A stretch of 64,000 bases of DNA, taken from the NCBI GenBank assembly GCA_021790385.1, contig JAJYDW010000001.1:93651-157650 (forward strand), given 5' to 3'. Made by a program: the position numbers and the translations under genes. The notes beneath the pieces were generated by a model. The model did not search any database. It was given only the letters and a program-made list of their open reading frames with translations, and was not told where the DNA came from. Positions within the stretch are counted from its first letter, which is position 1; each line of letters starts with the position of its first letter. The stretch comes from Planctomycetota bacterium. GTDB lineage: Bacteria > Planctomycetota > Phycisphaerae > WQYP01. Shown in pieces: positions 1 to 64,000 of this stretch.

Positions 1-129
1 TCGTTGATTGGCCACGTCATCCTTTTGGGTAAAAAGCTCGCGTTCGCAGCCACCCATACCAGCCAACATCGGCAGCAGAATTCCCAACGCCACCCACGTC
101 CGGTTAAGTTGATTTGTCGTGCTACGCAT
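1..129 (-). CDS. Lipoprotein, 5' part only (runs off left edge)
   Basis: This gene is absent from the ORF track because it is cut by the window edge. On the minus strand an ATG at 129 opens 43 codons without a stop. The start is MRSTTNQLNR, then a hydrophobic stretch (WVALGILLPMLAGMGG) and a cysteine at residue 28, a plausible signal-peptidase II lipobox (AGMGGC). A GGAG lies about ten bases before the ATG. The mature part visible is only some 15 residues, so no function can be given. It would be exported and lipid-anchored. It is divergent from the phosphatase gene to its right. Confidence 0.6.
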   Translation of the reverse strand, partial: MRSTTNQLNRTWVALGILLPMLAGMGGCERELFTQKDDVANQR

Positions 130-561
130 AGCTGCATCTCCAGATTTCTGATGGCGTTAACACCGCCGCTCCAAAAATATGCCCTGCATCATACAACCTT
201 TGGCTAGCCAAATAAAGCTGGGCAGCCGGGCTAACTGCAAGCTCAAGGTGACCAACTATAAATCAAAATGACAGGAGTGTAGCGCCGCTTATCTCGCGAG
301 CTGCCGGCGTCGCGGACCCTCCACACCGCATTTTTTCATTCCAGTGCCGCGCTATGATGCTGATCACCTCACTCGATACGTACATCCACGTCGCTTAGAG
401 GCTGTCAGGAAATAAACTGTACCATACGCGAAGAGTACATTTTTCGGATGGGGATGGTAAACTCCATCCACCATCAGGTTAGTGGCCAGCCTGGCCGGTC
501 GAAAGGCCGTTAGCGGTTGCTAAATTTCCGGGGTCGCCAATTCCATGGAGTATATACAAAA
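130..561. other. Divergent intergenic region
   Basis: There is no convincing gene between the lipoprotein start on the minus strand and the phosphatase start on the plus strand. It should hold promoters for both. It carries one copy of dispersed repeat D (401-430). Apart from that repeat I see no RNA gene or strong hairpin. Confidence 0.6.
401..430. repeat. Dispersed repeat D, copy 1
   Basis: The core GTCAGGAAATAAACTGTACC followed by AT(A/G)CG matches segments at 13997-14030 and 56531-56563 with a few changes. All three copies lie in gene-free DNA. Confidence 0.6.
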
Positions 562-1257
562 ATGTCCACTACACCGCCATCCGTAACCGCTCCTGCCAGA
601 CTGTGGCTGGTTCGCCACGGCCAAACGGATTGGAATGTGCAGCGCCGCATTCAGGGCCACACGCCCACGCCGCTGAATGAGGCTGGTGTTCATCAGGCCC
701 ATCTGCTGGCCGCTTTTTTTGCCAGGCGGCGCTTTGCCGCCATCTGGGCCAGCGATTTGCCACGGGCGGCCCAGACCGCAGCAATCATTGGAGAAAAGTT
801 ATCGCGGCCGGTGCAAACGACTGAGCAATTGCGAGAGCGTGAATTGGGGGAATTTCAGGGCAAAACCTGGGATGAAATTCGTCAGATGCGCGGCATTGAG
901 CCGGGGTCGCCACTAGCCAATGGCGATCTTTCGGATTGGACCGGTATACCGGGCGTAGAAACAGATACGGCGTTATGGCATCGCATTCGGCGGGTGCTGG
1001 TGAAAATATCCGCCGATTATCCGGGGCAGGATGTGCTGGTAGTGACGCATGGCGGGGTGGTTAAGCATAGTGTGTGGCATGTGCTGGGGCTGCCGGCAGG
1101 TGCACCGCGGCGCTTTCCATTGGCCAATGGTATCACGGTCATTTTACAGCAGCGGGGAGAAAGTTTTTACCTGCTAAGCATGTTGGACATCGCGATTTTG
1201 GACGGCCATGCCAGCGCCGTGGACACCGCCAGTGCGTCGGGGATACCCTCGGCGTAG
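562..1257 (+). CDS. Histidine phosphatase family protein
   Basis: A 231-residue cytosolic phosphatase of the branch-2-free phosphoglycerate-mutase-like superfamily. The phosphohistidine motif LVRHGQTDWN is at residues 16-25, an ELGEFQGKTW stretch carries the acid-base region, and the second catalytic histidine is in VVTHGGV near the C-terminus. The ATG at 562 is preferred over the ORF-track start at 517 because GGAG precedes it at about 11 bases and the domain begins just after it. The family includes cobC/GpmB-type phosphatases, so the substrate (a phospho-sugar, alpha-ribazole phosphate or other phosphomonoester) cannot be told. The tail after about residue 205 is poorly conserved. It stands alone, upstream of a convergent tRNA gene. 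Confidence 0.85.
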   Translation: MSTTPPSVTAPARLWLVRHGQTDWNVQRRIQGHTPTPLNEAGVHQAHLLAAFFARRRFAAIWASDLPRAAQTAAIIGEKLSRPVQTTEQLRERELGEFQGKTWDEIRQMRGIEPGSPLANGDLSDWTGIPGVETDTALWHRIRRVLVKISADYPGQDVLVVTHGGVVKHSVWHVLGLPAGAPRRFPLANGITVILQQRGESFYLLSMLDIAILDGHASAVDTASASGIPSA

Positions 1258-1355
1258 GGTGGCATGGCGGCAGGTTGGTGGCTGCGATGCTATTGCAGGT
1301 TGGGCTTGTGTTCCCAACCAACTATAAAAAGTAGATTCCTATCCAGAAACACTAA

Positions 1356-1446
1356 CGGAGAGAGCGGGATTCGAACCCGCGGTACAGGTTGTAACCCGTA
1401 CACCGGTTTAGCAAACCGGCGCCTTCAGCCGCTCGGCCATCTCTCC
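1356..1446 (-). tRNA. tRNA-Ser (anticodon GCU)
   Basis: Read on the minus strand this is a 91-base class II tRNA: acceptor stem GGAGAGA pairs with TCTCTCC, discriminator G, D-arm with GGCCGAGCGGCT, anticodon loop TTTGCTAA giving GCU, a long variable arm and the T-arm GGTTCGAATCC. The long variable arm and anticodon identify it as the serine tRNA for AGC/AGU. The 3' CCA is not encoded; the sequence continues TTAG. It lies downstream of porin 1 in the same direction but beyond a terminator-like hairpin. Confidence 0.95.
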
Positions 1447-1545
1447 AAGGTTTGTCAACCTTATCGGCTGGAATCGGGAAAGTCAATGAAAGCCAGCGTT
1501 TGCGGCCATGCGGTATCGCAATTTACGGATGGTGGGCCAACGAAA

Positions 1546-1573
1546 GCGGCGGGGCTTTTGAAGGCCCCGCCGC
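1546..1573 (-). terminator. GC-rich hairpin after porin 1, possible bidirectional terminator
   Basis: A perfect 10-bp stem GCGGCGGGGC / GCCCCGCCGC with an 8-base loop lies 28 bases beyond the porin stop. On the minus strand it is followed by TTTCGTT, a weak T-run; on the plus strand by GTCTTTTT, a better one. A near-identical hairpin follows porin 2. Confidence 0.7.
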
Positions 1574-1601
1574 GTCTTTTTACACTTGCTTTAGTCTTGG
1601 C

Positions 1602-3083
1602 TTAGAACGCGTAAACCGCATCCACCGCGAAGAAGGTCTGCTGGTTTTTACCCGCAGATCCGCCGCCTTGGAACACCCGGTGATCCGCGACATCCTCGCG
1701 AATTTCTGGGCGAATCTTCAGGCTCTTGAGTAGATTGGCGTCCGGGAACGGCGTAATGGATGCACCAATCGTGAATTCACCATAATTCACGGTTGTGCCA
1801 GGCTCGCCACCCAACATGAAGGATTTACCATCGTACATGTACTCGGCCCGACCATTGAAGGTCAGGTACGAGTTCACATAGTAGCTGGCGTAAAACGCGG
1901 TATCAAACCAGCACGCGGATTGGATACTGCTTCCGGGCGTTCCAAGATAGGTAGCCCGCAGGCCCGGCGACCCGGGGGTAAGATAGCTGGAGGAGGAGGC
2001 TTCCGCGATCGAACCGCCCGCACCGTCGTAGCCAAGATTGGTGTCATTGGCCAGTGTCAACTGGCCATTGAGAATGTTCTTAGGATGCCAAGACGTGACC
2101 AAATCACCAACGGTACGATAGTAGCCGTTGCTATGGCCATCTTCCGGACCAAAAAGGACGCCGGGCTTGAACATCCACTCGGAATTGGGTTTGTAACAGG
2201 CACCCACCAGCCAGCTCACCATGCTGTTGTCATCGTTAAGGGATTGATTGTTACCGCGATCAACCCCCGCCAGGAATGACAACTGCTGGTTGACAATGTA
2301 CTTGGCCATGACACCCGTGAGGGTGTAAGGCAGCACATGGCCAAACGCCAGAGCGTGTGAATAAAACAGGTTGTTGACTGGGTCGATTTGTTCCAAACCG
2401 AAGGGGGTATCAAACTTACCGGCGCGAATCAACACGCCGCTGTCGGCCCCGATCGGAATGCCAACATCGATGTAGGCCTGTTCCAGATCGAATTGATCCA
2501 GTGGATCACCTTCGGTATTGTTGGACCAAGAATGATAAAAATTCAGGCCATTGGCGTGAATAAGATCCGCATCGGACCCGTAGATCATTTCGATCTTTCC
2601 GCCGATATCCCAGCCGCGCTTGCGGAACGACGGATTGGCAAAATTGATCACCTTTTCAAGGTAAAGTCCGACTTGGTCCAACTGGATGTTGTTGCCTTTT
2701 TCGGTGTTAAAGGCACTGCCCGCATAGGGTCGGGGGGAATTTTGGAAGCTGGTGGTGTAACCAATATCCAGGTAGCCACCGACTTTAATTCCCAGATTAT
2801 CCATATCCTGGCCGACCGTGGCCCCATTGCCATCCGGAATTCTTCCCATCGCATACATCAGCAAAGGCTGATTCTCCGGCGAAGCAGCCGGGGCTGCGGG
2901 TGCTGCCGTTTCAGCCATACCGTTGGTTGTGGCGGTGCTGGTCGGAGCACTGTCGAGACTTACGGTGGTATCCGTGGCAGGTATGGAATTCGCCGCTCTT
3001 GCTGTAACCGGGCCGGTTAAAAACAACCCCGCTCCAGCCATGGCCGCCGCAATAGCCATGGAGAATCTCAAACTGCGCTGCAT
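1602..3083 (-). CDS. Outer-membrane beta-barrel porin, BBP2/OmpL-like (paralogue 1)
   Basis: 493 residues with a clear signal peptide (basic start MQRSLRFS, hydrophobic core, cleavage near ARA-A about residue 30), a short Ala/Thr/Pro-rich linker and then alternating aromatic/polar strands ending in ...VDAVYAF, the C-terminal aromatic typical of barrel proteins. The start is firm: AAGGAG precedes ATG. It is a clear paralogue of the porin at 7445-8866; both share the TTVSLDS segment after the signal peptide, the LNFYHSW and QFDLEQAY segments and the same kind of C-terminus. The family is taken as passive outer-membrane channels; substrate unknown. It appears monocistronic, with a 663-base leader region upstream. 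Confidence 0.8.
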   Translation of the reverse strand: MQRSLRFSMAIAAAMAGAGLFLTGPVTARAANSIPATDTTVSLDSAPTSTATTNGMAETAAPAAPAASPENQPLLMYAMGRIPDGNGATVGQDMDNLGIKVGGYLDIGYTTSFQNSPRPYAGSAFNTEKGNNIQLDQVGLYLEKVINFANPSFRKRGWDIGGKIEMIYGSDADLIHANGLNFYHSWSNNTEGDPLDQFDLEQAYIDVGIPIGADSGVLIRAGKFDTPFGLEQIDPVNNLFYSHALAFGHVLPYTLTGVMAKYIVNQQLSFLAGVDRGNNQSLNDDNSMVSWLVGACYKPNSEWMFKPGVLFGPEDGHSNGYYRTVGDLVTSWHPKNILNGQLTLANDTNLGYDGAGGSIAEASSSSYLTPGSPGLRATYLGTPGSSIQSACWFDTAFYASYYVNSYLTFNGRAEYMYDGKSFMLGGEPGTTVNYGEFTIGASITPFPDANLLKSLKIRPEIREDVADHRVFQGGGSAGKNQQTFFAVDAVYAF

Positions 3084-3746
3084 AAAAAACTCCTTTTCTT
3101 AAAATGCTCGGCCATCCAAGCCTGCGGCTACGCCGCCGCAGACTGATGCCACTGATTCATGCAGATTGTTGGCCCGTACCATGGTTATCGGTACGTTGGC
3201 CTTTAGTTTCATGTTCAAATTTTCGTTGTGCGAATTCATACATCAGTTTCCGCTTCACTGTGTTCAGGAGCATTAGCTCTTGTCCAAACAATCAACGGGC
3301 AAAATCCGCGCAGCCAGGCCAAGCAAACGGGCCTTCCCGGTTATTCAGATGCCTGGGTCCATCAGGCTGCGTTTCAACTACGATTTACCCTTTGCGGAAT
3401 GGACCCCGTTTACTCCTAGAGTGCGACATGCCACTGTCACACCCTTGTGTTGCCTTTTGGCATTATCGGTCTGAAGAGTCCGGGAAAAACAATTTTTTAT
3501 ACCCGCACCGTTCAGATTGACCAGTTGGAAGCATATCAAGCTTGGTTAAGATTGCAAGTGCCTACGATTAAGAAGTGTTTAATAACCAGTTCAATCGTAA
3601 GCGCTTGCGCTGCAAAAACTATAAAAATAAAGGAAAATAAGCTTATATTGCAGGCAAATCGAATAATAATACGCTTAAATACGGCGAATGCGAAAAAAAA
3701 TTAATCGTTTTTACGAAATTTATTTATATTTGCCTCGAATAGACAT
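3084..3746. other. Gene-free region upstream of porin 1
   Basis: 663 bases between the glycogen synthase stop and the porin start, both on the minus strand. The plus-strand ORFs here (3104, 3228, 3280, 3447) have no recognisable domain or good start. Bases 3590-3740 are strikingly AT-rich against GC-rich surroundings. The long spacing suggests a regulated porin promoter, but no operator is identifiable. Confidence 0.5.
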
Positions 3747-5828
3747 TTATTCAGTGCTTAGTCGCCTGGCCAAGGCCAGGCGGTGAGCTTGCGTGTAGTG
3801 AATGATAAGATTGTTCCAATCAAAATATTCGCTTAACCGCTCTACGCGGTTACGCAGTTCCACCCTGGCGCGGCGGTCCTTAAGTGCGAAGTTGAAGAGA
3901 ATTTCAGTTAGTTGATGGGCCGCTGGATCAAAATCCACGGTTCGCCGGTTAACCACAAAAAGTCCGTTGGCGGCCGGATCGGGAATGTGACTTAGTACAT
4001 AACTGCCAAAACCGGCCAAATCGCTGGTAATAGCTGGCACACCACTGGCGACACATTCCATGGGGGTGTATCCCCATGGTTCATAATAGCTGGGAAACAC
4101 GCCCATATGGCAGCCACGAATGAACTGATCGTAGTCCAACGCGATCAAGGGAGACGTTGCAGAAAGAAAATCGGGATGGAAAACCACTTTGACTGGATCA
4201 TCCTTGGCGTTAAAAAGCCGGCAGGCCCGCAGTTGCTGCAACACCGAATCGTGGGCATCATCCCAGAGATCGTGGGTAACAATGGACGGCTGCTTCCATG
4301 TGCGCCAGGCGTGCATGCCACGTTTAAGGCGTACCACCGCTTCTTCGGGCAGAAGTTCGGCGGAGCCGGGCAGTCGGCCCAGGCTCACGGCGGTAAGTAA
4401 CGCCTCGCCCATATCACGGGATACGTGTTCGCAACTGAGTTTAAGTTCGTCGAACATGGCTTGACTTTTGAGCACATCCACGTTGATGGATTTATACGGG
4501 GCTCTGGTGATGATAAACGCCACCATGGTCACCGGCACATTGCCGGTTTTAAGCCAGTGGTTGAGGCGGGCCAGGGCTTCAATAAACAAGTTGATGCCCT
4601 TGTTGTTGTATTCATAGCGGCCGCTGATAAATACGTACAATGTGCGGTCCAGATCGAAACTGTAGGAAGGAAAAAAGTGCCCCGCGACAAAGGTGTGAAT
4701 CGCTTCTTTATACTCCTTGTGGAGATTTTGAAACTCGTGCAGGGCGGAAAACTTCTGAATGTTAAGTCCGTTGGGCGTAATCACATCCGGCTTGCGGCCC
4801 AGCATTTTTTCCGCTTCCAAAGCCGTTACATCCGATACGGTCGTGAAGGTATCGGCGCAGTGGGCCGCGCCGCGCTCCACGCAATACCGTGGATAAATGG
4901 CATATTGCCCCGCAGCATGATCCGGATTGATCAGGTCTATTTTGGCGTAAAAATCAGAGTTATCCGTGCACAGGTAGCGGCCTAAAAGCGTGGCGTGCGT
5001 GGTAAATACGGTGGCCACGGGCAATTTCAGATACCGCACCCGCATGAGTCCCAGTCCCGCCATCCATTCATGGAAATGGGCGATGATGGGCCGCGTGCCG
5101 GCGATGACCTTGGAGAGTTCCTGCAGAAATATGCCGGTTACAAACCCGAAGGCAATCACGTTGTTCATATCGCCATCCTGGTCCGGCGATTGAATATGAT
5201 GGTCTGTCCACAGCATGTACTTGAACTCGCCCAGGCGCGCAAACGCCGCCTGATAGTCCAGTAGAATAACCTGGGGCCGGCCTGCCACCAGCCAGTGCCC
5301 GAAATGGGCGCGCACATTGAGTTCCCCCAGACGCCGCATGGTTTCGGCCAGATGCGGGGGTGGAGCGGCCGCCTCAAATTCCACCGCGCTGGTATCGGCA
5401 TTGTACGGCCCAACCAGGCAGTAACGGTCTGCCCAGGCACTGACCATATTGGCGGCCTTGGACCGCATCACAGTATAAATACCGCCCAGTTGCCAGCACA
5501 CTTCCCAGGCGACTTCAAAAAGCAGCGGTTGGCTTTCATCAGGCTGATCAATGCGGGTGGTGCGCGGACGGATCACAATTTTGGGTGGCGGGGGGTATGT
5601 TGCCGGCGACCGGTGTTCCATCGGCGTGGTGGTGCGGGGGGCCGGCAGGGCAAAGGGATCCGCTTTTCCAGCGCCAGGCGGCGATGCATTCGCCGCAGCA
5701 CCGGATGGTGCCGCCGACGATGGCCCGCGTTGGTCCGAATGGTCGATTTCAGTTAGCGCTCTGGGCGGCGGGGATGGATGAAGCCCGCGTTGTGTGCTTT
5801 TGCGCCCCGTTCTTTTAGATTGCGACAT
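3747..5828 (-). CDS. Glycogen synthase, GT3 (animal/fungal-type)
   Basis: A 693-residue retaining glycosyltransferase that extends alpha-1,4-glucan from UDP-glucose in family GT3. The GT3 opening EVAWEVCWQLGGIYTVMRSK begins near residue 103, HFHEWMAG is in the N-domain, and near the C-terminus YYEPWGYTPMECVASGVP holds the E-X7-E catalytic motif in the form seen in yeast and animal enzymes. It lacks the KTGG start of bacterial GlgA (GT5). The first 95 or so residues are Pro/Ala/Ser-rich and absent from the family core; they may be a disordered tail or the true start may lie further in, though GGAG sits 7 bases before the chosen ATG. It is the last gene of the run DUF4149 - nth - glycogen synthase. 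No branching enzyme or phosphorylase is nearby. Confidence 0.92.
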   Translation of the reverse strand: MSQSKRTGRKSTQRGLHPSPPPRALTEIDHSDQRGPSSAAPSGAAANASPPGAGKADPFALPAPRTTTPMEHRSPATYPPPPKIVIRPRTTRIDQPDESQPLLFEVAWEVCWQLGGIYTVMRSKAANMVSAWADRYCLVGPYNADTSAVEFEAAAPPPHLAETMRRLGELNVRAHFGHWLVAGRPQVILLDYQAAFARLGEFKYMLWTDHHIQSPDQDGDMNNVIAFGFVTGIFLQELSKVIAGTRPIIAHFHEWMAGLGLMRVRYLKLPVATVFTTHATLLGRYLCTDNSDFYAKIDLINPDHAAGQYAIYPRYCVERGAAHCADTFTTVSDVTALEAEKMLGRKPDVITPNGLNIQKFSALHEFQNLHKEYKEAIHTFVAGHFFPSYSFDLDRTLYVFISGRYEYNNKGINLFIEALARLNHWLKTGNVPVTMVAFIITRAPYKSINVDVLKSQAMFDELKLSCEHVSRDMGEALLTAVSLGRLPGSAELLPEEAVVRLKRGMHAWRTWKQPSIVTHDLWDDAHDSVLQQLRACRLFNAKDDPVKVVFHPDFLSATSPLIALDYDQFIRGCHMGVFPSYYEPWGYTPMECVASGVPAITSDLAGFGSYVLSHIPDPAANGLFVVNRRTVDFDPAAHQLTEILFNFALKDRRARVELRNRVERLSEYFDWNNLIIHYTQAHRLALARRLSTE

Positions 5829-5847
5829 GGTATCTCCGCCATTTTAA

Positions 5848-5880
5848 CTGCAGGTGGCCTGGCCTTCGCCGGACCTGCAG
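5848..5880. repeat. Inverted repeat between nth and glycogen synthase
   Basis: CTGCAGGT and ACCTGCAG form an 8-bp inverted repeat around a 17-base GC-rich loop in the 72-base gap between the two genes. There is no T-run, so it could be an mRNA stability or attenuation hairpin rather than a terminator. Confidence 0.4.
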
Positions 5881-5900
5881 GTGCATCAAGGGTTCCTATT

Positions 5901-6650
5901 CTACCGGTGTGCGCGCTTTTTGGGCATCACACGACGCCCGGCTTTCCGTTTGCCTGCCCGTTGGCCGGTTTTTGCCCCGCGGACCCTGGAAGCTTCGGAC
6001 AGGATCGGTGCCGACGGGCATGGGCTGCTGATGGGGCAATCGACGCAGCGCGGATTCCGGGCAGTGCAGTACGTTCGGCCATGGGCAATGAGCAGATGAG
6101 AAAACAGCGCCCAGAGATGCTGTGGAACCAGCCGCATCAGGTCTTTTTCCACTTTTTCAGGATCGGTATGCTGGGACAGCTCCAGGCGGCGGGCGATCCT
6201 GCCCACGTGCGTATCCACCACGATGCCGCAATTTTTCCCAAAGGCGTTGCCAAGCACGACATTGGCGGTCTTTCGGCCCACGCCGCGCAGACTCGTCAGT
6301 TCTTCCATCGTCTGCGGCACCTGCCCGCTATAGCGGGCGATGATATCCCTGGCGGTTTGTTGAATGGCGCGGGCCTTGCTGCGGAAAAAGCCGGTGCTCT
6401 GGATGATCTTTTCAATTTCGGCCGGCTCGGCTTCGGCCAGGGCTTGGACATCGGGAAATCGCTTAAAAAGTCGCGGCGTAACCATGTTCACGCGGACATC
6501 AGTGCATTGCGCTGAAAGAATGGTGGCCACCAGCAATTGCAGCGGATCGGCATAGTGCAGGGCGCAGTGGGCCTCGGGAAAAGTTTCGCGCAGACGGGCG
6601 ATGATGGTGTCGCAGCGGGTTTTTCTTTGGTCAGGCTTATCCAGCTCCAT
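5901..6650 (-). CDS. nth: Endonuclease III (DNA glycosylase/AP lyase)
   Basis: 249 residues. It removes oxidised pyrimidines and cuts the abasic site in base-excision repair. The helix-hairpin-helix LRGVGRKTAN carries catalytic Lys127, VVDTHVGR carries Asp146, and the C-terminal 4Fe-4S loop has the exact C-X6-C-X2-C-X5-C spacing (Cys195, 202, 205, 211). The ORF track starts at a GTG (6656), but the ATG two codons later has GGAG at 5 bases and is preferred. The C-terminus beyond the cluster is a basic Arg/Lys-rich tail of about 35 residues not needed by the family. It follows the DUF4149 gene by 12 bases, so they are co-transcribed. Confidence 0.95.
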   Translation of the reverse strand: MELDKPDQRKTRCDTIIARLRETFPEAHCALHYADPLQLLVATILSAQCTDVRVNMVTPRLFKRFPDVQALAEAEPAEIEKIIQSTGFFRSKARAIQQTARDIIARYSGQVPQTMEELTSLRGVGRKTANVVLGNAFGKNCGIVVDTHVGRIARRLELSQHTDPEKVEKDLMRLVPQHLWALFSHLLIAHGRTYCTARNPRCVDCPISSPCPSAPILSEASRVRGAKTGQRAGKRKAGRRVMPKKRAHR

Positions 6651-6662
6651 AGGCACTCCAAA

Positions 6663-7274
6663 TCATGCGTGCGGGCTTGCCGGGGACGGAGTATGGTCGG
6701 GCACCGCCGGTACCAGAAATTGCCGCCTGGTGGGTTGGCTGATGCCCCACGCCGAAACCACCAGCATGAGCAAAAGCAGCCCGATTTCGCTGACACCCAG
6801 GGTCTCGCTGGTCCGGTGCAGTTGCCAGAAAATCTGCTGATGCACCCGGGCCATGGCCGGGTGGGCATCAACATTGGCGATCCATTGATAATGCTGGCGG
6901 TGAATGGCCGGCGAAATAATGAAAATATCATACACCGAGATTAACAGCAGCAGCACCGCCAGAATCAGGCGCAGCCAAACCCAGATATTCAGCAGATTCA
7001 GGTGCAGTGCCATCTGAGCAAAAATCGCCAGAAACATCAATGCCAGGCAGACAACTTCCACGACGTTGAAAGCCTGCAGGATGCGGCCAAAGATCAGGCC
7101 GGCCAGTTGCCGCGACTGGTTCAGATGCGCGCTCATGCCCGCCACGTGCACACTGGTATGGCCGAGGATGGAAAAAAGCTGCCAGGCCACAATACCGCCC
7201 AGCGTCGCGAGTCCGCCAAGGTAGATGGACAACCCCAGCCAGAAGATCACCTGCGTCATGCGGAAAGCGGACAT
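6663..7274 (-). CDS. DUF4149-like integral membrane protein
   Basis: 203 residues with four hydrophobic segments: about residues 7-30, 60-86, 98-117 and 160-178. The arrangement and the FxLGLSIYLGG-like first helix fit the DUF4149/TMEM205-like family of small inner-membrane proteins whose role is not established. It heads the three-gene run with nth and glycogen synthase (12-base gap to nth). No strong ribosome binding site precedes the ATG. The family assignment is from memory of its hydrophobic pattern and is moderately sure; the membrane location is clear. Confidence 0.6.
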   Translation of the reverse strand: MSAFRMTQVIFWLGLSIYLGGLATLGGIVAWQLFSILGHTSVHVAGMSAHLNQSRQLAGLIFGRILQAFNVVEVVCLALMFLAIFAQMALHLNLLNIWVWLRLILAVLLLLISVYDIFIISPAIHRQHYQWIANVDAHPAMARVHQQIFWQLHRTSETLGVSEIGLLLLMLVVSAWGISQPTRRQFLVPAVPDHTPSPASPHA

Positions 7275-7375
7275 TTTGCTTCATTCCAATGCCGGCATCT
7301 GTTCTTGCGCCGGACAGGGTTTATTTTAGCCGAAGCGGGCGATGGCTGCTATTGGCGGGGGTATTGCATGGCGCG

Positions 7376-7412
7376 TAAAAAGCCGGCGGGGCTTTTTCAA
7401 GGCCCCGCCGGC
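7376..7412 (-). terminator. Intrinsic terminator of porin 2
   Basis: On the minus strand an 11-bp perfect stem GCCGGCGGGGC / GCCCCGCCGGC with a 9-base loop is followed directly by TTTTTACG. It lies about 32 bases after the porin 2 stop. Its loop and stem resemble the hairpin after porin 1. Confidence 0.85.
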
Positions 7413-7444
7413 GGTTGCAACTGCAACTGTAGAAGGTGTGGCGA

Positions 7445-8866
7445 TCAAAATGTGTAGATCGCATCGATACCGAAGGTGGTTTGGTAATGCTTGCCGTTGG
7501 TCAGCACACCATGATCCGCCATGTCAAAGCGCAGTTCCGGGCGGAAGTAGAAGTTTTTGCTCAGGCTGCCATTGGGGAATGGGGTGATCTTGGTGCCGAG
7601 CGTAATTTCACCATACTGCACCGTGGTTCCGGCCGGAGGCGGGTTATAGTCGAAGGCGTCCATGGTAAAGCCGGCACCATCGTAGTAGTACTCTTCGCGG
7701 GCGTTGAGCTGCACGTAGTTGTTGACAGTGTAGCTTTGATACAGGGCTTCGCTGAGCCAGCCGGCGGATTGGCCGTTGCTGGCATTGCCGGCGCCATCGT
7801 AGCCGATGGTGGTATCCGACACCAGGGTCAGATTGTTGCCGAGGATGGGAGGCGTATAAGTGATGAGCGGCTCAACCACCGTGCGGTAATGGCCGTTATC
7901 GCCATTGTTTTGCGGGCCGGTGGAGAGGTTCACCGTCGCGGTCCACTGGGAATTAGGGGTGTAGGTTACCGCGCCGAGAAAATCCACGGAACTGTTGTTG
8001 TCGCGCAGGGCCTGATTCCAGCCCCGGGTTATGCCGGCGTAGAAAGTCCACGTGCTGTTGGGCACGTATTCTGCAAGCACCCCGGTCTGGGTAAAGGGGA
8101 TGCCCATGCCGAAGGCAAATGAATGGGAGTAGAAATAGTTGGTGGTAGGATTGATGGTTTCTTCGCCCAGCAACGTTACAAACGTGCCGGCTTTGAACTT
8201 GACATCACCTGCACCGCCCAGATGCACAGCCAGCGTAAGGTACGCCTGTTCCAGGTCGAATTGGTACAGGGGATCCTGGATGGCGCTGGTAACAGCGCTG
8301 CCTTGGGTAGCCCAACTGTGGTAAAAATTCAGACCATTGGCATGAATATTGTCGGCGGTGGCAGCGTCATAGCCGTACAGCCATTCTACCTTGCCACCGA
8401 TAGCCCAGCCGCGTTTGAGATAGCTCGGATCGGAAAGATTGATGGCTCGGGCCACCGTAAGATCCAACTGGTCCATCTGGAGATGATTGCCGTACTCGGT
8501 ATCAAAGACGCGATCGGGGATAACCCCGCCGGCCGGCCGGCCGCTCAAATCGGACGTGTAACCCGCCTCGACGTAACCGTAGATGTTGAGTCCAGCGGTT
8601 TGCAGATCCTCGCCGATAGTCGAGCCGTTCCAATCCGGCATTTTATCCAGCGAATACATCAGCAGCGGATTGGTATCGGGGGCTGGTGCGGGCGTGGCTG
8701 GCGCCATCGGTGCCGTGGTGCTGTCCAAACTGACCGTCGTATCCGCGGCGGAAATGGCGGTGCCGCCAGTGGCGCGAACTGAAGCCGGGCCGGACAACAT
8801 CATTCCGGCAGCCGCCATGGCCGCAGCCACAGCCAAGGTAAACTTGAGGGTGCGTTGGTGGGTCAT
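7445..8866 (-). CDS. Outer-membrane beta-barrel porin, BBP2/OmpL-like (paralogue 2)
   Basis: 473 residues from the ATG at 8866, chosen because AAGGAG lies 7 bases upstream; the ORF-track start adds 11 non-homologous residues. Signal peptide MTHQRTLKFTLAVAAAMAAAG..., then the TTVSLDS segment shared with porin 1, then a predicted barrel ending GIDAIYTF. It shares LNFYHSW and QFDLEQAY with its paralogue but has its own inserts, such as the extra GGVIPDRVF region. Outer-membrane channel of unknown substrate. It sits alone between its terminator and an 842-base gene-free region. Confidence 0.8.
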   Translation of the reverse strand: MTHQRTLKFTLAVAAAMAAAGMMLSGPASVRATGGTAISAADTTVSLDSTTAPMAPATPAPAPDTNPLLMYSLDKMPDWNGSTIGEDLQTAGLNIYGYVEAGYTSDLSGRPAGGVIPDRVFDTEYGNHLQMDQLDLTVARAINLSDPSYLKRGWAIGGKVEWLYGYDAATADNIHANGLNFYHSWATQGSAVTSAIQDPLYQFDLEQAYLTLAVHLGGAGDVKFKAGTFVTLLGEETINPTTNYFYSHSFAFGMGIPFTQTGVLAEYVPNSTWTFYAGITRGWNQALRDNNSSVDFLGAVTYTPNSQWTATVNLSTGPQNNGDNGHYRTVVEPLITYTPPILGNNLTLVSDTTIGYDGAGNASNGQSAGWLSEALYQSYTVNNYVQLNAREEYYYDGAGFTMDAFDYNPPPAGTTVQYGEITLGTKITPFPNGSLSKNFYFRPELRFDMADHGVLTNGKHYQTTFGIDAIYTF

Positions 8867-9090
8867 TGAAAACTCCTTAAAAAAATAACACAAAACCACA
8901 CGCTGCGGGAATGTAAAGGCAAATGGTATGCCAATGGCCCCAAAAGTGCCAGGATTGCAAAATTGGCCCGTAAAGGAGGCTGGCAGTGCCTGTGGAATGG
9001 TTAAGGTTTGATGAGCTTGGGAAACTTTGCTTATAAAATAGGCAATCTGGTGCTGGCGGTGGGTACGGGGCCGGGGAAAAAATTACTTTC

Positions 9091-9135
9091 CACTTTCCGG
9101 CTGGCTCTTTGGGCCACAGGGCGAGGGCTGCGGCC
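9091..9135. repeat. Dispersed repeat E, copy 1
   Basis: CACTTTCCGGCTGGCTCTTT followed by GGGCC and GCGAGGGCTGCG matches 58185-58228 closely. Part of it (CGGCTGGTTCTTTGGGCCG) adjoins repeat D at 14024-14042. Confidence 0.6.
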
Positions 9136-9140
9136 CGTAA

Positions 9141-9169
9141 GACGGGAGTCGGGGGACGGGAGTTGGGAG
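9141..9169. repeat. Dispersed repeat F, copy 1
   Basis: GACGGGAGTCGGGGGACGGG followed by AGTTGGGAG resembles 56640-56668, where GAGAGTCGGGAGTCGGGAG occurs. Short-period purine-rich repeat. Confidence 0.45.
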
Positions 9170-9212
9170 TTTGGCGATTCAACACGAAATATCTCCTACA
9201 AACGAGACACGA

Positions 9213-9253
9213 AGCGGTCAGTGATCAGCATTCAGCGGTCAGCTTTCAGTGAT
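9213..9253. repeat. Dispersed repeat B, copy 1
   Basis: Several degenerate units of the form AGCGGTCAGC / GATCAGC / TTCAGC in a row. Similar runs lie at 12157-12198, 24240-24264, 24780-24816 and 58222-58256. Confidence 0.6.
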
Positions 9254-9540
9254 TGGCGGAGGCAAGATTGTCAAGATTATTAAGGTTATCAAGATTATCA
9301 TACATATTTAACAGGAGGCATATTTGAACCACAGGGGACCCAGGGGGCGCGGGTGGCGAATGTCCTATGCAAGTGGAGTGCGGGCCGTTGCCTCAATGGG
9401 AGAGGATTTTCACCGCGGAGATACCGTAATTTTCATTTTTTAGTGAATTCATATTCATCATGTTTTCCAACATACAAGATAAACGGATTTCAGATTTGAA
9501 ATTTCAGAGTTAAAGATGCACGGAGCGGGTGGTGGTTGGT

Positions 9541-9570
9541 TGGGGAAAACCGCTGGGATAAACCCAGCGG
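9541..9570. repeat. Dispersed repeat A, copy 1 (hairpin)
   Basis: Contains the inverted repeat CCGCTGGG-ATAAA-CCCAGCGG. The whole 30-base segment is identical to 24601-24630. Confidence 0.75.
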
Positions 9571-9708
9571 TTCGCGTGGGGAACGGACACAGTGCTGCAC
9601 GGCTACAGACAGGGATGTCTGTGCTACCCGGACGATTGCCGCCAAAACTCTGGCCGCGGTATGATGCCCCCGCGGTAAATACTGCACCGGCATCAGGATT
9701 GGGTTGCC

Positions 9709-12141
9709 ATGCTCTTACGGTCTGGTCAATGGAATTTTCCCATACGCCCGGTGCTGCTTATGCTGGCTCCGGCCACGGCAATTTGCGTGGTAACTCCGCA
9801 TACAATAGCGCAAGGTGCTCTGGACAATAGACCAGCCCAGCATGCAGCGTTGTCGCCGCACTTACCCGTTGGCCAGACGCTCACCGGTGGATTGAAATTA
9901 ACGCCCCGCGTACGCAGCCTGCAGGTAATCGGGGCGATTGACCATGGCGTAAAATATCTGCTGGCCCATGAGGATAGAACCACCCTGTGGGAAGGCTTTT
10001 GGCCCAATGACCCCAAGGCCCACACCAGCGGAAAAAGTCAGTTCCCGCGGCAATTCGGCGGTGAAACTGCATTGGTAACCCAGGCTCTGCTGGATGTGGG
10101 CCAGAGTTTGCATCTGCCGGCGCTGAACATCTATGCCCCGCCGCTGCGGCGAGCCATTCACTTTTTGGCCACACTGCATCCGCAATCCACTTATGTGGCG
10201 TCATTTCAGGCCAATGCCATGGCCTTGCTGCCGGCCAAACCACAATACCTGCGCGTGCTCAAGATGGATGCCCGGTACCTGCGTCAGGCTATGAATCACG
10301 ACGGAGCCTACACGTATTGGATTATTCCGCATTACCCTGGTTTCCGGCGGCCCCGGAATTTATGGGATAATTCCAACAGCCAGTACGGCGTACTGGGGTT
10401 GTGGGCCTGTGCGCATCAGGGGATTATTATTCCGCATAGCTATTGGCTGCGTGCGGCGCGGCATTGGCGCAGCGCCCAGAGTTTTTCCGGGGCCTGGGGT
10501 TACAGCAGTTCCAAGCCCATCCACCGGTCGCTCACCCCCTGGCGGGCCGCCGATTTTACTCCCGCCGGGCTGGCCAGCCTGCTGATTTGTGATGAATTCA
10601 TTCACCAGCAGCCCACGCTTCAGCCCCAGCCGGATCAATATGTACAGCGCGGCCTGGCCTGGATTCACCGACACTTCACCGGTAAACTCCGCAGCCTGTA
10701 TGAAATTTACAATTACGTGCGGCTGGGCCTGGCCTGCGGCCTGCAGACTTTTGCCGGGCACAACTGGTATGATGATTTTGCGAGGCATCTGGTGCGGGTG
10801 CAGTGCCGCGACGGCAGTTGGAAGGGGCACTTTATCGGGGCGGATCGCAACATAAGCACGGCCTATGCCCTGTTAACACTCGACCGCGGGCTGAACCCCA
10901 TTTTCATCAGCAAGCTGCAGTACAACAAAAGGTACAGCGGTGCGTGGAACGCCCGGCCGCGCGATGCCGCCAATTTTACCTCCTGGGTCAGCCGCACATT
11001 TGAAACGCCATTGAACTGGCAGGTGGTCAGTTTCAACACGCCGGTATCGGATTGGCTCAATTCTCCGCTGCTGCTGATTACCGGCGATGCCGATCCGCAT
11101 TTTACATCCGGCGATGTTCGCAAGCTGCGTCAATACCTTCATGCCGGCGGCATTATTCTGGCATCGTGTAACGGACGTTCCCCGTTGTTTCTAAAGGCCA
11201 TGATTCACTGCGCTCTGCAAACCGTGCATCAGCGCTATTCAGTCCAGCCGCTTGCGGCGGCCGACGTGCTTTACCATATTCAGCCGTGGCTGCACTTCAA
11301 ACGCAATGCGGGCCTGCTGGCCGTGAGCAATGGCGTGCGTTATCTGTGGATCATCAGTCCGCTGGACCTGGGGGGCGTGTGGCAGACGCGGCAATTCAAC
11401 CGCAAACGCGATTGGGAGATTCCCGCCAATTTGTATTTTTATGCCAATGGAAAAGGTGCGCTGTCCAACCGGCTGCATTCTCTGGCGGTGGCACCGTCAA
11501 CCGGGTCCATACATCAGCAAATATCCGTAGCGCAGATTCAATATAAGGGTCTTTGGAATCCGGAGCCAGGGGCATGGCCACGCATGGCGGCTCTGGCGGC
11601 AGATACCCATGGGCTGAAGGTGCAGCTTTCACACGTGCTTCTCACAGGGCTGCACGCGGCCACGTGCGATCTGGCAGTGATTACCGGCACCGGGCACTTT
11701 ACGTGGAGCCGCCCGCAGGTTGCCGCCCTTGGCCGCTACCTCCGGCATGGCGGGATGTTGCTGGGTGATGCTGCGGGAGGCAAGGCGCGCTTTACCGATT
11801 CATTCGTCAAGCTGATAAAATCGATTTTCCCGCACGTACCTTTGGTGCCGATTCCACTGACAGCGTCGCTGCTGCGGGGCACATTCCCGGGAGGCACCAA
11901 CCTTACGCACGTAAAATACCGCAAGTATGTGGCGGCGATGGACCGGCTGAAAACGCACCCCCACCTGCTGGGCATCAAATGGCATGGACGCTGGGCGGTG
12001 GTGTATTCGCAATATGACATCACCAGCGGCTTTCTGGGCACGCATACGTGGGGAATAAGAGGTTATGCTCCCTCATCCGCCCAGGCTTTGGCGGCGCAGA
12101 TCATGTTCTACAATGAGGCTGGGCACCACCTGCCACATTGA
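9709..12141 (+). CDS. Exported toroid + DUF4159 protein
   Basis: An 810-residue protein with an N-terminal hydrophobic segment (about residues 12-35, likely a signal peptide). Residues about 70-390 resemble the alpha-alpha toroid of prenyltransferase/squalene-oxidase-like repeats (GVKYLLAHE, WDNSNSQYGVLGLWA, GAWGY, DRNISTAYALLTL). The C-terminal third contains two DUF4159-like segments, each with an ITG(D/T)..F.W/TS..V..L..YL..GG(I/M)(I/L)L pattern: around residues 445-490 and, more typically, 660-700. DUF4159 has a flavodoxin/GATase-like fold of unknown function. It is probably periplasmic or surface-exposed. It stands alone on the plus strand between repeat-rich stretches. Function unknown; the domain reading is from pattern recognition. 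Confidence 0.75.
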   Translation: MLLRSGQWNFPIRPVLLMLAPATAICVVTPHTIAQGALDNRPAQHAALSPHLPVGQTLTGGLKLTPRVRSLQVIGAIDHGVKYLLAHEDRTTLWEGFWPNDPKAHTSGKSQFPRQFGGETALVTQALLDVGQSLHLPALNIYAPPLRRAIHFLATLHPQSTYVASFQANAMALLPAKPQYLRVLKMDARYLRQAMNHDGAYTYWIIPHYPGFRRPRNLWDNSNSQYGVLGLWACAHQGIIIPHSYWLRAARHWRSAQSFSGAWGYSSSKPIHRSLTPWRAADFTPAGLASLLICDEFIHQQPTLQPQPDQYVQRGLAWIHRHFTGKLRSLYEIYNYVRLGLACGLQTFAGHNWYDDFARHLVRVQCRDGSWKGHFIGADRNISTAYALLTLDRGLNPIFISKLQYNKRYSGAWNARPRDAANFTSWVSRTFETPLNWQVVSFNTPVSDWLNSPLLLITGDADPHFTSGDVRKLRQYLHAGGIILASCNGRSPLFLKAMIHCALQTVHQRYSVQPLAAADVLYHIQPWLHFKRNAGLLAVSNGVRYLWIISPLDLGGVWQTRQFNRKRDWEIPANLYFYANGKGALSNRLHSLAVAPSTGSIHQQISVAQIQYKGLWNPEPGAWPRMAALAADTHGLKVQLSHVLLTGLHAATCDLAVITGTGHFTWSRPQVAALGRYLRHGGMLLGDAAGGKARFTDSFVKLIKSIFPHVPLVPIPLTASLLRGTFPGGTNLTHVKYRKYVAAMDRLKTHPHLLGIKWHGRWAVVYSQYDITSGFLGTHTWGIRGYAPSSAQALAAQIMFYNEAGHHLPH

Positions 12142-12156
12142 TGTGTCCCGGCACGT

Positions 12157-12198
12157 TGATCAGCGGTCAGCAGTTAGCGGTCAGCGATCAGCTTTCAA
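12157..12198. repeat. Dispersed repeat B, copy 2
   Basis: GATCAGCGGTCAGCAGTTAG followed by CGGTCAGCGATCAGC: at least four degenerate units directly after the DUF4159 gene stop. Confidence 0.65.
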
Positions 12199-12220
12199 CA
12201 AGCGGCGGGCTGCGTTTATT

Positions 12221-12252
12221 CGCAGCGGCTGGAGGGACCCAGCCGACTACGG
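12221..12252. repeat. Dispersed repeat G, copy 1
   Basis: GCTGGAGGGACCCAGCCGAC followed by TAC matches 31907-31942 with one or two changes (CAGC/CAGT, GACTAC/GGCTAC). Confidence 0.6.
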
Positions 12253-12306
12253 GGATGTGCCAAAATGCCTGCGCCGTATTCATATGCGTTATTACCTGAC
12301 AGCCCA

Positions 12307-13767
12307 TTACGCCATGGCAATAGCCAAAATGGTGATGTCGTCGGTCTGCAAACGGCCCTGTGACCACAACTCCACAGCGCCAAATAAGCTCGGCGCGATG
12401 TTACCGAGCGGACTTTTGATATTGACCGCGAGTAAATCATGCACCTGCTGACGGCCAAACAGCATACCCTGGGGCGACATTGCTTCAGAAAGACCGTCGG
12501 TTAGCAGCACCACCCGCTCCGGGTAAGTCATGGGCAGCGTTTGGGATTGCCACTGCGCCTGGGCCGTTAGACCCATCAGGCCCCCTGTGGAATGCAAGGA
12601 CTCTACTTGCCCTGTCGCTCGCAGCAGATAACAGGTCTCGTGACCGGCGCTGGCATACTCGAGCGTATGCCGATGGGGATCTAATTTGACAACAATGATA
12701 GAGGCAAAATCTTCTTCCAACGCCACCTGGGTAAAAGTAGTATTCATTCTGGTAAGCACCCGGCCGGGATCAGTGTTTTCCGCCGTGGCCGCAAGAAAGA
12801 GTGTTTTGAGCATCGCTGCGCCCATGGCCGCTGGAACTCCATGGCCGGAAACATCCGCCACACAGGCGATGATCACTCCACCGGGGAGCATTTGAAAATC
12901 GAAATAATCTCCGCCGACAACGGCTGCGGGTCTATAGCCGACGGCTATGCGGGCTACGCCGTCGGGAACCGGCGGCTGGAGGTGCTGCTGAATACGCCGG
13001 GCTTTTTCAATGCGTTGTTGATCTTGTCGCCGGCTCTCGGCCAGATCTGTACTCATGGTATGAATGGCCGCCGCCAGAAATGCCATCTCCTGGCTGCTGC
13101 GAATGTCGGGAATATCCGCCTCAAGATGGCCCTGGCCAATAAGCTGCACTGCCGCCACCAACTGGCGCAGGGGCCGCGTTACCAATCGGATCAGCACCAT
13201 GCTGATGACCCCGGTGAGCACCAGCCCCAATACGGCAATAACGGCCAGCCACAGCAGTATCTGGTTCCGAATTCGTTGTTGCACACCCGCCACGTCTTCG
13301 CCGATGTACAACTGCACATGGCCGAGTCTTTCCGCGGCCACCATCACCCACCGCCGCCCCACCATCACCTGGTGGCTTGGCGTTCTGGCGGCCCGCCGCA
13401 CGACGGCATAAAAACTCTCCGGCTTTGCCCCGGCACGACCGCTCTGGAGCACCACATGCCCCATCCGTACCGCAATATAATGATCGGGCGAACCGGCCCC
13501 CGATTGCATCAACTGGCGGGAGGCATTGATATATTCCTGCACTTCCGGCCAGCCCTGGCCGCGCAATTCCTGCACACCGTCGGCGAGTGCCGCAGCCTCG
13601 GCATGAAGAGATTGGTAATGGTCTTGCAGGCGGCGGCGCAGTTCATGGTGATACAAAAACGCTAAAAACGCCAGCAGCCCGATGCCGAGAATCAAATTCA
13701 CCGACCAGAGCAGCTCAAACCGCAGGCTGCGCGGTTGCAAGATCCATCGTTGCGGGTCGAGTTTCAT
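12307..13767 (-). CDS. HAMP-SpoIIE (PP2C-type) serine phosphatase
   Basis: 486 residues. TM1 at about 18-39, an extracytoplasmic region to about 169, TM2 about 170-193, HAMP linker about 194-246 (TRPLRQLVAAV), a short coiled coil, then a SpoIIE/RsbU-like phosphatase domain with metal-binding GGDYFD (285-290) and DVSGHG (305-310). Such proteins dephosphorylate anti-sigma-factor antagonists or similar STAS-type proteins in response to a membrane signal; no partner is encoded nearby. The ORF track adds 63 residues; the ATG at 13767 has GGAG at 8 bases and starts just before TM1. The 18-base-class repeat-rich region upstream should hold its promoter. Confidence 0.85.
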   Translation of the reverse strand: MKLDPQRWILQPRSLRFELLWSVNLILGIGLLAFLAFLYHHELRRRLQDHYQSLHAEAAALADGVQELRGQGWPEVQEYINASRQLMQSGAGSPDHYIAVRMGHVVLQSGRAGAKPESFYAVVRRAARTPSHQVMVGRRWVMVAAERLGHVQLYIGEDVAGVQQRIRNQILLWLAVIAVLGLVLTGVISMVLIRLVTRPLRQLVAAVQLIGQGHLEADIPDIRSSQEMAFLAAAIHTMSTDLAESRRQDQQRIEKARRIQQHLQPPVPDGVARIAVGYRPAAVVGGDYFDFQMLPGGVIIACVADVSGHGVPAAMGAAMLKTLFLAATAENTDPGRVLTRMNTTFTQVALEEDFASIIVVKLDPHRHTLEYASAGHETCYLLRATGQVESLHSTGGLMGLTAQAQWQSQTLPMTYPERVVLLTDGLSEAMSPQGMLFGRQQVHDLLAVNIKSPLGNIAPSLFGAVELWSQGRLQTDDITILAIAMA

Positions 13768-14159
13768 CTGGTTTACTCCATAGACGCAGGCCGCGGTGTA
13801 TGCCCACCGGGGAACAAAGGTCCCTTGGCGGATGGAACCTGCATCCTCCATGGATTTTTTATACCAGCTTTTTGGCCTGGACCTGAGCCACCGGCCAAAA
13901 TCGCCAATCCTGCAGCCAATCTGCCCGCCCACAGAATGATGCCCGCCACCACCCACCGAAAATACCAGGCTCGCTGCATAGGCGTGATCCTTGAGTGGTT
14001 GTCAAGAAATAACCTGTACCATGCGGCTGGTTCTTTGGGCCGTGGGCGTCGTTGTTCGCTCCTTACAGACCCATGGTCAGGGTACGCGCGTCGCTCACGC
14101 CTTGTCGGCGGCCAAAACTCCTGCGTCGTAAAAGATGAATTTATTTTTGCGCGGCCCCT
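13768..14159. other. Gene-free region with repeats C and D
   Basis: 392 bases between the flavohaem reductase stop and the phosphatase start. It contains repeat D followed by part of E (13997-14042) and repeat C against the stop codon of the next gene. No gene seen. Confidence 0.55.
13997..14042. repeat. Dispersed repeat D, copy 2, joined to part of E
   Basis: GTCAAGAAATAACCTGTACC followed by ATGCGGCTGGTTCTTTGGGCCG. The D part matches 401-430 and 56531-56563; the last part matches E at 9091 and 58185. Confidence 0.65.
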
Positions 14160-14162
14160 TTA
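14124..14162. repeat. Repeat C, copy 1, abutting a stop codon
   Basis: AGATGAATTTATTTTTGCGC followed by GGCCCCTTTA; the TTA is the complement of the reductase TAA stop. Matches 56764-56802, which abuts the stop of the GNAT gene in the same way. Confidence 0.65.
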
Positions 14163-15524
14163 GTAAGAAAATTGCTCCGAATGGATACTGAACTGTGGCG
14201 CACCAATTTCGCGCAGCAGTCGCATGGTCGCTTCGGCCATGGCCGGCGGCCCGCAAACGTAATAATCCTTCTCCAGCACCTGCCCACGCAGCAATTCCGT
14301 CAGGATCTGCCGATTCAAGCGGCCCTGACAACCTTGCCAGCCGGCGGATGGACGACTTAACACATGCACCACCTGCAGTTGCGGTCGGTCCAGAGATTCC
14401 ATGGCCGCAAGTTCCTCCCGAAAGATGATATCCTCTTCGCTGCGGTTCACAAATACCAGCAGCACCGTCCGGTTGGCCTGGGTATCACGCAAATGCCGCA
14501 GCATGCTCATCAGCGGCGTGATGCCCACACCGCCGGCAATAAGAACCAACGGCCTTTCCGGCGCAGCGGTGAGATATGAAAACCGGCCAAACGGGCCGCG
14601 GATGTACGCCCGGTCGCCCGGCTTTATTTTTGGAACTTGGGCAGTGAAATCGCCGACGATTTTGATGGTGGAAGCGACGCCATCCACAGCAGCCGGGCTG
14701 GAGGATATCGAAAATGGATGCTCCTCCCGCGGCACCTCGGGGCTTAAAACAGTGATGTAGTGAAATTGGCCCGGAACATGCACGCGCCGATGTCGCGGCG
14801 ACACTGGAGCAAACGTGAGCGTCCATATATCCCGGGATTCCTGCTTTACGTTGGTAACTTCATGAAGAATTTTTCGATGATAAAAACGGTGAAACCACCG
14901 GTGATACGCATACGCTCCCAGGGCGCACGCGGCCAGGGCAAACCAGAGCGCCCGCGCCGGCCACGCGGCCAGATCTCCCCGGCCGCGGCCACCAATGCCC
15001 AGGACGATGCTGTGCACAAAGGCCAGCACCAGCACGAACACAACCATTCGTCCATGCCAGTTCCGCCAGCGCTGATATTCCAGGCGCAGGGACTGCCGCC
15101 ATATTGCGGTAATCACGGTTACCACCAATGTCAGCAAGGCCAACCGCCCCAACTCCGCCGGCCAGGGTACGATCAATCGCGTGAGCAGCCACCACCTGCC
15201 ACTGCCCCAGGCCAGCAGCACCGGATGGGCCAATAACATGAGCACGGCCAGCAGGCCCATAGCCCGATGAAACCGCAACAAATAATCGAGACCAAAAGGC
15301 GATTCCGTCCGCGGAATACGGGCCGCCAGAAAAAATTGCAGCACCAGAATGGCAAAGCCGGCCAAGGCCAGATTGTTGGACAGACCTTTCAAAAAGCCCT
15401 GGTGGCCCTGGTGTGGTTGGGTCAGGCGTACCAGCAGCAGCGGCGCGGCGATGACCAGGGCATACATGACAATCCAGAAAATCGCGGCCCGACGGCGCGG
15501 CAGATTCGGCACGGTGGAATTCAT
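14160..15524 (-). CDS. Ferric-reductase-like flavohaem membrane oxidoreductase
   Basis: 454 residues. The N-terminal half has about six hydrophobic helices with two H-X13-H haem-ligand pairs (FHRAMG...LLAHPV and WHGRMV...AFVHSI), as in ferric-reductase-like transmembrane domains. The C-terminal half is a ferredoxin-NADP-reductase-type module: FAD-binding HPFSISSS, nucleotide-binding GGVGITPLMSMLRHL and the YYVCGPPAM end motif. It should move electrons from NAD(P)H via FAD and haem across the inner membrane, possibly to ferric iron. The ATG at 15524 (GGAG at 6 bases) is preferred over upstream starts and leaves 22 bases to the preceding porin stop, so the two are one transcript. Confidence 0.85.
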   Translation of the reverse strand: MNSTVPNLPRRRAAIFWIVMYALVIAAPLLLVRLTQPHQGHQGFLKGLSNNLALAGFAILVLQFFLAARIPRTESPFGLDYLLRFHRAMGLLAVLMLLAHPVLLAWGSGRWWLLTRLIVPWPAELGRLALLTLVVTVITAIWRQSLRLEYQRWRNWHGRMVVFVLVLAFVHSIVLGIGGRGRGDLAAWPARALWFALAACALGAYAYHRWFHRFYHRKILHEVTNVKQESRDIWTLTFAPVSPRHRRVHVPGQFHYITVLSPEVPREEHPFSISSSPAAVDGVASTIKIVGDFTAQVPKIKPGDRAYIRGPFGRFSYLTAAPERPLVLIAGGVGITPLMSMLRHLRDTQANRTVLLVFVNRSEEDIIFREELAAMESLDRPQLQVVHVLSRPSAGWQGCQGRLNRQILTELLRGQVLEKDYYVCGPPAMAEATMRLLREIGAPQFSIHSEQFSY

Positions 15525-15546
15525 AAGGTTCTCCATCAATACTCGA

Positions 15547-16956
15547 TCAAAACTTAATGCCCACCTGCACCGTTGCCACCAGGGCGTTGGCGTACGTACC
15601 GCCGGGATGAATAACATATTGTAAATCCGGCTGCACATTCAGCCACGGCGTTACTTGAATGGAATAGAATCCTTCCACGATACATTCCGAGTTGTACGGT
15701 GTCTGGGCATGGCGGCTTAAATAAGCCCAACTGGCACCCAAACCAAGGTTGTCATCAGGTCGGCCGGGAATCGGCCCGCGCCAGCGCAGGCCGCCGAGCA
15801 GATTGCCGTCGATTGGGGTAAGTTTGCCGTTGGCCCAGCCATATTGGATGAAAGTACCGATGCGCGAGGCTGAGGAACCTGGCTGATGGTCTGATTTCCA
15901 TAACGTCTGATCGAGGTACACGTAAAAGCCATGGGCATCCTGCTGATAGGTTCCCGCATACGTCTGGAAGGTGCCGGTGTGGTACCATTCGCCCAGGGTT
16001 ACAGTGCCGCTTAAATGTGCCGGCCCCAGAAGATAGTTCACGCTTTGTTCGCCGATGGCCATCAGGCCGTAAGGATTTTCCACCGCGTTGGGATCGGCAC
16101 TGGCGACGGCGGGCAGAGTATTTTCGGTATTGCCGTCAAAAAGGCCCGCCTTCAACTGCAAATGCGTCCAGGGCTTCCAGCAGCCCTCACTGCCCCAGGC
16201 GGAAAACGGATAGCTGGGAAAAACAAAGATGGTGGGCGTAAAACCAAAAGAGCCGTTGAGGAATGGCTGTGCATCACGGATGTTGTCAAAATCATACGTG
16301 GTATCGATGCGCCCCAGCTTAAACCACAAGTCTTTACCGGCAAGTTCCTGCTTGTACCATATCTGATCCAGCCGGGCGGCGGGATTCTGGTCGATGGCGC
16401 TGATGGCCTGCACGGCCCCCACCAGATTAAGAGCCGGGTTTTCACCGCCGTGGGCCATGAAATCCACAAATGCGGTTCCCCCCTTCCAACCCAGGATCCG
16501 GGCAGTATTCAGCGTGAGTGAAACATCCAGGCGATAGCGCCAGTCGATGCGGTTGGTGCGGATACCGCCGGCAAAATTTTCGCTGGCGGCCTGCAGAAAA
16601 GAAACGGCCGGAATAATGCCGTGGTGCTGCAGGGCATCGCGTGCTCCCCACCAGTCGCCGGTAAGATTATCCCGATCCAGCATGCTTTGGGGCCGGTCAG
16701 CGCTAAACCAATCTCCGAAAGCGGTGGATAAGCCCGAAGCTGTTCCATCGGCCCGGCAGCCGCCGTGGTGTGGGCCGGCAAGGAAATAAATCAGCAGTAC
16801 CGCGGCAGAGAAAGGGAATCTAAAGCTATTTGGCCTGGGGATGCGGGCAAAAGGACATGGCCAGTGGATATTGGGGCTGCTGTTGAACCAGGTTCGCACG
16901 TCGCACACGCTGTTTGGGAGTTTACAGTCTTGGGTCCACCCAAACGCGGGCACCAT
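15547..16956 (-). CDS. OprB-like carbohydrate-selective porin
   Basis: 469 residues in the ORF track frame. DRDNLTGDWWGARDALQHHG is the typical entry of the OprB family barrel, followed by FVDFMAHGGENP and GEWYHTGTF and ending YANALVATVQVGIKF with a terminal phenylalanine. A hydrophobic segment FSAAVLLIYFLAG around residues 48-60 is the likely signal core, so the real start is probably inside the annotated N-terminus, at an alternative codon; the first 40 residues look non-coding. Outer-membrane diffusion channel, by family for sugars. It is followed 22 bases later by the flavohaem reductase, suggesting a shared uptake or respiration task, perhaps metal or ligand uptake, which is inference. 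Confidence 0.8.
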   Translation of the reverse strand: MVPAFGWTQDCKLPNSVCDVRTWFNSSPNIHWPCPFARIPRPNSFRFPFSAAVLLIYFLAGPHHGGCRADGTASGLSTAFGDWFSADRPQSMLDRDNLTGDWWGARDALQHHGIIPAVSFLQAASENFAGGIRTNRIDWRYRLDVSLTLNTARILGWKGGTAFVDFMAHGGENPALNLVGAVQAISAIDQNPAARLDQIWYKQELAGKDLWFKLGRIDTTYDFDNIRDAQPFLNGSFGFTPTIFVFPSYPFSAWGSEGCWKPWTHLQLKAGLFDGNTENTLPAVASADPNAVENPYGLMAIGEQSVNYLLGPAHLSGTVTLGEWYHTGTFQTYAGTYQQDAHGFYVYLDQTLWKSDHQPGSSASRIGTFIQYGWANGKLTPIDGNLLGGLRWRGPIPGRPDDNLGLGASWAYLSRHAQTPYNSECIVEGFYSIQVTPWLNVQPDLQYVIHPGGTYANALVATVQVGIKF

Positions 16957-17011
16957 GCGTCGGGCCTATAGGGATAATAGCCCATGGATCGTGGGGTGGC
17001 GAGCCTGCCGA

Positions 17012-17524
17012 TTATTTATGACTTAGATGTAATTTTCTGCGGTGATCGGACATATGGTCATGCGGCACGTGTACGCCGCAGGTATCGCACGTATCAGCCT
17101 TGTTAAAACATTCCGAGCACAGCAATTCGCCGGTCTTGCGAAACTCCGTCAGACGCAGGCGATCGGCGTGTGGCAGAGAATTTACGAGCGTTTGCAGGCG
17201 CGGCATGACGGGCAGCGTCGAATGGCAGCCGCTGCATGCGGCAAATTGCAGTTGCTTGAGCAGCAGGGCCATTTCGTGGCCGCGATTGGCGGGAATGGTA
17301 CCTCTTCCTTCGCACAGCGGGCACAGATGTCCCAGATAGGCATACACCGCATCACGAATTAATTCGCTTTTATTATTGACGGATGCAAGCAGCCCGGCCA
17401 GCGCGGCATCCACCTTGAAAGCCAGAATCCGGTCTTTGGGAGCGCGGGGTACCCGCCGCACGCGCGACCGGGGCGATGTTGCTACGGCCTGCCGTCCTGC
17501 TTTGACCAGTTTTTCTACTGCCAT
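17012..17524 (-). CDS. Ribbon-helix-helix-like protein with zinc ribbons
   Basis: 170 residues. After a basic N-terminus, residues about 32-65 (ILAFKVDAALAGLLASVNNK, then SELIRDAVYAYL) read like a CopG/NikR ribbon-helix-helix DNA-binding domain. The rest carries cysteine pairs: CPLC...GRGT (about 68-71), CSGCH (about 96-99), and CSECF...CDTCGVHVPHDHMSDHRRKLH at the end, enough ligands for two or three zinc sites. GGAG precedes the ATG at 6 bases. It may be a metal-dependent or redox-sensitive regulator. I do not recognise this exact architecture as a named family. The neighbour upstream is the OprB-like porin gene, 55 bases away but read in the same direction away from it. Confidence 0.6.
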   Translation of the reverse strand: MAVEKLVKAGRQAVATSPRSRVRRVPRAPKDRILAFKVDAALAGLLASVNNKSELIRDAVYAYLGHLCPLCEGRGTIPANRGHEMALLLKQLQFAACSGCHSTLPVMPRLQTLVNSLPHADRLRLTEFRKTGELLCSECFNKADTCDTCGVHVPHDHMSDHRRKLHLSHK

Positions 17525-17636
17525 AAGTTACTCCAAACCCGCGCGCGTGACGCGGTACCAAGTGATGGATTTTACTTCGTTATACGCCGGGTGGCAAACG
17601 GTATAAATCGGATTTTGTGCTGACAAGGCGGTGCGG

Positions 17637-18869
17637 TTATTGCGGCCGCACTTCCACGGCAGACCATTTTTCGGCAATGCGCACAAACAATTCATGTTCT
17701 TCGGCGGTGAAAGTGAGATCCCGCCGTTCCATGGCGATCTGGGCGATGGCCACGGCCTTGTTAAAATCGATGCGTTTGAAGCCTTCATCATCGAGCCAGG
17801 AAAAACTGGGAACAAATTTAGGCGGGTGCGAAACCAGGATATGGCTCGAAAATCCAATCACCGAACCGGTGCTTAAGTACGTGCCGATACCCAGCTTGGA
17901 GTGATCGCCGATGACAGCACCCAGAAAGTTCAACCCCGTAGCTACATCGGCGCCATTGATGGGCATGCGCACTTCGCCGTAGGTGTTTTTGAGGTTGCTG
18001 CCGGTGCTGCCCGCACCGATGTTGACCCATTCGCCAACCACGCTCTGGCCCAGAAAGCCGTAGTGCTGTTTATTGGAATTGCCCAGAAAAATGCAATTGC
18101 TTATTTCTCCGCCGAGGCGGCAGTTGGGACCAATACTGGTGTTTTCGCGAATGCAAGCGCCGGCCCGGATAATTGTCTGCCGGCCGATGGCGGCAGGCCC
18201 GGTAATGACAACATGGGGGTGAATTTCAGACCGCGATTCAATCATGATGGGTCCATGACGGGCATCGAGCACCGCGCCGGGGTAAATGGTAACATCCTTG
18301 TCGATGCACATATTTTCCGGGGCGAGCAGGTGTGCTCCGGGCATGGGCTCGGAAGCGATGCCGGGGGTACGGCGGGAAAAATCATCCCGCAGGGCCGGGC
18401 CGTTATGCGTGATGAGATCCCATGGATATTCAATTAAATCTGCCTCCGCCGGTGATACCCGTACCAGTGGAAGCATGTCGGCCAGAGTTTTGGTCCGCAC
18501 GATATTGCGCATATCGAGTTTGGCCAAATTTTTAGGGGAAAGATGCATCCAGGCGATATCGTGGCCCACTAACCCGGCGGTATCGGGTGGCGGTTCGGGA
18601 AAGGGTTTGCTCATGAGCCAGCGACTGCTGATAAAAATAGCCCCGTGTTTATTACGCAATGGTCCATTGACCCGCAATTTGATCGCGGCGCGTACACGCG
18701 GAGCCATGGTGTCGCGCACCACGACGCCATCGATGGGCCGCTGAATAAAAAGCATCATGCGGTCGAGCAGATCGCCGGCACCGCAGCGCAGCAGAAACGG
18801 CGGCCGGTAATAGGTAAGGGGATATAGCAGATCGACCTTGGTGTCTTCAAGAATAAAAATAGGAGCCAT
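17637..18869 (-). CDS. GlmU-like sugar nucleotidyltransferase / left-handed beta-helix protein
   Basis: 410 residues from the ATG at 18869, which has AGGGGA 8 bases upstream. The N-terminal half (FILEDTKVDLLYPLTYYRPP; FISSRWLM; WDLITHNGPAL) resembles the divergent nucleotidyltransferase domain of the alternative GlmU-type proteins found in Bacteroidetes and Planctomycetes. The C-terminal half is a hexapeptide-repeat beta helix (ITGPAAIGRQTIIRAGACIR, GAVIGDHSKLGIGT). By family it would make UDP-GlcNAc or a related activated sugar for cell-envelope synthesis. The signature GxGTR loop of normal GlmU is missing at the N-terminus, so the exact reaction is open. The ORF track start adds 48 residues without homology to the family. 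Confidence 0.75.
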   Translation of the reverse strand: MAPIFILEDTKVDLLYPLTYYRPPFLLRCGAGDLLDRMMLFIQRPIDGVVVRDTMAPRVRAAIKLRVNGPLRNKHGAIFISSRWLMSKPFPEPPPDTAGLVGHDIAWMHLSPKNLAKLDMRNIVRTKTLADMLPLVRVSPAEADLIEYPWDLITHNGPALRDDFSRRTPGIASEPMPGAHLLAPENMCIDKDVTIYPGAVLDARHGPIMIESRSEIHPHVVITGPAAIGRQTIIRAGACIRENTSIGPNCRLGGEISNCIFLGNSNKQHYGFLGQSVVGEWVNIGAGSTGSNLKNTYGEVRMPINGADVATGLNFLGAVIGDHSKLGIGTYLSTGSVIGFSSHILVSHPPKFVPSFSWLDDEGFKRIDFNKAVAIAQIAMERRDLTFTAEEHELFVRIAEKWSAVEVRPQ

Positions 18870-19251
18870 GTCGATTCCCCTGCGGGCGTGGGCCAATTCG
18901 TCAAGGGGCAAACGATGACCAGGGCTTGTTATAGAGCCACGCTCGACCAACGACCCGACAATTCGCTTATCGGGCGGAAGGGCAAAGAAAATTAAAAAAA
19001 GCCTCCGCCGCAATGCCGTGAGTCGGTAAAGTTCGAACCCTTTTTACAAGGGCGGATGCGCAATATGCAGTTTCCGGACTTCCACAACTGTTTTGACCGG
19101 AGTCAAAACCAGGCTTGTCCTTCAAACCACGCGTCGCGGATCCTTTGTAATGTTCATCGGTCCGAAGCAATAAAGCCGACCTAACACGAACATGGCAGAG
19201 GGCAATTCACTTGTACCAAAGCGGAAACATAAAAGCAAGGATATTCCAGAG
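18870..19251. other. Gene-free region between GlmU-like gene and nadD
   Basis: 382 bases. Short ORFs on both strands have no recognisable domain. I see no RNA gene, terminator or repeat from the families named here. Confidence 0.45.
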
Positions 19252-19863
19252 TCAAGGCGCTCGATACAACCGCCGGCGGTGAATATAGCGGCCAACTGTG
19301 TTTGGGACCAGATATTCGATGGATAACCCTCGTCGCACCCGGTCACGGATGGCAGTGGAGGAAATATCAATCCGCGGCGTATCAAGGACGGCCGAAAGCA
19401 CCTTGCGCCAGATGCGTGATGAGACGCCTGCAGGCCGCGGGATTTTGCCGCCGGCCCCATCGCCGCGCGGCAGCACCGCCACATCCACCCGGGCCAGCAA
19501 TTCTTCTGCGCGATACCAGGTGCCCAGGCCGGAAAGTTGATCCCAACCCAATAGCAGCACAAATTGGTGGTGCGGATGCGTCTTCTCCAGAGCGTCCAAG
19601 GTATCCCAGGTGTAACTTGGACCGGGGCGATTAATTTCCACGTTGGAGACCGCGAAAGCCGGTTGGGCTTTAATGGCCAGCGAAATCATCTTTAGGCGGT
19701 GCGCACCGGAGGTAATGGAGCGATGCGTTTTGTGTGGGGAGATTCGGGCTGGCACAAATAGCACGCCGGCGGCGCGGCACTTTTCCATGGCCGCCTGGGC
19801 CACAATCAGATGCCCTATATGAATGGGATCAAAGGATCCGCCAAAAAGAATGTGCCTGGCCAT
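19252..19863 (-). CDS. nadD: Nicotinate-nucleotide adenylyltransferase
   Basis: 203 residues. It adenylates nicotinate mononucleotide to deamido-NAD in NAD synthesis. The N-terminal nucleotidyltransferase motif GGSFDPIHIGHL (H15, H18) is intact, VPARISPHK follows, and ISSTAIRDRVRRG gives the C-terminal ISSTxIR signature. Length is normal for the family. It is not next to a visible rsfS or proB gene, which often accompany nadD. The ATG is preceded by GGTGGA. Confidence 0.95.
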   Translation of the reverse strand: MARHILFGGSFDPIHIGHLIVAQAAMEKCRAAGVLFVPARISPHKTHRSITSGAHRLKMISLAIKAQPAFAVSNVEINRPGPSYTWDTLDALEKTHPHHQFVLLLGWDQLSGLGTWYRAEELLARVDVAVLPRGDGAGGKIPRPAGVSSRIWRKVLSAVLDTPRIDISSTAIRDRVRRGLSIEYLVPNTVGRYIHRRRLYRAP

Positions 19864-20082
19864 AATCCACCCATTAAGCCGGCAAAGTCAGTGTCGCCAG
19901 CGCCGTAATATCAGAAAAAATAGCCGATGGTCGCGTGGGAGGCAACCACCGGCTTTCGTGGGGGAGAAGGAAGGAACATCAGCAGTGGTCGGGCCACAAC
20001 AGGCCTGCAACCATTGCAACCTTATATACGATGCGCAGGTTGGGATGGTTTGCGCGGGCGTAATATTTTTTCGGTGCGGTTT

Positions 20083-21495
20083 TCAGATCTTTTCAGCGTC
20101 TGATAAATCCCGCTGTTTGGCAAGGGTGGTGAATATATCGCCTCGTTTTTCGTAATTAGGAAATTGATCGTACGAGGCGCACGCTGGAGACAGAACCACG
20201 TTTTTAACGTCCGCGAAAAACGGATCGGGTGAATGAAGCCAAAGTCGGGCTTGTTGAACCGCTGCGGCCAGCGTTTGGGTATAAACGAGCCTATTTTGCG
20301 GCAACAAGCCGGTCTGGGCGGACAAATCTATGATTTTTTGGCCGGTGGCACCAATGCCCAGCACCCCAGCCGCGCGTTTGGCCAGAACGGCAGCCAGTTC
20401 GCCTAAGTCCAAGTGTTTGTCGTATCCGCCAACGATACAGATAAAAGATTTTTCCGGAAAGGCCTGCAAAGCGGTCAGCGTGGCAGCCGGCGTGGTGGCC
20501 TTGGAATCGTTATACCAGTAGATGCTATGGCCAGGTCGAACCGCATCGGTATGCACCAGTTGGAGCCGATGCGGCAGGCCGGCAAATGTTTGCAGTGCAG
20601 CAATGGCGGCGGGTAGTTTATTGGAAAGACCCAGCGCTTTGACCACTGCCAGCGCCGCTTGGGCGTTGGATTGATTATGATCTCCCGGAACCAGCAAGTG
20701 AAGTTTTTCACTGCCACACACGCGATAAACCATGGTGCGCCCGGAGGCATGCGACTGCCATTCGCTGACAGCAGCATCTTCTCCATTGAGAATGGCTACA
20801 TCGGCGCGAGTTTGAAAGCGCAGGATATTTTTTTTTATGGCGGCATAATTGGCCAAGGTACCGTGGCGATCCAGATGGTTGGGGACCACATTGGTAACCA
20901 CCGCCACGTGCGGAGACCAGCCGATGGCAGGTGTATCTTCCAGCATGAAGCTGGAAAGTTCGAGAACGACAATATCCTCAGATGCGATATTCGGCAGGTC
21001 CGCAAGCAGGGAATGGCCGATGTTGCCACCCATCCAGCATCGCCGGGGTGGGCTGCCGGCAAGGCAGGCAGTCAACGCCTGGCAGATCATGGCCGTGGTG
21101 GTGGATTTACCGACACTGCCGGTGATGCCCACAATTTTGGCGGTGCAGCGCTGCACAAATAAATTGATTTCCGTGGTGATGGGCACACCCTGGCGGATGG
21201 CGGCCTGCACAAAATCGGATTTTGCTTTATCCACGGCCGGATTCACCACCAACATTTCTGCGTGCTGCAAAATGGCCGTATCGTGCCCGCCGAGTGCAAA
21301 TTCGCAGCCGGTTCCGGCCAGTTGGGCCACAGAATCGGCAAGTTTGTCGGCGGGTTCCATATCGGTGACAACCACCCGGCAACCTTGCTGACAAAGCCAG
21401 CGACTAACGCCCACACCGCCGCCAAATCGGCCCAGCCCCATTACCACAACCCGCATCTGCGGAGAAACGGTGATGAACGGATGTTTTTGGGTCAT
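20083..21495 (-). CDS. murD: UDP-N-acetylmuramoylalanine--D-glutamate ligase
   Basis: 470 residues from the ATG at 21495; the longer ORF-track start overlaps pyrF and has no family match. N-terminal Rossmann domain (VVMGLGRFGGGVGVS), central ATPase with P-loop ITGSVGKSTTTA, ELSSFML, NHLDRHG, and C-terminal domain with YNDSKATTPAAT and IVGGYDKHLDL, all typical of MurD. It adds D-glutamate to UDP-MurNAc-L-Ala in the cytoplasm. The P-loop has V where most MurD have N (GTNGKS), an unusual but not lethal-looking change. Last gene of the gap - FabZ-like - pyrF - murD run, 44 bases after pyrF. Other mur genes are not in the window. Confidence 0.92.
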   Translation of the reverse strand: MTQKHPFITVSPQMRVVVMGLGRFGGGVGVSRWLCQQGCRVVVTDMEPADKLADSVAQLAGTGCEFALGGHDTAILQHAEMLVVNPAVDKAKSDFVQAAIRQGVPITTEINLFVQRCTAKIVGITGSVGKSTTTAMICQALTACLAGSPPRRCWMGGNIGHSLLADLPNIASEDIVVLELSSFMLEDTPAIGWSPHVAVVTNVVPNHLDRHGTLANYAAIKKNILRFQTRADVAILNGEDAAVSEWQSHASGRTMVYRVCGSEKLHLLVPGDHNQSNAQAALAVVKALGLSNKLPAAIAALQTFAGLPHRLQLVHTDAVRPGHSIYWYNDSKATTPAATLTALQAFPEKSFICIVGGYDKHLDLGELAAVLAKRAAGVLGIGATGQKIIDLSAQTGLLPQNRLVYTQTLAAAVQQARLWLHSPDPFFADVKNVVLSPACASYDQFPNYEKRGDIFTTLAKQRDLSDAEKI

Positions 21496-21539
21496 GGTTT
21501 TCGGGCCTGGTGATAAGGGTTCAAAGCTGCCGGCGGCGG

Positions 21540-22490
21540 TCAGGGGCTGCTTTCGCCGAGAGCCGCGGCGATTTCGCTGCGGGTATCCAGTATCGATTGC
21601 AGCACGGCCTGGGACCACTGCTGGTCGGAAAAGTGGGCGTATTTTTTATCCTGATAGGCAAAAATAATTGAACGGCTGGCGGAAATCACCGCCCCGTGCC
21701 CGGCGCGGTCAAAGACGTGGGCGCAATCCTGCAGATTGCCGCCCTGGGCCCCGATACCGGGTATCAAAAAAAGCGTGTGCGGTAACGCCCGGCGCAAATG
21801 AATCAGCGAATCCCGCGTGGTGGCGCCTACCACCGCACCCACCGAACTGAAACCGCAGGCGCCCATAAGGCCCTGGCCCCAGGAATCTATAAGATCTGCC
21901 ACGTGCTGGTAGAGTGGCCGCTTATCGGCGGCGGGAATTTCCTGAATTTCACCGGCGCTGGGGTTGCTGGTGCGCAACAGAATAAAGACGCCTTTGCCCA
22001 TCTTCCGGGCCGTATCCGTGAAGGGCTTGATTCCATCAAGACCAAAATAAGGATTGATGGTGATGGCATCAGGGCCGCCAAGATGGCCCAGGTCGCTAAA
22101 GTCGCTATCGGCCAGGGTGGCGGCGGCGTATTGTTCGGCGGTGTGGCCGATATCGGCACGTTTCACATCGCCGATGACCAGCAGCCCGGCGGTTCGGGCT
22201 TCCTGCACCAGGCGACCATAAGCCTGCCAGCCCATCCATTGGTAACGCTCGAAATAGGCGCTGTTGATTTTCACTGCCGGTACGTGCGTGGCCGCCACGG
22301 CGATGATCTGTCGGCAGAATTCAACCATGGCGCTGACACAATCCGCAGCCCGGGTGGAATCATTCATGCCCGGCCGAGAGGTAATGGCCGTGGGCAGCTT
22401 TTCATACACGGGATCCAGCCCCAAAATCAAGGGGGTTTGCCTTTGATCGATGGCGGCCAGCAGACGGTCGGCGAAATTGGCGGTAGCCAT
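21540..22490 (-). CDS. pyrF: Orotidine 5'-phosphate decarboxylase
   Basis: 316 residues, the size of the longer (type 2) PyrF group. It turns OMP into UMP. LILGLDPVYEKLP opens the barrel, VKINSAYFE supplies a lysine, and GDVKRADIG carries the Asp108-Lys110-Asp113 catalytic set; the phosphate-binding end is FLIPGIGAQGG. GGGGA precedes the ATG. It lies 30 bases after the FabZ-like gene and is followed by murD, so it appears to be co-transcribed. The GTSNP-like (RTSNPSAG) segment confirms the type. Confidence 0.95.
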   Translation of the reverse strand: MATANFADRLLAAIDQRQTPLILGLDPVYEKLPTAITSRPGMNDSTRAADCVSAMVEFCRQIIAVAATHVPAVKINSAYFERYQWMGWQAYGRLVQEARTAGLLVIGDVKRADIGHTAEQYAAATLADSDFSDLGHLGGPDAITINPYFGLDGIKPFTDTARKMGKGVFILLRTSNPSAGEIQEIPAADKRPLYQHVADLIDSWGQGLMGACGFSSVGAVVGATTRDSLIHLRRALPHTLFLIPGIGAQGGNLQDCAHVFDRAGHGAVISASRSIIFAYQDKKYAHFSDQQWSQAVLQSILDTRSEIAAALGESSP

Positions 22491-22520
22491 GGCAAAATCC
22501 CCGGTGCGTACCCTGACGGC

Positions 22521-23030
22521 TTACGGCATGGATAAATTCAGCTCGCGGCGATACAGGGCAAAGAGTTCCATAAACTGGGAATTGAACACAAAATTAAAAT
22601 CTGGAAACTTCATCCCCGACATGTTCTGGTCAATATGAGAAAACATGAGGTCTACCGTGCCCACCGGCTGTTCCACCAGAGCACCGCCCTGCCAGGTACG
22701 GCAGGCAATGCGGCCTTCAATGGATGCACCGGTTTCGTTGAGCTGGCTGATGGCGGCACGATAAACGATTTGTTCGCCGGGGCGAACCAACCGTTCAAAC
22801 GTGGCCTGGTTAATCTTGGCGAGAATCACCTTTTCCTTGAATTCCCGCACTGCCCCAACCAGAATGCCGCTGGTTTGTGCCATGCCTTCGATCATCAAGC
22901 TGGCGGGCATGATGGGGAAGCCGGGAAAATGATCGTGGAGATGATCTTCTGAAAGCGTAACATTTTTAATGGCCACGGCACTTTTGCCGGGCGCAAAGCT
23001 TTCAAAGCGGTCAATCCAGATCCAGCGCAC
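22521..23030 (-). CDS. FabZ-like hot-dog dehydratase
   Basis: 169 residues. HDHFPGFPIMPASLMIEGMAQ contains the FabA/FabZ-type catalytic His34 and acidic Glu48 of beta-hydroxyacyl-ACP dehydratases, and the rest fits a single hot-dog fold. It starts with GTG (AAGGGG about 8 bases before), 14 bases after the gap stop, and is clearly in the gap operon. It is somewhat longer than FabZ, with an extra C-terminal segment of about 25 residues (FPDFNFVFNSQFMELFALYR). It may act in fatty-acid, lipid A or a specialised acyl pathway; its not sitting with lpx or fab genes leaves this open. Confidence 0.75.
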   Translation of the reverse strand: MRWIWIDRFESFAPGKSAVAIKNVTLSEDHLHDHFPGFPIMPASLMIEGMAQTSGILVGAVREFKEKVILAKINQATFERLVRPGEQIVYRAAISQLNETGASIEGRIACRTWQGGALVEQPVGTVDLMFSHIDQNMSGMKFPDFNFVFNSQFMELFALYRRELNLSMP

Positions 23031-23044
23031 CCACCGGCCCCTTC

Positions 23045-24082
<1,038 letters not shown>

Positions 24083-24239
24083 TTATCATCATAAGTCCGG
24101 CCACGGAGCTACAACAACATGCTCCGCTGGCCGGGCGAATTCCAAGCCCGTGATAGTACAGGATACCGGCGGGATAATGCAAGCGATTGAAATAGTCGTT
24201 GCGTGAGTAGAGTCAGGAGACAAGGCGCGGGGAAAAATG

Positions 24240-24264
24240 CTCTCAGCATTCAGCGATCAGCCCA
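24240..24264. repeat. Dispersed repeat B, copy 3 (short)
   Basis: CTCAGCATTCAGCGATCAGC: three degenerate units. Confidence 0.5.
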
Positions 24265-24600
24265 GAGATTTGTTTCCCTGGGCACCTGTCACGCAGGCGT
24301 GGAGACATACAGCGTGGTGGCGGCCACCGGCGGTAAAAAACGTACCTGACACCTTTAATTTTCCATGGATTGTTTCCTTAGGCCGTTATCTTGGCGACCT
24401 GTTGGTGCTTTGGTGAGGGTGGATTTGGTTTGCGGGTGGGTGGGGGTGAAGTAGGATGAGGATATGGTAATGGTTTTGGAAGGTGGCGCGACCAACGGTT
24501 GAGGGTTTATGGGCGTGAAGGGGTGAACATGTGGCGCCGGCCGCCTGGCGGCCACGCACAACGGGGTATGCTTTTGGCGGGCAGCGGACGGCTGTGGTTG

Positions 24601-24630
24601 TGGGGAAAACCGCTGGGATAAACCCAGCGG
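24601..24630. repeat. Dispersed repeat A, copy 2 (hairpin)
   Basis: Identical over 30 bases to 9541-9570, including the inverted repeat CCGCTGGG-ATAAA-CCCAGCGG; both copies are followed by a (C/T)TCG...TGGGG stretch. Confidence 0.75.
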
Positions 24631-24779
24631 CTCGTTTGGGGGGGGAGTGTGCAGCGGTACTCGGCGAGTTTGGGCACATGGATTTCGCAGGATCCGCTTT
24701 CCTATATCAATGGGGCGGATACGTATTAGTGTGTGGGTGATGGTCCGCTTCCTTACGGGCGCGGCTCGGATTTTCGGAG

Positions 24780-24816
24780 GGCGGTCAGCGGGCGGTGGTC
24801 AGCTTTCAGCGGGCGA
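24780..24816. repeat. Dispersed repeat B, copy 4
   Basis: GCGGTCAGCGGGCGGTGGTC followed by AGCTTTCAGCGGGCG. Confidence 0.5.
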
Positions 24817-25062
24817 CGGGGATTAACCCCAAAGACAATGAGGGCTACGAACTAAGGCCCGCGGGAGCAGGGGAACAGTTGAGCAGTGGAGCAGAAGGCG
24901 GCAGGGAGAAATGGATTTGAGATTTAAAATTTAATATTTCAAGCCCGTAGTGGATTGGGAAGGCGCGGCCACCAAGGTGGCCGGCTCAGCGAACAGGATA
25001 AATGCGCTGTCAGGTGCGGATGGTAAATTGCCGTTTTTGTCTGTTGGAAGGACAATGGAGTC

Positions 25063-26088
25063 ATGGATATTAACCGGTTCATCGCCCGACGGGAAAACCA
25101 GTGGAAGCGCTTAACCGTGCTGACCGATAAAGCGGACCGTGATACCGCGCAGGGACTTACCGCATCGGAGGCGGAGGAATTTTTTGCGCTTTATCGCATG
25201 GCCTCCAATGATTTAAACCTGGTGCAGACGTACGGCGGAGGTTCCGCCCTGCTGGACTACCTGGAAATGCTGGTGGCCCGGGCCCTGCAGCACCTGGCGG
25301 TACCGCAACGGGTGCGGTTGTTTTCCGCATGGTGGCAAGTTTTAAGATATGATTTTCCGGCTACGGTCCGCAAACAGTGGACGGCCCTGCTTCTTTCAGT
25401 CCTGATTATGGGCGTGGGAACCGTCGCCGGATACGCTATTACTGCGGCACACCCATCAACAGCCCTGACGTTTGTGCCGGCGGAATTTTTCCGACAGAGT
25501 CCCGCACACCGTGTGGCCGAGCACATTGCGACTGACAGTTCCCGGAAGTTCCATTACAGTGCAGAGAAGAACCTGTTTTTTTCGGTTTATCTGTTTACCC
25601 ACAATATTGAAGTGGCGGTGATGACTTTTGCACTGGGGCTGACCTTTGGGCTGGGTACGGTGGTGATGTTATTTTTCAGCGGGGCGATGCTGGGGTCGCT
25701 GGGGCAGCGTTATCAGGCGGATCATGTGGGGACCTATTTTATTTCCTGGGTGGGACCGCACGGGGTACTGGAACTGCCGGCAATATGTATTGCCGCAACG
25801 GCAGGCCTGATGATTGCGCGGGCGATGTGGACGGGCGGCGGACGACACGGCGCGGTGTGGGCAAGCGTGCGGGACCAACGCCGGGATTTACTGAATCTGC
25901 TGATCGGTTGTGCGCACATGCTGGTGCTGGCGGGAGTGATTGAAGGGGGATTCAGTCAGATTACCGCGCCGGTGCTGCCGTATTTTTTGAAGATATTTTT
26001 TGCCTGTGCCTTGTTTTGTGCGCTGATTGCCTACCTGTTTTTCATGCCACTGAAAAAGCCGCAGTGGGATCCCGCCAACGACGAATGA
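25063..26088 (+). CDS. SpoIIM-family membrane protein
   Basis: 341 residues. A soluble N-terminal part of about 110 residues (FIARRENQWKRL; Y-rich helical region) is followed by about six hydrophobic segments from residue 110 on, including the family's SGAMLGSLGQ and WVGPHGVLELPAICIAATAGL segments. Proteins of this kind in non-sporulating bacteria are called stage II sporulation protein M-like and usually sit with RDD, DUF4129, DUF58 and MoxR genes; here it is on the opposite strand, ending 15 bases from the DUF58 stop. Role unknown; an envelope or membrane-remodelling task is inference. Confidence 0.85.
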   Translation: MDINRFIARRENQWKRLTVLTDKADRDTAQGLTASEAEEFFALYRMASNDLNLVQTYGGGSALLDYLEMLVARALQHLAVPQRVRLFSAWWQVLRYDFPATVRKQWTALLLSVLIMGVGTVAGYAITAAHPSTALTFVPAEFFRQSPAHRVAEHIATDSSRKFHYSAEKNLFFSVYLFTHNIEVAVMTFALGLTFGLGTVVMLFFSGAMLGSLGQRYQADHVGTYFISWVGPHGVLELPAICIAATAGLMIARAMWTGGGRHGAVWASVRDQRRDLLNLLIGCAHMLVLAGVIEGGFSQITAPVLPYFLKIFFACALFCALIAYLFFMPLKKPQWDPANDE

Positions 26089-26103
26089 AGCGCTGTGCGG
26101 TCC

Positions 26104-27414
26104 CTACGCCAACTGGCGGGATTTAATGGCCAGGTAGGCGTTGATGACCCCAAGGGTCAGGGTGTCGGCATTGGCTTCGATGAGACTGGCCCCGGCCATG
26201 GACAGCTTGCGTTTACGGCTGTCGCGTTCGGTGACCAGCTTGCGGGCGGCGATAGCCTGAAAGAAATGAGATGTGGTTGAGATTGGACCGTCGGCAATAC
26301 GATCCAGCAATGTATCCCGCAGCGACACCACCTTCAAAAGATGGCGGTGGCGCAGCAGGACGGCGGAATCGAGCAGATTCTCGGCCAACTGTGGATCGTT
26401 GAGATCGGTGAAAAGAAAAATCATGCAACGTTTATTCTGGCGGAGGCGAATGGCGGCGGCCATCGCGGCATAGGAGGGATATACCATTTCGGCCTGGCAA
26501 TCGGCCAGGGCATCCAGCACGTGCCGCATAGCCAGAGATGATCCGGATGGTTTTATAAACGCGGTAACGGACTGGCGGAAAACCAGAGCACCCACGCGAT
26601 CGTTCTGGCGGATCGCCACATGGCCGAGCATAATGGCAGCGTCAATAGCACAATCCAGCATGGTACGGGTGCCGATGGAATTGGCCATCATACGGCCGGC
26701 GTCAAGGCAAAGCAGCACATCCTGCTGGCGCTCCACCTGAAAAACATTGGTCATCAGCCGTTGGTGATGGGCGGAACTTTTCCAGTTGATGTCACGGAAG
26801 TCATCGTCTGGAAGGTAATCTCGAAGCTGCTCAAATTCACGTCCACTGCCTAAAATGCGCCGCTGATGCAGGCCCATCATGGCCAGGGCGTGATGTTGGC
26901 GAAGAACTTCAAACCGGCGGATGTCCCGCAGGTTGGGGTAAATACGGATTGCCGGTGGTTGCGGGCCAGTGGTACGCCGCAGTGCCCAGGGCATGGGCAG
27001 ACTCATGGTGATGATGGCGGGCTTTAATTGCAACGGGCCGCGGACTGCGGGGGTGATGGCCAGGGAAGTCAAAATGGACTCCCGTGGGGCGATGGCAAGG
27101 TGGATCGGCGGAGACTCGCCGGGCAAGCCGGCGGGCCAGGGCTGTTCCAAGGTGATGATGGTGCGGCGGGCGGAGAGATTTTCAATGCGATAGGCAAGTT
27201 GCAAGGGCGTGCCCATTTCGCCGCGCAGCGGAAATTCCGGCGTTATCCGCAGGGTGGTTTTGCGGAGGACTACGGAATCAAGGATCAATAACAGGGCCAC
27301 AACAAGGTTCAGACTCAAGCCAACGGCCAGCAACGGCCGACTAAGCGCCGCCGGCAGCAGCAACGCCGAAATGGCCGCGAGAGACCAGATGCTTGCTTTC
27401 CCCGGTATGTTCAT
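26104..27414 (-). CDS. DUF58 domain protein
   Basis: 436 residues. Two N-terminal hydrophobic segments (about 8-45), a beta-rich middle and then the DUF58 signature around residues 195-225 (SGREFEQLRDYLPDDDFRDINWKSSA), followed by a vWA-like region (DVLLCLDAGRMM; FLFTDLND). The family works with MoxR ATPases, probably as an adhesion/chaperone partner at the membrane. It overlaps the MoxR gene by four bases (ATGA), so translation is coupled. Confidence 0.9.
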   Translation of the reverse strand: MNIPGKASIWSLAAISALLLPAALSRPLLAVGLSLNLVVALLLILDSVVLRKTTLRITPEFPLRGEMGTPLQLAYRIENLSARRTIITLEQPWPAGLPGESPPIHLAIAPRESILTSLAITPAVRGPLQLKPAIITMSLPMPWALRRTTGPQPPAIRIYPNLRDIRRFEVLRQHHALAMMGLHQRRILGSGREFEQLRDYLPDDDFRDINWKSSAHHQRLMTNVFQVERQQDVLLCLDAGRMMANSIGTRTMLDCAIDAAIMLGHVAIRQNDRVGALVFRQSVTAFIKPSGSSLAMRHVLDALADCQAEMVYPSYAAMAAAIRLRQNKRCMIFLFTDLNDPQLAENLLDSAVLLRHRHLLKVVSLRDTLLDRIADGPISTTSHFFQAIAARKLVTERDSRKRKLSMAGASLIEANADTLTLGVINAYLAIKSRQLA

Positions 27415-28385
27415 CGTGGAACCTCAAGCGAATCCATGATTTGATCGAGCACTTCGGCCTTACGCGTGCCGGCCACTTCGGCATCGGCGGAAAGGGTGAG
27501 GCGGTGGGCGAGGACCGGCCCGACCAGCCGGGCGATATCATCCGGGGTTACAAAATCGCGGCCATGAATCAAGGCCCAGGCTTTGCCGCACGTGAGAAGT
27601 GAAATAGAGGCACGCGGCCCGGCACCAAGGACGACGGATTCATGTTTCCGCGTGGCTCGGACCAGTTTTAAGAGATACTCCACAATGGCCGGTTCCACAC
27701 GGACCCTGGCCAGATTCTCACGGGCCGCGGTGAGCTGCTCCAGGGTGAGCACAGGGGCAATACCGGAGGCTTCCAGGCGATCCGGCGGATGGCCCTGGTC
27801 AATGGCGTCAAGGAGCTGGCGCTCGGATGCCTCATCGGGATAATCGACCGGAATTTTAAGCAGGAACCGGTCCTGCTGGGCTTCAGGCAGGGGATAGGTG
27901 CCTTCAAATTCCACTGGATTTTGGGTGGCAAAGACGGTAAAAACCGTGGAAAGCAGATGTCGCTGGCCATCAATGGTAACGTGCTGCTCACTCATGGCTT
28001 CGAGCAAAGCAGATTGCGTTTTGGCCGGGGCGCGGTTGATTTCATCGGCCAGCAAAAGATCGGTGAAGACTGGGCCTTGGTGGAGGTGGAATTCGTTGGC
28101 ACCGGGGGTAAAAATGGTCGTACCGAGAATATCGGAGGGCATGAGATCCGGGGTAAATTGTATGCGTTTGGCGCGGCAGGAGAGCGTCATGGCCAGAGTT
28201 CGTACGCTCAATGTTTTGGCCGTTCCCGGCACACCCTCGAGCAGGGCGTGTCCACCGGCCAGTAGGGCGGTAAGCATGAGATCAATAAATGCTTCCTGTC
28301 CGCGAACCACTTTTTTAATTTCCGTCTTTGCGGCCTGCAGCGACTGGATTATCGGTTGCAGGTTTGGATCCGGGGTTTCTACCAT
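27411..28385 (-). CDS. MoxR-family AAA ATPase
   Basis: 324 residues. Walker A GVPGTAKT at 51-58, Walker B LLLADEINRAPAKTQSALLE near 110, sensor ATQNPVEFEGTYPLPEAQ and the C-terminal lid region. MoxR ATPases assist maturation or activation of partner complexes and pair with DUF58/vWA proteins. AAGGAG lies 6 bases before the ATG. The start lies inside the preceding DUF4350 gene: the two overlap by 71 bases in different frames, a long overlap for bacteria, but both ends look genuine. Confidence 0.92.
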   Translation of the reverse strand: MVETPDPNLQPIIQSLQAAKTEIKKVVRGQEAFIDLMLTALLAGGHALLEGVPGTAKTLSVRTLAMTLSCRAKRIQFTPDLMPSDILGTTIFTPGANEFHLHQGPVFTDLLLADEINRAPAKTQSALLEAMSEQHVTIDGQRHLLSTVFTVFATQNPVEFEGTYPLPEAQQDRFLLKIPVDYPDEASERQLLDAIDQGHPPDRLEASGIAPVLTLEQLTAARENLARVRVEPAIVEYLLKLVRATRKHESVVLGAGPRASISLLTCGKAWALIHGRDFVTPDDIARLVGPVLAHRLTLSADAEVAGTRKAEVLDQIMDSLEVPR

Positions 28386-29727
28386 GTTGTATCTCCTTAA
28401 CCAGGTGCCAGGATTGGGTAATTAAATCAGCCAGCGTACGACGGCGGGCTGCTTTTCGGGCGTTGGATTTTGCAGAGGGTTCGGCCAGCCCGCGCTCTAC
28501 CATCTGCAGACGTACCAGAATGGACTGCAACCCCTGCCGGACAGATTCGGGCTGTTTTTGCAGGTAGACGGGCATTTGTTCCGGACGGCAACGCAAGGCC
28601 GCGGCGATGCGGTGCGTGATTTCGTGGTTAACCCACTGAAATAGTTCCGGTTCGGAAAGAGAACTTTGGTAGAGGTGGCCGAGCATGGCAATATGTTCCA
28701 CGCTCGAGCGGACCGGTCCTTTAGAATCGCCGGCCGGCACGGCCGGGTAGCCCCGGCAACTCCAGGCATAGGCCAGCAGCAGTACAATCAGTTCCAGCAG
28801 CGCCGGTATCAGGCCGTAACGGCGAAGGATATCCAAGGTGGTATAGTTATGGCCCGCACCCAGGCTCCATTGGTCCAGAATGACTGGCTTATCGGGTAAA
28901 ACGGCCTGCAAAAAATCCAGGTTACCGGCATGGGCTATGCCACCGTTGAGCATAAGCCACGGCGAGCCGACGAAAATTACGCGGCCTCGGCCCAGATGCC
29001 TTTCAATGACCACCGGTCCGAATTTCGTTTTGGCCAGAATCTGCCAATGCGTGTCCTTTTGGGGAATAATAAAGTAAGCCGGTGCCAGCAACTGCAAAAG
29101 GCGGCGCTGCGCGGGGAGGTGGGAACCGGCCGCACGGGAATAATGCCAGGGCACATTTTTAATCCATGGGGCAAGCAGGTGCGGGCTTCGCCCATTTTGC
29201 ATGATGGTGACCCACGCCGGGGCATTTTCTGGCAGCAAAAACAGGTGGTGCGGAGGTGGGAGTTTGGCATGTTTTTTCTGGGGCGACTTATGGTGTTTGT
29301 GTTGGGCAGAGTCCCACGGTTTGGCCAGACCCAGGACACGTAACTTAAAAAACGCCGTCAAACCGGTGGCATTTTGTGTAAAGTCGATGAGCGTATTGCC
29401 ATCGGCTATCCAGTGGAGCAAATGGGGATTGTAGTGTTTTGGGGTGGAATAATCTTCCAGTATACCGGAAGTATAAGGATCTGTTGCATTGATCAGAACA
29501 CCAGCAGTACCGTGGGGCAAAATGGGGTGAGTGAGCAGGGTAACGCGCCGGCCGGCGGCATGAAAAAATTGCGCCAATGCGGCAGACCCGTAGGGATCAA
29601 ACCGGTAAGCACTGTAAAGCGGCATCTGGGAGCCACCACGTGCTGTGCTCCAGGCCAGATCGACCAGCAACCAGATCAACAAGGTAAAGAAGGCCAGGGC
29701 CAGGGAGACGGGTATGATTTTACGCAT
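28315..29727 (-). CDS. DUF4350 domain protein
   Basis: 470 residues from the ATG at 29727 (AGGAGG at 6 bases). An N-terminal TM (about 6-26), a large extracytoplasmic region opening with the DUF4350-type YSAYRFDPYGSAALAQFFHAAGRRV, a second TM near residue 320 (LIPALLELIVLLLAYAW) and a basic cytoplasmic tail with a helical region. The family lies in DUF4129-MoxR-DUF58 clusters and has a GATase-like fold. It begins within the last 8 bases of DUF4129 and its end overlaps the MoxR start. Confidence 0.8.
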   Translation of the reverse strand: MRKIIPVSLALAFFTLLIWLLVDLAWSTARGGSQMPLYSAYRFDPYGSAALAQFFHAAGRRVTLLTHPILPHGTAGVLINATDPYTSGILEDYSTPKHYNPHLLHWIADGNTLIDFTQNATGLTAFFKLRVLGLAKPWDSAQHKHHKSPQKKHAKLPPPHHLFLLPENAPAWVTIMQNGRSPHLLAPWIKNVPWHYSRAAGSHLPAQRRLLQLLAPAYFIIPQKDTHWQILAKTKFGPVVIERHLGRGRVIFVGSPWLMLNGGIAHAGNLDFLQAVLPDKPVILDQWSLGAGHNYTTLDILRRYGLIPALLELIVLLLAYAWSCRGYPAVPAGDSKGPVRSSVEHIAMLGHLYQSSLSEPELFQWVNHEITHRIAAALRCRPEQMPVYLQKQPESVRQGLQSILVRLQMVERGLAEPSAKSNARKAARRRTLADLITQSWHLVKEIQHGRNPGSKPATDNPVAAGRKDGN

Positions 29728-30586
29728 GGGCATCCTCCTGGCGCAGGGGCGCATGACCGGGAACCGCCACGGGTTGCGGCTGGTCTATTTTGGTGCAAAG
29801 GAGGTGAATCTGCTGGCGCAGCGTATCGGCACTGAGGCCGGGATAGAGTTTTCGGCCGTACCAGACATGGTCAAACAGGTCGGTGAGGGTGCCGAATAAC
29901 TGCCGCTCCGGCATTTGGCCATGAAAATCATGTACGTAATACCAATTGGTGCGGTTGCGGCGGAAACGAATTTTCCCGGCTTGATGCAGGCCGGAAAGCA
30001 ATGACAAATACATGGCCCGGTACATGGCACGAAAATTGCCTTCGCTGCCGAATTGCTGTGCGGCTGACATCCACGAGTCGCTGGCCATGGCCAGGGCGTC
30101 TCCCTGCTCCATGGCTTGCCCAATGCTGTTGCGGCTTAATGCGCTGGAGGCAGACTTGGATTTGGTCTTTGCGGCGGGCCACCAGCGGAAGAGCACCATC
30201 AGGATGCCCACCACCAGCAAAATGCCCACAATCCACCCCATAATTTCGAGAAACGTGGCAATAGAAAAGGGTGGGCCGGAAAAATTTCCGCCTGCGATTG
30301 GGCGCTGGTGATGGTGGCGAAAAAAGATGCGTCTTAGCCATTTCACAAAGCGGTCCCACTGTTTGCTGATGGCTTGTTCCAGGGGATTGTGTAACGGCGA
30401 GGCCTGGGCCTTTTCCCGCCAGCGCCATTGTTGAAAGGGTGGCTGGGCAAGAATGTGCCGCAATTGACGGTGCGGATGGACAAATGTCTGGGCACGAGAT
30501 ATTCCTGCCGCCGGATTGCCGCGGACCTGAACGGTAATTAACAGTACGCTGACCATGGCCAGGCCAAACATGCTTCGGGCATTCAT
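29720..30586 (-). CDS. DUF4129 domain protein
   Basis: 288 residues. Signal peptide or first TM at residues 5-22, a linker with basic and aromatic residues, one TM at about 105-128 (FLEIMGWIVGILLVVGILMVLF) and the C-terminal DUF4129 region with the R-rich FRAMYRAMYLSLLSGLHQAGKIRFRRNRTNWYY block and FDHVWYG(R)K. The family belongs to the same membrane cluster and resembles domains in transglutaminase-like proteins; none is seen here. ATGA overlap with the membrane protein upstream. Confidence 0.85.
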   Translation of the reverse strand: MNARSMFGLAMVSVLLITVQVRGNPAAGISRAQTFVHPHRQLRHILAQPPFQQWRWREKAQASPLHNPLEQAISKQWDRFVKWLRRIFFRHHHQRPIAGGNFSGPPFSIATFLEIMGWIVGILLVVGILMVLFRWWPAAKTKSKSASSALSRNSIGQAMEQGDALAMASDSWMSAAQQFGSEGNFRAMYRAMYLSLLSGLHQAGKIRFRRNRTNWYYVHDFHGQMPERQLFGTLTDLFDHVWYGRKLYPGLSADTLRQQIHLLCTKIDQPQPVAVPGHAPLRQEDAHA

Positions 30587-31386
30587 GCGGCAGTCCTCCG
30601 CAGGCCATTGAGGCGAAATTGAAGATCCGCACCGGTCAGGCGCGTTTGGAGATGGTAAAACACAATGACCGAACTAACGTGCCAGAGAAGATCAAAGGCC
30701 ATCCAGACAAAAAACCCGAGGCCCATTTTCAGAGCAGAACTGCGCAGCAGCAGTTGCAGACGCAGATCCGATACGCCGGCAAATGACGGGATAACCATAT
30801 CGGCCATCAGGCTTATGGTGGCTACGAGGCCAATATACACCATCAGAAAAGTTACCAGCAGAGTTAAAAAGTGTCGCCAGGCGCTGGAGGAAACCAAAGC
30901 CCCGATCAAGGGCCGGAAGATGTGTTTCCAGGAGATGGTTGGAGCATCGAGCAATGCTGGTGCCACCAAGGCACTTAACATGAATGCGGGTATGCCGGAT
31001 ACCAGCAGCAACCGGCATCCCCAGACCACCCAGACCGCCAGCGGCAGCCGGGCGATCAGGAGGGGAAACAGGCGTCGCTTTAATATGCGGGTATCATTTT
31101 TGCCGGTGATCGCCCAGCATACACGTTGCTGGATGACGGCCAGAACGCCCCAGCGCCAGGCCATGGCGGGCAGCAGAAGCCAGCAATAGAATGTGGCCGT
31201 GCTGGGTCGATGCCGGGCAATGTCGGCAATAATGGAGAGAATCAGCAGCGCCGTAGGGGCCACCGCCAGTGCGTATACGGGTATGACCCAGGCGGCGGAT
31301 GTGCGAATGAATTCCAAGCCGGAATCCAGACTGCCGGCAAAATCGTTATTGGATTGCAGATCCATGGATTGCTGGGGTGTGGGCAT
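30583..31386 (-). CDS. Integral membrane protein of unknown family
   Basis: 267 residues with about six hydrophobic segments (about 33-57, 65-85, 110-140, 155-175, 170-195 and 225-245). GGAG lies 7 bases before the ATG and the upstream B-box-like gene ends 3 bases before it. Its position between the zinc membrane protein and DUF4129 is consistent with it being a structural part of the same membrane complex. I recognise no catalytic motif. Confidence 0.7.
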   Translation of the reverse strand: MPTPQQSMDLQSNNDFAGSLDSGLEFIRTSAAWVIPVYALAVAPTALLILSIIADIARHRPSTATFYCWLLLPAMAWRWGVLAVIQQRVCWAITGKNDTRILKRRLFPLLIARLPLAVWVVWGCRLLLVSGIPAFMLSALVAPALLDAPTISWKHIFRPLIGALVSSSAWRHFLTLLVTFLMVYIGLVATISLMADMVIPSFAGVSDLRLQLLLRSSALKMGLGFFVWMAFDLLWHVSSVIVFYHLQTRLTGADLQFRLNGLRRTAA

Positions 31387-31389
31387 AAA

Positions 31390-31680
31390 TCAACTCCGCA
31401 ATCCAAGCTCAAAGATCAGCGCCAGCAAGCCCAGATAAATTAGCAGGACGCACAGCGGACTTAAGAGTGTGGCCAGAACCAGCCAGATGCGGTCCGGCCA
31501 CCAATGGATTTTGTTTTGCTGGGCGCGCCGGGCCTGGAGAATCCGCAGGCCTTCGCGCGAATAGTTGACGCCTTCGTAACGGGTAGAACATTCTTCACAA
31601 ATGGGCTGCCCGGTGATGACACAAACACCGATCGCCGGACGATCCGGATGATTCTGGCAAAATGTTTTCTTTAACGCCAT
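31390..31680 (-). CDS. Small B-box-like zinc-binding membrane protein
   Basis: 96 residues. FCQNHPDRPAIGVC...GQPICEECS at residues 7-32 has the C-H...C...C-C spacing of a B-box-like zinc finger as seen in bacterial membrane proteins, then a TM segment at about 68-92 (IWLVLATLLSPLCVLLIYLGL). The same type of finger recurs in the 32540-33199 protein of this cluster (CVYHPQKRAVTVCQGTGNFIC..C). Probably inner membrane with the finger in the cytoplasm. 3 bases before the next gene. Confidence 0.7.
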   Translation of the reverse strand: MALKKTFCQNHPDRPAIGVCVITGQPICEECSTRYEGVNYSREGLRILQARRAQQNKIHWWPDRIWLVLATLLSPLCVLLIYLGLLALIFELGLRS

Positions 31681-31906
31681 ACTCTTTGCACTCTACACTT
31701 TGTAATGCGTACAGGAAAACGGTGGAGACATCATACCACTGGTTTTGGCATTGGCGTAGGGGTACGGGCCTGGCTGGCCGGGGGTAACGGGCTGCGGGAA
31801 GGCGATTGCGATTCGCCGCGGCAATGGAGGTATCGTCGGAAAGTGCAGTCTGTGGCACTTTACTTAATCGGCGGCTAAATCCATGATCGAGCACATCGTT
31901 AATGTT

Positions 31907-31942
31907 CGCCGCAGCTGGAGGGACCCAGTCGGCTACGATGGG
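31907..31942. repeat. Dispersed repeat G, copy 2
   Basis: GCTGGAGGGACCCAGTCGGC followed by TACGATGGG. Matches 12221-12252. It runs a few bases into the 3' end of the PH-like membrane gene (stop at 31933) and so supplies its stop region. Confidence 0.55.
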
Positions 31943-32514
31943 ACTTGTGTGGGTTCCGCGGCCGGGCTATCGGTAGTTTGGAGAGGTGCATCGGCGGACT
32001 GTGTAGGACTGGCTGCGTCCGCATCAGCGTTTGTAGCGGCGGGGGCCGCCAGGGCGGATTGAACTTCGCGGGTCTGCGTGGCTATTTGCGTTACCAACCG
32101 CTGGAATTTTGCCGGCCCCATACTGCCGCGCAGATGCACTTTTATTCCGGCGCGGACAATCAGCAGGTGCTGCCGGCCTTTATACAGGGTGATGCCAATC
32201 AGCACCAACATTCCCACAGCGCAAACCAGCAGAATAGTGCCGAATACCAGGCTGGGAACACCACCGGCCGCACGATGGGCGAGAGTTGCTATCCCTCCGA
32301 TGAAACAGCCCAGGAAAAGCAGAGAAAAAACCGTTAATTGCCCGCCTGCCAGGCGCTTCCAGTACAGCACATATTCCACCTGATCGAACGGAATTCGACG
32401 GATGCGGTCGTTGTTGAAAAATTGATGCTCCAGTACTACCAGCTCATGATCCATAATCAGAGTGGTGCGACGATCTAAAAAGGTGGAGAATCGAAAAAGC
32501 TCTTGCCCGGCCAT
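31933..32514 (-). CDS. Membrane protein with PH-like region
   Basis: 193 residues from the ATG at 32514 (GAGG at 9 bases); a longer start at 32553 would overlap the upstream gene. N-terminal beta-rich region (FSTFLDRRTTLIMDHELVVLEHQFFNNDRIRRIPFDQVEYVL) of the kind that precedes a PH-like membrane-associated domain, two TM segments (about 61-83 and 88-113), a helical region with basic residues and an Ala/Pro/Thr-rich tail of about 40 residues. No enzyme motif. Part of the RDD - zinc - PH - B-box cluster. Confidence 0.6.
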   Translation of the reverse strand: MAGQELFRFSTFLDRRTTLIMDHELVVLEHQFFNNDRIRRIPFDQVEYVLYWKRLAGGQLTVFSLLFLGCFIGGIATLAHRAAGGVPSLVFGTILLVCAVGMLVLIGITLYKGRQHLLIVRAGIKVHLRGSMGPAKFQRLVTQIATQTREVQSALAAPAATNADADAASPTQSADAPLQTTDSPAAEPTQVPS

Positions 32515-32539
32515 AGTAAAAAGCCTCGAAAACCTGTGA

Positions 32540-33199
32540 TTACAATGAAGCATAAAAATGGCGACGTAAAATCAGCACCACCAGCACCAACACCAGGAGG
32601 AGCCAGCCGGCCAGCACCAGCGAAAGTAAGATGGTATCGATGAGGATGCGCCATTTGCCAACCAACGCACGGTAGAGCACGTTTTGCCGCCGCAAATCAG
32701 CTATTTTGCCGCATTGTATGTAGCCATAGATCGCCGCAACCGGGAACAACGCCAGCACCAATCCATTGACATAAGGAATAAGCAAGGACCAGAAGATATT
32801 TCTAACTACGCGATCGGGGCGCGGTAGAAATTGGCCGGCGATGTCATCCACGGCCTTTTTGCCGGCACTGGTTTCCAGATACTGGGCGCTGTAAGTTTTT
32901 CCCTTGATTTCCACCGCACATAACGCGCAGATAAAGTTGCCGGTGCCCTGGCATACCGTAACTGCTCTTTTCTGCGGGTGGTAAACGCAGGTGGCGTGTT
33001 CACTAAGTGCCAATTCCGGGCGGTGGATGACCGGCGCAACAGGATTAAACAGCTCTGCGCTGACCTGCATGCGGCAGCGAATGCAATGAAAGGTTGCATT
33101 GGCCGCAGCAACCATGGTTCCGGAGCAACCAGGGCATGGAACAACGCGATTGGCAACATCGGCCTGAAGGGGTACCGGGCTGGTGGTTGACACAGTCAT
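32540..33199 (-). CDS. Zinc-ribbon / B-box-like membrane protein
   Basis: 219 residues. A CPGCSGTM...CIRCR zinc ribbon at 22-42, a B-box-like finger (CVYHPQKRAVTVCQGTGNFICALC) at about 71-94, then two TM segments (about 133-160 and 188-212). ATGA overlap with the RDD gene upstream and AAAGGGG before the ATG. Two different cytosolic metal fingers on a membrane anchor suggest a scaffold or adaptor, which is inference. Confidence 0.7.
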   Translation of the reverse strand: MTVSTTSPVPLQADVANRVVPCPGCSGTMVAAANATFHCIRCRMQVSAELFNPVAPVIHRPELALSEHATCVYHPQKRAVTVCQGTGNFICALCAVEIKGKTYSAQYLETSAGKKAVDDIAGQFLPRPDRVVRNIFWSLLIPYVNGLVLALFPVAAIYGYIQCGKIADLRRQNVLYRALVGKWRILIDTILLSLVLAGWLLLVLVLVVLILRRHFYASL

Positions 33200-33948
33200 A
33201 ACTTATCCCCTTTCCATCCATCCTGTAGAATCAGCGCGATATTCAAAACCGTCTGCTCATCGCTAAGATTATAATGGCTTTCATCCAGGCCGAGGCGGCT
33301 GCGGCAATGGGCCGCCATATCCGCAAACATGCGTTCGCGGGTTGATGGCTGGAGCTGGTCCCGTCGCAGCGTGAGGTCCATGATTAAATCGCGTTCTTCC
33401 CGCCCGATACGGGCTATGATTCGTGAGCACAGAACACGGTCGCTGCGAAAACTGTTGTGGCGGGCTTCGCGGCGGACAACAGATTTAGGCAGGCTCGTCT
33501 GGCGATAGCGCACCACAATGGTGTTGGCGGCCATATCTCCCAGCCGCCGGTGGTAAGGATCCATCAATGCCACCACGCCACCAAGAAACATAAGTATCGG
33601 CAGCATATCGACCATGCGCACCAGATTGCGAATGGCAACAGCCGAGGTTGTCAATCGGCCGCCGGAGGCATCGATGGTCCGGATTTTCATCGCCCGTTTG
33701 CCGGGTGTCTGGCCCGACCATAGCGATTCAAAGAAAATGAAATACCCCAGCATGGTGGCAAACACCGCCAGTAGAATTATCACGATGCTCAGGACGCTGG
33801 GGGCAAGCAAGGCGACCAGAATTACCGCCAACATAAATGCCGCCATGATCATTGCGTCAATCAGGTACGCTATGGCCCGGGTAAACAGGCCCGCCAACTG
33901 ATAACTCAAGGTTACCTGTTCGGGGGTAGTAAGCAAATATCGCGGCAT
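33196..33948 (-). CDS. RDD-family membrane protein 1
   Basis: 250 residues from the ATG at 33948 (GGTGGA upstream; the ORF track uses a GTG three codons earlier). RDD domain in the first 150 residues: AGLFTRAIAYLIDAMIM, a second TM pair, SLWSGQTPGKRAMKIRTID and a final helix with NLVRMVDMLPI. The rest (about 165-250) is a soluble charged helical extension. RDD proteins are membrane proteins of poorly known task, sometimes in transport or metal/Na+ exchange. First gene of the cluster in the same run. Confidence 0.85.
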   Translation of the reverse strand: MPRYLLTTPEQVTLSYQLAGLFTRAIAYLIDAMIMAAFMLAVILVALLAPSVLSIVIILLAVFATMLGYFIFFESLWSGQTPGKRAMKIRTIDASGGRLTTSAVAIRNLVRMVDMLPILMFLGGVVALMDPYHRRLGDMAANTIVVRYRQTSLPKSVVRREARHNSFRSDRVLCSRIIARIGREERDLIMDLTLRRDQLQPSTRERMFADMAAHCRSRLGLDESHYNLSDEQTVLNIALILQDGWKGDKL

Positions 33949-34102
33949 AATATCCACCCATGGACGTCAGTTGTTTTATTCCGGCCGGTTGATAAGCGGC
34001 GGGAACCGGACGCACTTTTACCCGGCACCAGGGGCAGCTATCTCGGAAGCCCCGGCAGCCTGGTGATGCGAACTGTCGGGCTGCGGCCAGCGATGGTCAG
34101 CC

Positions 34103-34819
34103 TTAGCCATGGATCACGATCACCCGTGTTCCGCAGATTCTGTCATGCAGGGTTCGCTGCATGCGGGTGTCTACCAAGGCCGCAATGCCGTCCGCCAGCA
34201 GCCATGCGCTAGCCAGAAACGATCCGACGAGAGCGATCTGGTAGTTTTTCATAATGGCTCCGAGAAGCAAAGCTGGAATAGTAAGAATATTGCCAAATAA
34301 GTACGCCATGGCCCGGGCAAAGGCCTGGGGTTTGGACACCGGCGTGCCATCCAGGTTGACGACGCGCAGGTTCCCAACCATTTTTCCCAGCGATTGCCCC
34401 TTCCATCCATGGAGCAAACCGAAATAAAGGATGGCGGCCGCCATCGCGATAGCCGACGCCACACTTTGGTTGAACAGCACTTGCGTATTGCCCATGGGCG
34501 TGCCAAACTGTACTCCGCATAAATAATTCAGGAGCATGCTGAACACGCCAAGTAGAATTCCGTCAACAAGAAAAATGCACCCGGAGCGCCGCCAGACTCC
34601 AGGGCGGATCATGGCACCAGGGACGTCGGCCCCTGTGAGCAGGCGATCCAGCAGAACCTGCTTGCCTTCTGCGCTGACCAACTGCCCCTGAAACATGATC
34701 AACTCATCTTCCGGGAACCATTTGTGGGTAACGCCGCACTGCGCCATGCCCGGCCCCGGCCCTGCCGAGGGAGCAGACGAAGGTGCCGCAGACGATTGGC
34801 TATAGGGATTATCAGCCAT
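34103..34819 (-). CDS. RDD-family membrane protein 2
   Basis: 238 residues from ATG 34819 (GGAG at 7 bases). A Ser/Pro-rich start, a short soluble module MAQCGVTHKWFPEDELIMFQGQLVSA resembling the GYF-like/zinc-less modules placed before RDD domains, then an RDD domain with RRSGCIFLVDGILLG, HGWKGQSLGKMVGNLRVVNLDG and a last TM near the C-terminus. 154 bases upstream of RDD 1, same strand, possibly same transcript. The gene is the first on the minus strand before the divergent SOD-like gene. Confidence 0.85.
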   Translation of the reverse strand: MADNPYSQSSAAPSSAPSAGPGPGMAQCGVTHKWFPEDELIMFQGQLVSAEGKQVLLDRLLTGADVPGAMIRPGVWRRSGCIFLVDGILLGVFSMLLNYLCGVQFGTPMGNTQVLFNQSVASAIAMAAAILYFGLLHGWKGQSLGKMVGNLRVVNLDGTPVSKPQAFARAMAYLFGNILTIPALLLGAIMKNYQIALVGSFLASAWLLADGIAALVDTRMQRTLHDRICGTRVIVIHG

Positions 34820-35186
34820 GATGATTCTCCAACGAAATTTGATATCTGTGGGGTGCTGGCGGCATTTTGGCCAGTTCAGCCCACCCGCCACGATTAAGCA
34901 ATGGGGTTATAGTATTCCGCTGCCGCAGTAAAGTAAAGACAAAAGTTGGGTGTATATTAAATTGACCATATCCACGACGTGGGCGGCGAGGCAAATTAAA
35001 GATTCCAAACCCCTTTTTCCAATCTGGTACAATTGGTGGTAACATAAACGCAGGGTAGAAGTTGAAACGGGGTATCAAAGAATCGGCGGCGTAAAATGAT
35101 TTTGCAGGATGCAGGCCAGGGCCTTGAGCGCCGGCCCAAGACGGTACGTGTGTTGTGCGGCAATGTGGCATTGCCAGATTGGTGGG
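34820..35186. other. Divergent region between RDD 2 and SOD-like gene
   Basis: 367 bases without a gene. The minus-strand ORF covering it (34812-35531) is antisense to the SOD-like gene and has no domain. It should contain divergent promoters; no operator seen. Confidence 0.5.
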
Positions 35187-35780
35187 ATGGTGCGTGTGCT
35201 TGAGCCAAAAACTTTTCCCGGCTTGCTGGACTCCAAGGTGGTAAGCCGCGGCACGATGGAAGAACATTACAAGCTTTATTTGTCGCACGTGCAAAAGGGG
35301 CAGGACCTTACCGAGCGACTTACGCAAATACAATGCACACGCAGCACGGCGCAAGCCACCGAAATTGCCAATCTCAAGGGCGATCTGACATTTGTGCTTT
35401 CGGCCGTACGGAACCATGAAATTTATTTTGATATTCTCGCAGCGCAGGGCACACCGCCCACGGGTAAGCTGCTGGAGGCGATCTGCGCCTGCTTTGGAAA
35501 TCTGGATAATTATCTGAAGGACCTGCGGCAAACCGCCCGCACGTGCCGCGGCTGGACCTGGACGATGCTGGATGAATGTACCGGGCGTTTGTGGAACCTG
35601 CCCAGCCAGCAGATGGCCAGCGGACCGCTGTGGAAAGCACGGCCGCTGCTGGCGGTGGATTTATTTGAGCACGCGTTTTTCGGCGATTACGGCCTGCATC
35701 GGATGGATTACATTGATGCCGTTATGACTCACCTGAACTTTAAACCGGTGGAATCGCGTTATTTAGGCGTCGCCGGTTGA
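35187..35780 (+). CDS. Divergent Fe/Mn superoxide-dismutase-like protein
   Basis: 197 residues from the ATG at 35187. The pattern follows Fe/Mn SOD end to end: TMEEHYKLYLSHV (ligand His27), VRNHEIYF (His77), GWTWTMLD, NLPSQQM, then PLLAVDLFEHAFFGDYG with Asp158 and His162, and MDYIDAVMTHLNFKPVESRY. All four metal ligands are present. Second-shell residues differ: the usual second His/Tyr of HHxKHHxxYV is replaced, and W in NHxxFW and DVWEHA is F. It may detoxify superoxide or do something related with the same metal site. Its last 22 bases overlap the convergent DUF4340 gene. Confidence 0.7.
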   Translation: MVRVLEPKTFPGLLDSKVVSRGTMEEHYKLYLSHVQKGQDLTERLTQIQCTRSTAQATEIANLKGDLTFVLSAVRNHEIYFDILAAQGTPPTGKLLEAICACFGNLDNYLKDLRQTARTCRGWTWTMLDECTGRLWNLPSQQMASGPLWKARPLLAVDLFEHAFFGDYGLHRMDYIDAVMTHLNFKPVESRYLGVAG

Positions 35781-37717
35781 AGGACGGCTTCGGCGGCCTT
35801 TACCAAGGCAGCAGATGGAACAAAGGTCCAATTCTGGCGGGTACCGGTGGCTGTATACACCGCGCGCCAGGTGGGTTTCGATTTACTTTTTCTGGGTTTG
35901 GCAACGGGGGGCCACAGGTTCAGTTGTGCCTGAATCAGAATGGGCTTTTGTGGGCCGACCATGGGCATCTGCATTTTTCCAACCGCCTTGGGGACCGGCT
36001 TGGACGTCTGTGATATCGTCAGGGCGATATGAATGACGCCGGGATTGGGTGTAGGCGGTTGGAGGCTGATCCAGCGTTTGGCACGTAAACGGGCGAATTG
36101 CGCCGCGAGTGTGGCAATGTTTTGGGATTCGGCAGGAGTTGCCGCGACGCCCAGCAGCTTGCCCGGCGTCCACTTGCCGCCATGCTGCACGAAAGTGGCT
36201 TGATCGGCGGGGTGGCGGCGGCCAACAACAAGCGATTGAATGGAGGCCGCGGCAATGTCGGCAATTTTCAGGCTTCTTAGTGCGGTAGCTTGGGGTAAAA
36301 AGGCGCTTGTTTTCCAGGAATGCACCAAAAATACACTGGGCCAGGAGGGCCTTTTCATCGGCAGCAAACCGCTTTTTTGCCGCTTGCCAATGAGGATATG
36401 GCAGGGATGAATGCGTCCCGGAATTTGCAGATCCAGCGAGGCCAGCGGAGGCTCAAGCCCTAAGCCGGCTAAATTGATTTTGGAATCCAGAAAGGAGGTA
36501 GCCCGCAGCTTGGACAGGGCTTTGGTCATGGCGGCGAGAGCCTTGGCGGAAGCGGCCAGCAAAGGCCCACCGGCAAATTGCGTGGAGGTGGTTCCCATGC
36601 GCCAATGGTGTGTGGCCGATTGCATCAAGTACAGGTGGGGAAACATGGCCGGTGCTATTTTCGGAGAAATCACGCCGGCTCTACGTGTGATGACGATGCG
36701 GTCGGCTTTGGAGACCGCGGCCCGGGTAAGGGCGTGATCGCGTAACTGACTTAATGTTTTCACCAGATGATTCATGGAAACGGTGCTGAGCACGGCTGTG
36801 CCCGGGTCCTGATTACTGCTGACGTAAACATGGCCGCGGGTTAAATCGGTGTAGCGGCCGAATGTTACCACGAGGGGCTGCGGTTGGGCGACAGGCATGG
36901 TCATACCAGGCATGGTGGTGGGCGGCTTGGCCGGCGCGGCAAATTGCACTTGTGCGGTGGCCACCGGATGGGTCAGGCCCGCGGTGTTGGCGGGGACGGT
37001 GGAAAATCGGTGAGCGTGAAGACTTTGGAGATTGCTAAGCCAATTGCTTACGGCCACGGGCCGGGCGGGGCAATGCACGGGCTGGGTGATGATCCATTTG
37101 CCCTGGAGTTTTTGCAGATGAATGAGCTGCGGGCCTTGGCGCAGGGTAATTCCTGTAACGGTCTTGATATGAAAGCGGGTGAGGTTGCGATCGCGAAAAC
37201 GGGCAATGGGCTGGGAAAGGCGGGAAAACCATCCGGCGTGAACCACATAGGCCCAGTGCGGCTTACCGCTGGGCTGAACGTAAAGCCGGCCATTGACCAG
37301 GTGCCGGCCGATGTTGAGGCTGAACTTGTGGCCGGTGTTGTCGGTGATGGTTACCACGGCGTGGGGTGGAGCCAGGCCGAGGGCCGGGAGGGAATGCGGG
37401 CCGGTATGCTGGACCGCCAGGCGGTATTTGTATTTCAGTTGGCGCAGGGTATCGCCGATATCGCCGATTTTGAAATCGCGACCCCATACTGAAATTGGCC
37501 GGGCGATTTTCCAGTGTGTGCCGACACGGACAAACTCCCGCACAGGTTTGGCGGAAGGAGCATAGGTGATTTTGGCCATGGTAAACGGGGCGGGATTGAA
37601 AACCAGGCCGGCGGTAGCCGTATGCCGGCGCGGCGCGGGCCGGCTTGACATATAAACGACGATACCTGCCAGAACGACCAGAATGAGCAGTGCCGCAGTG
37701 GTCAGACGAAAATTCAT
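35759..37717 (-). CDS. DUF4340 domain protein
   Basis: 652 residues from the ATG at 37717 (AAGGA at 9 bases; ORF track uses the TTG two codons earlier). One N-terminal TM (about 6-24), then a large beta-rich extracytoplasmic region with DUF4340-like repeats (VGTHWKIARPISVWGRDFKI; LGLAPPHAVVTITDNTGHKF; LGLEPPLASLDLQIPG). The family accompanies GldG-like ABC systems as a periplasmic component. Last gene of the four-gene ABC operon, 120 bases after GldG-like. Confidence 0.8.
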   Translation of the reverse strand: MNFRLTTAALLILVVLAGIVVYMSSRPAPRRHTATAGLVFNPAPFTMAKITYAPSAKPVREFVRVGTHWKIARPISVWGRDFKIGDIGDTLRQLKYKYRLAVQHTGPHSLPALGLAPPHAVVTITDNTGHKFSLNIGRHLVNGRLYVQPSGKPHWAYVVHAGWFSRLSQPIARFRDRNLTRFHIKTVTGITLRQGPQLIHLQKLQGKWIITQPVHCPARPVAVSNWLSNLQSLHAHRFSTVPANTAGLTHPVATAQVQFAAPAKPPTTMPGMTMPVAQPQPLVVTFGRYTDLTRGHVYVSSNQDPGTAVLSTVSMNHLVKTLSQLRDHALTRAAVSKADRIVITRRAGVISPKIAPAMFPHLYLMQSATHHWRMGTTSTQFAGGPLLAASAKALAAMTKALSKLRATSFLDSKINLAGLGLEPPLASLDLQIPGRIHPCHILIGKRQKSGLLPMKRPSWPSVFLVHSWKTSAFLPQATALRSLKIADIAAASIQSLVVGRRHPADQATFVQHGGKWTPGKLLGVAATPAESQNIATLAAQFARLRAKRWISLQPPTPNPGVIHIALTISQTSKPVPKAVGKMQMPMVGPQKPILIQAQLNLWPPVAKPRKSKSKPTWRAVYTATGTRQNWTFVPSAALVKAAEAVLQPATPK

Positions 37718-37837
37718 GTGCAAGTTTCCTTTACCAACAACTGATGGGCAAAACCCCGCACTCGCTGGTGCGGCCCGGTTTTTACCCGGAATGCCGGCTT
37801 TATTGCCTTTTGATGCCGGGCGATTTTACGTAGCGTG

Positions 37838-40003
37838 TTATACACGCCGCCGCACCAGAAATACCACAAAGCCCGCCACAATTACCAGGCAGGCCGGACC
37901 GATGAAACTCCATAGCCGGACCATGGTTTCTTCACTGGAGCCCATGCGGGCTATGCGGAGTGCCACCGTGGCCCGCGGGCTAACGGCAATCAGGTGCGAA
38001 TCGTGGGCCAACCAATACATGGCATTTACAAACAGTTCGGCATTGCCGGGATAATTGTAAACCCATCCCAATTGTCCGCCGGTAACATAAGGCTGTCCGC
38101 TTTCGAGTATCTGGTTGGAGGCAAAAAGTACATTACCAATGGCCACCACCCGTGTGGTACCCTTCTGGGCCATTACCGCCAGGGGTAAAGGTGCGGGTAG
38201 ATCGGTGCCGGGCTGAAAAACGGCCGGTCCCGTATAACCCGATGGCTGTCCCCATGTATCGACACCGGCGGAGGTTTGGACAATGACCTTGGCCATGGTG
38301 CCTTTGGGCAGATGGGCCAGAGGTTCAACTACGGTGGGTGCCAGCAGGTATTGATTGGGAGCCATCATCTGTCCGGCAAAGAGCGTGGCCAGGGATTCCA
38401 GCGGACGACCGATGATAGTGTTGGGGAACGTGCTGACCTGCACTTCCGGCATGGCCACATAGCCATGGCGTGATGTCTGGGTGCGCTGCACGATGCTGTA
38501 GGTGGGCCTGAAGCGAACGCCATAGCCGCCCAGAAGTCCCTTGAAGGGCAATTTGCCCTGAAAGCTCATCAACAACTGTTCGGGCATGGAACCAAGCAGG
38601 AACAGGGCATTGCCACCTTGAGCCAGATGCTGGCGCACTTTGGATTCCAGTTGTTCATTGATCATACCGGCCAGATAGGATTCCTGGCCGGGCGGCGGCA
38701 ATTCCACCACCACCCAGATGACGCCTTTGCCCATGGCTGGCGGCGGACCGGCGGGGCCTTGCTGTGGATTTACCGGCGTGGGCGACCACTGAAAAACCTT
38801 GAAATTGCTGCGTTTTAACTGGGCGGCAATGCGGCTGAACGGGCCGCCGGTGCTGATGAGATTGGTGGGACTGATGCTGACAAACACCACTTTGGTGCGG
38901 TGTTTTTGAATCATACCCAGAAGAGCGGAATTGACGGCCTGTTCGCCGTTAAATACATATTCAGGCCCCTGGCCCAGGCTGGCACTGCGCGGCTTAAAAA
39001 GCGAATAGCCCGGCAGCACCTTCAATTTTTCAGGCCCCATCACCAGCAGCGAATCCGGGGTTAATTCGTGCAGGATGGCTCCGGCTCGCAAGGGTTTGAT
39101 GGCAGTAATTTTTTGGCGATAGGCTCTTAATAAAGCGATTTCCTTGTGGTAGGCGGCGGTGCGGCCTTTCAGGTAGGCGGTAATAGCGGGGCCGAGCTGG
39201 ATATTGGTGGATTGCTCCAGTGCATCGGGCTTGCCCAGAGCGGATAGATTGGAGGCCAGCATATTGGCGGTATCGGAAAGCTCTTTGGATACGCGCGGCC
39301 AATCCGGCAAGGTTGAATGCATGGCCTTCTGGGCATGACGCCGGGTGCGGGCAATCTCGCGTGGCAAGCTGCCGTTGAAAACAGATTGTACGGATAAGGC
39401 CACCTGCTGCTGCTGGGCGGTAAGCCCCGGCTGTTGGGCCAGGCGGCCCCATCCGGCGGCCTCGGCGGCCAAAAACTTTTTGATTTGCAGGGCCAGCCGG
39501 GTAAATTGCCGGGCGGCCGCCTTATAGGGCGAAAATTCGCCCTTGAACCGGGACCGGATTTGTTCTTCCAGGGCTTTGCGGCCATGGGTGGTCTTGAACT
39601 CCCGCACGTAACTGGAATTGCGGCTGTATTCCTTGATGAGCTGCTGGACCTTGCGACCCTGCAAAAATTCAGTGATGCCGGACCGGCCTTGCGGCTGTCC
39701 CTGCGGATATAAATTGACCAGATAAATGCGTTTTTTCTGATGGTCCACCAGGGCCAGAAGTTTTTTGGTGCGCGGAGAAAGCGAATAAATTCCGCCCGTG
39801 GTCAGGTCTTTACGGTAGTTAAACCGCACCGAAAGCCAATCCAGGCAAACAACCATGGCCAGTACAATGATGATTAATATGGCGGTGTTGGCACCATACA
39901 ACCAGCGCTGTCGGCCGGAGACACTCACATCAATCTGGCCATCAAGCCCCCGTTTTTTTGGGGCTGCGGTGGGAAGGTCATCCTTATTTTCTGCTGCTGC
40001 CAT
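37838..40003 (-). CDS. GldG-like ABC auxiliary protein
   Basis: 721 residues. TM at about 35-58 followed by RFNYRKDLTTGGIYSLSPRTKKLLAL, the entry of the ABC-type auxiliary (GldG-like) family, an internal helical insert (about 130-290), a GATase-like region with VFVSISPTN and LFLLGSMPEQ, and a C-terminal TM (about 695-715). It works with the ABC-2 permease and ATPase next door. In Bacteroidetes the relatives serve gliding motility; here the role is probably export or envelope maintenance, which is inference. Confidence 0.8.
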   Translation of the reverse strand: MAAAENKDDLPTAAPKKRGLDGQIDVSVSGRQRWLYGANTAILIIIVLAMVVCLDWLSVRFNYRKDLTTGGIYSLSPRTKKLLALVDHQKKRIYLVNLYPQGQPQGRSGITEFLQGRKVQQLIKEYSRNSSYVREFKTTHGRKALEEQIRSRFKGEFSPYKAAARQFTRLALQIKKFLAAEAAGWGRLAQQPGLTAQQQQVALSVQSVFNGSLPREIARTRRHAQKAMHSTLPDWPRVSKELSDTANMLASNLSALGKPDALEQSTNIQLGPAITAYLKGRTAAYHKEIALLRAYRQKITAIKPLRAGAILHELTPDSLLVMGPEKLKVLPGYSLFKPRSASLGQGPEYVFNGEQAVNSALLGMIQKHRTKVVFVSISPTNLISTGGPFSRIAAQLKRSNFKVFQWSPTPVNPQQGPAGPPPAMGKGVIWVVVELPPPGQESYLAGMINEQLESKVRQHLAQGGNALFLLGSMPEQLLMSFQGKLPFKGLLGGYGVRFRPTYSIVQRTQTSRHGYVAMPEVQVSTFPNTIIGRPLESLATLFAGQMMAPNQYLLAPTVVEPLAHLPKGTMAKVIVQTSAGVDTWGQPSGYTGPAVFQPGTDLPAPLPLAVMAQKGTTRVVAIGNVLFASNQILESGQPYVTGGQLGWVYNYPGNAELFVNAMYWLAHDSHLIAVSPRATVALRIARMGSSEETMVRLWSFIGPACLVIVAGFVVFLVRRRV

Positions 40004-40046
40004 GATTTTAGTTTCACTCCTGATGATCGCCTGTTGTGGCGGGCTG

Positions 40047-40781
40047 TTACCTCCAACGCCGGCTTTCCAGTACCACGTAGGTTAAAAAGAGAAACAAGCA
40101 GGTACCGGTTAAAAAATAAACGATATTTTGCGTGTCCACCACGCCCCGGGCGAAATTGGCCATGTGTGGTTCAATGGCCATATAACCCAGCACATGGCGG
40201 ATCTGGGTGGCCGCAAACCAGGAGGTAGGAACCAACTGCCGTACAAAGCCCACCAGAATGCCCAATGTCACCAGGGTTACGCAGGTGCTCATGGCGGCGA
40301 GAATCTGGTGTTCGGATAGAGCCGAGAAAAATACGCCGATGGCCACCATCATGGAACCCATAAGTAGCAAGCCCATATAACTGGTGAAGATGGGGTGAAA
40401 ATCGGGCCGGCCAAACGCCATCAGGGTGAGTACAAACACCACGCTGGAGGCAATGACCACACAATAAAAGCCCATCGCTCCGAGAAATTTACCCAGAATA
40501 ATTTCCATTTCCGCCAGCGGACTGGTGCGCAGAACTTCAATGCGCCCGGAACGGTATTCTTCCGCCAGCAGCGACATGGTGATAAACGGCACAATGAAAA
40601 TTAAAATTAAATGATTCCATGCAAACATTGGCTGGGGATTGGCCAGTTCGCCGGGAATAAACACCAGCATTGAAAATAACAGTCCTACAAAAAGCAGGTA
40701 CAAGACGAGCACAATGTAGGCCACGGGCGAATAGAACAGGCTTTTAAGTTCGCGCCCCGCCACCGCCATGATTCTTGACAT
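40047..40781 (-). CDS. ABC-2-type permease (GldF-like)
   Basis: 244 residues from ATG 40781 with GGAG at 9 bases; the ORF track's first 28 residues have no match. Six hydrophobic segments starting with SLFYSPVAYIVLVLYLLFVGLLF. LAEEYRSGRIEVLRTSPLAEMEIILGKFLGA is the cytoplasmic loop typical of ABC-2 permeases of the GldF/NosY type. Forms the membrane channel for the ATPase encoded just upstream (96 bases). Confidence 0.85.
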   Translation of the reverse strand: MSRIMAVAGRELKSLFYSPVAYIVLVLYLLFVGLLFSMLVFIPGELANPQPMFAWNHLILIFIVPFITMSLLAEEYRSGRIEVLRTSPLAEMEIILGKFLGAMGFYCVVIASSVVFVLTLMAFGRPDFHPIFTSYMGLLLMGSMMVAIGVFFSALSEHQILAAMSTCVTLVTLGILVGFVRQLVPTSWFAATQIRHVLGYMAIEPHMANFARGVVDTQNIVYFLTGTCLFLFLTYVVLESRRWR

Positions 40782-40877
40782 AAACAGATGCTCCATTGAC
40801 TTAATTTCCGGGGGACCAGTTCGCGTCAAATGGCCTGGCGACGGATTTGGCATTCCCGGCGGCACGCGGCCAGGCCA

Positions 40878-41852
40878 TCAGGCCGCGGCCTGTGTGGTTC
40901 CCGGATCAGTAATCTGGACGAAGAATTCCTCAAGTGTGGCTCCGCCGATTCTCATTTCACGCAAGGCCCAGCCCCGTTGCACCACCAAGGCGGCAATTTG
41001 TTCGCGCAGTTGGGCATCCAACCTCCCCACTACCGCCAGCGATTGCACTGGCCCATCTGCAAGTACCTGCACTTTTTCCACGCCGGGCAGTGCTTTGATG
41101 GCGCTAAGCACCTGGTCTGCCGGCCCGCGCACTTCCACAAGCAATCGGGCTCCAGCGGCACCAGCGCGGGCACATTGCTGTTTGAGTTCATCGGGCGTAC
41201 CCTGGGCCAGAATTTTACCGCGACCAATAATAATGACGCGCTGACAGACCAGTTCCACCTCGGAAAGAATATGGGTGGAAAGCAGCACGGTATGGCGGCC
41301 GGCCAATTCCGCGATGAGTTTCCGGGCTTCGCGGATTTGGGATGGATCCAGGCCGACGGTGGGTTCGTCAAGCACCAGCACCGGGGGATTGTGCAGCAGG
41401 GCATCGGCAATGCCCAGCCGTTGGCGATAACCCTTGGATAATTTTCCCACCAGCCAGCGCAGGCGATCGGTAAGCCAGCAGCGATCGGCCACCTCGGCGA
41501 TGCGCTGTTTGCGGGCGGTGCGATTCAGGCCGCGCAATTTGCCGCGGTAATCCAGGTATTCCTCCACGCGCATTTCCGGGTACAAAGGGGTATTTTCGGG
41601 CAGATAGCCGATGTTCTGTCGAACCTGAAGCGACTGGCTAAAGACATCAAAACCGGCCACGCGAGCCTGTCCGCTGGAGGGCGGCATGTAACAGGTGAGC
41701 ATGCGGATGGTGGTGGTTTTGCCAGCCCCGTTAGGCCCTAAAAAACCGACCACGCTGCCCTTGGCCACTTCAAAATTTATGTCATCCACCGCCCGGAATC
41801 GACCATAGTCCTTGGTGAGCCGTTGTACTACAATTTCCGCCGCATTTGGCAT
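40878..41852 (-). CDS. ABC transporter ATP-binding protein
   Basis: 324 residues. Walker A GPNGAGKTTT near 39-46, signature LSKGYRQRLGIADALLH, Walker B VLVLDEPTVGLDP and H-loop STHILSE. The C-terminal 80 residues are a beta-rich extension (ARLLVEVRGPADQVLSAIKAL) found in export ATPases of this group. First gene of the operon ATPase - permease - GldG-like - DUF4340. Substrate unknown. Confidence 0.95.
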   Translation of the reverse strand: MPNAAEIVVQRLTKDYGRFRAVDDINFEVAKGSVVGFLGPNGAGKTTTIRMLTCYMPPSSGQARVAGFDVFSQSLQVRQNIGYLPENTPLYPEMRVEEYLDYRGKLRGLNRTARKQRIAEVADRCWLTDRLRWLVGKLSKGYRQRLGIADALLHNPPVLVLDEPTVGLDPSQIREARKLIAELAGRHTVLLSTHILSEVELVCQRVIIIGRGKILAQGTPDELKQQCARAGAAGARLLVEVRGPADQVLSAIKALPGVEKVQVLADGPVQSLAVVGRLDAQLREQIAALVVQRGWALREMRIGGATLEEFFVQITDPGTTQAAA

Positions 41853-42084
41853 TACTGCATTGCTCCATCGATTTTCATAAAAACACCGGACTTCCGGGTA
41901 AAGCCCCTTGGGTTAAAGCCCTTCTGCCCCGCATTCAAAGCCGGGCCTTTTCTCTTACCGGTCTTAATACGAATTGTCAACCAAAAGGTTTGGCCCGGGC
42001 CATGTGCCCCCGGGGCTGCCCAGGTACGCCGGCAATCACCGAAAGTTCGCCCGATTGGGGCATGCGCGGACATCGCGGTGCGGC

Positions 42085-43125
42085 TCACCGGACTCTCGTC
42101 ATAGCCTGAAGATTTTCCAGCAGTTGGCACGCTTCTTCGCGGCTGTGAGCCACCACTTCCAGCACGGCTCGCGCCGTGGGTACCTGGTCGATCAACCATT
42201 GCGCCTCGGTTATGGTACTTATGTCATTCCATTGCTGGGTACGGATAGCAAAGTGCCGGTAGGCCTGCTGCCGCTGGTCTATGGGCCGTACTAAATTCAG
42301 GAGCCGTAGATTCGGAATCTTGAGCAAATTATCCCATTGGTGGCGGGAATGAGCGCAACAATGGATGCCGATGCCTCCGAAATGCGAAGAGAGCGTAACC
42401 AGTTCCGGCAGAAACAAGTCAACGAATAATTCCGGGCTGACCACCCCGATTTCATCTTCGGAAAGCGTGAGTCCGCGCGGCATAAGGTAATCCGGATAGT
42501 GGGCTACGTGCTGCCGGCCATAGCGCGAAAACCACTCCTCCAGAAAGGCGGTGAGCAATTGCCGCACTTTGGCGGACAATTCGCGGACCGCCTCCGGTGC
42601 ATCCATAAGGGCCAGATAAAAATCGTTTTTGTCCCAGATCAGAGCGGCGATATCCATGGGACTTTGTACATCAACGGTTCGAACCAGGGCCTGCGGGCCG
42701 GCGCGGCGGCGCAATTCGTCGGCAAATTCAAACTGCCGGGCCAATATGGGAGAGTCAAGTGTGGGCACCCGGATCCGACTGACTTCGGCGGCACTGTGAA
42801 TAACTGGCCGGGCGAAGGGCATATCGTTTTCCGGATAGTGTACCGGGCAACCAAAAGCCTGGGCGAAAAGCTCCGTTCCACCCAGACAGTCCAAGCAGGC
42901 CAGACTGTCATCGGCCAGCCAAGCCATCCGTCCAAGCCCATCGAGGTAATTGTTCCAGGCCCATTCCAGGCGGGCGGCGTCATTTTCCGGGCGCGGCATG
43001 GGCCTGAGTCGCGGTGGATCGGCATAGCGCACTATAAACACATACGGCACTTCGGCCGCACCTGACATGAATTTCTGCCAGCGGCCCACGCGTGCCGCCG
43101 ACCCATGGACTGATGGTGGGGCCAT
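42085..43125 (-). CDS. Uroporphyrinogen-decarboxylase-like protein
   Basis: 346 residues. The fold markers fit the URO-D/methylcobamide methyltransferase superfamily: VDVQSPMDIAALIW, LTLSEDEIGVVSPELFVDLFLPEL, and GGIGIHCCAHSRHQWDNLLKIPNLRLLNLV, where the H-C-C near the C-terminal half recalls the metal-binding site of methyltransferase-type members rather than of HemE. It is unlikely to be HemE itself: the N-terminal HemE arginine motif is missing. GGAG precedes the ATG at 9 bases. Monocistronic. Substrate unknown. Confidence 0.75.
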   Translation of the reverse strand: MAPPSVHGSAARVGRWQKFMSGAAEVPYVFIVRYADPPRLRPMPRPENDAARLEWAWNNYLDGLGRMAWLADDSLACLDCLGGTELFAQAFGCPVHYPENDMPFARPVIHSAAEVSRIRVPTLDSPILARQFEFADELRRRAGPQALVRTVDVQSPMDIAALIWDKNDFYLALMDAPEAVRELSAKVRQLLTAFLEEWFSRYGRQHVAHYPDYLMPRGLTLSEDEIGVVSPELFVDLFLPELVTLSSHFGGIGIHCCAHSRHQWDNLLKIPNLRLLNLVRPIDQRQQAYRHFAIRTQQWNDISTITEAQWLIDQVPTARAVLEVVAHSREEACQLLENLQAMTRVR

Positions 43126-43283
43126 GAGCTTGAACTCCGGAAAGATACCGCCGCCCCGGTATTATAACCAGGTTCGGCCCGGTCATTATTGAGCGGCATC
43201 TATAGGCCTTGACTCTGGCCATAGCGCGCCTAGGATTAGGCGGTAAGGCATATGCCGGGCATAGGCCGTAAAAGAGGCTGGAT

Positions 43284-44006
43284 ATGAAAACCCTGATTGC
43301 GGTACCGGTATTTAACGAGCAAAAATACGTTGCGCGGGTGCTGGACCGTATTCTCTCCCACGCCCCGAATGTGCTGGTGGTGGATGACGGTTCTACCGAC
43401 GGCACGTCGGCAATTTTGGTCGGGCGGCGCGATATCACGGTGCATACCCATCCGCAAAATCTTGGTTACGGCGAAAGTATCATCGATGCCTTCGACTATG
43501 CCGCCCGTCATCATTATGACTGGGTGATTACCATGGACTGCGACGAGCAGCATGAGCCGGAGCGCATCGTGGATTTTCTTGCCGCCATTGCCGCGGATGA
43601 TGCCGACATCATCAGCGGCTCCCGCTATTTGCGCCAGGACTGGGGAACTTCAGCGGTACCCCCAGATCGGCGCACCATCAATCAGATAGTTACCGCCATG
43701 ATTGAGCGACACCTGGGGCTGTCGCTGACGGACAGTTTTTGCGGTTTTAAGGCGCATCGGGTTACGGCCATGGAAAAGCTGCACCTGACGGTAAGAGGTT
43801 ATGCCTTCCCGATGCAATTCTGGGTGCAGGCGAAGCGTGCCGGCTTGCGTATTGTAGAATTGCCGGTGGACCTGATATACAACGATCCTACCCGCCATTT
43901 CGGGGGTTTATTGGATAATCCAGATGCGCGACTGCGTCATTATCAAGATGTGTTTTTTGCCGAACTGAAACTGGGGGCAACCCTGCCGATGGCAGCGGCC
44001 AGGTAA
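43284..44006 (+). CDS. GT2-family glycosyltransferase (dolichol-phosphate mannosyltransferase-like)
   Basis: 240 residues. VPVFNEQKYVARVL opens the GT-A fold, LVVDDGSTDGT binds the nucleotide sugar and WVITMDCDEQHEP is the DXD-like metal site; SDSFCGFKAHR-like TDSFCGFKAHR follows. No C-terminal TM, so a soluble DPM-like enzyme that may glycosylate a lipid carrier. GAGG at 6 bases before ATG. Followed by the BshC-like gene on the same strand. Confidence 0.9.
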   Translation: MKTLIAVPVFNEQKYVARVLDRILSHAPNVLVVDDGSTDGTSAILVGRRDITVHTHPQNLGYGESIIDAFDYAARHHYDWVITMDCDEQHEPERIVDFLAAIAADDADIISGSRYLRQDWGTSAVPPDRRTINQIVTAMIERHLGLSLTDSFCGFKAHRVTAMEKLHLTVRGYAFPMQFWVQAKRAGLRIVELPVDLIYNDPTRHFGGLLDNPDARLRHYQDVFFAELKLGATLPMAAAR

Positions 44007-44102
44007 ATTATGGATCGGCGGGGCCGGGGCCTCCGCGTGGCCGGCCGGCCAGCCGGTTGGTGCTATTCTCTTTTACTCCGCAGCGTGTATAGTCCATCGT
44101 GC

Positions 44103-45776
44103 ATGAAAAAAAACATCGACTCATCTGCGGATATTTTTCCCTTTACCAACGGGTATATCCGGCCGCGGCCGGACCATATTCTTACGCCGCGCCGGCATGG
44201 TATGGTGCTTTTTGAACCGCCGGCGGCCACTTTGGCTGCGGCGCTGGCAGCACAGCCTGTTCCGGCAGCCACGCCACTGACCAGTTCCGATTTTCGTCGG
44301 CAAGCCCGGGAGGATTTACTCTCCAGTATTCAGGAGCACGCTTTAGCGATTGGGATTGCCGGCCCGACGGCGGACATTCTCACCCGCCCGTGGGTCATCA
44401 CCGGCCACCAGGTGGAATTTTATCATGCGGGTGTGTGGGCCAAGGTGATTGCCGCGGATCATCTGGCACAAATGGCTAACGCCGTGGCGATTGATTTGCT
44501 TGTGGATCATGATGTTTTGTCGCACCTCGGCCTGGAGGTGCCGATGATGGAAAGCGGACACCTGGCCAGGCAGCGGATCACCTGGGATGAACATGCGCCA
44601 TCTGTGGCTGCTGAATTTATTACCGCCCCGCCCCCTCTAAAACGGCAGCGCTGGATAGATGCGATCAACTCTACCTCGCTGTTGAAAAGCGATGCGTGGA
44701 AGGATTTTGCTTCCCGGCTGTACGCCGGACGGGTCGGTGATTACGTAACCTGGTTGAGCCAGGCACGTTTTGGTTTTGAAGCGTCGTTGGGACTCAAGGT
44801 CTGGCACGCCCCATGCAGCCGACTTTGCCAGAAACCGGCGTGGTTGGGATTTGTAACGGCCTGGATTAGCCAGGCCGAGGCCTGGACTGCACAATACAAT
44901 GCGGCCCTGCATCGCTACCGTGTGGCAAAGCATATTCGCAACACCGCACAACCCATGCCCGATCTGGTTTTATCTGCCCAGACGTTGGAATTGCCATTTT
45001 GGATCTATGGTCCAGGTCAGCCGCGCAGCCGCCTGATAATTTCCCGTGGCCCTGTGCCGTCGTTGATGACACCCGCCGGACCCATTGCGCTGCCAGTCAT
45101 GTGCGATGCAGATTGTTACCAGCAAGGCCAGGCACTAAGCCAGTTGCTGGCCCGACATAACCTGGCCATTCGCCCCCGGGCACTTACGCTGACCATGTTT
45201 GCCCGTCTGGCCCTGGCCAATGTGTTTATCCACGGCATTGGTGGCGCAATTTACGATCAAATTACCGATCATTTAATGGAATCTTTTTTTGGAATAGTAT
45301 CACCGTATGGTTGCGTATCGGCGGGTTGGCTGCTGGATTTGCCGGGCCGGGACGAAAGCCCGGTATCCATTGCTGATTTGCGCTGGCAACATCATCACCT
45401 GCGGCATAATCCACAACTGGCGCTGCCGCGTGAGTATGAGGCGGACCCGGCGGTAAGAGGGTTGCTTCATGCCCGGCTTGAAAATATCCGCATGATTCGT
45501 GATTCCCTGCAGGCGGATCGCCGGGTGGGCCGCGGATGTCGCGATGGCTCCGCTGCGCGTCGGAACTGGTTTCGCCAGTTGCATCAAATCAATGAACAGC
45601 TTCTTATCCGCACTCAACTTGTGCTCAATCAAATTGACCAACAGTTGGCCTGCCTGCATTTGCACGCCGTCGAAATCACCGCCGCGAAATGGCGGGAATA
45701 TTTCTTTGCCTTGCACACCCTGGACTCTTTGCACGCTTTAATCAACGCCATCCGCAAAAATCCCACCACCCCCTGA
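44103..45776 (+). CDS. BshC-like protein (putative cysteine-adding enzyme)
   Basis: 557 residues from ATG 44103; the ORF-track start adds 31 non-homologous residues. PWVITGHQVEFYHAGVWAKVIAADHLAQ resembles the nucleotide-binding TGQQ..GGPLYT.YK segment of bacillithiol synthase BshC, and RQRITWDEH, LVDHDVLSHLGLEV and the long C-terminal helical region (LHQINEQLLIRTQLVLNQID) fit the same family. Some key segments, such as the GG in the first motif, are altered. BshA/BshB are not in the window, so the thiol made, if any, is unknown. A call of BshC-like only. Confidence 0.5.
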   Translation: MKKNIDSSADIFPFTNGYIRPRPDHILTPRRHGMVLFEPPAATLAAALAAQPVPAATPLTSSDFRRQAREDLLSSIQEHALAIGIAGPTADILTRPWVITGHQVEFYHAGVWAKVIAADHLAQMANAVAIDLLVDHDVLSHLGLEVPMMESGHLARQRITWDEHAPSVAAEFITAPPPLKRQRWIDAINSTSLLKSDAWKDFASRLYAGRVGDYVTWLSQARFGFEASLGLKVWHAPCSRLCQKPAWLGFVTAWISQAEAWTAQYNAALHRYRVAKHIRNTAQPMPDLVLSAQTLELPFWIYGPGQPRSRLIISRGPVPSLMTPAGPIALPVMCDADCYQQGQALSQLLARHNLAIRPRALTLTMFARLALANVFIHGIGGAIYDQITDHLMESFFGIVSPYGCVSAGWLLDLPGRDESPVSIADLRWQHHHLRHNPQLALPREYEADPAVRGLLHARLENIRMIRDSLQADRRVGRGCRDGSAARRNWFRQLHQINEQLLIRTQLVLNQIDQQLACLHLHAVEITAAKWREYFFALHTLDSLHALINAIRKNPTTP

Positions 45777-45843
45777 CCGGACGAGAATTGCTCTGCTGCC
45801 AACCATGCTTCATAATGGAGGTGTTGTGTGCATAGGGCGATAG

Positions 45844-46482
45844 ATGGACGGAGATTCACCAAAATCTGCTGCGGCAACCAGCTCCGAGCCTGGCGACGCC
45901 CCACGTGAGTCTGACTCCCGCTGGGCTTCGCACCTTAAAATGACTCTCGACTGGGCCATGGAACCCCTGGCCCTGGCGGAGGATGATCGGGTTTTGAATG
46001 TACCGTGCGGCCACGGAGAATTTATTGAGCGGATGTTCAATCGCTGGCCGACGGTGGAAATTGTGGGTATTGATGAAAGCCTGCCGCGGCTGACCCGGGC
46101 TGCGGCGAGGAATTTCGGCAGCGGGGTATATCTGATGCAGGCGGGGGCGGGCCGGCTGCCACTGGAAACCAGAAGTCTTGATGCGGCAGTTTGCACCGCC
46201 GCCTTACACTGTATATCGAAACCGGCACCCATGCTGGCGGAAATGCACCGCGTCCTCAAGTCCGGAGGCATCTTGCTGCTCATGGATTGGTGCCACGACT
46301 ATCCGATGCAGCGGAGCCGGGAGCTGGCCCGGCGGTTGGCGCTGCGGCCCTTGGTCGGGCTGCATTCCCTGAAGGGATGCGCTGCGCTTATCACTAAGGC
46401 CGGTTTTACCGTGACGCTGGCAGAGCAGGCCCGGCTGAGTTGGCGCTGGGGAATGATGCGTTTTTTATGTCGCCGCCGGTAA
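45844..46482 (+). CDS. SAM-dependent methyltransferase (class I)
   Basis: 212 residues. Motif I reads VLNVPCGHGEFIERM, motif II EIVGIDESLPRL, and AAVCTAALHCISKPAPMLAEMHRVLKSGGILLLMDW is the Methyltransf_11-like end. Cytosolic class I methyltransferase with unknown substrate. The C-terminal segment is basic. It follows the BshC-like gene by 67 bases on the same strand and may belong with it. Confidence 0.85.
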   Translation: MDGDSPKSAAATSSEPGDAPRESDSRWASHLKMTLDWAMEPLALAEDDRVLNVPCGHGEFIERMFNRWPTVEIVGIDESLPRLTRAAARNFGSGVYLMQAGAGRLPLETRSLDAAVCTAALHCISKPAPMLAEMHRVLKSGGILLLMDWCHDYPMQRSRELARRLALRPLVGLHSLKGCAALITKAGFTVTLAEQARLSWRWGMMRFLCRRR

Positions 46483-46524
46483 TCACCAATGGCTGCAGGG
46501 CGGCTGAGTGCGTGTTGGTTCCCA

Positions 46525-47277
46525 TCAGATACGTCGGGCAATGGCCTGCCGGATGGGTGTAACAATCGGACCGATCAGGCGCTCTTCCACCAATGGAACG
46601 CCGATGTCGATCAGATGCCGGTGCAATTCGTGGAGATCGCGGCGGGGACTTTGCCCGGGCCATTGGCGAAGAATTCCGATGACTGCCAGCGGCTCTTCAA
46701 CAAACTGGCCGGTTTTTATCTGTGGTACTGTGGTACGCGGCTGCACGGCAATGCGAAATTGCGTGCGCGTATCGGAGGAGACACTTACGGCCACACTCAC
46801 GCCAAACCCAATGGCCTTGGAATCGGGAACACTTAGCAACTGGCCCAACGTGGTTTCGCCCAACAACGCCTCCGCGATGATCTCGTGGTGGTTCATCTTG
46901 CAGCGGAATTCAAAACCCCAGGCGATTTCCAGGTATTCCATATCAATGGGAGAAATCGACAGGTAATAGGGAGCAGCTTCCAGAACGGCGTTGCTGAAGT
47001 TGTAGGCCGCCTGCGGATCTGACGGGCCGACATACCCGCTGGCCAGAACGTTGGCCCCCTTGGACAGCCAGCGGTACGTACCGGTGTCCGGGTCTTCCCG
47101 CAACATGGGATCGCCTTCACGGTCGCGCTGCACAAAATGATTCAGACCGGGAAAGGTTTTCTGCATGCGCTCGAAAAATGAAACCAGCGTGCCGCGGTCG
47201 GACGGCATCTTCAGCCCGGTACCAAGAATGGTATTGGTATAAAACGTATCACAGAGCGAATTGTAGGATTCAGTCAT
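46525..47277 (-). CDS. Hypothetical protein
   Basis: 250 residues from the ATG at 47277; the ORF track start extends 75 residues upstream without obvious coding character. A soluble protein, rich in mixed alpha/beta segments: LCDTFYTNTILGTG, FPGLNHFVQRDREGDP, SISPIDMEYLEIAWGFEFRCKMNHHEIIAEALLG and VVSVSSDTRTQFRIAVQPRT. No TM, signal or known motif. The AWGFEF block and the two-layer look suggest a well-folded conserved protein. Convergent with the methyltransferase, 42 bases apart. Function not recognised. Confidence 0.6.
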   Translation of the reverse strand: MTESYNSLCDTFYTNTILGTGLKMPSDRGTLVSFFERMQKTFPGLNHFVQRDREGDPMLREDPDTGTYRWLSKGANVLASGYVGPSDPQAAYNFSNAVLEAAPYYLSISPIDMEYLEIAWGFEFRCKMNHHEIIAEALLGETTLGQLLSVPDSKAIGFGVSVAVSVSSDTRTQFRIAVQPRTTVPQIKTGQFVEEPLAVIGILRQWPGQSPRRDLHELHRHLIDIGVPLVEERLIGPIVTPIRQAIARRI

Positions 47278-47786
47278 CAATTTTGTTTCGCCTTTGCTTG
47301 CGGCCGTCGTCCCGGTACCGGCTCTTTTAGCTGGGCATGTCGGCCCGGACGGGTGAGCCAACGGATGTACGACAACGCGTACAACCCCATATTGGATATT
47401 GTCCGATTTTGCAGGGTGTTTGTCGAGAGGCATGGGTGTGATCCATTTCCCGGTGATGGTTGGTCCGGGGCGCAAGCGCTGCGTTCCGCCGCCCCGGGCC
47501 AACTATAATAAAGGCGAACCATGGCTGGTTGACTTTATTATCACCGGGGGTATAGAATTTAATAGAAGGTGTGCAGTGATAGCGGCGAAGGTTCTACCCG
47601 TCGGCAGGTGGTGGCCTGGGCAGAAGCGCAGAGAACGGGGCTTGGATTCGTGGATGGTGGAATTCGTGGCGGGAATATGGATACATTAACGCATATCAAT
47701 AAGATTGGGGGAGGGTAAATCCACCCGGAGATTGGCGTGGTTTTGGCCTTTTTTCCCACCAACGAAACGCGGAGGGCCGCCTTGAT
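47278..47786. other. Gene-free region before the cassette locus
   Basis: 509 bases. ORFs here (47399, 47559-47972) have no domains and lack good starts. No repeats from the families named here. It should hold the promoters of the hypothetical gene (minus) and the propeller fragment (plus). Confidence 0.5.
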
Positions 47787-48302
47787 ATGGTTGCTCCCGC
47801 TAAATTTCCCAATGGCTGCCGCTTGCTGCAGGCATCCATACCGCACAATCTGACCCACGGATCTGCCCTGCGGGTGCCCCGGCTGTACGTTTGCATGATT
47901 GCGGTTGCCGTGGCTAGTACGCTTCCGGCCACCGGTGCCTCGGCGGCGCAGGGTGGCAACCAGGCCGGGCAAAGTATCGCTAACACCCCCAAGGCGGTGC
48001 CGCCTTCATTACCGCCCCACTCCCTGAATTGCCCGGCGAAATTTATCACCGCCCTTGTTCCTGATGGCCACGGCGGGGCGTGGGCGGCATCCGAAGATAG
48101 CGGTATTTATCATTGGAATGCTGCCGCCAAATCTTGGAGGGCCTACAACACCGATAGCTCACCGGGCCTGGTAAGTAACCGTATTTATTCCCTGGCCATT
48201 GATTACCAGGGCCGATTGTGGGTCGGCATGGACCGCCATGGTGGTGTGTCGGAAGCGGGTCACCGCTGCGTACGGGGGGGCGAATGCCATGGTCAGAGCT
48301 GA
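47787..48302 (+). pseudogene. Truncated two-component-regulator-propeller-type exported protein
   Basis: A coding start is credible: signal-like hydrophobic stretch (YVCMIAVAVASTLPATGASAA) and then a beta-propeller segment FITALVPDGHGGAWAASEDS, YHWNAAAKSWRAYNTDSSPG and YSLAIDYQGRLWVGMDRHGG of the Reg_prop type. A full propeller would have several such blades; here the frame leaves the family at the junction with the cassette (about 48235) and soon stops, in sequence that is repeated at 49776. So this is a 5' fragment, about 150 residues, of a larger propeller protein, or a short relic still translated. The missing 3' part is not recognisable downstream. Confidence 0.65.
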
Positions 48303-49657
48303 TTTAGATATCGTCCGAGAACGGTGCCAGAGGTTTTGCGTTGTGCTTTCGGTCGTTGCCCTCCTCTCGCCCGTCGCCGTCGGCACGGTGTCGGCAGTTG
48401 CGGGTAGGTCGCCTTTGGTTCCCGCGTCACTATCCAGCGCCGTAGCAGAGCGGCTCCGGCGTTTGGATAACGTCTCAGTCACCTACCGCGAGGTCGTCGA
48501 CTATACACCTACAATAAACCTCCGGCTGCACAAACTGCTCATGGAGAAGCTGCGGAAAAAGTACGGGATTCGCGCCGGGCCGATTCGCCACGGTCATTAC
48601 GCCTCTGTTCGCCGTTTATCCTACCTCCATGGTCGCGTGCTCTACGAGTTTCGTGTGGCTTCCAAGACCATGGCCAAGCTCGCCCCGCCCCGCGGATCGG
48701 GCGTCGGGGAGGTGAAGGTCATCAAGACGTTCACCCCGGAGCGCAGCGAGTGCCTTCGCTACGCGCTTCACGGTAAATTTCCAATTGGTACCATCAAAAC
48801 GGAATCTCCGCTCCCCTGGTCCAGACTCGACGTGGCCCTTGGGTTAAGGGGGGCCGGATCGGAGCATTGGCTCCGGCCATCGGACGTAAGGAAGATGCGC
48901 CTGAATCGGCCGGGCGGTGGCCGCTTCAATCTGGTGCAGAAAAACCCTGGCGCCTACGATTACCGTTGGACTTTCCGGGAGAAACCGCACCTGGAATTGG
49001 TCGGGTTTATGGCTTCCAATGGCGGCGCTGCGTTCATCGGAATCAAGTGCGGTTCCTTCCGCAATGTTCACGGCTTGTGGCTGCCGGAACGCATCAAGGA
49101 AACGGTTTGGCCACTCGGCGGCGGCGGGCGCTCCAGCGAGAACGTACTCATTACGCATATCGCCTACACCGTCGGCTCGCAGTGGAACACTCCGAATCGT
49201 TACCTAATCCTTTTTCCGCAGGGGTCCGCCGTTTTGGATGAGCGGATCGGCCAAAGCTTTCGCATTGAGAGCCGCTCACGCAGGCTCACCGATAAGGCGA
49301 TATTTCATCTTCTGGTGAAATGGGACGGGAGCGAGCAAACAAAAGGGAGTCCGCACCAATGAAAATAGCATCAAAAGAAAAAAAGGCGTCGAATTTCAGG
49401 TGGCCCACCCTGCTGGCGGCCACCGCATTGACCTTGGCGGCCATCGCTGCTTACGCAGGCTACCGCTTGGGAACACCGAGCACGGCCCGTGCCCGCGCAC
49501 CATCCGCAGCCAGCCCGCTGCGTGCAGGTGCCATGGCTCTCAATTTCGGCGCGTTCCCATTCGGACAGCACCCGGTGGTACGTTTTATGCTCACCAACAC
49601 GGCGGCCCGACCAATCCAAATAATGCACCTGGTTCCGTCATGCGATTGTATTTCGGC
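48234..49657 (+). repeat. Cassette copy 1 of a tandem duplication
   Basis: Spans the 5' flank, gene A (unknown exported protein) and the head of a DUF1573 gene. Matches 49776-51178. The first about 128 bases and the last 290 or so are nearly identical to copy 2; the middle of gene A is strongly diverged. Copy 1 has seven G in a run where copy 2 has six. Confidence 0.85.
48289..49362 (+). CDS. Exported protein of unknown family, cassette gene A
   Basis: 357 residues from the ATG at 48289 that is common to both copies; the ORF-track start is in the repeated flank. Signal peptide with core FCVVLSVVALLSPVAVGTVSA. The mature part is mixed beta and helix with ERLRRLDNVSVTYREVVDY, KVIKTFTPERSE.LRYALHGKFPIG, LGLRGAGSEHWLRPSDV, GLWLPERIKE and YTVGSQWNTPNRYLILFPQG. 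This reads like a LolA-like or outer-membrane lipoprotein-sorting-type fold, which is inference. It overlaps the DUF1573 gene by four bases (ATGA), so the two are translationally coupled. Confidence 0.65.
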   Translation: MVRADLDIVRERCQRFCVVLSVVALLSPVAVGTVSAVAGRSPLVPASLSSAVAERLRRLDNVSVTYREVVDYTPTINLRLHKLLMEKLRKKYGIRAGPIRHGHYASVRRLSYLHGRVLYEFRVASKTMAKLAPPRGSGVGEVKVIKTFTPERSECLRYALHGKFPIGTIKTESPLPWSRLDVALGLRGAGSEHWLRPSDVRKMRLNRPGGGRFNLVQKNPGAYDYRWTFREKPHLELVGFMASNGGAAFIGIKCGSFRNVHGLWLPERIKETVWPLGGGGRSSENVLITHIAYTVGSQWNTPNRYLILFPQGSAVLDERIGQSFRIESRSRRLTDKAIFHLLVKWDGSEQTKGSPHQ

Positions 49658-49844
49658 GGCCTGCACGCCGCGTGCTCACGCCGCCGGGCCGATGCGGGAT
49701 GGGGCACCAGATTGGACATTTGGCGCGGCAGCGATCGATATTCAGCAGGATCGTTGCCTCACACGATGGTCCGCCATGGTGGTGTGTCGGAAGCGGGTCA
49801 CCGCTGCGTACGGGGGGCGAATGCCATGGTCAGAGCTGATTTAG
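49359..49844 (+). pseudogene. Truncated DUF1573 gene, cassette gene B
   Basis: 161 codons open from ATG 49359, but only the first about 99 match the intact DUF1573 protein at 50881-51678 (N-terminal TM anchor WPTLLAATALTLAAIAAYAG; the SCDC motif near residues 95-97). After the shared SCDCISA the frame leaves the family at about 49657 and runs through unrelated DNA and into the flank of copy 2. The homologous 3' half is missing. Translation may give a small membrane-anchored fragment. It starts inside gene A's stop with an ATGA overlap. Confidence 0.75.
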
Positions 49845-51178
49845 ATATCGTCCGAGAACGGTGCCAGAGGTTTTGCGTTGTGCTTTCGGTCGTTGCCCTT
49901 CTTTTGCCCGCCGCCATCAGCGCGGCGGCAGCGGATAAGCCGCCCACTGGTCCAGCACCGTTAATCAGCACCGTGGCCCAGCGCCTGCGGCGGCTGGGTA
50001 ATGTTTCGGCCACCTACCGCGATGTCATCGATTCTAGAGCTACAATAAACCCCCGCCTGTGGAAATTACTTCAGGAGAAAATGCGTAGGAAGTACGGCCT
50101 TCTCCTCGGCCCGGAGAGTCACGGCCGTTACGTCTCCGCACGCCGGTTCTCATACCTCCATGGGTGCGCGCTTTATCAGTTCCGGCTTCTACCGCAGACT
50201 ATTGCCAAGGTCCCGCCGCTTACTATCGGTGATTGGAAGGTCATCAAAACATACACTCCAGAGCGCAGTGAAAGCCTTCGCTACGCGCTTCACGGTAAAT
50301 TTCCAATCGGCGGTATTGAAGCCAGGGACTCGCTTCCATGGTCGGTAATGGACGTTGCGCTGGGGCTAAGGGGCGCCGGGTCTGACCACTGGCTCCGGCC
50401 ATCGGACGTAAAAAAGATGCAATTGATGCGGCTTGCTGGGGGCAGTTTTACTCTGGCCCAGGATAACCGCGGTGCGTACGATTACCGCTGGACATTCCGG
50501 CAAAAGCCCCACTTGGAGTTGGTAAGTGTTGCGGCCTCCATGAAGGGGAAACAACTCATTGCAATCAGGTGCAGCAACTTTCGCAACGTTGACGGGCTTT
50601 GGCTGCCAGAACACATCAAGGAAACGTCTCGGCCATTGGGCTACGGCAGACGTATCAGCCAGACTGTGTCGATTACGCATGTTGTCTACACCGTCGGATC
50701 CCGCTGGAACACCCCTAATCGTTACCTAATCCTTTTTCCGCAGGGGTCCGCCGTTTTGGATGAGCGGATCGGCCAAAGCTTTCGCATCGAAAGCCGGCCT
50801 CGCCGGTTGACAGACAAGGCGATATTTCATCTTCTGGTGAAATGGGACGGAGGTTGGCACAAAAAAGGGGGACCGCACCGATGAAAGCAGAATCACAAAA
50901 AAAAAGAGTGACCGTTGCAAGGTGGCCCACCCTGCTGGCGGCCACCGCATTGACCTTGGCGGCCATCGCTGCTTACGCAGGCTACCGCTTGGGAACACCG
51001 AGCACGGCCCGTGCCCGCGCACCATCCACAGCCAGCCTGCTGCGTGCAGGTGCCATGGCTCTCAATTTCGGCGCGTTCCCATTCGGACAGCACCCGGTGG
51101 TACGTTTTATGCTCACCAACACGGCGGCCCGACCAATCCAAATAATGCACCTGGTTCCATCATGCGATTGTATTTCGG
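49776..51178 (+). repeat. Cassette copy 2 of a tandem duplication
   Basis: Homologous to 48234-49657. The 116 bases between the copies (49658-49775) match neither. Beyond 51178 the DUF1573 gene continues intact. Confidence 0.85.
49826..50884 (+). CDS. Exported protein of unknown family, cassette gene C (paralogue of gene A)
   Basis: 352 residues from the ATG at 49826, within the shared flank; the ORF-track protein starting at 49400 runs through gene B in another frame and is not real. Signal peptide then the same architecture as gene A: RLRRLGNVSATYRDVID, KVIKTYTPERSESLRYALHGKFPIG, GLWLPEHIKE and YTVGSRWNTPNRYLILFPQG. The first 20 or so residues and the last 70 are nearly identical to gene A, the middle differs widely. 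ATGA overlap with the DUF1573 gene D. No enzyme motif recognised. Confidence 0.7.
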   Translation: MVRADLDIVRERCQRFCVVLSVVALLLPAAISAAAADKPPTGPAPLISTVAQRLRRLGNVSATYRDVIDSRATINPRLWKLLQEKMRRKYGLLLGPESHGRYVSARRFSYLHGCALYQFRLLPQTIAKVPPLTIGDWKVIKTYTPERSESLRYALHGKFPIGGIEARDSLPWSVMDVALGLRGAGSDHWLRPSDVKKMQLMRLAGGSFTLAQDNRGAYDYRWTFRQKPHLELVSVAASMKGKQLIAIRCSNFRNVDGLWLPEHIKETSRPLGYGRRISQTVSITHVVYTVGSRWNTPNRYLILFPQGSAVLDERIGQSFRIESRPRRLTDKAIFHLLVKWDGGWHKKGGPHR

Positions 51179-51678
51179 CCATCTGCGAGCGGCGTAAACT
51201 GGCCGTCGGGGGCGAATCCTCCATTGATGTTACTTACCGCGGATTCCCCGGGCTGGATGGACCGTTTAGTAAAACGGTTTCAGTCATTTACAGGGTTGGT
51301 AGCGGCCAGGCGCGTTCCTTGCCGTTGGCGGTCTACGGCGATGTTACGCCCAATGCGCCGTTCGTGGTCTATCCCACCCGGATTGAAATTGGCCGCGTTG
51401 GACGCGGAACCTCTACCAAGGAGATGGTTTATTTCCGCGGTCGGCGGAATCTACTGCGTTCGCTGCCCAAGTCGGTCACCGTTGTCGTAGGGAAAACGCG
51501 GAGGATTTTATTAAAGACGATGGGAACCTCGCGGGCCGTCTGCGACCGGGCCTTGGCAATAAAAATCGCGGTTCCGGCAACCGCATCACCCGGCCGGTTC
51601 TCCACCGCGATCAAGATTACTTCGCCGGGTTTCGGGCCGGTGGTAGTTCGGATAGAGGGTCGCGTCGTGGGGCGCTGA
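50881..51678 (+). CDS. DUF1573 domain membrane-anchored protein, cassette gene D
   Basis: 265 residues. N-terminal anchor WPTLLAATALTLAAIAAYAG (about 15-34), a linker, then the DUF1573 immunoglobulin-like domain: NFGAFPFGQHPVVRFMLTNTAARPIQIMHLVPSCDC with the cysteine pair at 95 and 97, YRVGSGQARSLPLAVYGDV and a second Ig-like part. The family is exported and of unknown function and is common in Planctomycetes and Bacteroidetes. Translation coupled with gene C by ATGA; the GGGGGA upstream is its RBS. It is the intact counterpart of gene B. Confidence 0.85.
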   Translation: MKAESQKKRVTVARWPTLLAATALTLAAIAAYAGYRLGTPSTARARAPSTASLLRAGAMALNFGAFPFGQHPVVRFMLTNTAARPIQIMHLVPSCDCISAICERRKLAVGGESSIDVTYRGFPGLDGPFSKTVSVIYRVGSGQARSLPLAVYGDVTPNAPFVVYPTRIEIGRVGRGTSTKEMVYFRGRRNLLRSLPKSVTVVVGKTRRILLKTMGTSRAVCDRALAIKIAVPATASPGRFSTAIKITSPGFGPVVVRIEGRVVGR

Positions 51679-52182
51679 GCCGCCACGTCGGCGGCCATTT
51701 AATGGGGTTATTGATCGTGGAGCCGTTGGGAAGTATCCCTCTATATGGGGCTCCGGCCAGCGGGCCCGGCCAGGCGCGAACGCCACCTTGGGGAATCACC
51801 ACCGGAACGGCGATTCTGCTGCTGGTGGTGGCCGTGCCATCGCCTGTCAATGGTATCGTGCGTCACCGCCACGCCAAAAAAACTCAAAATCCCTCTCCGC
51901 CGCGACACAACTTGCCCAAGCCCCCTGCTGCAGAATGCGGAAAGTCATGCGATGCCGCGAGGCTTGATACCGGACACCGCCGCATTCACGGATCATTGTA
52001 TTTGCCAGCGGGCAAGCGAGCCTATAATCAAATTGGATGGCCTACCGGAGTACGCAAGCGGCGGAGTCCTTGCGTCCGGCGGCGGGATGGGGTTGTTGGG
52101 TACCGGCGATGTTTCCGGCTGCTTGTGCCGCACGGCCGCGTCGGCGGCCAAGGCTGGCTATCATTTTTGAAGGAGAAATCTG
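51679..52182. other. Region without a recognised gene after the cassettes
   Basis: 504 bases. Overlapping plus-strand ORFs (51702, 51745) contain a hydrophobic stretch (GTAILLLVVAVPSP) but otherwise look like non-coding GC-rich DNA and have no family match. The cupin gene begins at its end with a GGAG and a GTG. Could hold remnants of the broken propeller gene; I cannot see any. Confidence 0.4.
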
Positions 52183-52590
52183 GTGGAGATAAAACGCAAT
52201 GGTTCACAGCATTCAGTGAAAGGACCTGCAGACTGGTTTACCGGAGCGGTGCGGATTGATCCTCTTTTTCAGTCCGAGGCCCCCGCCCGGGCAGCGGGCG
52301 CTAGCGTTACATTTGAACCTGGGGCACGCACGGCGTGGCACACACATCCGCTGGGTCAGACTCTGGTAGTAACGGCCGGTTGCGGTTGGGTACAACGTGA
52401 GGGAAAAGCGATCGAAGAGATTCGACCAGGCGATGTGATCTGGTTTGCTCCCGGTGAAAAACATTGGCACGGTGCTACGACCACGACGGCGATGACGCAC
52501 ATCGCCATACAGGAAAAGCTCAACGATCAACTGGTAACCTGGCTGGAAAAAGTCAGTGAAGATCAATACCTGGGGAAAAAAACAAAATAA
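52183..52590 (+). CDS. Cupin-domain protein
   Basis: 135 residues with a GTG start (GGAG 7 bases before). A single small beta-barrel with the metal-binding set [15 protein letters not shown]...E...[15 protein letters not shown], the arrangement of the carboxymuconolactone-decarboxylase-neighbour/YhhW-like cupins, and [14 protein letters not shown]. By family these are sensors, isomerases or lyases acting on small ring compounds; substrate unknown. It stands alone on the plus strand. Confidence 0.85.
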
Positions 52591-52858
52591 CCGGCGTATG
52601 AAACCGGGTAGAAGGAACTTGCCACAGAATCTGGGGTACACAACCCGTTGAGCAATGGCTTGTTTAAGCCGCCCACAATGCAAACCACAAATATCGACAT
52701 ATACTCATGTTATGTATTTTTGCCGTGATGCACTCCCGCAGCACTCATGGCCAACCGGGTGCCGAGTTGATGTGCCACGCGCAATTGAGACTGTATCTGC
52801 AAGAGAAGCCAGCCTGTGGAGACATGGACGGAAGGGCCACTTCTCAAAAAGATCCGGT

Positions 52859-53995
52859 TTAGGTCCGGGTGTCGGCGGGGCGAGCGGAGCCGGAGGACTC
52901 ACGTACGATCAATTCACCGCTAAGCTGCACGTGCATAGGCGGCAGATCCGGTTCGGCCAGGCGCTGGAGCATAATCTGGTAGGCCGCGGCACCGATTCCG
53001 GCGGCGGGCTGGCGTACGGTGGTCAGCGGTACAGATAAATGCGCCGCCATGGGCAGATCATCAAAGCTGCCGATACGCAGATTCTGGGGAGTTTTGATCC
53101 CGCCCTGCAGGGCAAAACGCAGGACCGAAGCGGCGCGAAAATCGCTGAGCACCAGCACCGCCTCCGGCTTTCGCCGCCGTAAGGTCGAAATCACAAATTC
53201 CTCGCTGTGCAGGTTGCCGTATTGGACTGCGGTGGGATCGGACGGCAGGCCGTGGTCGGCCAGGGCCTGCAGATACCCGCTGACCCGCGCCTGCTGGGTG
53301 GGATGGCGCGCGGTGTTCCCCAGGAAGTCAATTTTGCGGCAGCCCAAACCGATAAAGTGTGAGGCCAGGGTATAGCCCGCACTGAAGTTGTCTATACCGA
53401 CCAGATCAAACTGGCTGCGTTGTGGATATCGAATGATATCGCTGTCGATCAACACTACCGCAATGCCTGCGGCCTTGAGGTCTTCGGCGATGGCGGCGGT
53501 GGCGGAAACATATTGCCCCGGCAGGATATTCTGCGGCATGAGAAAAACGCCGGCCACTTTATGTTGCATGAATTGAGTGGCGATTTCCCGATAGCGGATG
53601 CTTAAATTAGGCTCATTGGGATCATCGCCCCAGGAAGGGTCGCGCAGCAACAGAGCGTTTTGGTCCATACCGGCGCGGTGGGCCAATTCGTGGCCGACAA
53701 ATCCAAAAAGTGATTCCACCTGCTGTTGGCGCCCCAACATCAAAAGAATGGCACCGAAGGTGCAGGTGCGCGGCGGCGGCACGGCCAGCACCACCGATCC
53801 GGCTTTGCCGTTGCGCCGCAGCAGCCCCTCATCCACCAGCCGATGGATGGCACCAGTTACGGTCGGACGGGACATCTTAAACTGCGTGCTTAACTCCCGC
53901 TCGGTGGGAATGCGCTCTCCGATGCCATACTTGCCGGTTTCAATACTGCGACGCAGGTAATTGTAAATCCGATTGGCTTTTTTAGGGCTTTTCAA
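52859..53995 (-). CDS. GntR-HTH / LacI-type sensor transcription regulator
   Basis: 378 residues with a TTG start (GGAG 7 bases before; ORF track adds 21). N-terminal GntR-type winged helix (RIYNYLRRSIETGKYGIGERIPTERELSTQFKMSRPTVTGAIHRLVDEGLLRR), then a LacI/periplasmic-binding-protein-like ligand domain (GYTLASHFIGLGCRKIDFLGN; SFDDLPMAAHLSVPLTTVRQPAAGIG). This is the AraR-type layout, in which a sugar releases the repressor from DNA. The target is unknown; the nearest possible ones are the exported glycosidase 4 kb away and the cupin. Confidence 0.85.
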   Translation of the reverse strand: MKSPKKANRIYNYLRRSIETGKYGIGERIPTERELSTQFKMSRPTVTGAIHRLVDEGLLRRNGKAGSVVLAVPPPRTCTFGAILLMLGRQQQVESLFGFVGHELAHRAGMDQNALLLRDPSWGDDPNEPNLSIRYREIATQFMQHKVAGVFLMPQNILPGQYVSATAAIAEDLKAAGIAVVLIDSDIIRYPQRSQFDLVGIDNFSAGYTLASHFIGLGCRKIDFLGNTARHPTQQARVSGYLQALADHGLPSDPTAVQYGNLHSEEFVISTLRRRKPEAVLVLSDFRAASVLRFALQGGIKTPQNLRIGSFDDLPMAAHLSVPLTTVRQPAAGIGAAAYQIMLQRLAEPDLPPMHVQLSGELIVRESSGSARPADTRT

Positions 53996-54145
53996 AGTCG
54001 ATCTCCAAAGATGCGCCGACCGGCAATAAAGCTTCCGGATCAAAGCTCCTGCCGCCATCGCGTGTTGGCCTATGCACTTTAGAATACCTTGTCCGGGCGT
54101 GATGGTAAACCGGCAGCCTGGTGATAAACAAAGCCGACTCTGGAA

Positions 54146-55222
54146 CTAAGTGCCAGATGATGGGAGACGACTGGGGGGATTGCGGGGATGTGCGGGCCTG
54201 CGGCCAGTCTGGCGGCGGGCGATTTTGGACGGCAATGTTGCAACCGGGTGTTGCGTGCGGCTTGCCTGGGCATCCGGCAGCGCTGGTGCAGCACGTAGCG
54301 GATGGGCGGCACGGGCTGTGATCATCTGTCTGCGGATATCCGCCGGCAGCGGAGAGAGAAATTCCATCTCTCGGCCGGTGCGTGGATGCCGGAATATAAG
54401 ATGCCCGGCGTGCAGGGCCAGCCGTGCGGTTACACCGGGAGGAATTGGATATTGATCGTGGCCGTAAATGGGATCCCCCACCACGGGATGACCGGCAGCG
54501 CTAAACTGAACGCGGATCTGATGTTTGCGGCCGGTAAAAAGTCGACATTCCACCTGACTTATAGGCTGCATCGGTGTAGCGGCGCTGATGAGTCGATAAT
54601 CCAGAATGGCCGGTTGACCGCGATCTGCCGGGCAGGGCCGGACGATGCGATCGGGGCCTTCAATCAGGTTGCCGGTAAGGCGGCCCTGGGCAGGTTTCGG
54701 CAAGCCATGAACCAATACGTGATATTCCCGGGTGATAGAATGATCGCGGAATTGAGCCTTGAGGTGGTGGAGCGCCTTGATGCCGCGCGCAAATACCAGC
54801 AGACCCGAGGCGTGCTGATCCAGACGATGCACCAGAAAAATTTTGTTTTTCCCATTATGGCGGGACACATGGCTATTGAGGATGGCCAGGACGGTAGGCC
54901 GCGTTTCCCGGTCGTGGGTTGCGGTCAGCAGGCCGGGAGGCTTATCCACAACAATGACATCGGCATCCTGATGGATGATTTTCAGGCCTTCGGGGAGTTG
55001 GGTTGGGCGCACGCGGGCATCAGCGATCGTTACGCGATCGGTGGCCAGGACCGGTTGCTTGAGGGATCGGGCAGGCTGGTCGTTGAGCAAAACTCGCCCC
55101 TGGGAGAAAAAGTGGCGCAGGGTGGTGCGGTGGGCATTGGGGTGGCAGGCCACCAGAGCGTCCATAACGGTGGTACCTCCGGCAGGTGGACCGGCAACAC
55201 TGGTTTTGTTTATTTTATTCAT
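54146..55222 (-). CDS. RluA-family pseudouridine synthase
   Basis: 358 residues. S4 RNA-binding domain about 17-75 (TLRHFFSQGRVLLNDQPA), then the RluA catalytic core: HRLDQHASGLLVFA with catalytic Asp135 (usual HRLDxxTSG; here HASG), LTGNLIEG and GRKHQIRVQFSAAGHPVVGDPIYG. Converts uridine to pseudouridine in rRNA or tRNA. The last 45 residues are an Arg/Pro-rich tail not found in the family and may be unstructured. There is no ribosome binding site before the ATG; the region is AT-rich. It starts 34 bases after parB ends. Confidence 0.9.
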   Translation of the reverse strand: MNKINKTSVAGPPAGGTTVMDALVACHPNAHRTTLRHFFSQGRVLLNDQPARSLKQPVLATDRVTIADARVRPTQLPEGLKIIHQDADVIVVDKPPGLLTATHDRETRPTVLAILNSHVSRHNGKNKIFLVHRLDQHASGLLVFARGIKALHHLKAQFRDHSITREYHVLVHGLPKPAQGRLTGNLIEGPDRIVRPCPADRGQPAILDYRLISAATPMQPISQVECRLFTGRKHQIRVQFSAAGHPVVGDPIYGHDQYPIPPGVTARLALHAGHLIFRHPRTGREMEFLSPLPADIRRQMITARAAHPLRAAPALPDAQASRTQHPVATLPSKIARRQTGRRPAHPRNPPSRLPSSGT

Positions 55223-55262
55223 AAATATACATATATCGTTTTATATATATTATTTGTCAGGT
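55213..55262. other. AT-rich tract between parB and the pseudouridine synthase
   Basis: About 50 bases made almost only of A and T (TATATATATTATTTGTC and similar), a sharp contrast with the GC-rich genes. Likely promoter for the pseudouridine synthase, or a DNA-unwinding or binding site. Confidence 0.4.
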
Positions 55263-56204
55263 GATCTTACCGACGATCCGGTCAAATTCATCCAGGTTAA
55301 AGTATTGGATGACAATTTTGCCGGCCCCCTTGCGGCGTGCGGGAAAGATGCGCAGTTTCGTGCCCAGTTTTCGCGATAACTCTTGTTCCATTTCAACGAT
55401 ATGGGCGCTTTTCACGGTGCGGTCATGGGCCGCAACGGAGATGGATCCAATGACATCCGCCGGTGGTTCCAGAACCAGATCTTCAAGTTTTCGAACACTT
55501 AAGCCCTGCTCCACGATGGTTTTGGCCAATGAATTTTGACGCGCAGGATCATCGATACCCGCTAGAATTTTGGCATGACCAAATGAAATCTGTCCCGTGG
55601 CCACGAAAGTTTGGACGTCATTTTGTAAGTCCAAAAGACGCAGGTAGTTGGAAAGATTGGTACGTTCTTCACCCAGTCGCTGGGCCGCCTGGGCGTGCGT
55701 CAGGTGAAAGCGTTCCACATATGTTTTGTAGGCTTTGGCCCGTTCAAGAGGATTGAGATCTTGCCGCTGGATATTTTCGATAATGGCCCATTCGGCCTGA
55801 GTTTCCTCGGTGGTATCGGACCTTACAATGGCCGGTATGGTGGTAAGGCCCGCGGCCCTTGCGGCCGCGGTGCGGCGGTGCCCCGCCACCAATTGGTACC
55901 GATTAGCGACAGGACGTAACAGTACCGGCTGAAGAATTCCACTGACTTTGATGGATGCGGTCAATTCGGCAAGAGCCGTCGAATCGATGTTTTCCCGCGG
56001 CTGGTGCGGATTATCATCAATAAGTTCGAGCAGTATTTGTGCCGGTCCGTCATGGAAGGTGCCATCGGCGGATGGATGCTGGGAACCTGGCCCGGCGGTT
56101 ACACTTGAGGTGGATAAATTTTCTGTAGGTTTGGAAACACGTGCAGATCCAGAGTTCATGAGGGCGGACAATCCGCGACCGAGCCGTGGTTTTGGGTTGG
56201 ACAT
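55257..56204 (-). CDS. parB: Chromosome partitioning protein ParB
   Basis: 315 residues. N-terminal ParA-stimulating motif (RLGRGLSALM), a linker, the CTP-binding ParB domain with GHRR at 108-111 and ENIQRQDLNP at 143-152, the helix-turn-helix around 165-195 (LTHAQAAQRLGEERTNLSNYLRLL) and a C-terminal dimerisation region. It binds parS, spreads and helps load SMC and separate origins. Two parS-like palindromes lie just upstream in the 5' region, so it probably also acts there. No parA is adjacent. Confidence 0.95.
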   Translation of the reverse strand: MSNPKPRLGRGLSALMNSGSARVSKPTENLSTSSVTAGPGSQHPSADGTFHDGPAQILLELIDDNPHQPRENIDSTALAELTASIKVSGILQPVLLRPVANRYQLVAGHRRTAAARAAGLTTIPAIVRSDTTEETQAEWAIIENIQRQDLNPLERAKAYKTYVERFHLTHAQAAQRLGEERTNLSNYLRLLDLQNDVQTFVATGQISFGHAKILAGIDDPARQNSLAKTIVEQGLSVRKLEDLVLEPPADVIGSISVAAHDRTVKSAHIVEMEQELSRKLGTKLRIFPARRKGAGKIVIQYFNLDEFDRIVGKIT

Positions 56205-56229
56205 AACATATCTTCCTTGTTAATGAACA

Positions 56230-56245
56230 TGTTCCACGTGGAACA
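56230..56245. promoter_or_regulatory. parS site 1
   Basis: TGTTCCACGTGGAACA, a perfect 16-bp palindrome (extended by A...T to 18 bp) differing from the widespread TGTTTCACGTGAAACA by one symmetric change. 26 bases before the parB start. Confidence 0.9.
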
Positions 56246-56455
56246 TTTGTAACCGGTCAAAATGGGACTGTCAAGGCGTTGCATGCGCATCCGTCTGCTG
56301 CATCGGGCCAGGAGGTGGCAGTTGAGTGGCTGCTGGTTTAGAAGATGCGCAACCACCTGCTTGGCGCAATCGTTGCTTGTGTCGCCCACTTCCTAGTACT
56401 TTGCAACCACCTGATCTTGGGGATGACCACCACGTTTCCATCGGCGACAAGGGAA

Positions 56456-56471
56456 TGTTCCACGTGGAACA
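56456..56471. promoter_or_regulatory. parS site 2
   Basis: A second identical TGTTCCACGTGGAACA, 226 bases from the first. Confidence 0.9.
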
Positions 56472-56530
56472 GGACCACGACCCAGCATATTTTACGTCCG
56501 ATAGTTTGTGAACCGCGGATTAGTTTTGGG

Positions 56531-56563
56531 GACTGTCCGCAAATAACCTGCACCATCCGGCTG
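56531..56563. repeat. Dispersed repeat D, copy 3
   Basis: GTCCGCAAATAACCTGCACC followed by ATCCGGCTG, matching 401-430 and 13997-14030. Confidence 0.6.
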
Positions 56564-56639
56564 TTCCTATTGGTAGCCGGGCAAAACAAAGCACGCGAAA
56601 ATGGTACAGGGGAACAGGATGTGCGGGCCGAGGCCCGCA

Positions 56640-56668
56640 GACGAGAGTAGAGAGTCGGGAGTCGGGAG
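56640..56668. repeat. Dispersed repeat F, copy 2
   Basis: GACGAGAGTAGAGAGTCGGG followed by AGTCGGGAG, similar to 9141-9169. Confidence 0.45.
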
Positions 56669-56763
56669 TTTTTTAACAAGTAGAAATGACACAAGGGAAT
56701 TGATAGCGGATAGCGGACAGCGGTTGGTGTGATGGCGGGGTTGGAAGGGCACAGCCGGCTGTT

Positions 56764-56802
56764 GCATCGTTAAATATGAATTTATCTCTGCGCGGCCCTT
56801 TA
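56764..56802. repeat. Repeat C, copy 2, abutting a stop codon
   Basis: ATATGAATTTATCTCTGCGC followed by GGCCCTTTA, with the TTA being the complement of the GNAT gene stop. Matches 14124-14162 in sequence and placement. Confidence 0.65.
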
Positions 56803-57792
56803 AGAATTGGTGATCCACACCCGAACCAATCGCCCCGTGATGTTCCAGCCCGCAGACTGATAAATGCGCAAGGCGGATTCATTATGAACATCCACCTGCA
56901 ATACAGGTGTTTTTTTGTCCATGCGGATTCGGCACGCCAGGTCACTGACCAATTCACGTCCAAACCCGTGCCGCCGAAATTCCGGAAATGTATACACCCC
57001 GCCAATTTCTACCATGTTAGCCAATTCCAAGTCGAATTTGGCTATGGCTACAATCTGATTATCATGCTCACAAACATACACCTTGCCGCTTTCGATCCAT
57101 GCGACTACATCGGCGTCGAAGAGTATCCCACGTTCTTCTTTGTACATTTTTCGCCAGCGGTTCAGCATCTGCTCATCCCCATCTCGCGCCTTGCGAACTC
57201 GGGAGGATAGTGTCGCAGCGGTGGTCGGTTCCAGTTGCATCATCACATTGGTTACCATCTTGGCAGGGGCCTTGCGGTGTGCGGCCCCCAAAAGTGCCGG
57301 AAGCATGGCTTGCACACTTTGCTCTTCGCCCGTGATGAATTGCAGCGCGGCGGATTCTCCATTGGAGGGCATTGGTTTATCCGGCGTTTCCGTTGGAAGT
57401 GCGGCTGGCAACGGTGGCGAATTGCGAACGGACTCTGGCTGCCATTGGTTGATGTAGTTGGCCAGCAGATCGGAAGTAACATGGTCTGAAGCAAAGACAT
57501 CCGCACGTTTGGCTTTGGGGACAAATAACATAGCTCCAGACGCCGATAGAATTTGTGGCCCGTCCGGCATCGGCGGCGAATTTTCCAGGGCTTGGTCGGG
57601 CGGCTTCCACACGATCACCAAATGCAGATCGCCACGTGCCAGCGGCGGCGTTTGCCCCAGGCGATCCCAGAAATGAGCGATCATATCCATCACGCCGCCG
57701 CCCCGGCGACGTAAAAAATCCGCCGCCAAGCCGGCTTTGTCCACGCCAATTCGGGCGCATCGGAGGGGGGTATTCACCAGCAACTTGTTCAA
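56800..57792 (-). CDS. GNAT-family acetyltransferase with extra N-terminal domain
   Basis: 330 residues with a TTG start and GGAG 10 bases before it. The C-terminal half is a GNAT fold: VYVCEHDNQIVAIAKFDLEL, VEIGGVYTFPEFRRHGFGRELV (the acetyl-CoA-binding motif A with RRHGFG) and VDVHNESALRIYQSAGW. The N-terminal 170 residues have a separate, unassigned domain (LARGDLHLVIVWKPPDQAL) and a linker rich in Pro. Acyl acceptor unknown. Upstream of parB in the same direction but separated by 595 bases. Confidence 0.8.
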   Translation of the reverse strand: MNKLLVNTPLRCARIGVDKAGLAADFLRRRGGGVMDMIAHFWDRLGQTPPLARGDLHLVIVWKPPDQALENSPPMPDGPQILSASGAMLFVPKAKRADVFASDHVTSDLLANYINQWQPESVRNSPPLPAALPTETPDKPMPSNGESAALQFITGEEQSVQAMLPALLGAAHRKAPAKMVTNVMMQLEPTTAATLSSRVRKARDGDEQMLNRWRKMYKEERGILFDADVVAWIESGKVYVCEHDNQIVAIAKFDLELANMVEIGGVYTFPEFRRHGFGRELVSDLACRIRMDKKTPVLQVDVHNESALRIYQSAGWNITGRLVRVWITNS

Positions 57793-58184
57793 GGTGATGG
57801 TTCTCCGTGTAGGCGGCTTGCGGCCACAGCCAGGCTGAGCTGCAGCGTAGTACGTATACTATTTTCTTTGATATTTTTATATATACATTTCATATATTTT
57901 TATATGATTTCCGCACCGGCCGTCTTTAAGCCCCCGGCCTATTTTACCAATCCTGCCGGAGTGTAAAAGCCACCGGCATCAATTGGGAGCGGCTTGCAAA
58001 AAATGACCCTCATATTCCATGTTCCCTGGGCCGCAGCCATAACGGTACCGCTCCCCGGAATTGCTCTGCCCAATGTTTACCTTCAGCATACCGCAAACCA
58101 ATTTGGGTTGGGTTGGTCCATGTATACCGCGCGCCACGCGATTTCAGATGCTGGAGCAAAGGGGCCGCGTAATAAATAACTTCG

Positions 58185-58228
58185 CACTTTCCGGCTGGGT
58201 CTTTTGGCCGCGGGGCCGAGGGCTGCGA
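58185..58228. repeat. Dispersed repeat E, copy 2
   Basis: GCACTTTCCGGCTGGGTCTT followed by TTGGCCGCGGGGCCGAGGGCTGCG, similar to 9091-9135. Confidence 0.6.
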
Positions 58229-58256
58229 TCAGCTTTCAGCGGTCAGCGGGACCGCG
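58222..58256. repeat. Dispersed repeat B, copy 5
   Basis: GATCAGCTTTCAGCGGTCAG followed by CGGG; joined directly to repeat E, as in the 9.1-9.25 kb region. Confidence 0.55.
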
Positions 58257-58417
58257 GGGTTGGTGGAGCGGTAGCACAGTGCGCCCGGCCAATCTCGATG
58301 GCTTGATTCTTGCCACGGAGTTCTGTCCCGGCCGCGCCGGGATATTGCGGCATCCATCTCTCCAATGGCCGGGCTGGCGGGGGCGTGGAAGCTTTCAGCG
58401 GTGGTCTGGTGCCGAAG

Positions 58418-60661
58418 TTAGTGCAGCACCAGATAGAGCGTATCGGGCGGCAAATTCACTTGCATGTTATTACCGTGACGGTGCAGCGGCACGGTGGCGA
58501 CGGCATAGCCGTCCGGATTCAAAAGCGTGGCCGTGTGAATGTCCGCGTTGTTAAGGTTGATAACAGCCTTGATGTTATGCACCTGCCAGGGATCCCGGCC
58601 GGTGGAAATAACGTGATGCCCGCGCAGCCGCTTTCCATGCACAGTCAACGTGGTTGACGCAGTTTTCCAACCGGTGGGCCGGGCAATGGTACCCACCTGC
58701 ACCAGAATTTTGCGGCTGGTCTGCAGCGGCAGGCCATCCATGGAAACCAGCAAAATGGAAGCGTACGTATTGCGGCAGGTGATGCGCAGTCCGGGCAGGT
58801 TAAAAACCCTCTGGCGGTTCAGAAAGCCCACCACGCCTCTGGCCCGGCGGGTGTTGAGCGTGCAGATTCCCAGATGATAATTGAGCTTGATCTGGCGGGT
58901 ATCGCTGGAAACGGTGCCGGATCGCGGATGGATATAGGCGGCAAGGTTGCGCACAAAATTGCGGCCTGGCTGCCGGTGGTAGCTCGCCAGCACCGGTCCG
59001 ACGAGAAAGGCCAGCGGGCTTACGGCTGTTTTGGCACCCAGGCCAATTGCGGTTACGCCGCGATCGCGGTTAGGATCATAACTGGCCCCTTCGGCGATGA
59101 TGGGTACACGGCGATTCCACAGACCCTGGAGGGTGCGGCGTTCGATGACGGCGGGCTGGCCGTGGCGTATGTAGCCGTGCCGGTACATCAAGGCGGCCGC
59201 TGGAAACTGGCCCAATTGCTGCGGGGTGCCAATTTGCCATTTGGCCATGGGCGGTTGCCACACACTATGGGGCAGGTGCTTGAACGGCTGTTGCCATTGG
59301 TTGCTGATGGCAAACCAGTAATAGCCGGCCACGCCGGAGAGCGAACTGTACGCGGCCACCAGAAAAGGCCCCTCCGCCTGATATTTATCCGGGGCCACCC
59401 ATTGGCCTTCGGTAACGAGCATCGGATAGCCAATCACCTGTTTGAGGCTTACGGGAATGGATTGCGGATGAAGCAGGCAGGAAAAGTTGGTGTACGTATC
59501 GCCGGGCTGAATGGCCCATCCGTTATTGCGGCCGATATGAATACCGGTGGTATAACGGTTGACGGCCATTACCTGGCCCGGAGTGTATGTCCAGCGTTCC
59601 ACATCATTAAGCAGCAGGGGATCAACCGTTTTCCAGTTACCGGCGTCAATGAGCTGCCGGGCACCGAGATTGCGGTGGATAAAACGGACCATTTTTTTGT
59701 TGAAGTGGTACATGACGCGGGCAACAAAATGCAATTGATCCGCCAGCCGCAGGGCCATTCCACCGGTCTGGTGCTGCGTCCAAAACCAGTTGCCGAACAT
59801 CCCCGCGATTCCGCGGGCAAAATCATCACCGGGGGCATGAACGCCTTTCCAGGCGGCCAGGGCGTTGGGGAGCGAACCATATTTTTTGATCAGCCATTGT
59901 GCGTAGAGGCGTTCAATTTCCAGGCGCTGGGCGGTTTCGTGGCCATGGACATCGACTATGGACTGCATATTCCAGAACAGCATGGAATCTTCATTTTGCA
60001 GGGAAACAATGGCCACGGCCGGGTCTTTGCCCAGGGGGATGTGGGTATATGGATTGGGACGGGTAAGCAAGGCCCGCAGCCAGGCCCGGTAGCCGCGCTG
60101 CATGGTGGGATCCCAAAACAGCAGAGATGCGGCCGAGGCCGGATTTCCCGGTACGTGCCATGATCGCTGGATGTGTACGGCCACGGCCCAATACGGCGAA
60201 ATGGTAGAGTAGATGCCCTGCTGCTTCATGGCGGCCACCTGTTTCCACAAAGCCTGAAGTGCTGCCTGGTTAACATCTGTAATGCGCGAGCCGGGATTGG
60301 TGGGTGCCAGGGTGCAATGGAACCGCGCCATATTCACACCGTAATGGGCGAGAAACCGGGCGGCGCGCTGCGTGGCGACAAACCCCTTGAGATTTCCGGC
60401 AAAACTGCCCACCGCCCAGAACCGTATCGGCCGGCCATCGCCACGTACAAAACCGCGGCCATCGGGTGCAACCCGGATAAAGCCATGCGCGCCGGCTACT
60501 TTTTCATTCAGGCTGCGCAGGTTCAGCAGGGGCGTGGTGCCGGCGCTGTTTTGATGCGGCATAAATGGCCAGGTTGAGGCGGCAACGGCATGGCCTGCAC
60601 AGGCCAGAATTGCCGTTACCAATTTCAATGTAAAGATGTTCGACTTGGTGGGGCATAGCAT
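58418..60661 (-). CDS. Exported glycoside-hydrolase-like protein (clan-A-like)
   Basis: 747 residues from the ATG at 60661 (GGAG 6 bases before); the ORF track adds 84 unlikely residues. Signal peptide (about 1-28, LVTAILACAGHAVA). A TIM-barrel-like region about 85-420 has VAIVSLQNEDSMLFW with an NE pair (Glu224), and GYPMLVTEGQWVAP with Glu418, the positions expected of acid/base and nucleophile in clan GH-A. The C-terminal 300 residues are beta-rich and fit accessory domains. Possibly a cell-wall-polysaccharide enzyme; substrate unknown. The layout does not let me name a GH family. Confidence 0.7.
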   Translation of the reverse strand: MLCPTKSNIFTLKLVTAILACAGHAVAASTWPFMPHQNSAGTTPLLNLRSLNEKVAGAHGFIRVAPDGRGFVRGDGRPIRFWAVGSFAGNLKGFVATQRAARFLAHYGVNMARFHCTLAPTNPGSRITDVNQAALQALWKQVAAMKQQGIYSTISPYWAVAVHIQRSWHVPGNPASAASLLFWDPTMQRGYRAWLRALLTRPNPYTHIPLGKDPAVAIVSLQNEDSMLFWNMQSIVDVHGHETAQRLEIERLYAQWLIKKYGSLPNALAAWKGVHAPGDDFARGIAGMFGNWFWTQHQTGGMALRLADQLHFVARVMYHFNKKMVRFIHRNLGARQLIDAGNWKTVDPLLLNDVERWTYTPGQVMAVNRYTTGIHIGRNNGWAIQPGDTYTNFSCLLHPQSIPVSLKQVIGYPMLVTEGQWVAPDKYQAEGPFLVAAYSSLSGVAGYYWFAISNQWQQPFKHLPHSVWQPPMAKWQIGTPQQLGQFPAAALMYRHGYIRHGQPAVIERRTLQGLWNRRVPIIAEGASYDPNRDRGVTAIGLGAKTAVSPLAFLVGPVLASYHRQPGRNFVRNLAAYIHPRSGTVSSDTRQIKLNYHLGICTLNTRRARGVVGFLNRQRVFNLPGLRITCRNTYASILLVSMDGLPLQTSRKILVQVGTIARPTGWKTASTTLTVHGKRLRGHHVISTGRDPWQVHNIKAVINLNNADIHTATLLNPDGYAVATVPLHRHGNNMQVNLPPDTLYLVLH

Positions 60662-60783
60662 AAAAATCTCCGCGCAAAGCCAAACTCTGTTATGACCAGT
60701 ATAATCATCCGGCGGTTTTTGACGCGGGCCACGCAGGTCTTTGGGCCGCGGCGAAAACTCGGTTTTTTTTGCAAGGCGAACAC

Positions 60784-61239
60784 ATGACCACATCAAATTC
60801 AGGTCATGGTGAATCTGGCGGCGGCTTTTCATTGGCTCGGTGCATTGTTTTGCTGCTGGCCGGGGCTTTTTTGCTGTTAATGCTGGATATCCGCGAGGAA
60901 CATCTGGAGCCAATCAAGCATGGTTTTGTGTTTCCGTGGATTCCCATTGTGTATTCCGGCATCATGCTGATCTGCTGCCTGGTGACATTTATCCGCTGGC
61001 ACAGGCCGATACGACATCTGTTGATGGCGATGTTTGTGCTGGGCATCGGTGTGGGATTGCTGGGCTTCTGGTTTCACACCCATGGCCATCCCTTGCAGGC
61101 CATAACGTTTGCCATGCAGGCCTGGCGGTCCATACCGCTGCCGCACCATGGCCAGCCGCCGACATTGGCACCCTTGTCTTTTGTAGGGCTGGGGTTGATC
61201 GGTGCTATAAGCTGCAGTGACTGGGCGCAAAAGCATTAA
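60784..61239 (+). CDS. Small integral membrane protein
   Basis: 151 residues from the ATG at 60784 (AAGG about 8 bases before). Four hydrophobic segments: about 16-34, 46-65, 73-95 and 130-145. His-rich loops (HHGQPP, HTHGHP). No known motif. On the plus strand, divergent from the glycosidase gene and convergent with the dehydrogenase gene, whose stop it overlaps by 4 bases. Confidence 0.65.
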   Translation: MTTSNSGHGESGGGFSLARCIVLLLAGAFLLLMLDIREEHLEPIKHGFVFPWIPIVYSGIMLICCLVTFIRWHRPIRHLLMAMFVLGIGVGLLGFWFHTHGHPLQAITFAMQAWRSIPLPHHGQPPTLAPLSFVGLGLIGAISCSDWAQKH

Positions 61240-62159
61240 GGGCGACGCAGATATTCGATGACATCGCGGGCCACCCAACTCATGGCATCCATGGCTCCTT
61301 GGGTGCGGGCCGCCAGATGCGGAGCTAAAATCAGGTTGGGTATTCCCCATAGCGGATAATCGGGCCCGGGCGGTTCAGGATCATGCACATCCAGCGCCGC
61401 TCCGGCGAGCTTTCCAGCCCGCAATACATCGGCCAGAGCCGCAGCATCCACCACTTCGCCCCGGCTGGTATTGATTAAAAAGGCCGTCGGTTTAACTAAC
61501 GCCAGCGTGTCGGCATTGATTAAATGCCGGTTGCCAGGTTGGTGGCTTACGTGAATGGTAAGAATATCCGCCTGGCGATAAAGCTCTTCCTTGGGCACAC
61601 TTTGGGCGGGAAAGGTAATATGCCCGGCAACATCCAGCAAATCGTTATACAAAACCTTCAGGCCAAACGCGTGGGCCACCCGGCCTACGGCCGTGCCGAT
61701 ACGGCCCATGCCCAAAATGCTCATGGTGCCGCCATGAATTTCCAGACCGCGAATGGTTTTGCGATACCGGTGAAATGCCTCGGGCGATACGGGAGAAGGT
61801 AAATGAACCAGCGGCCGGCCCAGATGAAAAATGAGGTTGAAAACATATTCCACCACGGCGTGGGTATTGGCGGCGGGGGTGGAAATAACGGCTATGCCTC
61901 GGGCTTTACACGCCTGCTGATCGATATTTTCCAGGCCTACTCCAGCCCGCCCAACCACCCGCAGCCGCGGAGCCTGCGCCAGCAGCGCGGCATTCACCTG
62001 TGTGTAGGTACGCACGATCAGGCCATCGGCGGTGGCCAGATGTTTTTGCAGGGCTGCGGCATCGCGAGCAGAACACTCTACTACGCGAGCCTGGCTTTGC
62101 AGCCAGCGCAGCGGCTGGTCCTCCAGACCTTCCGTAATTACAACCGTCAATGGGTTCAT
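61236..62159 (-). CDS. D-isomer 2-hydroxyacid dehydrogenase, phosphoglycerate-dehydrogenase-like
   Basis: 307 residues, without the C-terminal ACT domain of long SerA. VVGRAGVGLENID is the catalytic-domain part, TMSILGMGRIGTAVGRVAHAFG the NAD-binding GxGxxG, and LINTSRGEVVD, DVHDPEPPG and LAPHLAA give Arg, Glu and His. Reaction: oxidation of 3-phosphoglycerate or a related 2-hydroxyacid. The short type without regulatory domain occurs in glyoxylate/hydroxypyruvate reductases too, so the substrate is not certain. Confidence 0.85.
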   Translation of the reverse strand: MNPLTVVITEGLEDQPLRWLQSQARVVECSARDAAALQKHLATADGLIVRTYTQVNAALLAQAPRLRVVGRAGVGLENIDQQACKARGIAVISTPAANTHAVVEYVFNLIFHLGRPLVHLPSPVSPEAFHRYRKTIRGLEIHGGTMSILGMGRIGTAVGRVAHAFGLKVLYNDLLDVAGHITFPAQSVPKEELYRQADILTIHVSHQPGNRHLINADTLALVKPTAFLINTSRGEVVDAAALADVLRAGKLAGAALDVHDPEPPGPDYPLWGIPNLILAPHLAARTQGAMDAMSWVARDVIEYLRRP

Positions 62160-62214
62160 ATAAAACCTTATAGAAAAAAACGTGGGGATATTTCAGCCGT
62201 AGCTTGGGCGTTTT

Positions 62215-63801
62215 TTAGTGCCCTTGCCCGCGAAGATATTCCAGCAGCAGGCGCACGCCAAATCCGCTGGCCGATTTGCCGACAAGGTACCGGTCATCCT
62301 TTTTCGGGTTGGAAGTACCGGCGATATCCAGATGGGCCCAGGGAATTTCCGCCGGCACAAAATGCCGCAGGAACATGCCGCCCTGGATCGGGTGGGCTTC
62401 GCGTGGGCCACTGTTGGCGATATCCGCGTGGGCGCTTTCCAGCAGGGTGGCGTAGCGATCGTGCAGCGGCAGCGGCCAGAGCCATTCTCCGCTGTACGTA
62501 CCGGCAGTTTGCAGCGCCCGGGCCAAATCTTCGCGATTGGACATGAGGCCGGCGTACACGCTGCCCAGGGCCACCACAACACCGCCGGTCAGCGTGGCCA
62601 TATCGATCACCGCCGCCGGGTGGTAACGCTTGCAAACGTAGGCTAATGCATCAGCCAGAATCAACCGTCCTTCGGCATCGGTATTGGTAACCTCCACCGT
62701 TTTGCCATTGAACATGCGGATGATATCGCCGGGGCGGTAAGCCAGGGCATCCACGGAGTTTTCGGCGGTTGGAATGGCTCCGATCACCGGGACGGGCAGT
62801 TGCAGGTCGGCGATGGCCTTCATGGCTCCCAGCACCGCCATGCCGCCGCACTTATCAAACTTCATCAGGCCCATATCCGCAGCGGGTTTGATGGAAATAC
62901 CGCCGGTGTCAAAGGTAACCGCCTTGCCTACCAGGGCTACAGGTTTGGCGGAGCCGGGGCGGTGCATGGTGGCCTTGGGCTGATATTCCAGCACAATCAA
63001 AGCCGGAGGCGAAACGCTGCCCTGGCCCACCGACAGCAACCCGCCCATGCCCAGAGCCACGGCCTTTTTGTGGTCCATAATTTCTGCACGCAGGCCGGCG
63101 GTCCGGGCCAGCGCGCGGGCTTCCAGCACCAGCGTTGCCGGGTTGATTACATTGCCCGGATGGCAGGCGAGGTATCGGGCATAGTTGGCACCATGGGCAA
63201 TTGTCACACCCATGGAGATGGCCTGGCGGAAAGGGGTACGGAGTTTACCTGCAGCCAGAAGCAGATGAAATATCGGCAGTGCGGCCGATGGCGTTTTGGT
63301 TTCACCATTGTCTTTCTCGGCAGCTTTGAAAGGAGTGTATTGAAAGCAGCCCAGCGCAAGCCCCTCGGCGAGAGCTTCCAGAAGCCGGGGATTTGCGGTC
63401 AGGATATTTTCCATGGATTGTAGATGGATGCTTACCTCATGCAGGTGCAGTTGGCGGGCTTTGCGGGCGATAGAGGCCGCGGTCCAACGCAGTTGATCGA
63501 CATCCAGCGATTCCGGCTTGCCCAGGCCGGCCAGCAGCAATCGCTGGCCGGGATGATCCAGCGGACAAACAGTTACGTCGCCGGGATTGCCCTTGAAGTC
63601 GGCATGCACAAGAGCTATTGCCAGCGCACCATGAAGTTCGGCATTCAAGCTGCGCAGTGAATCGGGCACATGCGTGGTTTTCTGTGGCAACATTACAGCG
63701 ATGGCGTTAGCACGCGTGGGCCGGTGTTCCTGCAGGTTGATCTGCGGCGGCTTTATCGCGGGAGAATTGATCACCGGTTGATAGGCGTTGGAACGGTTCA
63801 T
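62215..63801 (-). CDS. pepA: Leucyl aminopeptidase (M17)
   Basis: 528 residues. The M17 metal-binding segments are complete: VGKAVTFDTGGISIKPAADM, then MKFDKCGGMAVLGAM and NTDAEGRLILADALAY, with the final segment VDMATLTGG-like IDMATLTGGVVVALG. It releases N-terminal amino acids in the cytoplasm and in some bacteria also acts in DNA recombination. GAAAGGG before the ATG at 63801. The N-terminal 170 residues form the regulatory domain. The IS-like end lies 72 bases upstream of its start. Confidence 0.95.
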   Translation of the reverse strand: MNRSNAYQPVINSPAIKPPQINLQEHRPTRANAIAVMLPQKTTHVPDSLRSLNAELHGALAIALVHADFKGNPGDVTVCPLDHPGQRLLLAGLGKPESLDVDQLRWTAASIARKARQLHLHEVSIHLQSMENILTANPRLLEALAEGLALGCFQYTPFKAAEKDNGETKTPSAALPIFHLLLAAGKLRTPFRQAISMGVTIAHGANYARYLACHPGNVINPATLVLEARALARTAGLRAEIMDHKKAVALGMGGLLSVGQGSVSPPALIVLEYQPKATMHRPGSAKPVALVGKAVTFDTGGISIKPAADMGLMKFDKCGGMAVLGAMKAIADLQLPVPVIGAIPTAENSVDALAYRPGDIIRMFNGKTVEVTNTDAEGRLILADALAYVCKRYHPAAVIDMATLTGGVVVALGSVYAGLMSNREDLARALQTAGTYSGEWLWPLPLHDRYATLLESAHADIANSGPREAHPIQGGMFLRHFVPAEIPWAHLDIAGTSNPKKDDRYLVGKSASGFGVRLLLEYLRGQGH

Positions 63802-63878
63802 GCGTTTTTCCCTTTCAAAACAAGGCCAGAGTGTAACAGAGTGCGGTTGCGGCTACGAGCATGCCGGCAGTTTTGTCA

Positions 63879-63926
63879 AACCAAAGTTAAAATGTCCTCT
63901 ACTTAACCAAAGTTAAAATGTCCTCT
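63879..63926. repeat. Tandem 22-bp repeat (two copies, 26-bp period)
   Basis: Two identical copies of AACCAAAGTTAAAATGTCCT plus CT, separated by ACTT. Confidence 0.85.
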
Positions 63927-64000
63927 TTGGATGGACGTAGCGCGGTAGGTTTTGGGGAAACAATCGGTGGCCCATGCGCAGTTATTGCCCGGCTCCATGA
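63903..64000 (-). CDS. 3' end of an ORF entering from the right edge (possible transposase)
   Basis: On the minus strand a frame open to the window edge reads ...CFPKTYRATSIQRGHFNFG and stops at TAA 63903-63905. The last residues are encoded by the inner 22-bp repeat, as often seen where a transposase gene runs into the IS end. Too short to recognise a family. Confidence 0.35.
   Translation of the reverse strand, partial: MEPGNNCAWATDCFPKTYRATSIQRGHFNFG

Follow-up and report, generated by a model that had tools for sequence, protein, structure and literature searches.

The window, by which the whole 64,000-nucleotide stretch analysed here is meant, carries an array made up of a remnant of a Reg_prop gene and two head-to-tail copies of a two-gene unit, in which a gene for an exported protein of predicted LolA fold (gene 1) is followed by a DUF1573 gene (gene 2). 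The features of the array are as follows.

About 47430..51964, no strand: lineage-specific insert carrying the array, about 4.5 kb (blastn against the G001-G004 loci; landmark distances)
47787..48231, + strand: 5' remnant of a Reg_prop (two-component-regulator propeller) gene (PF07494, E 7e-8; 51% amino acid identity to G001:C365)
48228..48366, + strand: 5' near-identical tract of copy 1, upstream flank and signal-peptide start, partner 49766-49903 (alignment, run test)
48289..49362, + strand: copy 1 gene 1, exported protein of predicted LolA fold, 357 aa (translation, hmmscan, AlphaFold, Foldseek)
49195..49265, + strand: identical tract near the 3' end of gene 1, 71/71, partner 50717-50787
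49359..49657, + strand: copy 1 gene 2, truncated DUF1573, SCDC motif kept and remainder lost (alignment, PF07610)
49658..49765, no strand: spacer between the copies, unrelated, 108 bp (comparison with the window and related loci)
49826..50884, + strand: copy 2 gene 1, exported protein of predicted LolA fold, 352 aa, 70% identical to copy 1 (translation, comparison)
50881..51678, + strand: copy 2 gene 2, full-length DUF1573 with a Cys-x-Cys motif, SCDCISAIC (PF07610, E 5e-13)

Gene 1 and gene 2 overlap by start and stop codon (ATGA) at 49359 in copy 1 and at 50881 in copy 2, as the sequence-only reading had noticed. That reading also described two full two-gene cassettes in tandem; the head-to-tail repeat stands, but the DUF1573 gene of copy 1 is truncated at 49657, so that only one cassette is complete. 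The truncated gene matches that of copy 2 over about 100 codons, up to 49657, after which its frame continues across the spacer into the copy 2 flank; when the origin of the 108-bp spacer was sought, neither the rest of the window nor related loci gave a match. Against PF07610, the copy 2 protein scores 49.3 bits and the copy 1 fragment 26.5 bits, the curated cut-off being 26.1. The Cys-x-Cys motif of DUF1573 reads SCDC in the window and SCSC in most relatives. For gene 1, hmmscan against Pfam and NCBIfam profiles gave no family match, the LolA profile included, and a profile search against PDB sequences returned nothing useful apart from a weak FliG match. The AlphaFold model (mean pLDDT 73) was matched by Foldseek to LolA3 with an E value of 4e-7 and to many LolA/LolB and related carriers, with a moderate TM score of about 0.5 by target length, and the gene 1 product is thus predicted to have a LolA fold.

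Tandem copies and their near-identical tracts

In a base-by-base alignment, copy 1 spans 48228-49657 and copy 2 spans 49766-51179, and near identity alternates along them with identity of about 68%. The exact runs, in copy 1 coordinates, lie at 48233-48273 (41 nt), 48275-48362 (88 nt), 48752-48785 (34 nt), 48868-48889 (22 nt), 49195-49265 (71 nt), 49294-49328 (35 nt), 49398-49505 (108 nt), 49517-49636 (120 nt), and 49638-49657 (20 nt). The runs of 88, 71, 108, and 120 nt bear out the near-identical 5' flank, gene 1 3' stretch, and DUF1573 start that had been claimed from the letters alone. When codon-sized column blocks of the alignment were shuffled 2000 times, the longest run had a mean of 31 nt and never exceeded 69 nt, against the 120 nt observed, and 539 bases lie in runs of at least 20 nt, against a shuffled maximum of 321; the claimed unevenness of divergence is therefore real.

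The central region (48379-49185) has indeed changed, with 68.5% identity between the copies, although exact tracts such as 48752-48785 and 48868-48889 also lie within this "diverged" middle, a correction to the sequence-only reading. By the Nei-Gojobori method, dS in the middle is about 0.92 and dN about 0.26 (ratio 0.28), so the copies are old and their middle is under purifying constraint, not driven to change. The near-identical tracts, meanwhile, are young: the DUF1573 starts (49398-49657 and 50920-51179) are 98.8% identical, with 3 mismatches in 260 bases, and the 5' tract up to 48362 holds one substitution and one G indel. As a separate observation, copy 1 has seven consecutive G (48274-48280) where copy 2 has six (49812-49817); ahead of gene 1, the frame of copy 2 stays open as far back as an ATG at 49766, and that of copy 1 is shifted.

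The insert and its empty site

Neither the truncated Reg_prop gene nor the lineage-specific insert had been noticed in the sequence-only reading. The intergenic gap between the landmarks TTTGTCGAG and CCTATAAT measures 4602 bp here and 110-113 bp in four congeners; the insert is missing at this same site in 4/4 of them (G001-G004; the nearest at 93-95% DNA identity), and the sequence on either side is collinear with theirs by blastn. Gene 1 was found in none of the four congener genomes. The Reg_prop remnant ends where copy 1 begins, and its nucleotide homology to congener genes covers 47870-48241. At the junction, CCGCCATGG is common to the Reg_prop homologue and to the copy 2 flank, and a deletion between short matching stretches could have produced this. 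For the right end of the insert (51679-51964), no match was found that would indicate its origin; it was considered as the start of a MauE gene, but the resemblance was seen by eye and is not significant.

The simplest reading of these data is probably that the array was gained in this lineage. Clean loss of an ancestral array from all four congeners is unlikely: the congeners do have related Reg_prop clusters at other loci, but the same 110-113 bp gap in all four would require several clean losses or a single very old one, and none of the four genomes has gene 1. It is quite unlikely, too, that short-read joins or collapse within near-identical tracts produced the truncated DUF1573 gene and the shared flank. 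The main caveat is that the genome is a fragmented assembly of 106 contigs, because of which joins inside near-identical tracts could be wrong; copy 1 leaves copy 2 exactly where the identical tract ends (49657), and the contigs of the relatives G005 and G015 terminate within array copies. Against an artefact, the two middles differ and both are open, both flanks are collinear with the congeners, and the exact repeats are at most 120 nt, under usual short-read lengths.

Related arrays in the family

A genome search found only the two window copies of gene 1 in this genome and none beyond them. Among the genomes searched, gene 1 was found only in this Planctomycetota family, the relatives that have it belonging to other genera. 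A contig scan with the window protein gave no match; the same scan with the G005 group gave three contigs, from Planctomycetota and Phycisphaerales metagenome assemblies, and no relatives were found in plasmid and viral collections.

The clusters of the relatives combine Reg_prop, a Cys-rich exported peptide, the LolA-fold protein, DUF1573, and MauE, some of them in tandem; in the wider type, the Reg_prop gene lies in front and a MauE/thioredoxin-like gene behind. In G005, G015, G019, G020, and G026, a short exported Cys-rich protein is encoded directly before gene 1, and in G015 the order of peptide and gene 1 occurs three times in succession. Those exported peptides that were counted have 10-12 cysteines, with a common spacing of the CC..GC..C..CG..GC type. 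No such peptide gene was found before gene 1 in the window array. Gene 1 followed by DUF1573 occurs in the window and in loci L024, L026, L028, L030, and L033, and in the G005 array gene 1 stands without DUF1573 after it.

Several further observations were made in these loci. L091, L094, and L092, at other loci in congeners and relatives, hold single cassettes of Reg_prop, peptide (in L091 and L094), LolA-like, DUF1573, and MauE genes, some with a prepilin-type gene at the end. In L030, from G020, an ECF-type sigma factor gene (2314-3426, identified by eye) lies between Reg_prop and the peptide/LolA-fold/DUF1573 cassettes; three upstream/leader blocks of about 120-275 bp (3457-3729, 6211-6468, and 8909-9182), 80-85% identical, precede peptides with differing mature parts; and a DUF1573 protein (11004-12278) resembles, by eye, a C39-type peptidase domain in its N-terminal part, only the DUF1573 part having been matched, just below the cut-off. 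In the reverse complement of L024, a 169-bp block, composed of the Reg_prop gene tail plus intergenic region, recurs ahead of the next peptide gene (3368-3535 and 6316-6484, 90.5%), and is a relic of cassette duplication.

Silent sites, probable gene conversion, and known systems

Tests at silent sites point to conversion among paralogues, in the window and in a related array, but not between orthologues. At the 5' end of gene 1, the window pair has 23 consecutive same-codon sites (permutation p = 0.0007), and same codons make up 25/32 in the C-terminal block against 81/153 in the middle (p = 0.007). In the three-member array of G005, the copies agree at 96-100% of positions over the last 120 bp or so of their shared coding part, the middles being mostly 40-70% identical, and this homogenised block has the position of the 49195-49265 tract in the window. 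The longest same-codon run gives p = 0.0007, <1e-4, and <1e-4 for the three pairs of G005 paralogues, against p = 0.77 for the orthologue pair G005c1/G026a; another orthologue pair, G014/G019a, gives p = 0.013, at a different place. Same codons amount to 88-97% in the C-terminal block and 35-45% in the middle between the G005 paralogues, and to 78% and 69%, respectively, with the G026 orthologue. In the G005 array, where an orthologue was available for this comparison, paralogues are thus closer than orthologues in the C-terminal block and the reverse holds in the middle, which is the hallmark of concerted evolution. Between genera, shared codons are not clearly in excess in the C-terminal block, so that the tract identity is paralogue-specific and a fixed DNA or RNA signal is disfavoured. 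No effect was seen between the two diverged G015 array members compared, and conversion therefore seems to need recent similarity. The earlier suggestion of gene conversion at the flanks is upheld by these results.

The sequence-only reading had offered an alternative, namely cassette or antigen-like variation with exchange of variable central domains between conserved flanks; in a programmed system of this kind, the flanks would be the recombination sites. Both the window and the G005 array of three members have conserved ends around a differing middle, and in G020 the similar leader blocks stand before three peptide cassettes with unrelated mature parts. Nevertheless, a search for copies with other middles found none beyond the two in this genome, the one assembly of the species compared, so that a silent store is missing, and none in the four congeners; with a dN/dS of 0.28, the middle does not look diversified in the manner of an antigen; neither a recombinase gene nor paired inverted repeats were seen adjoining the array; and identical patches lie inside the middle. 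Since a copy store and diversifying selection are both lacking and sister species have no copy, variation of this kind is not supported and must be considered very improbable. Purifying selection on the ends alone is hardly credible: within the family no protein region is more conserved than the C-terminal block, and the signal peptide and DUF1573 start could likewise be more constrained, but synonymous sites in the tracts are identical too, along with about 60 bp of non-coding flank, and with the lack of a clear shared-codon excess between genera the silent-site tests largely refute it.

Gene conversion at the flanks of two old tandem paralogues, themselves a truncated portion of a kind of planctomycete array and brought in as an insert of about 4.5 kb, is therefore considered the probable explanation. 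Two tandem LolA-fold paralogues, each with a DUF1573 gene behind it, would have been diverging for long, and recombination would again and again have carried short tracts from one to the other, chiefly at the 5' flank with the signal peptide, at the 3' end of gene 1, and where DUF1573 begins; partial concerted evolution by patchy gene conversion would have been the outcome. Conversion is inferred here in preference to repeated partial duplication, and gain in preference to loss. The array piece would have reached its locus as an insert; in it Reg_prop is cut, the peptide gene is missing, and one DUF1573 gene is cut. From gene order and motifs, a role in peptide carriage and disulfide handling may be proposed: the LolA-fold protein would carry or chaperone the Cys-rich exported peptide, and the Cys-x-Cys DUF1573 and MauE/thioredoxin proteins would manage its disulfides. 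Because the window insert is without a peptide gene, a function deduced from the relatives may no longer apply there. A broader proposal, conceivable but doubtful, is that this planctomycete family has an undescribed secreted-peptide system of tandem cassettes, each with a variable Cys-rich peptide and with a LolA-fold carrier and a Cys-x-Cys DUF1573 helper of its own; homogenised leader and 3' blocks would keep the cassettes recombinable, the peptide and the carrier middle would diversify together, and the set of matched peptide-carrier pairs would keep changing in each lineage; the window would then hold a decaying, recently acquired fragment.

A search of the literature on the MauE/LolA/Cys-rich combination, planctomycete DUF1573, and NVEALA-type clusters found no description of this array, and the peptide/LolA/DUF1573 arrangement appears to be new to the literature searched. 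It points to an array, described in none of the papers found, of secreted Cys-rich peptides with putative LolA-fold and DUF1573 partners dedicated to them, and offers a gene neighbourhood for asking what DUF1573 proteins do. Like the LolA/LolB carriers (PDB 9tp6, 4ki3, and 7z6w), gene 1 is predicted to encode a helix and a curved antiparallel sheet after a signal peptide; unlike them, it is longer (about 350 aa), shares only about 6-12% sequence identity, is without a Pfam LolA match, and occurs in tandem arrays next to a DUF1573 gene. Among DUF1573 proteins, PMC9312934 lists a selenoprotein form that has a UGC motif, which hints at thiol chemistry; that form and gene 2 both belong to PF07610, but the motif of gene 2 consists of cysteine codons, not selenocysteine, and the window DUF1573 differs from known ones in its pairing with a gene of predicted LolA fold and in the truncation of copy 1. 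Cassette-based antigenic variation has been reviewed (PMC4534519), with the MgPa system of Mycoplasma genitalium as one case (PMC2169797); it shares with the window conserved flanks around a different centre, whereas the window has two copies, purifying selection, no silent store, and an origin in an environmental planctomycete assembly. For prokaryotic paralogues, concerted evolution by gene conversion, with copies within a genome closer than orthologues at silent sites as well, has been reported, tandem pairs included (for example in PMC6053082). Silent-site identity is clustered in tracts between the window paralogues, as gene conversion would have it, but only the ends are homogenised here and the middles keep diverging, and the window gene family was not found among the cases consulted there. 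Concerted evolution of tandem paralogues is thus already known, while its host array appears undescribed in the literature searched; the array paralogues, alike at their ends and drifting in their middles in two genera, provide a clear bacterial case of the partial form.
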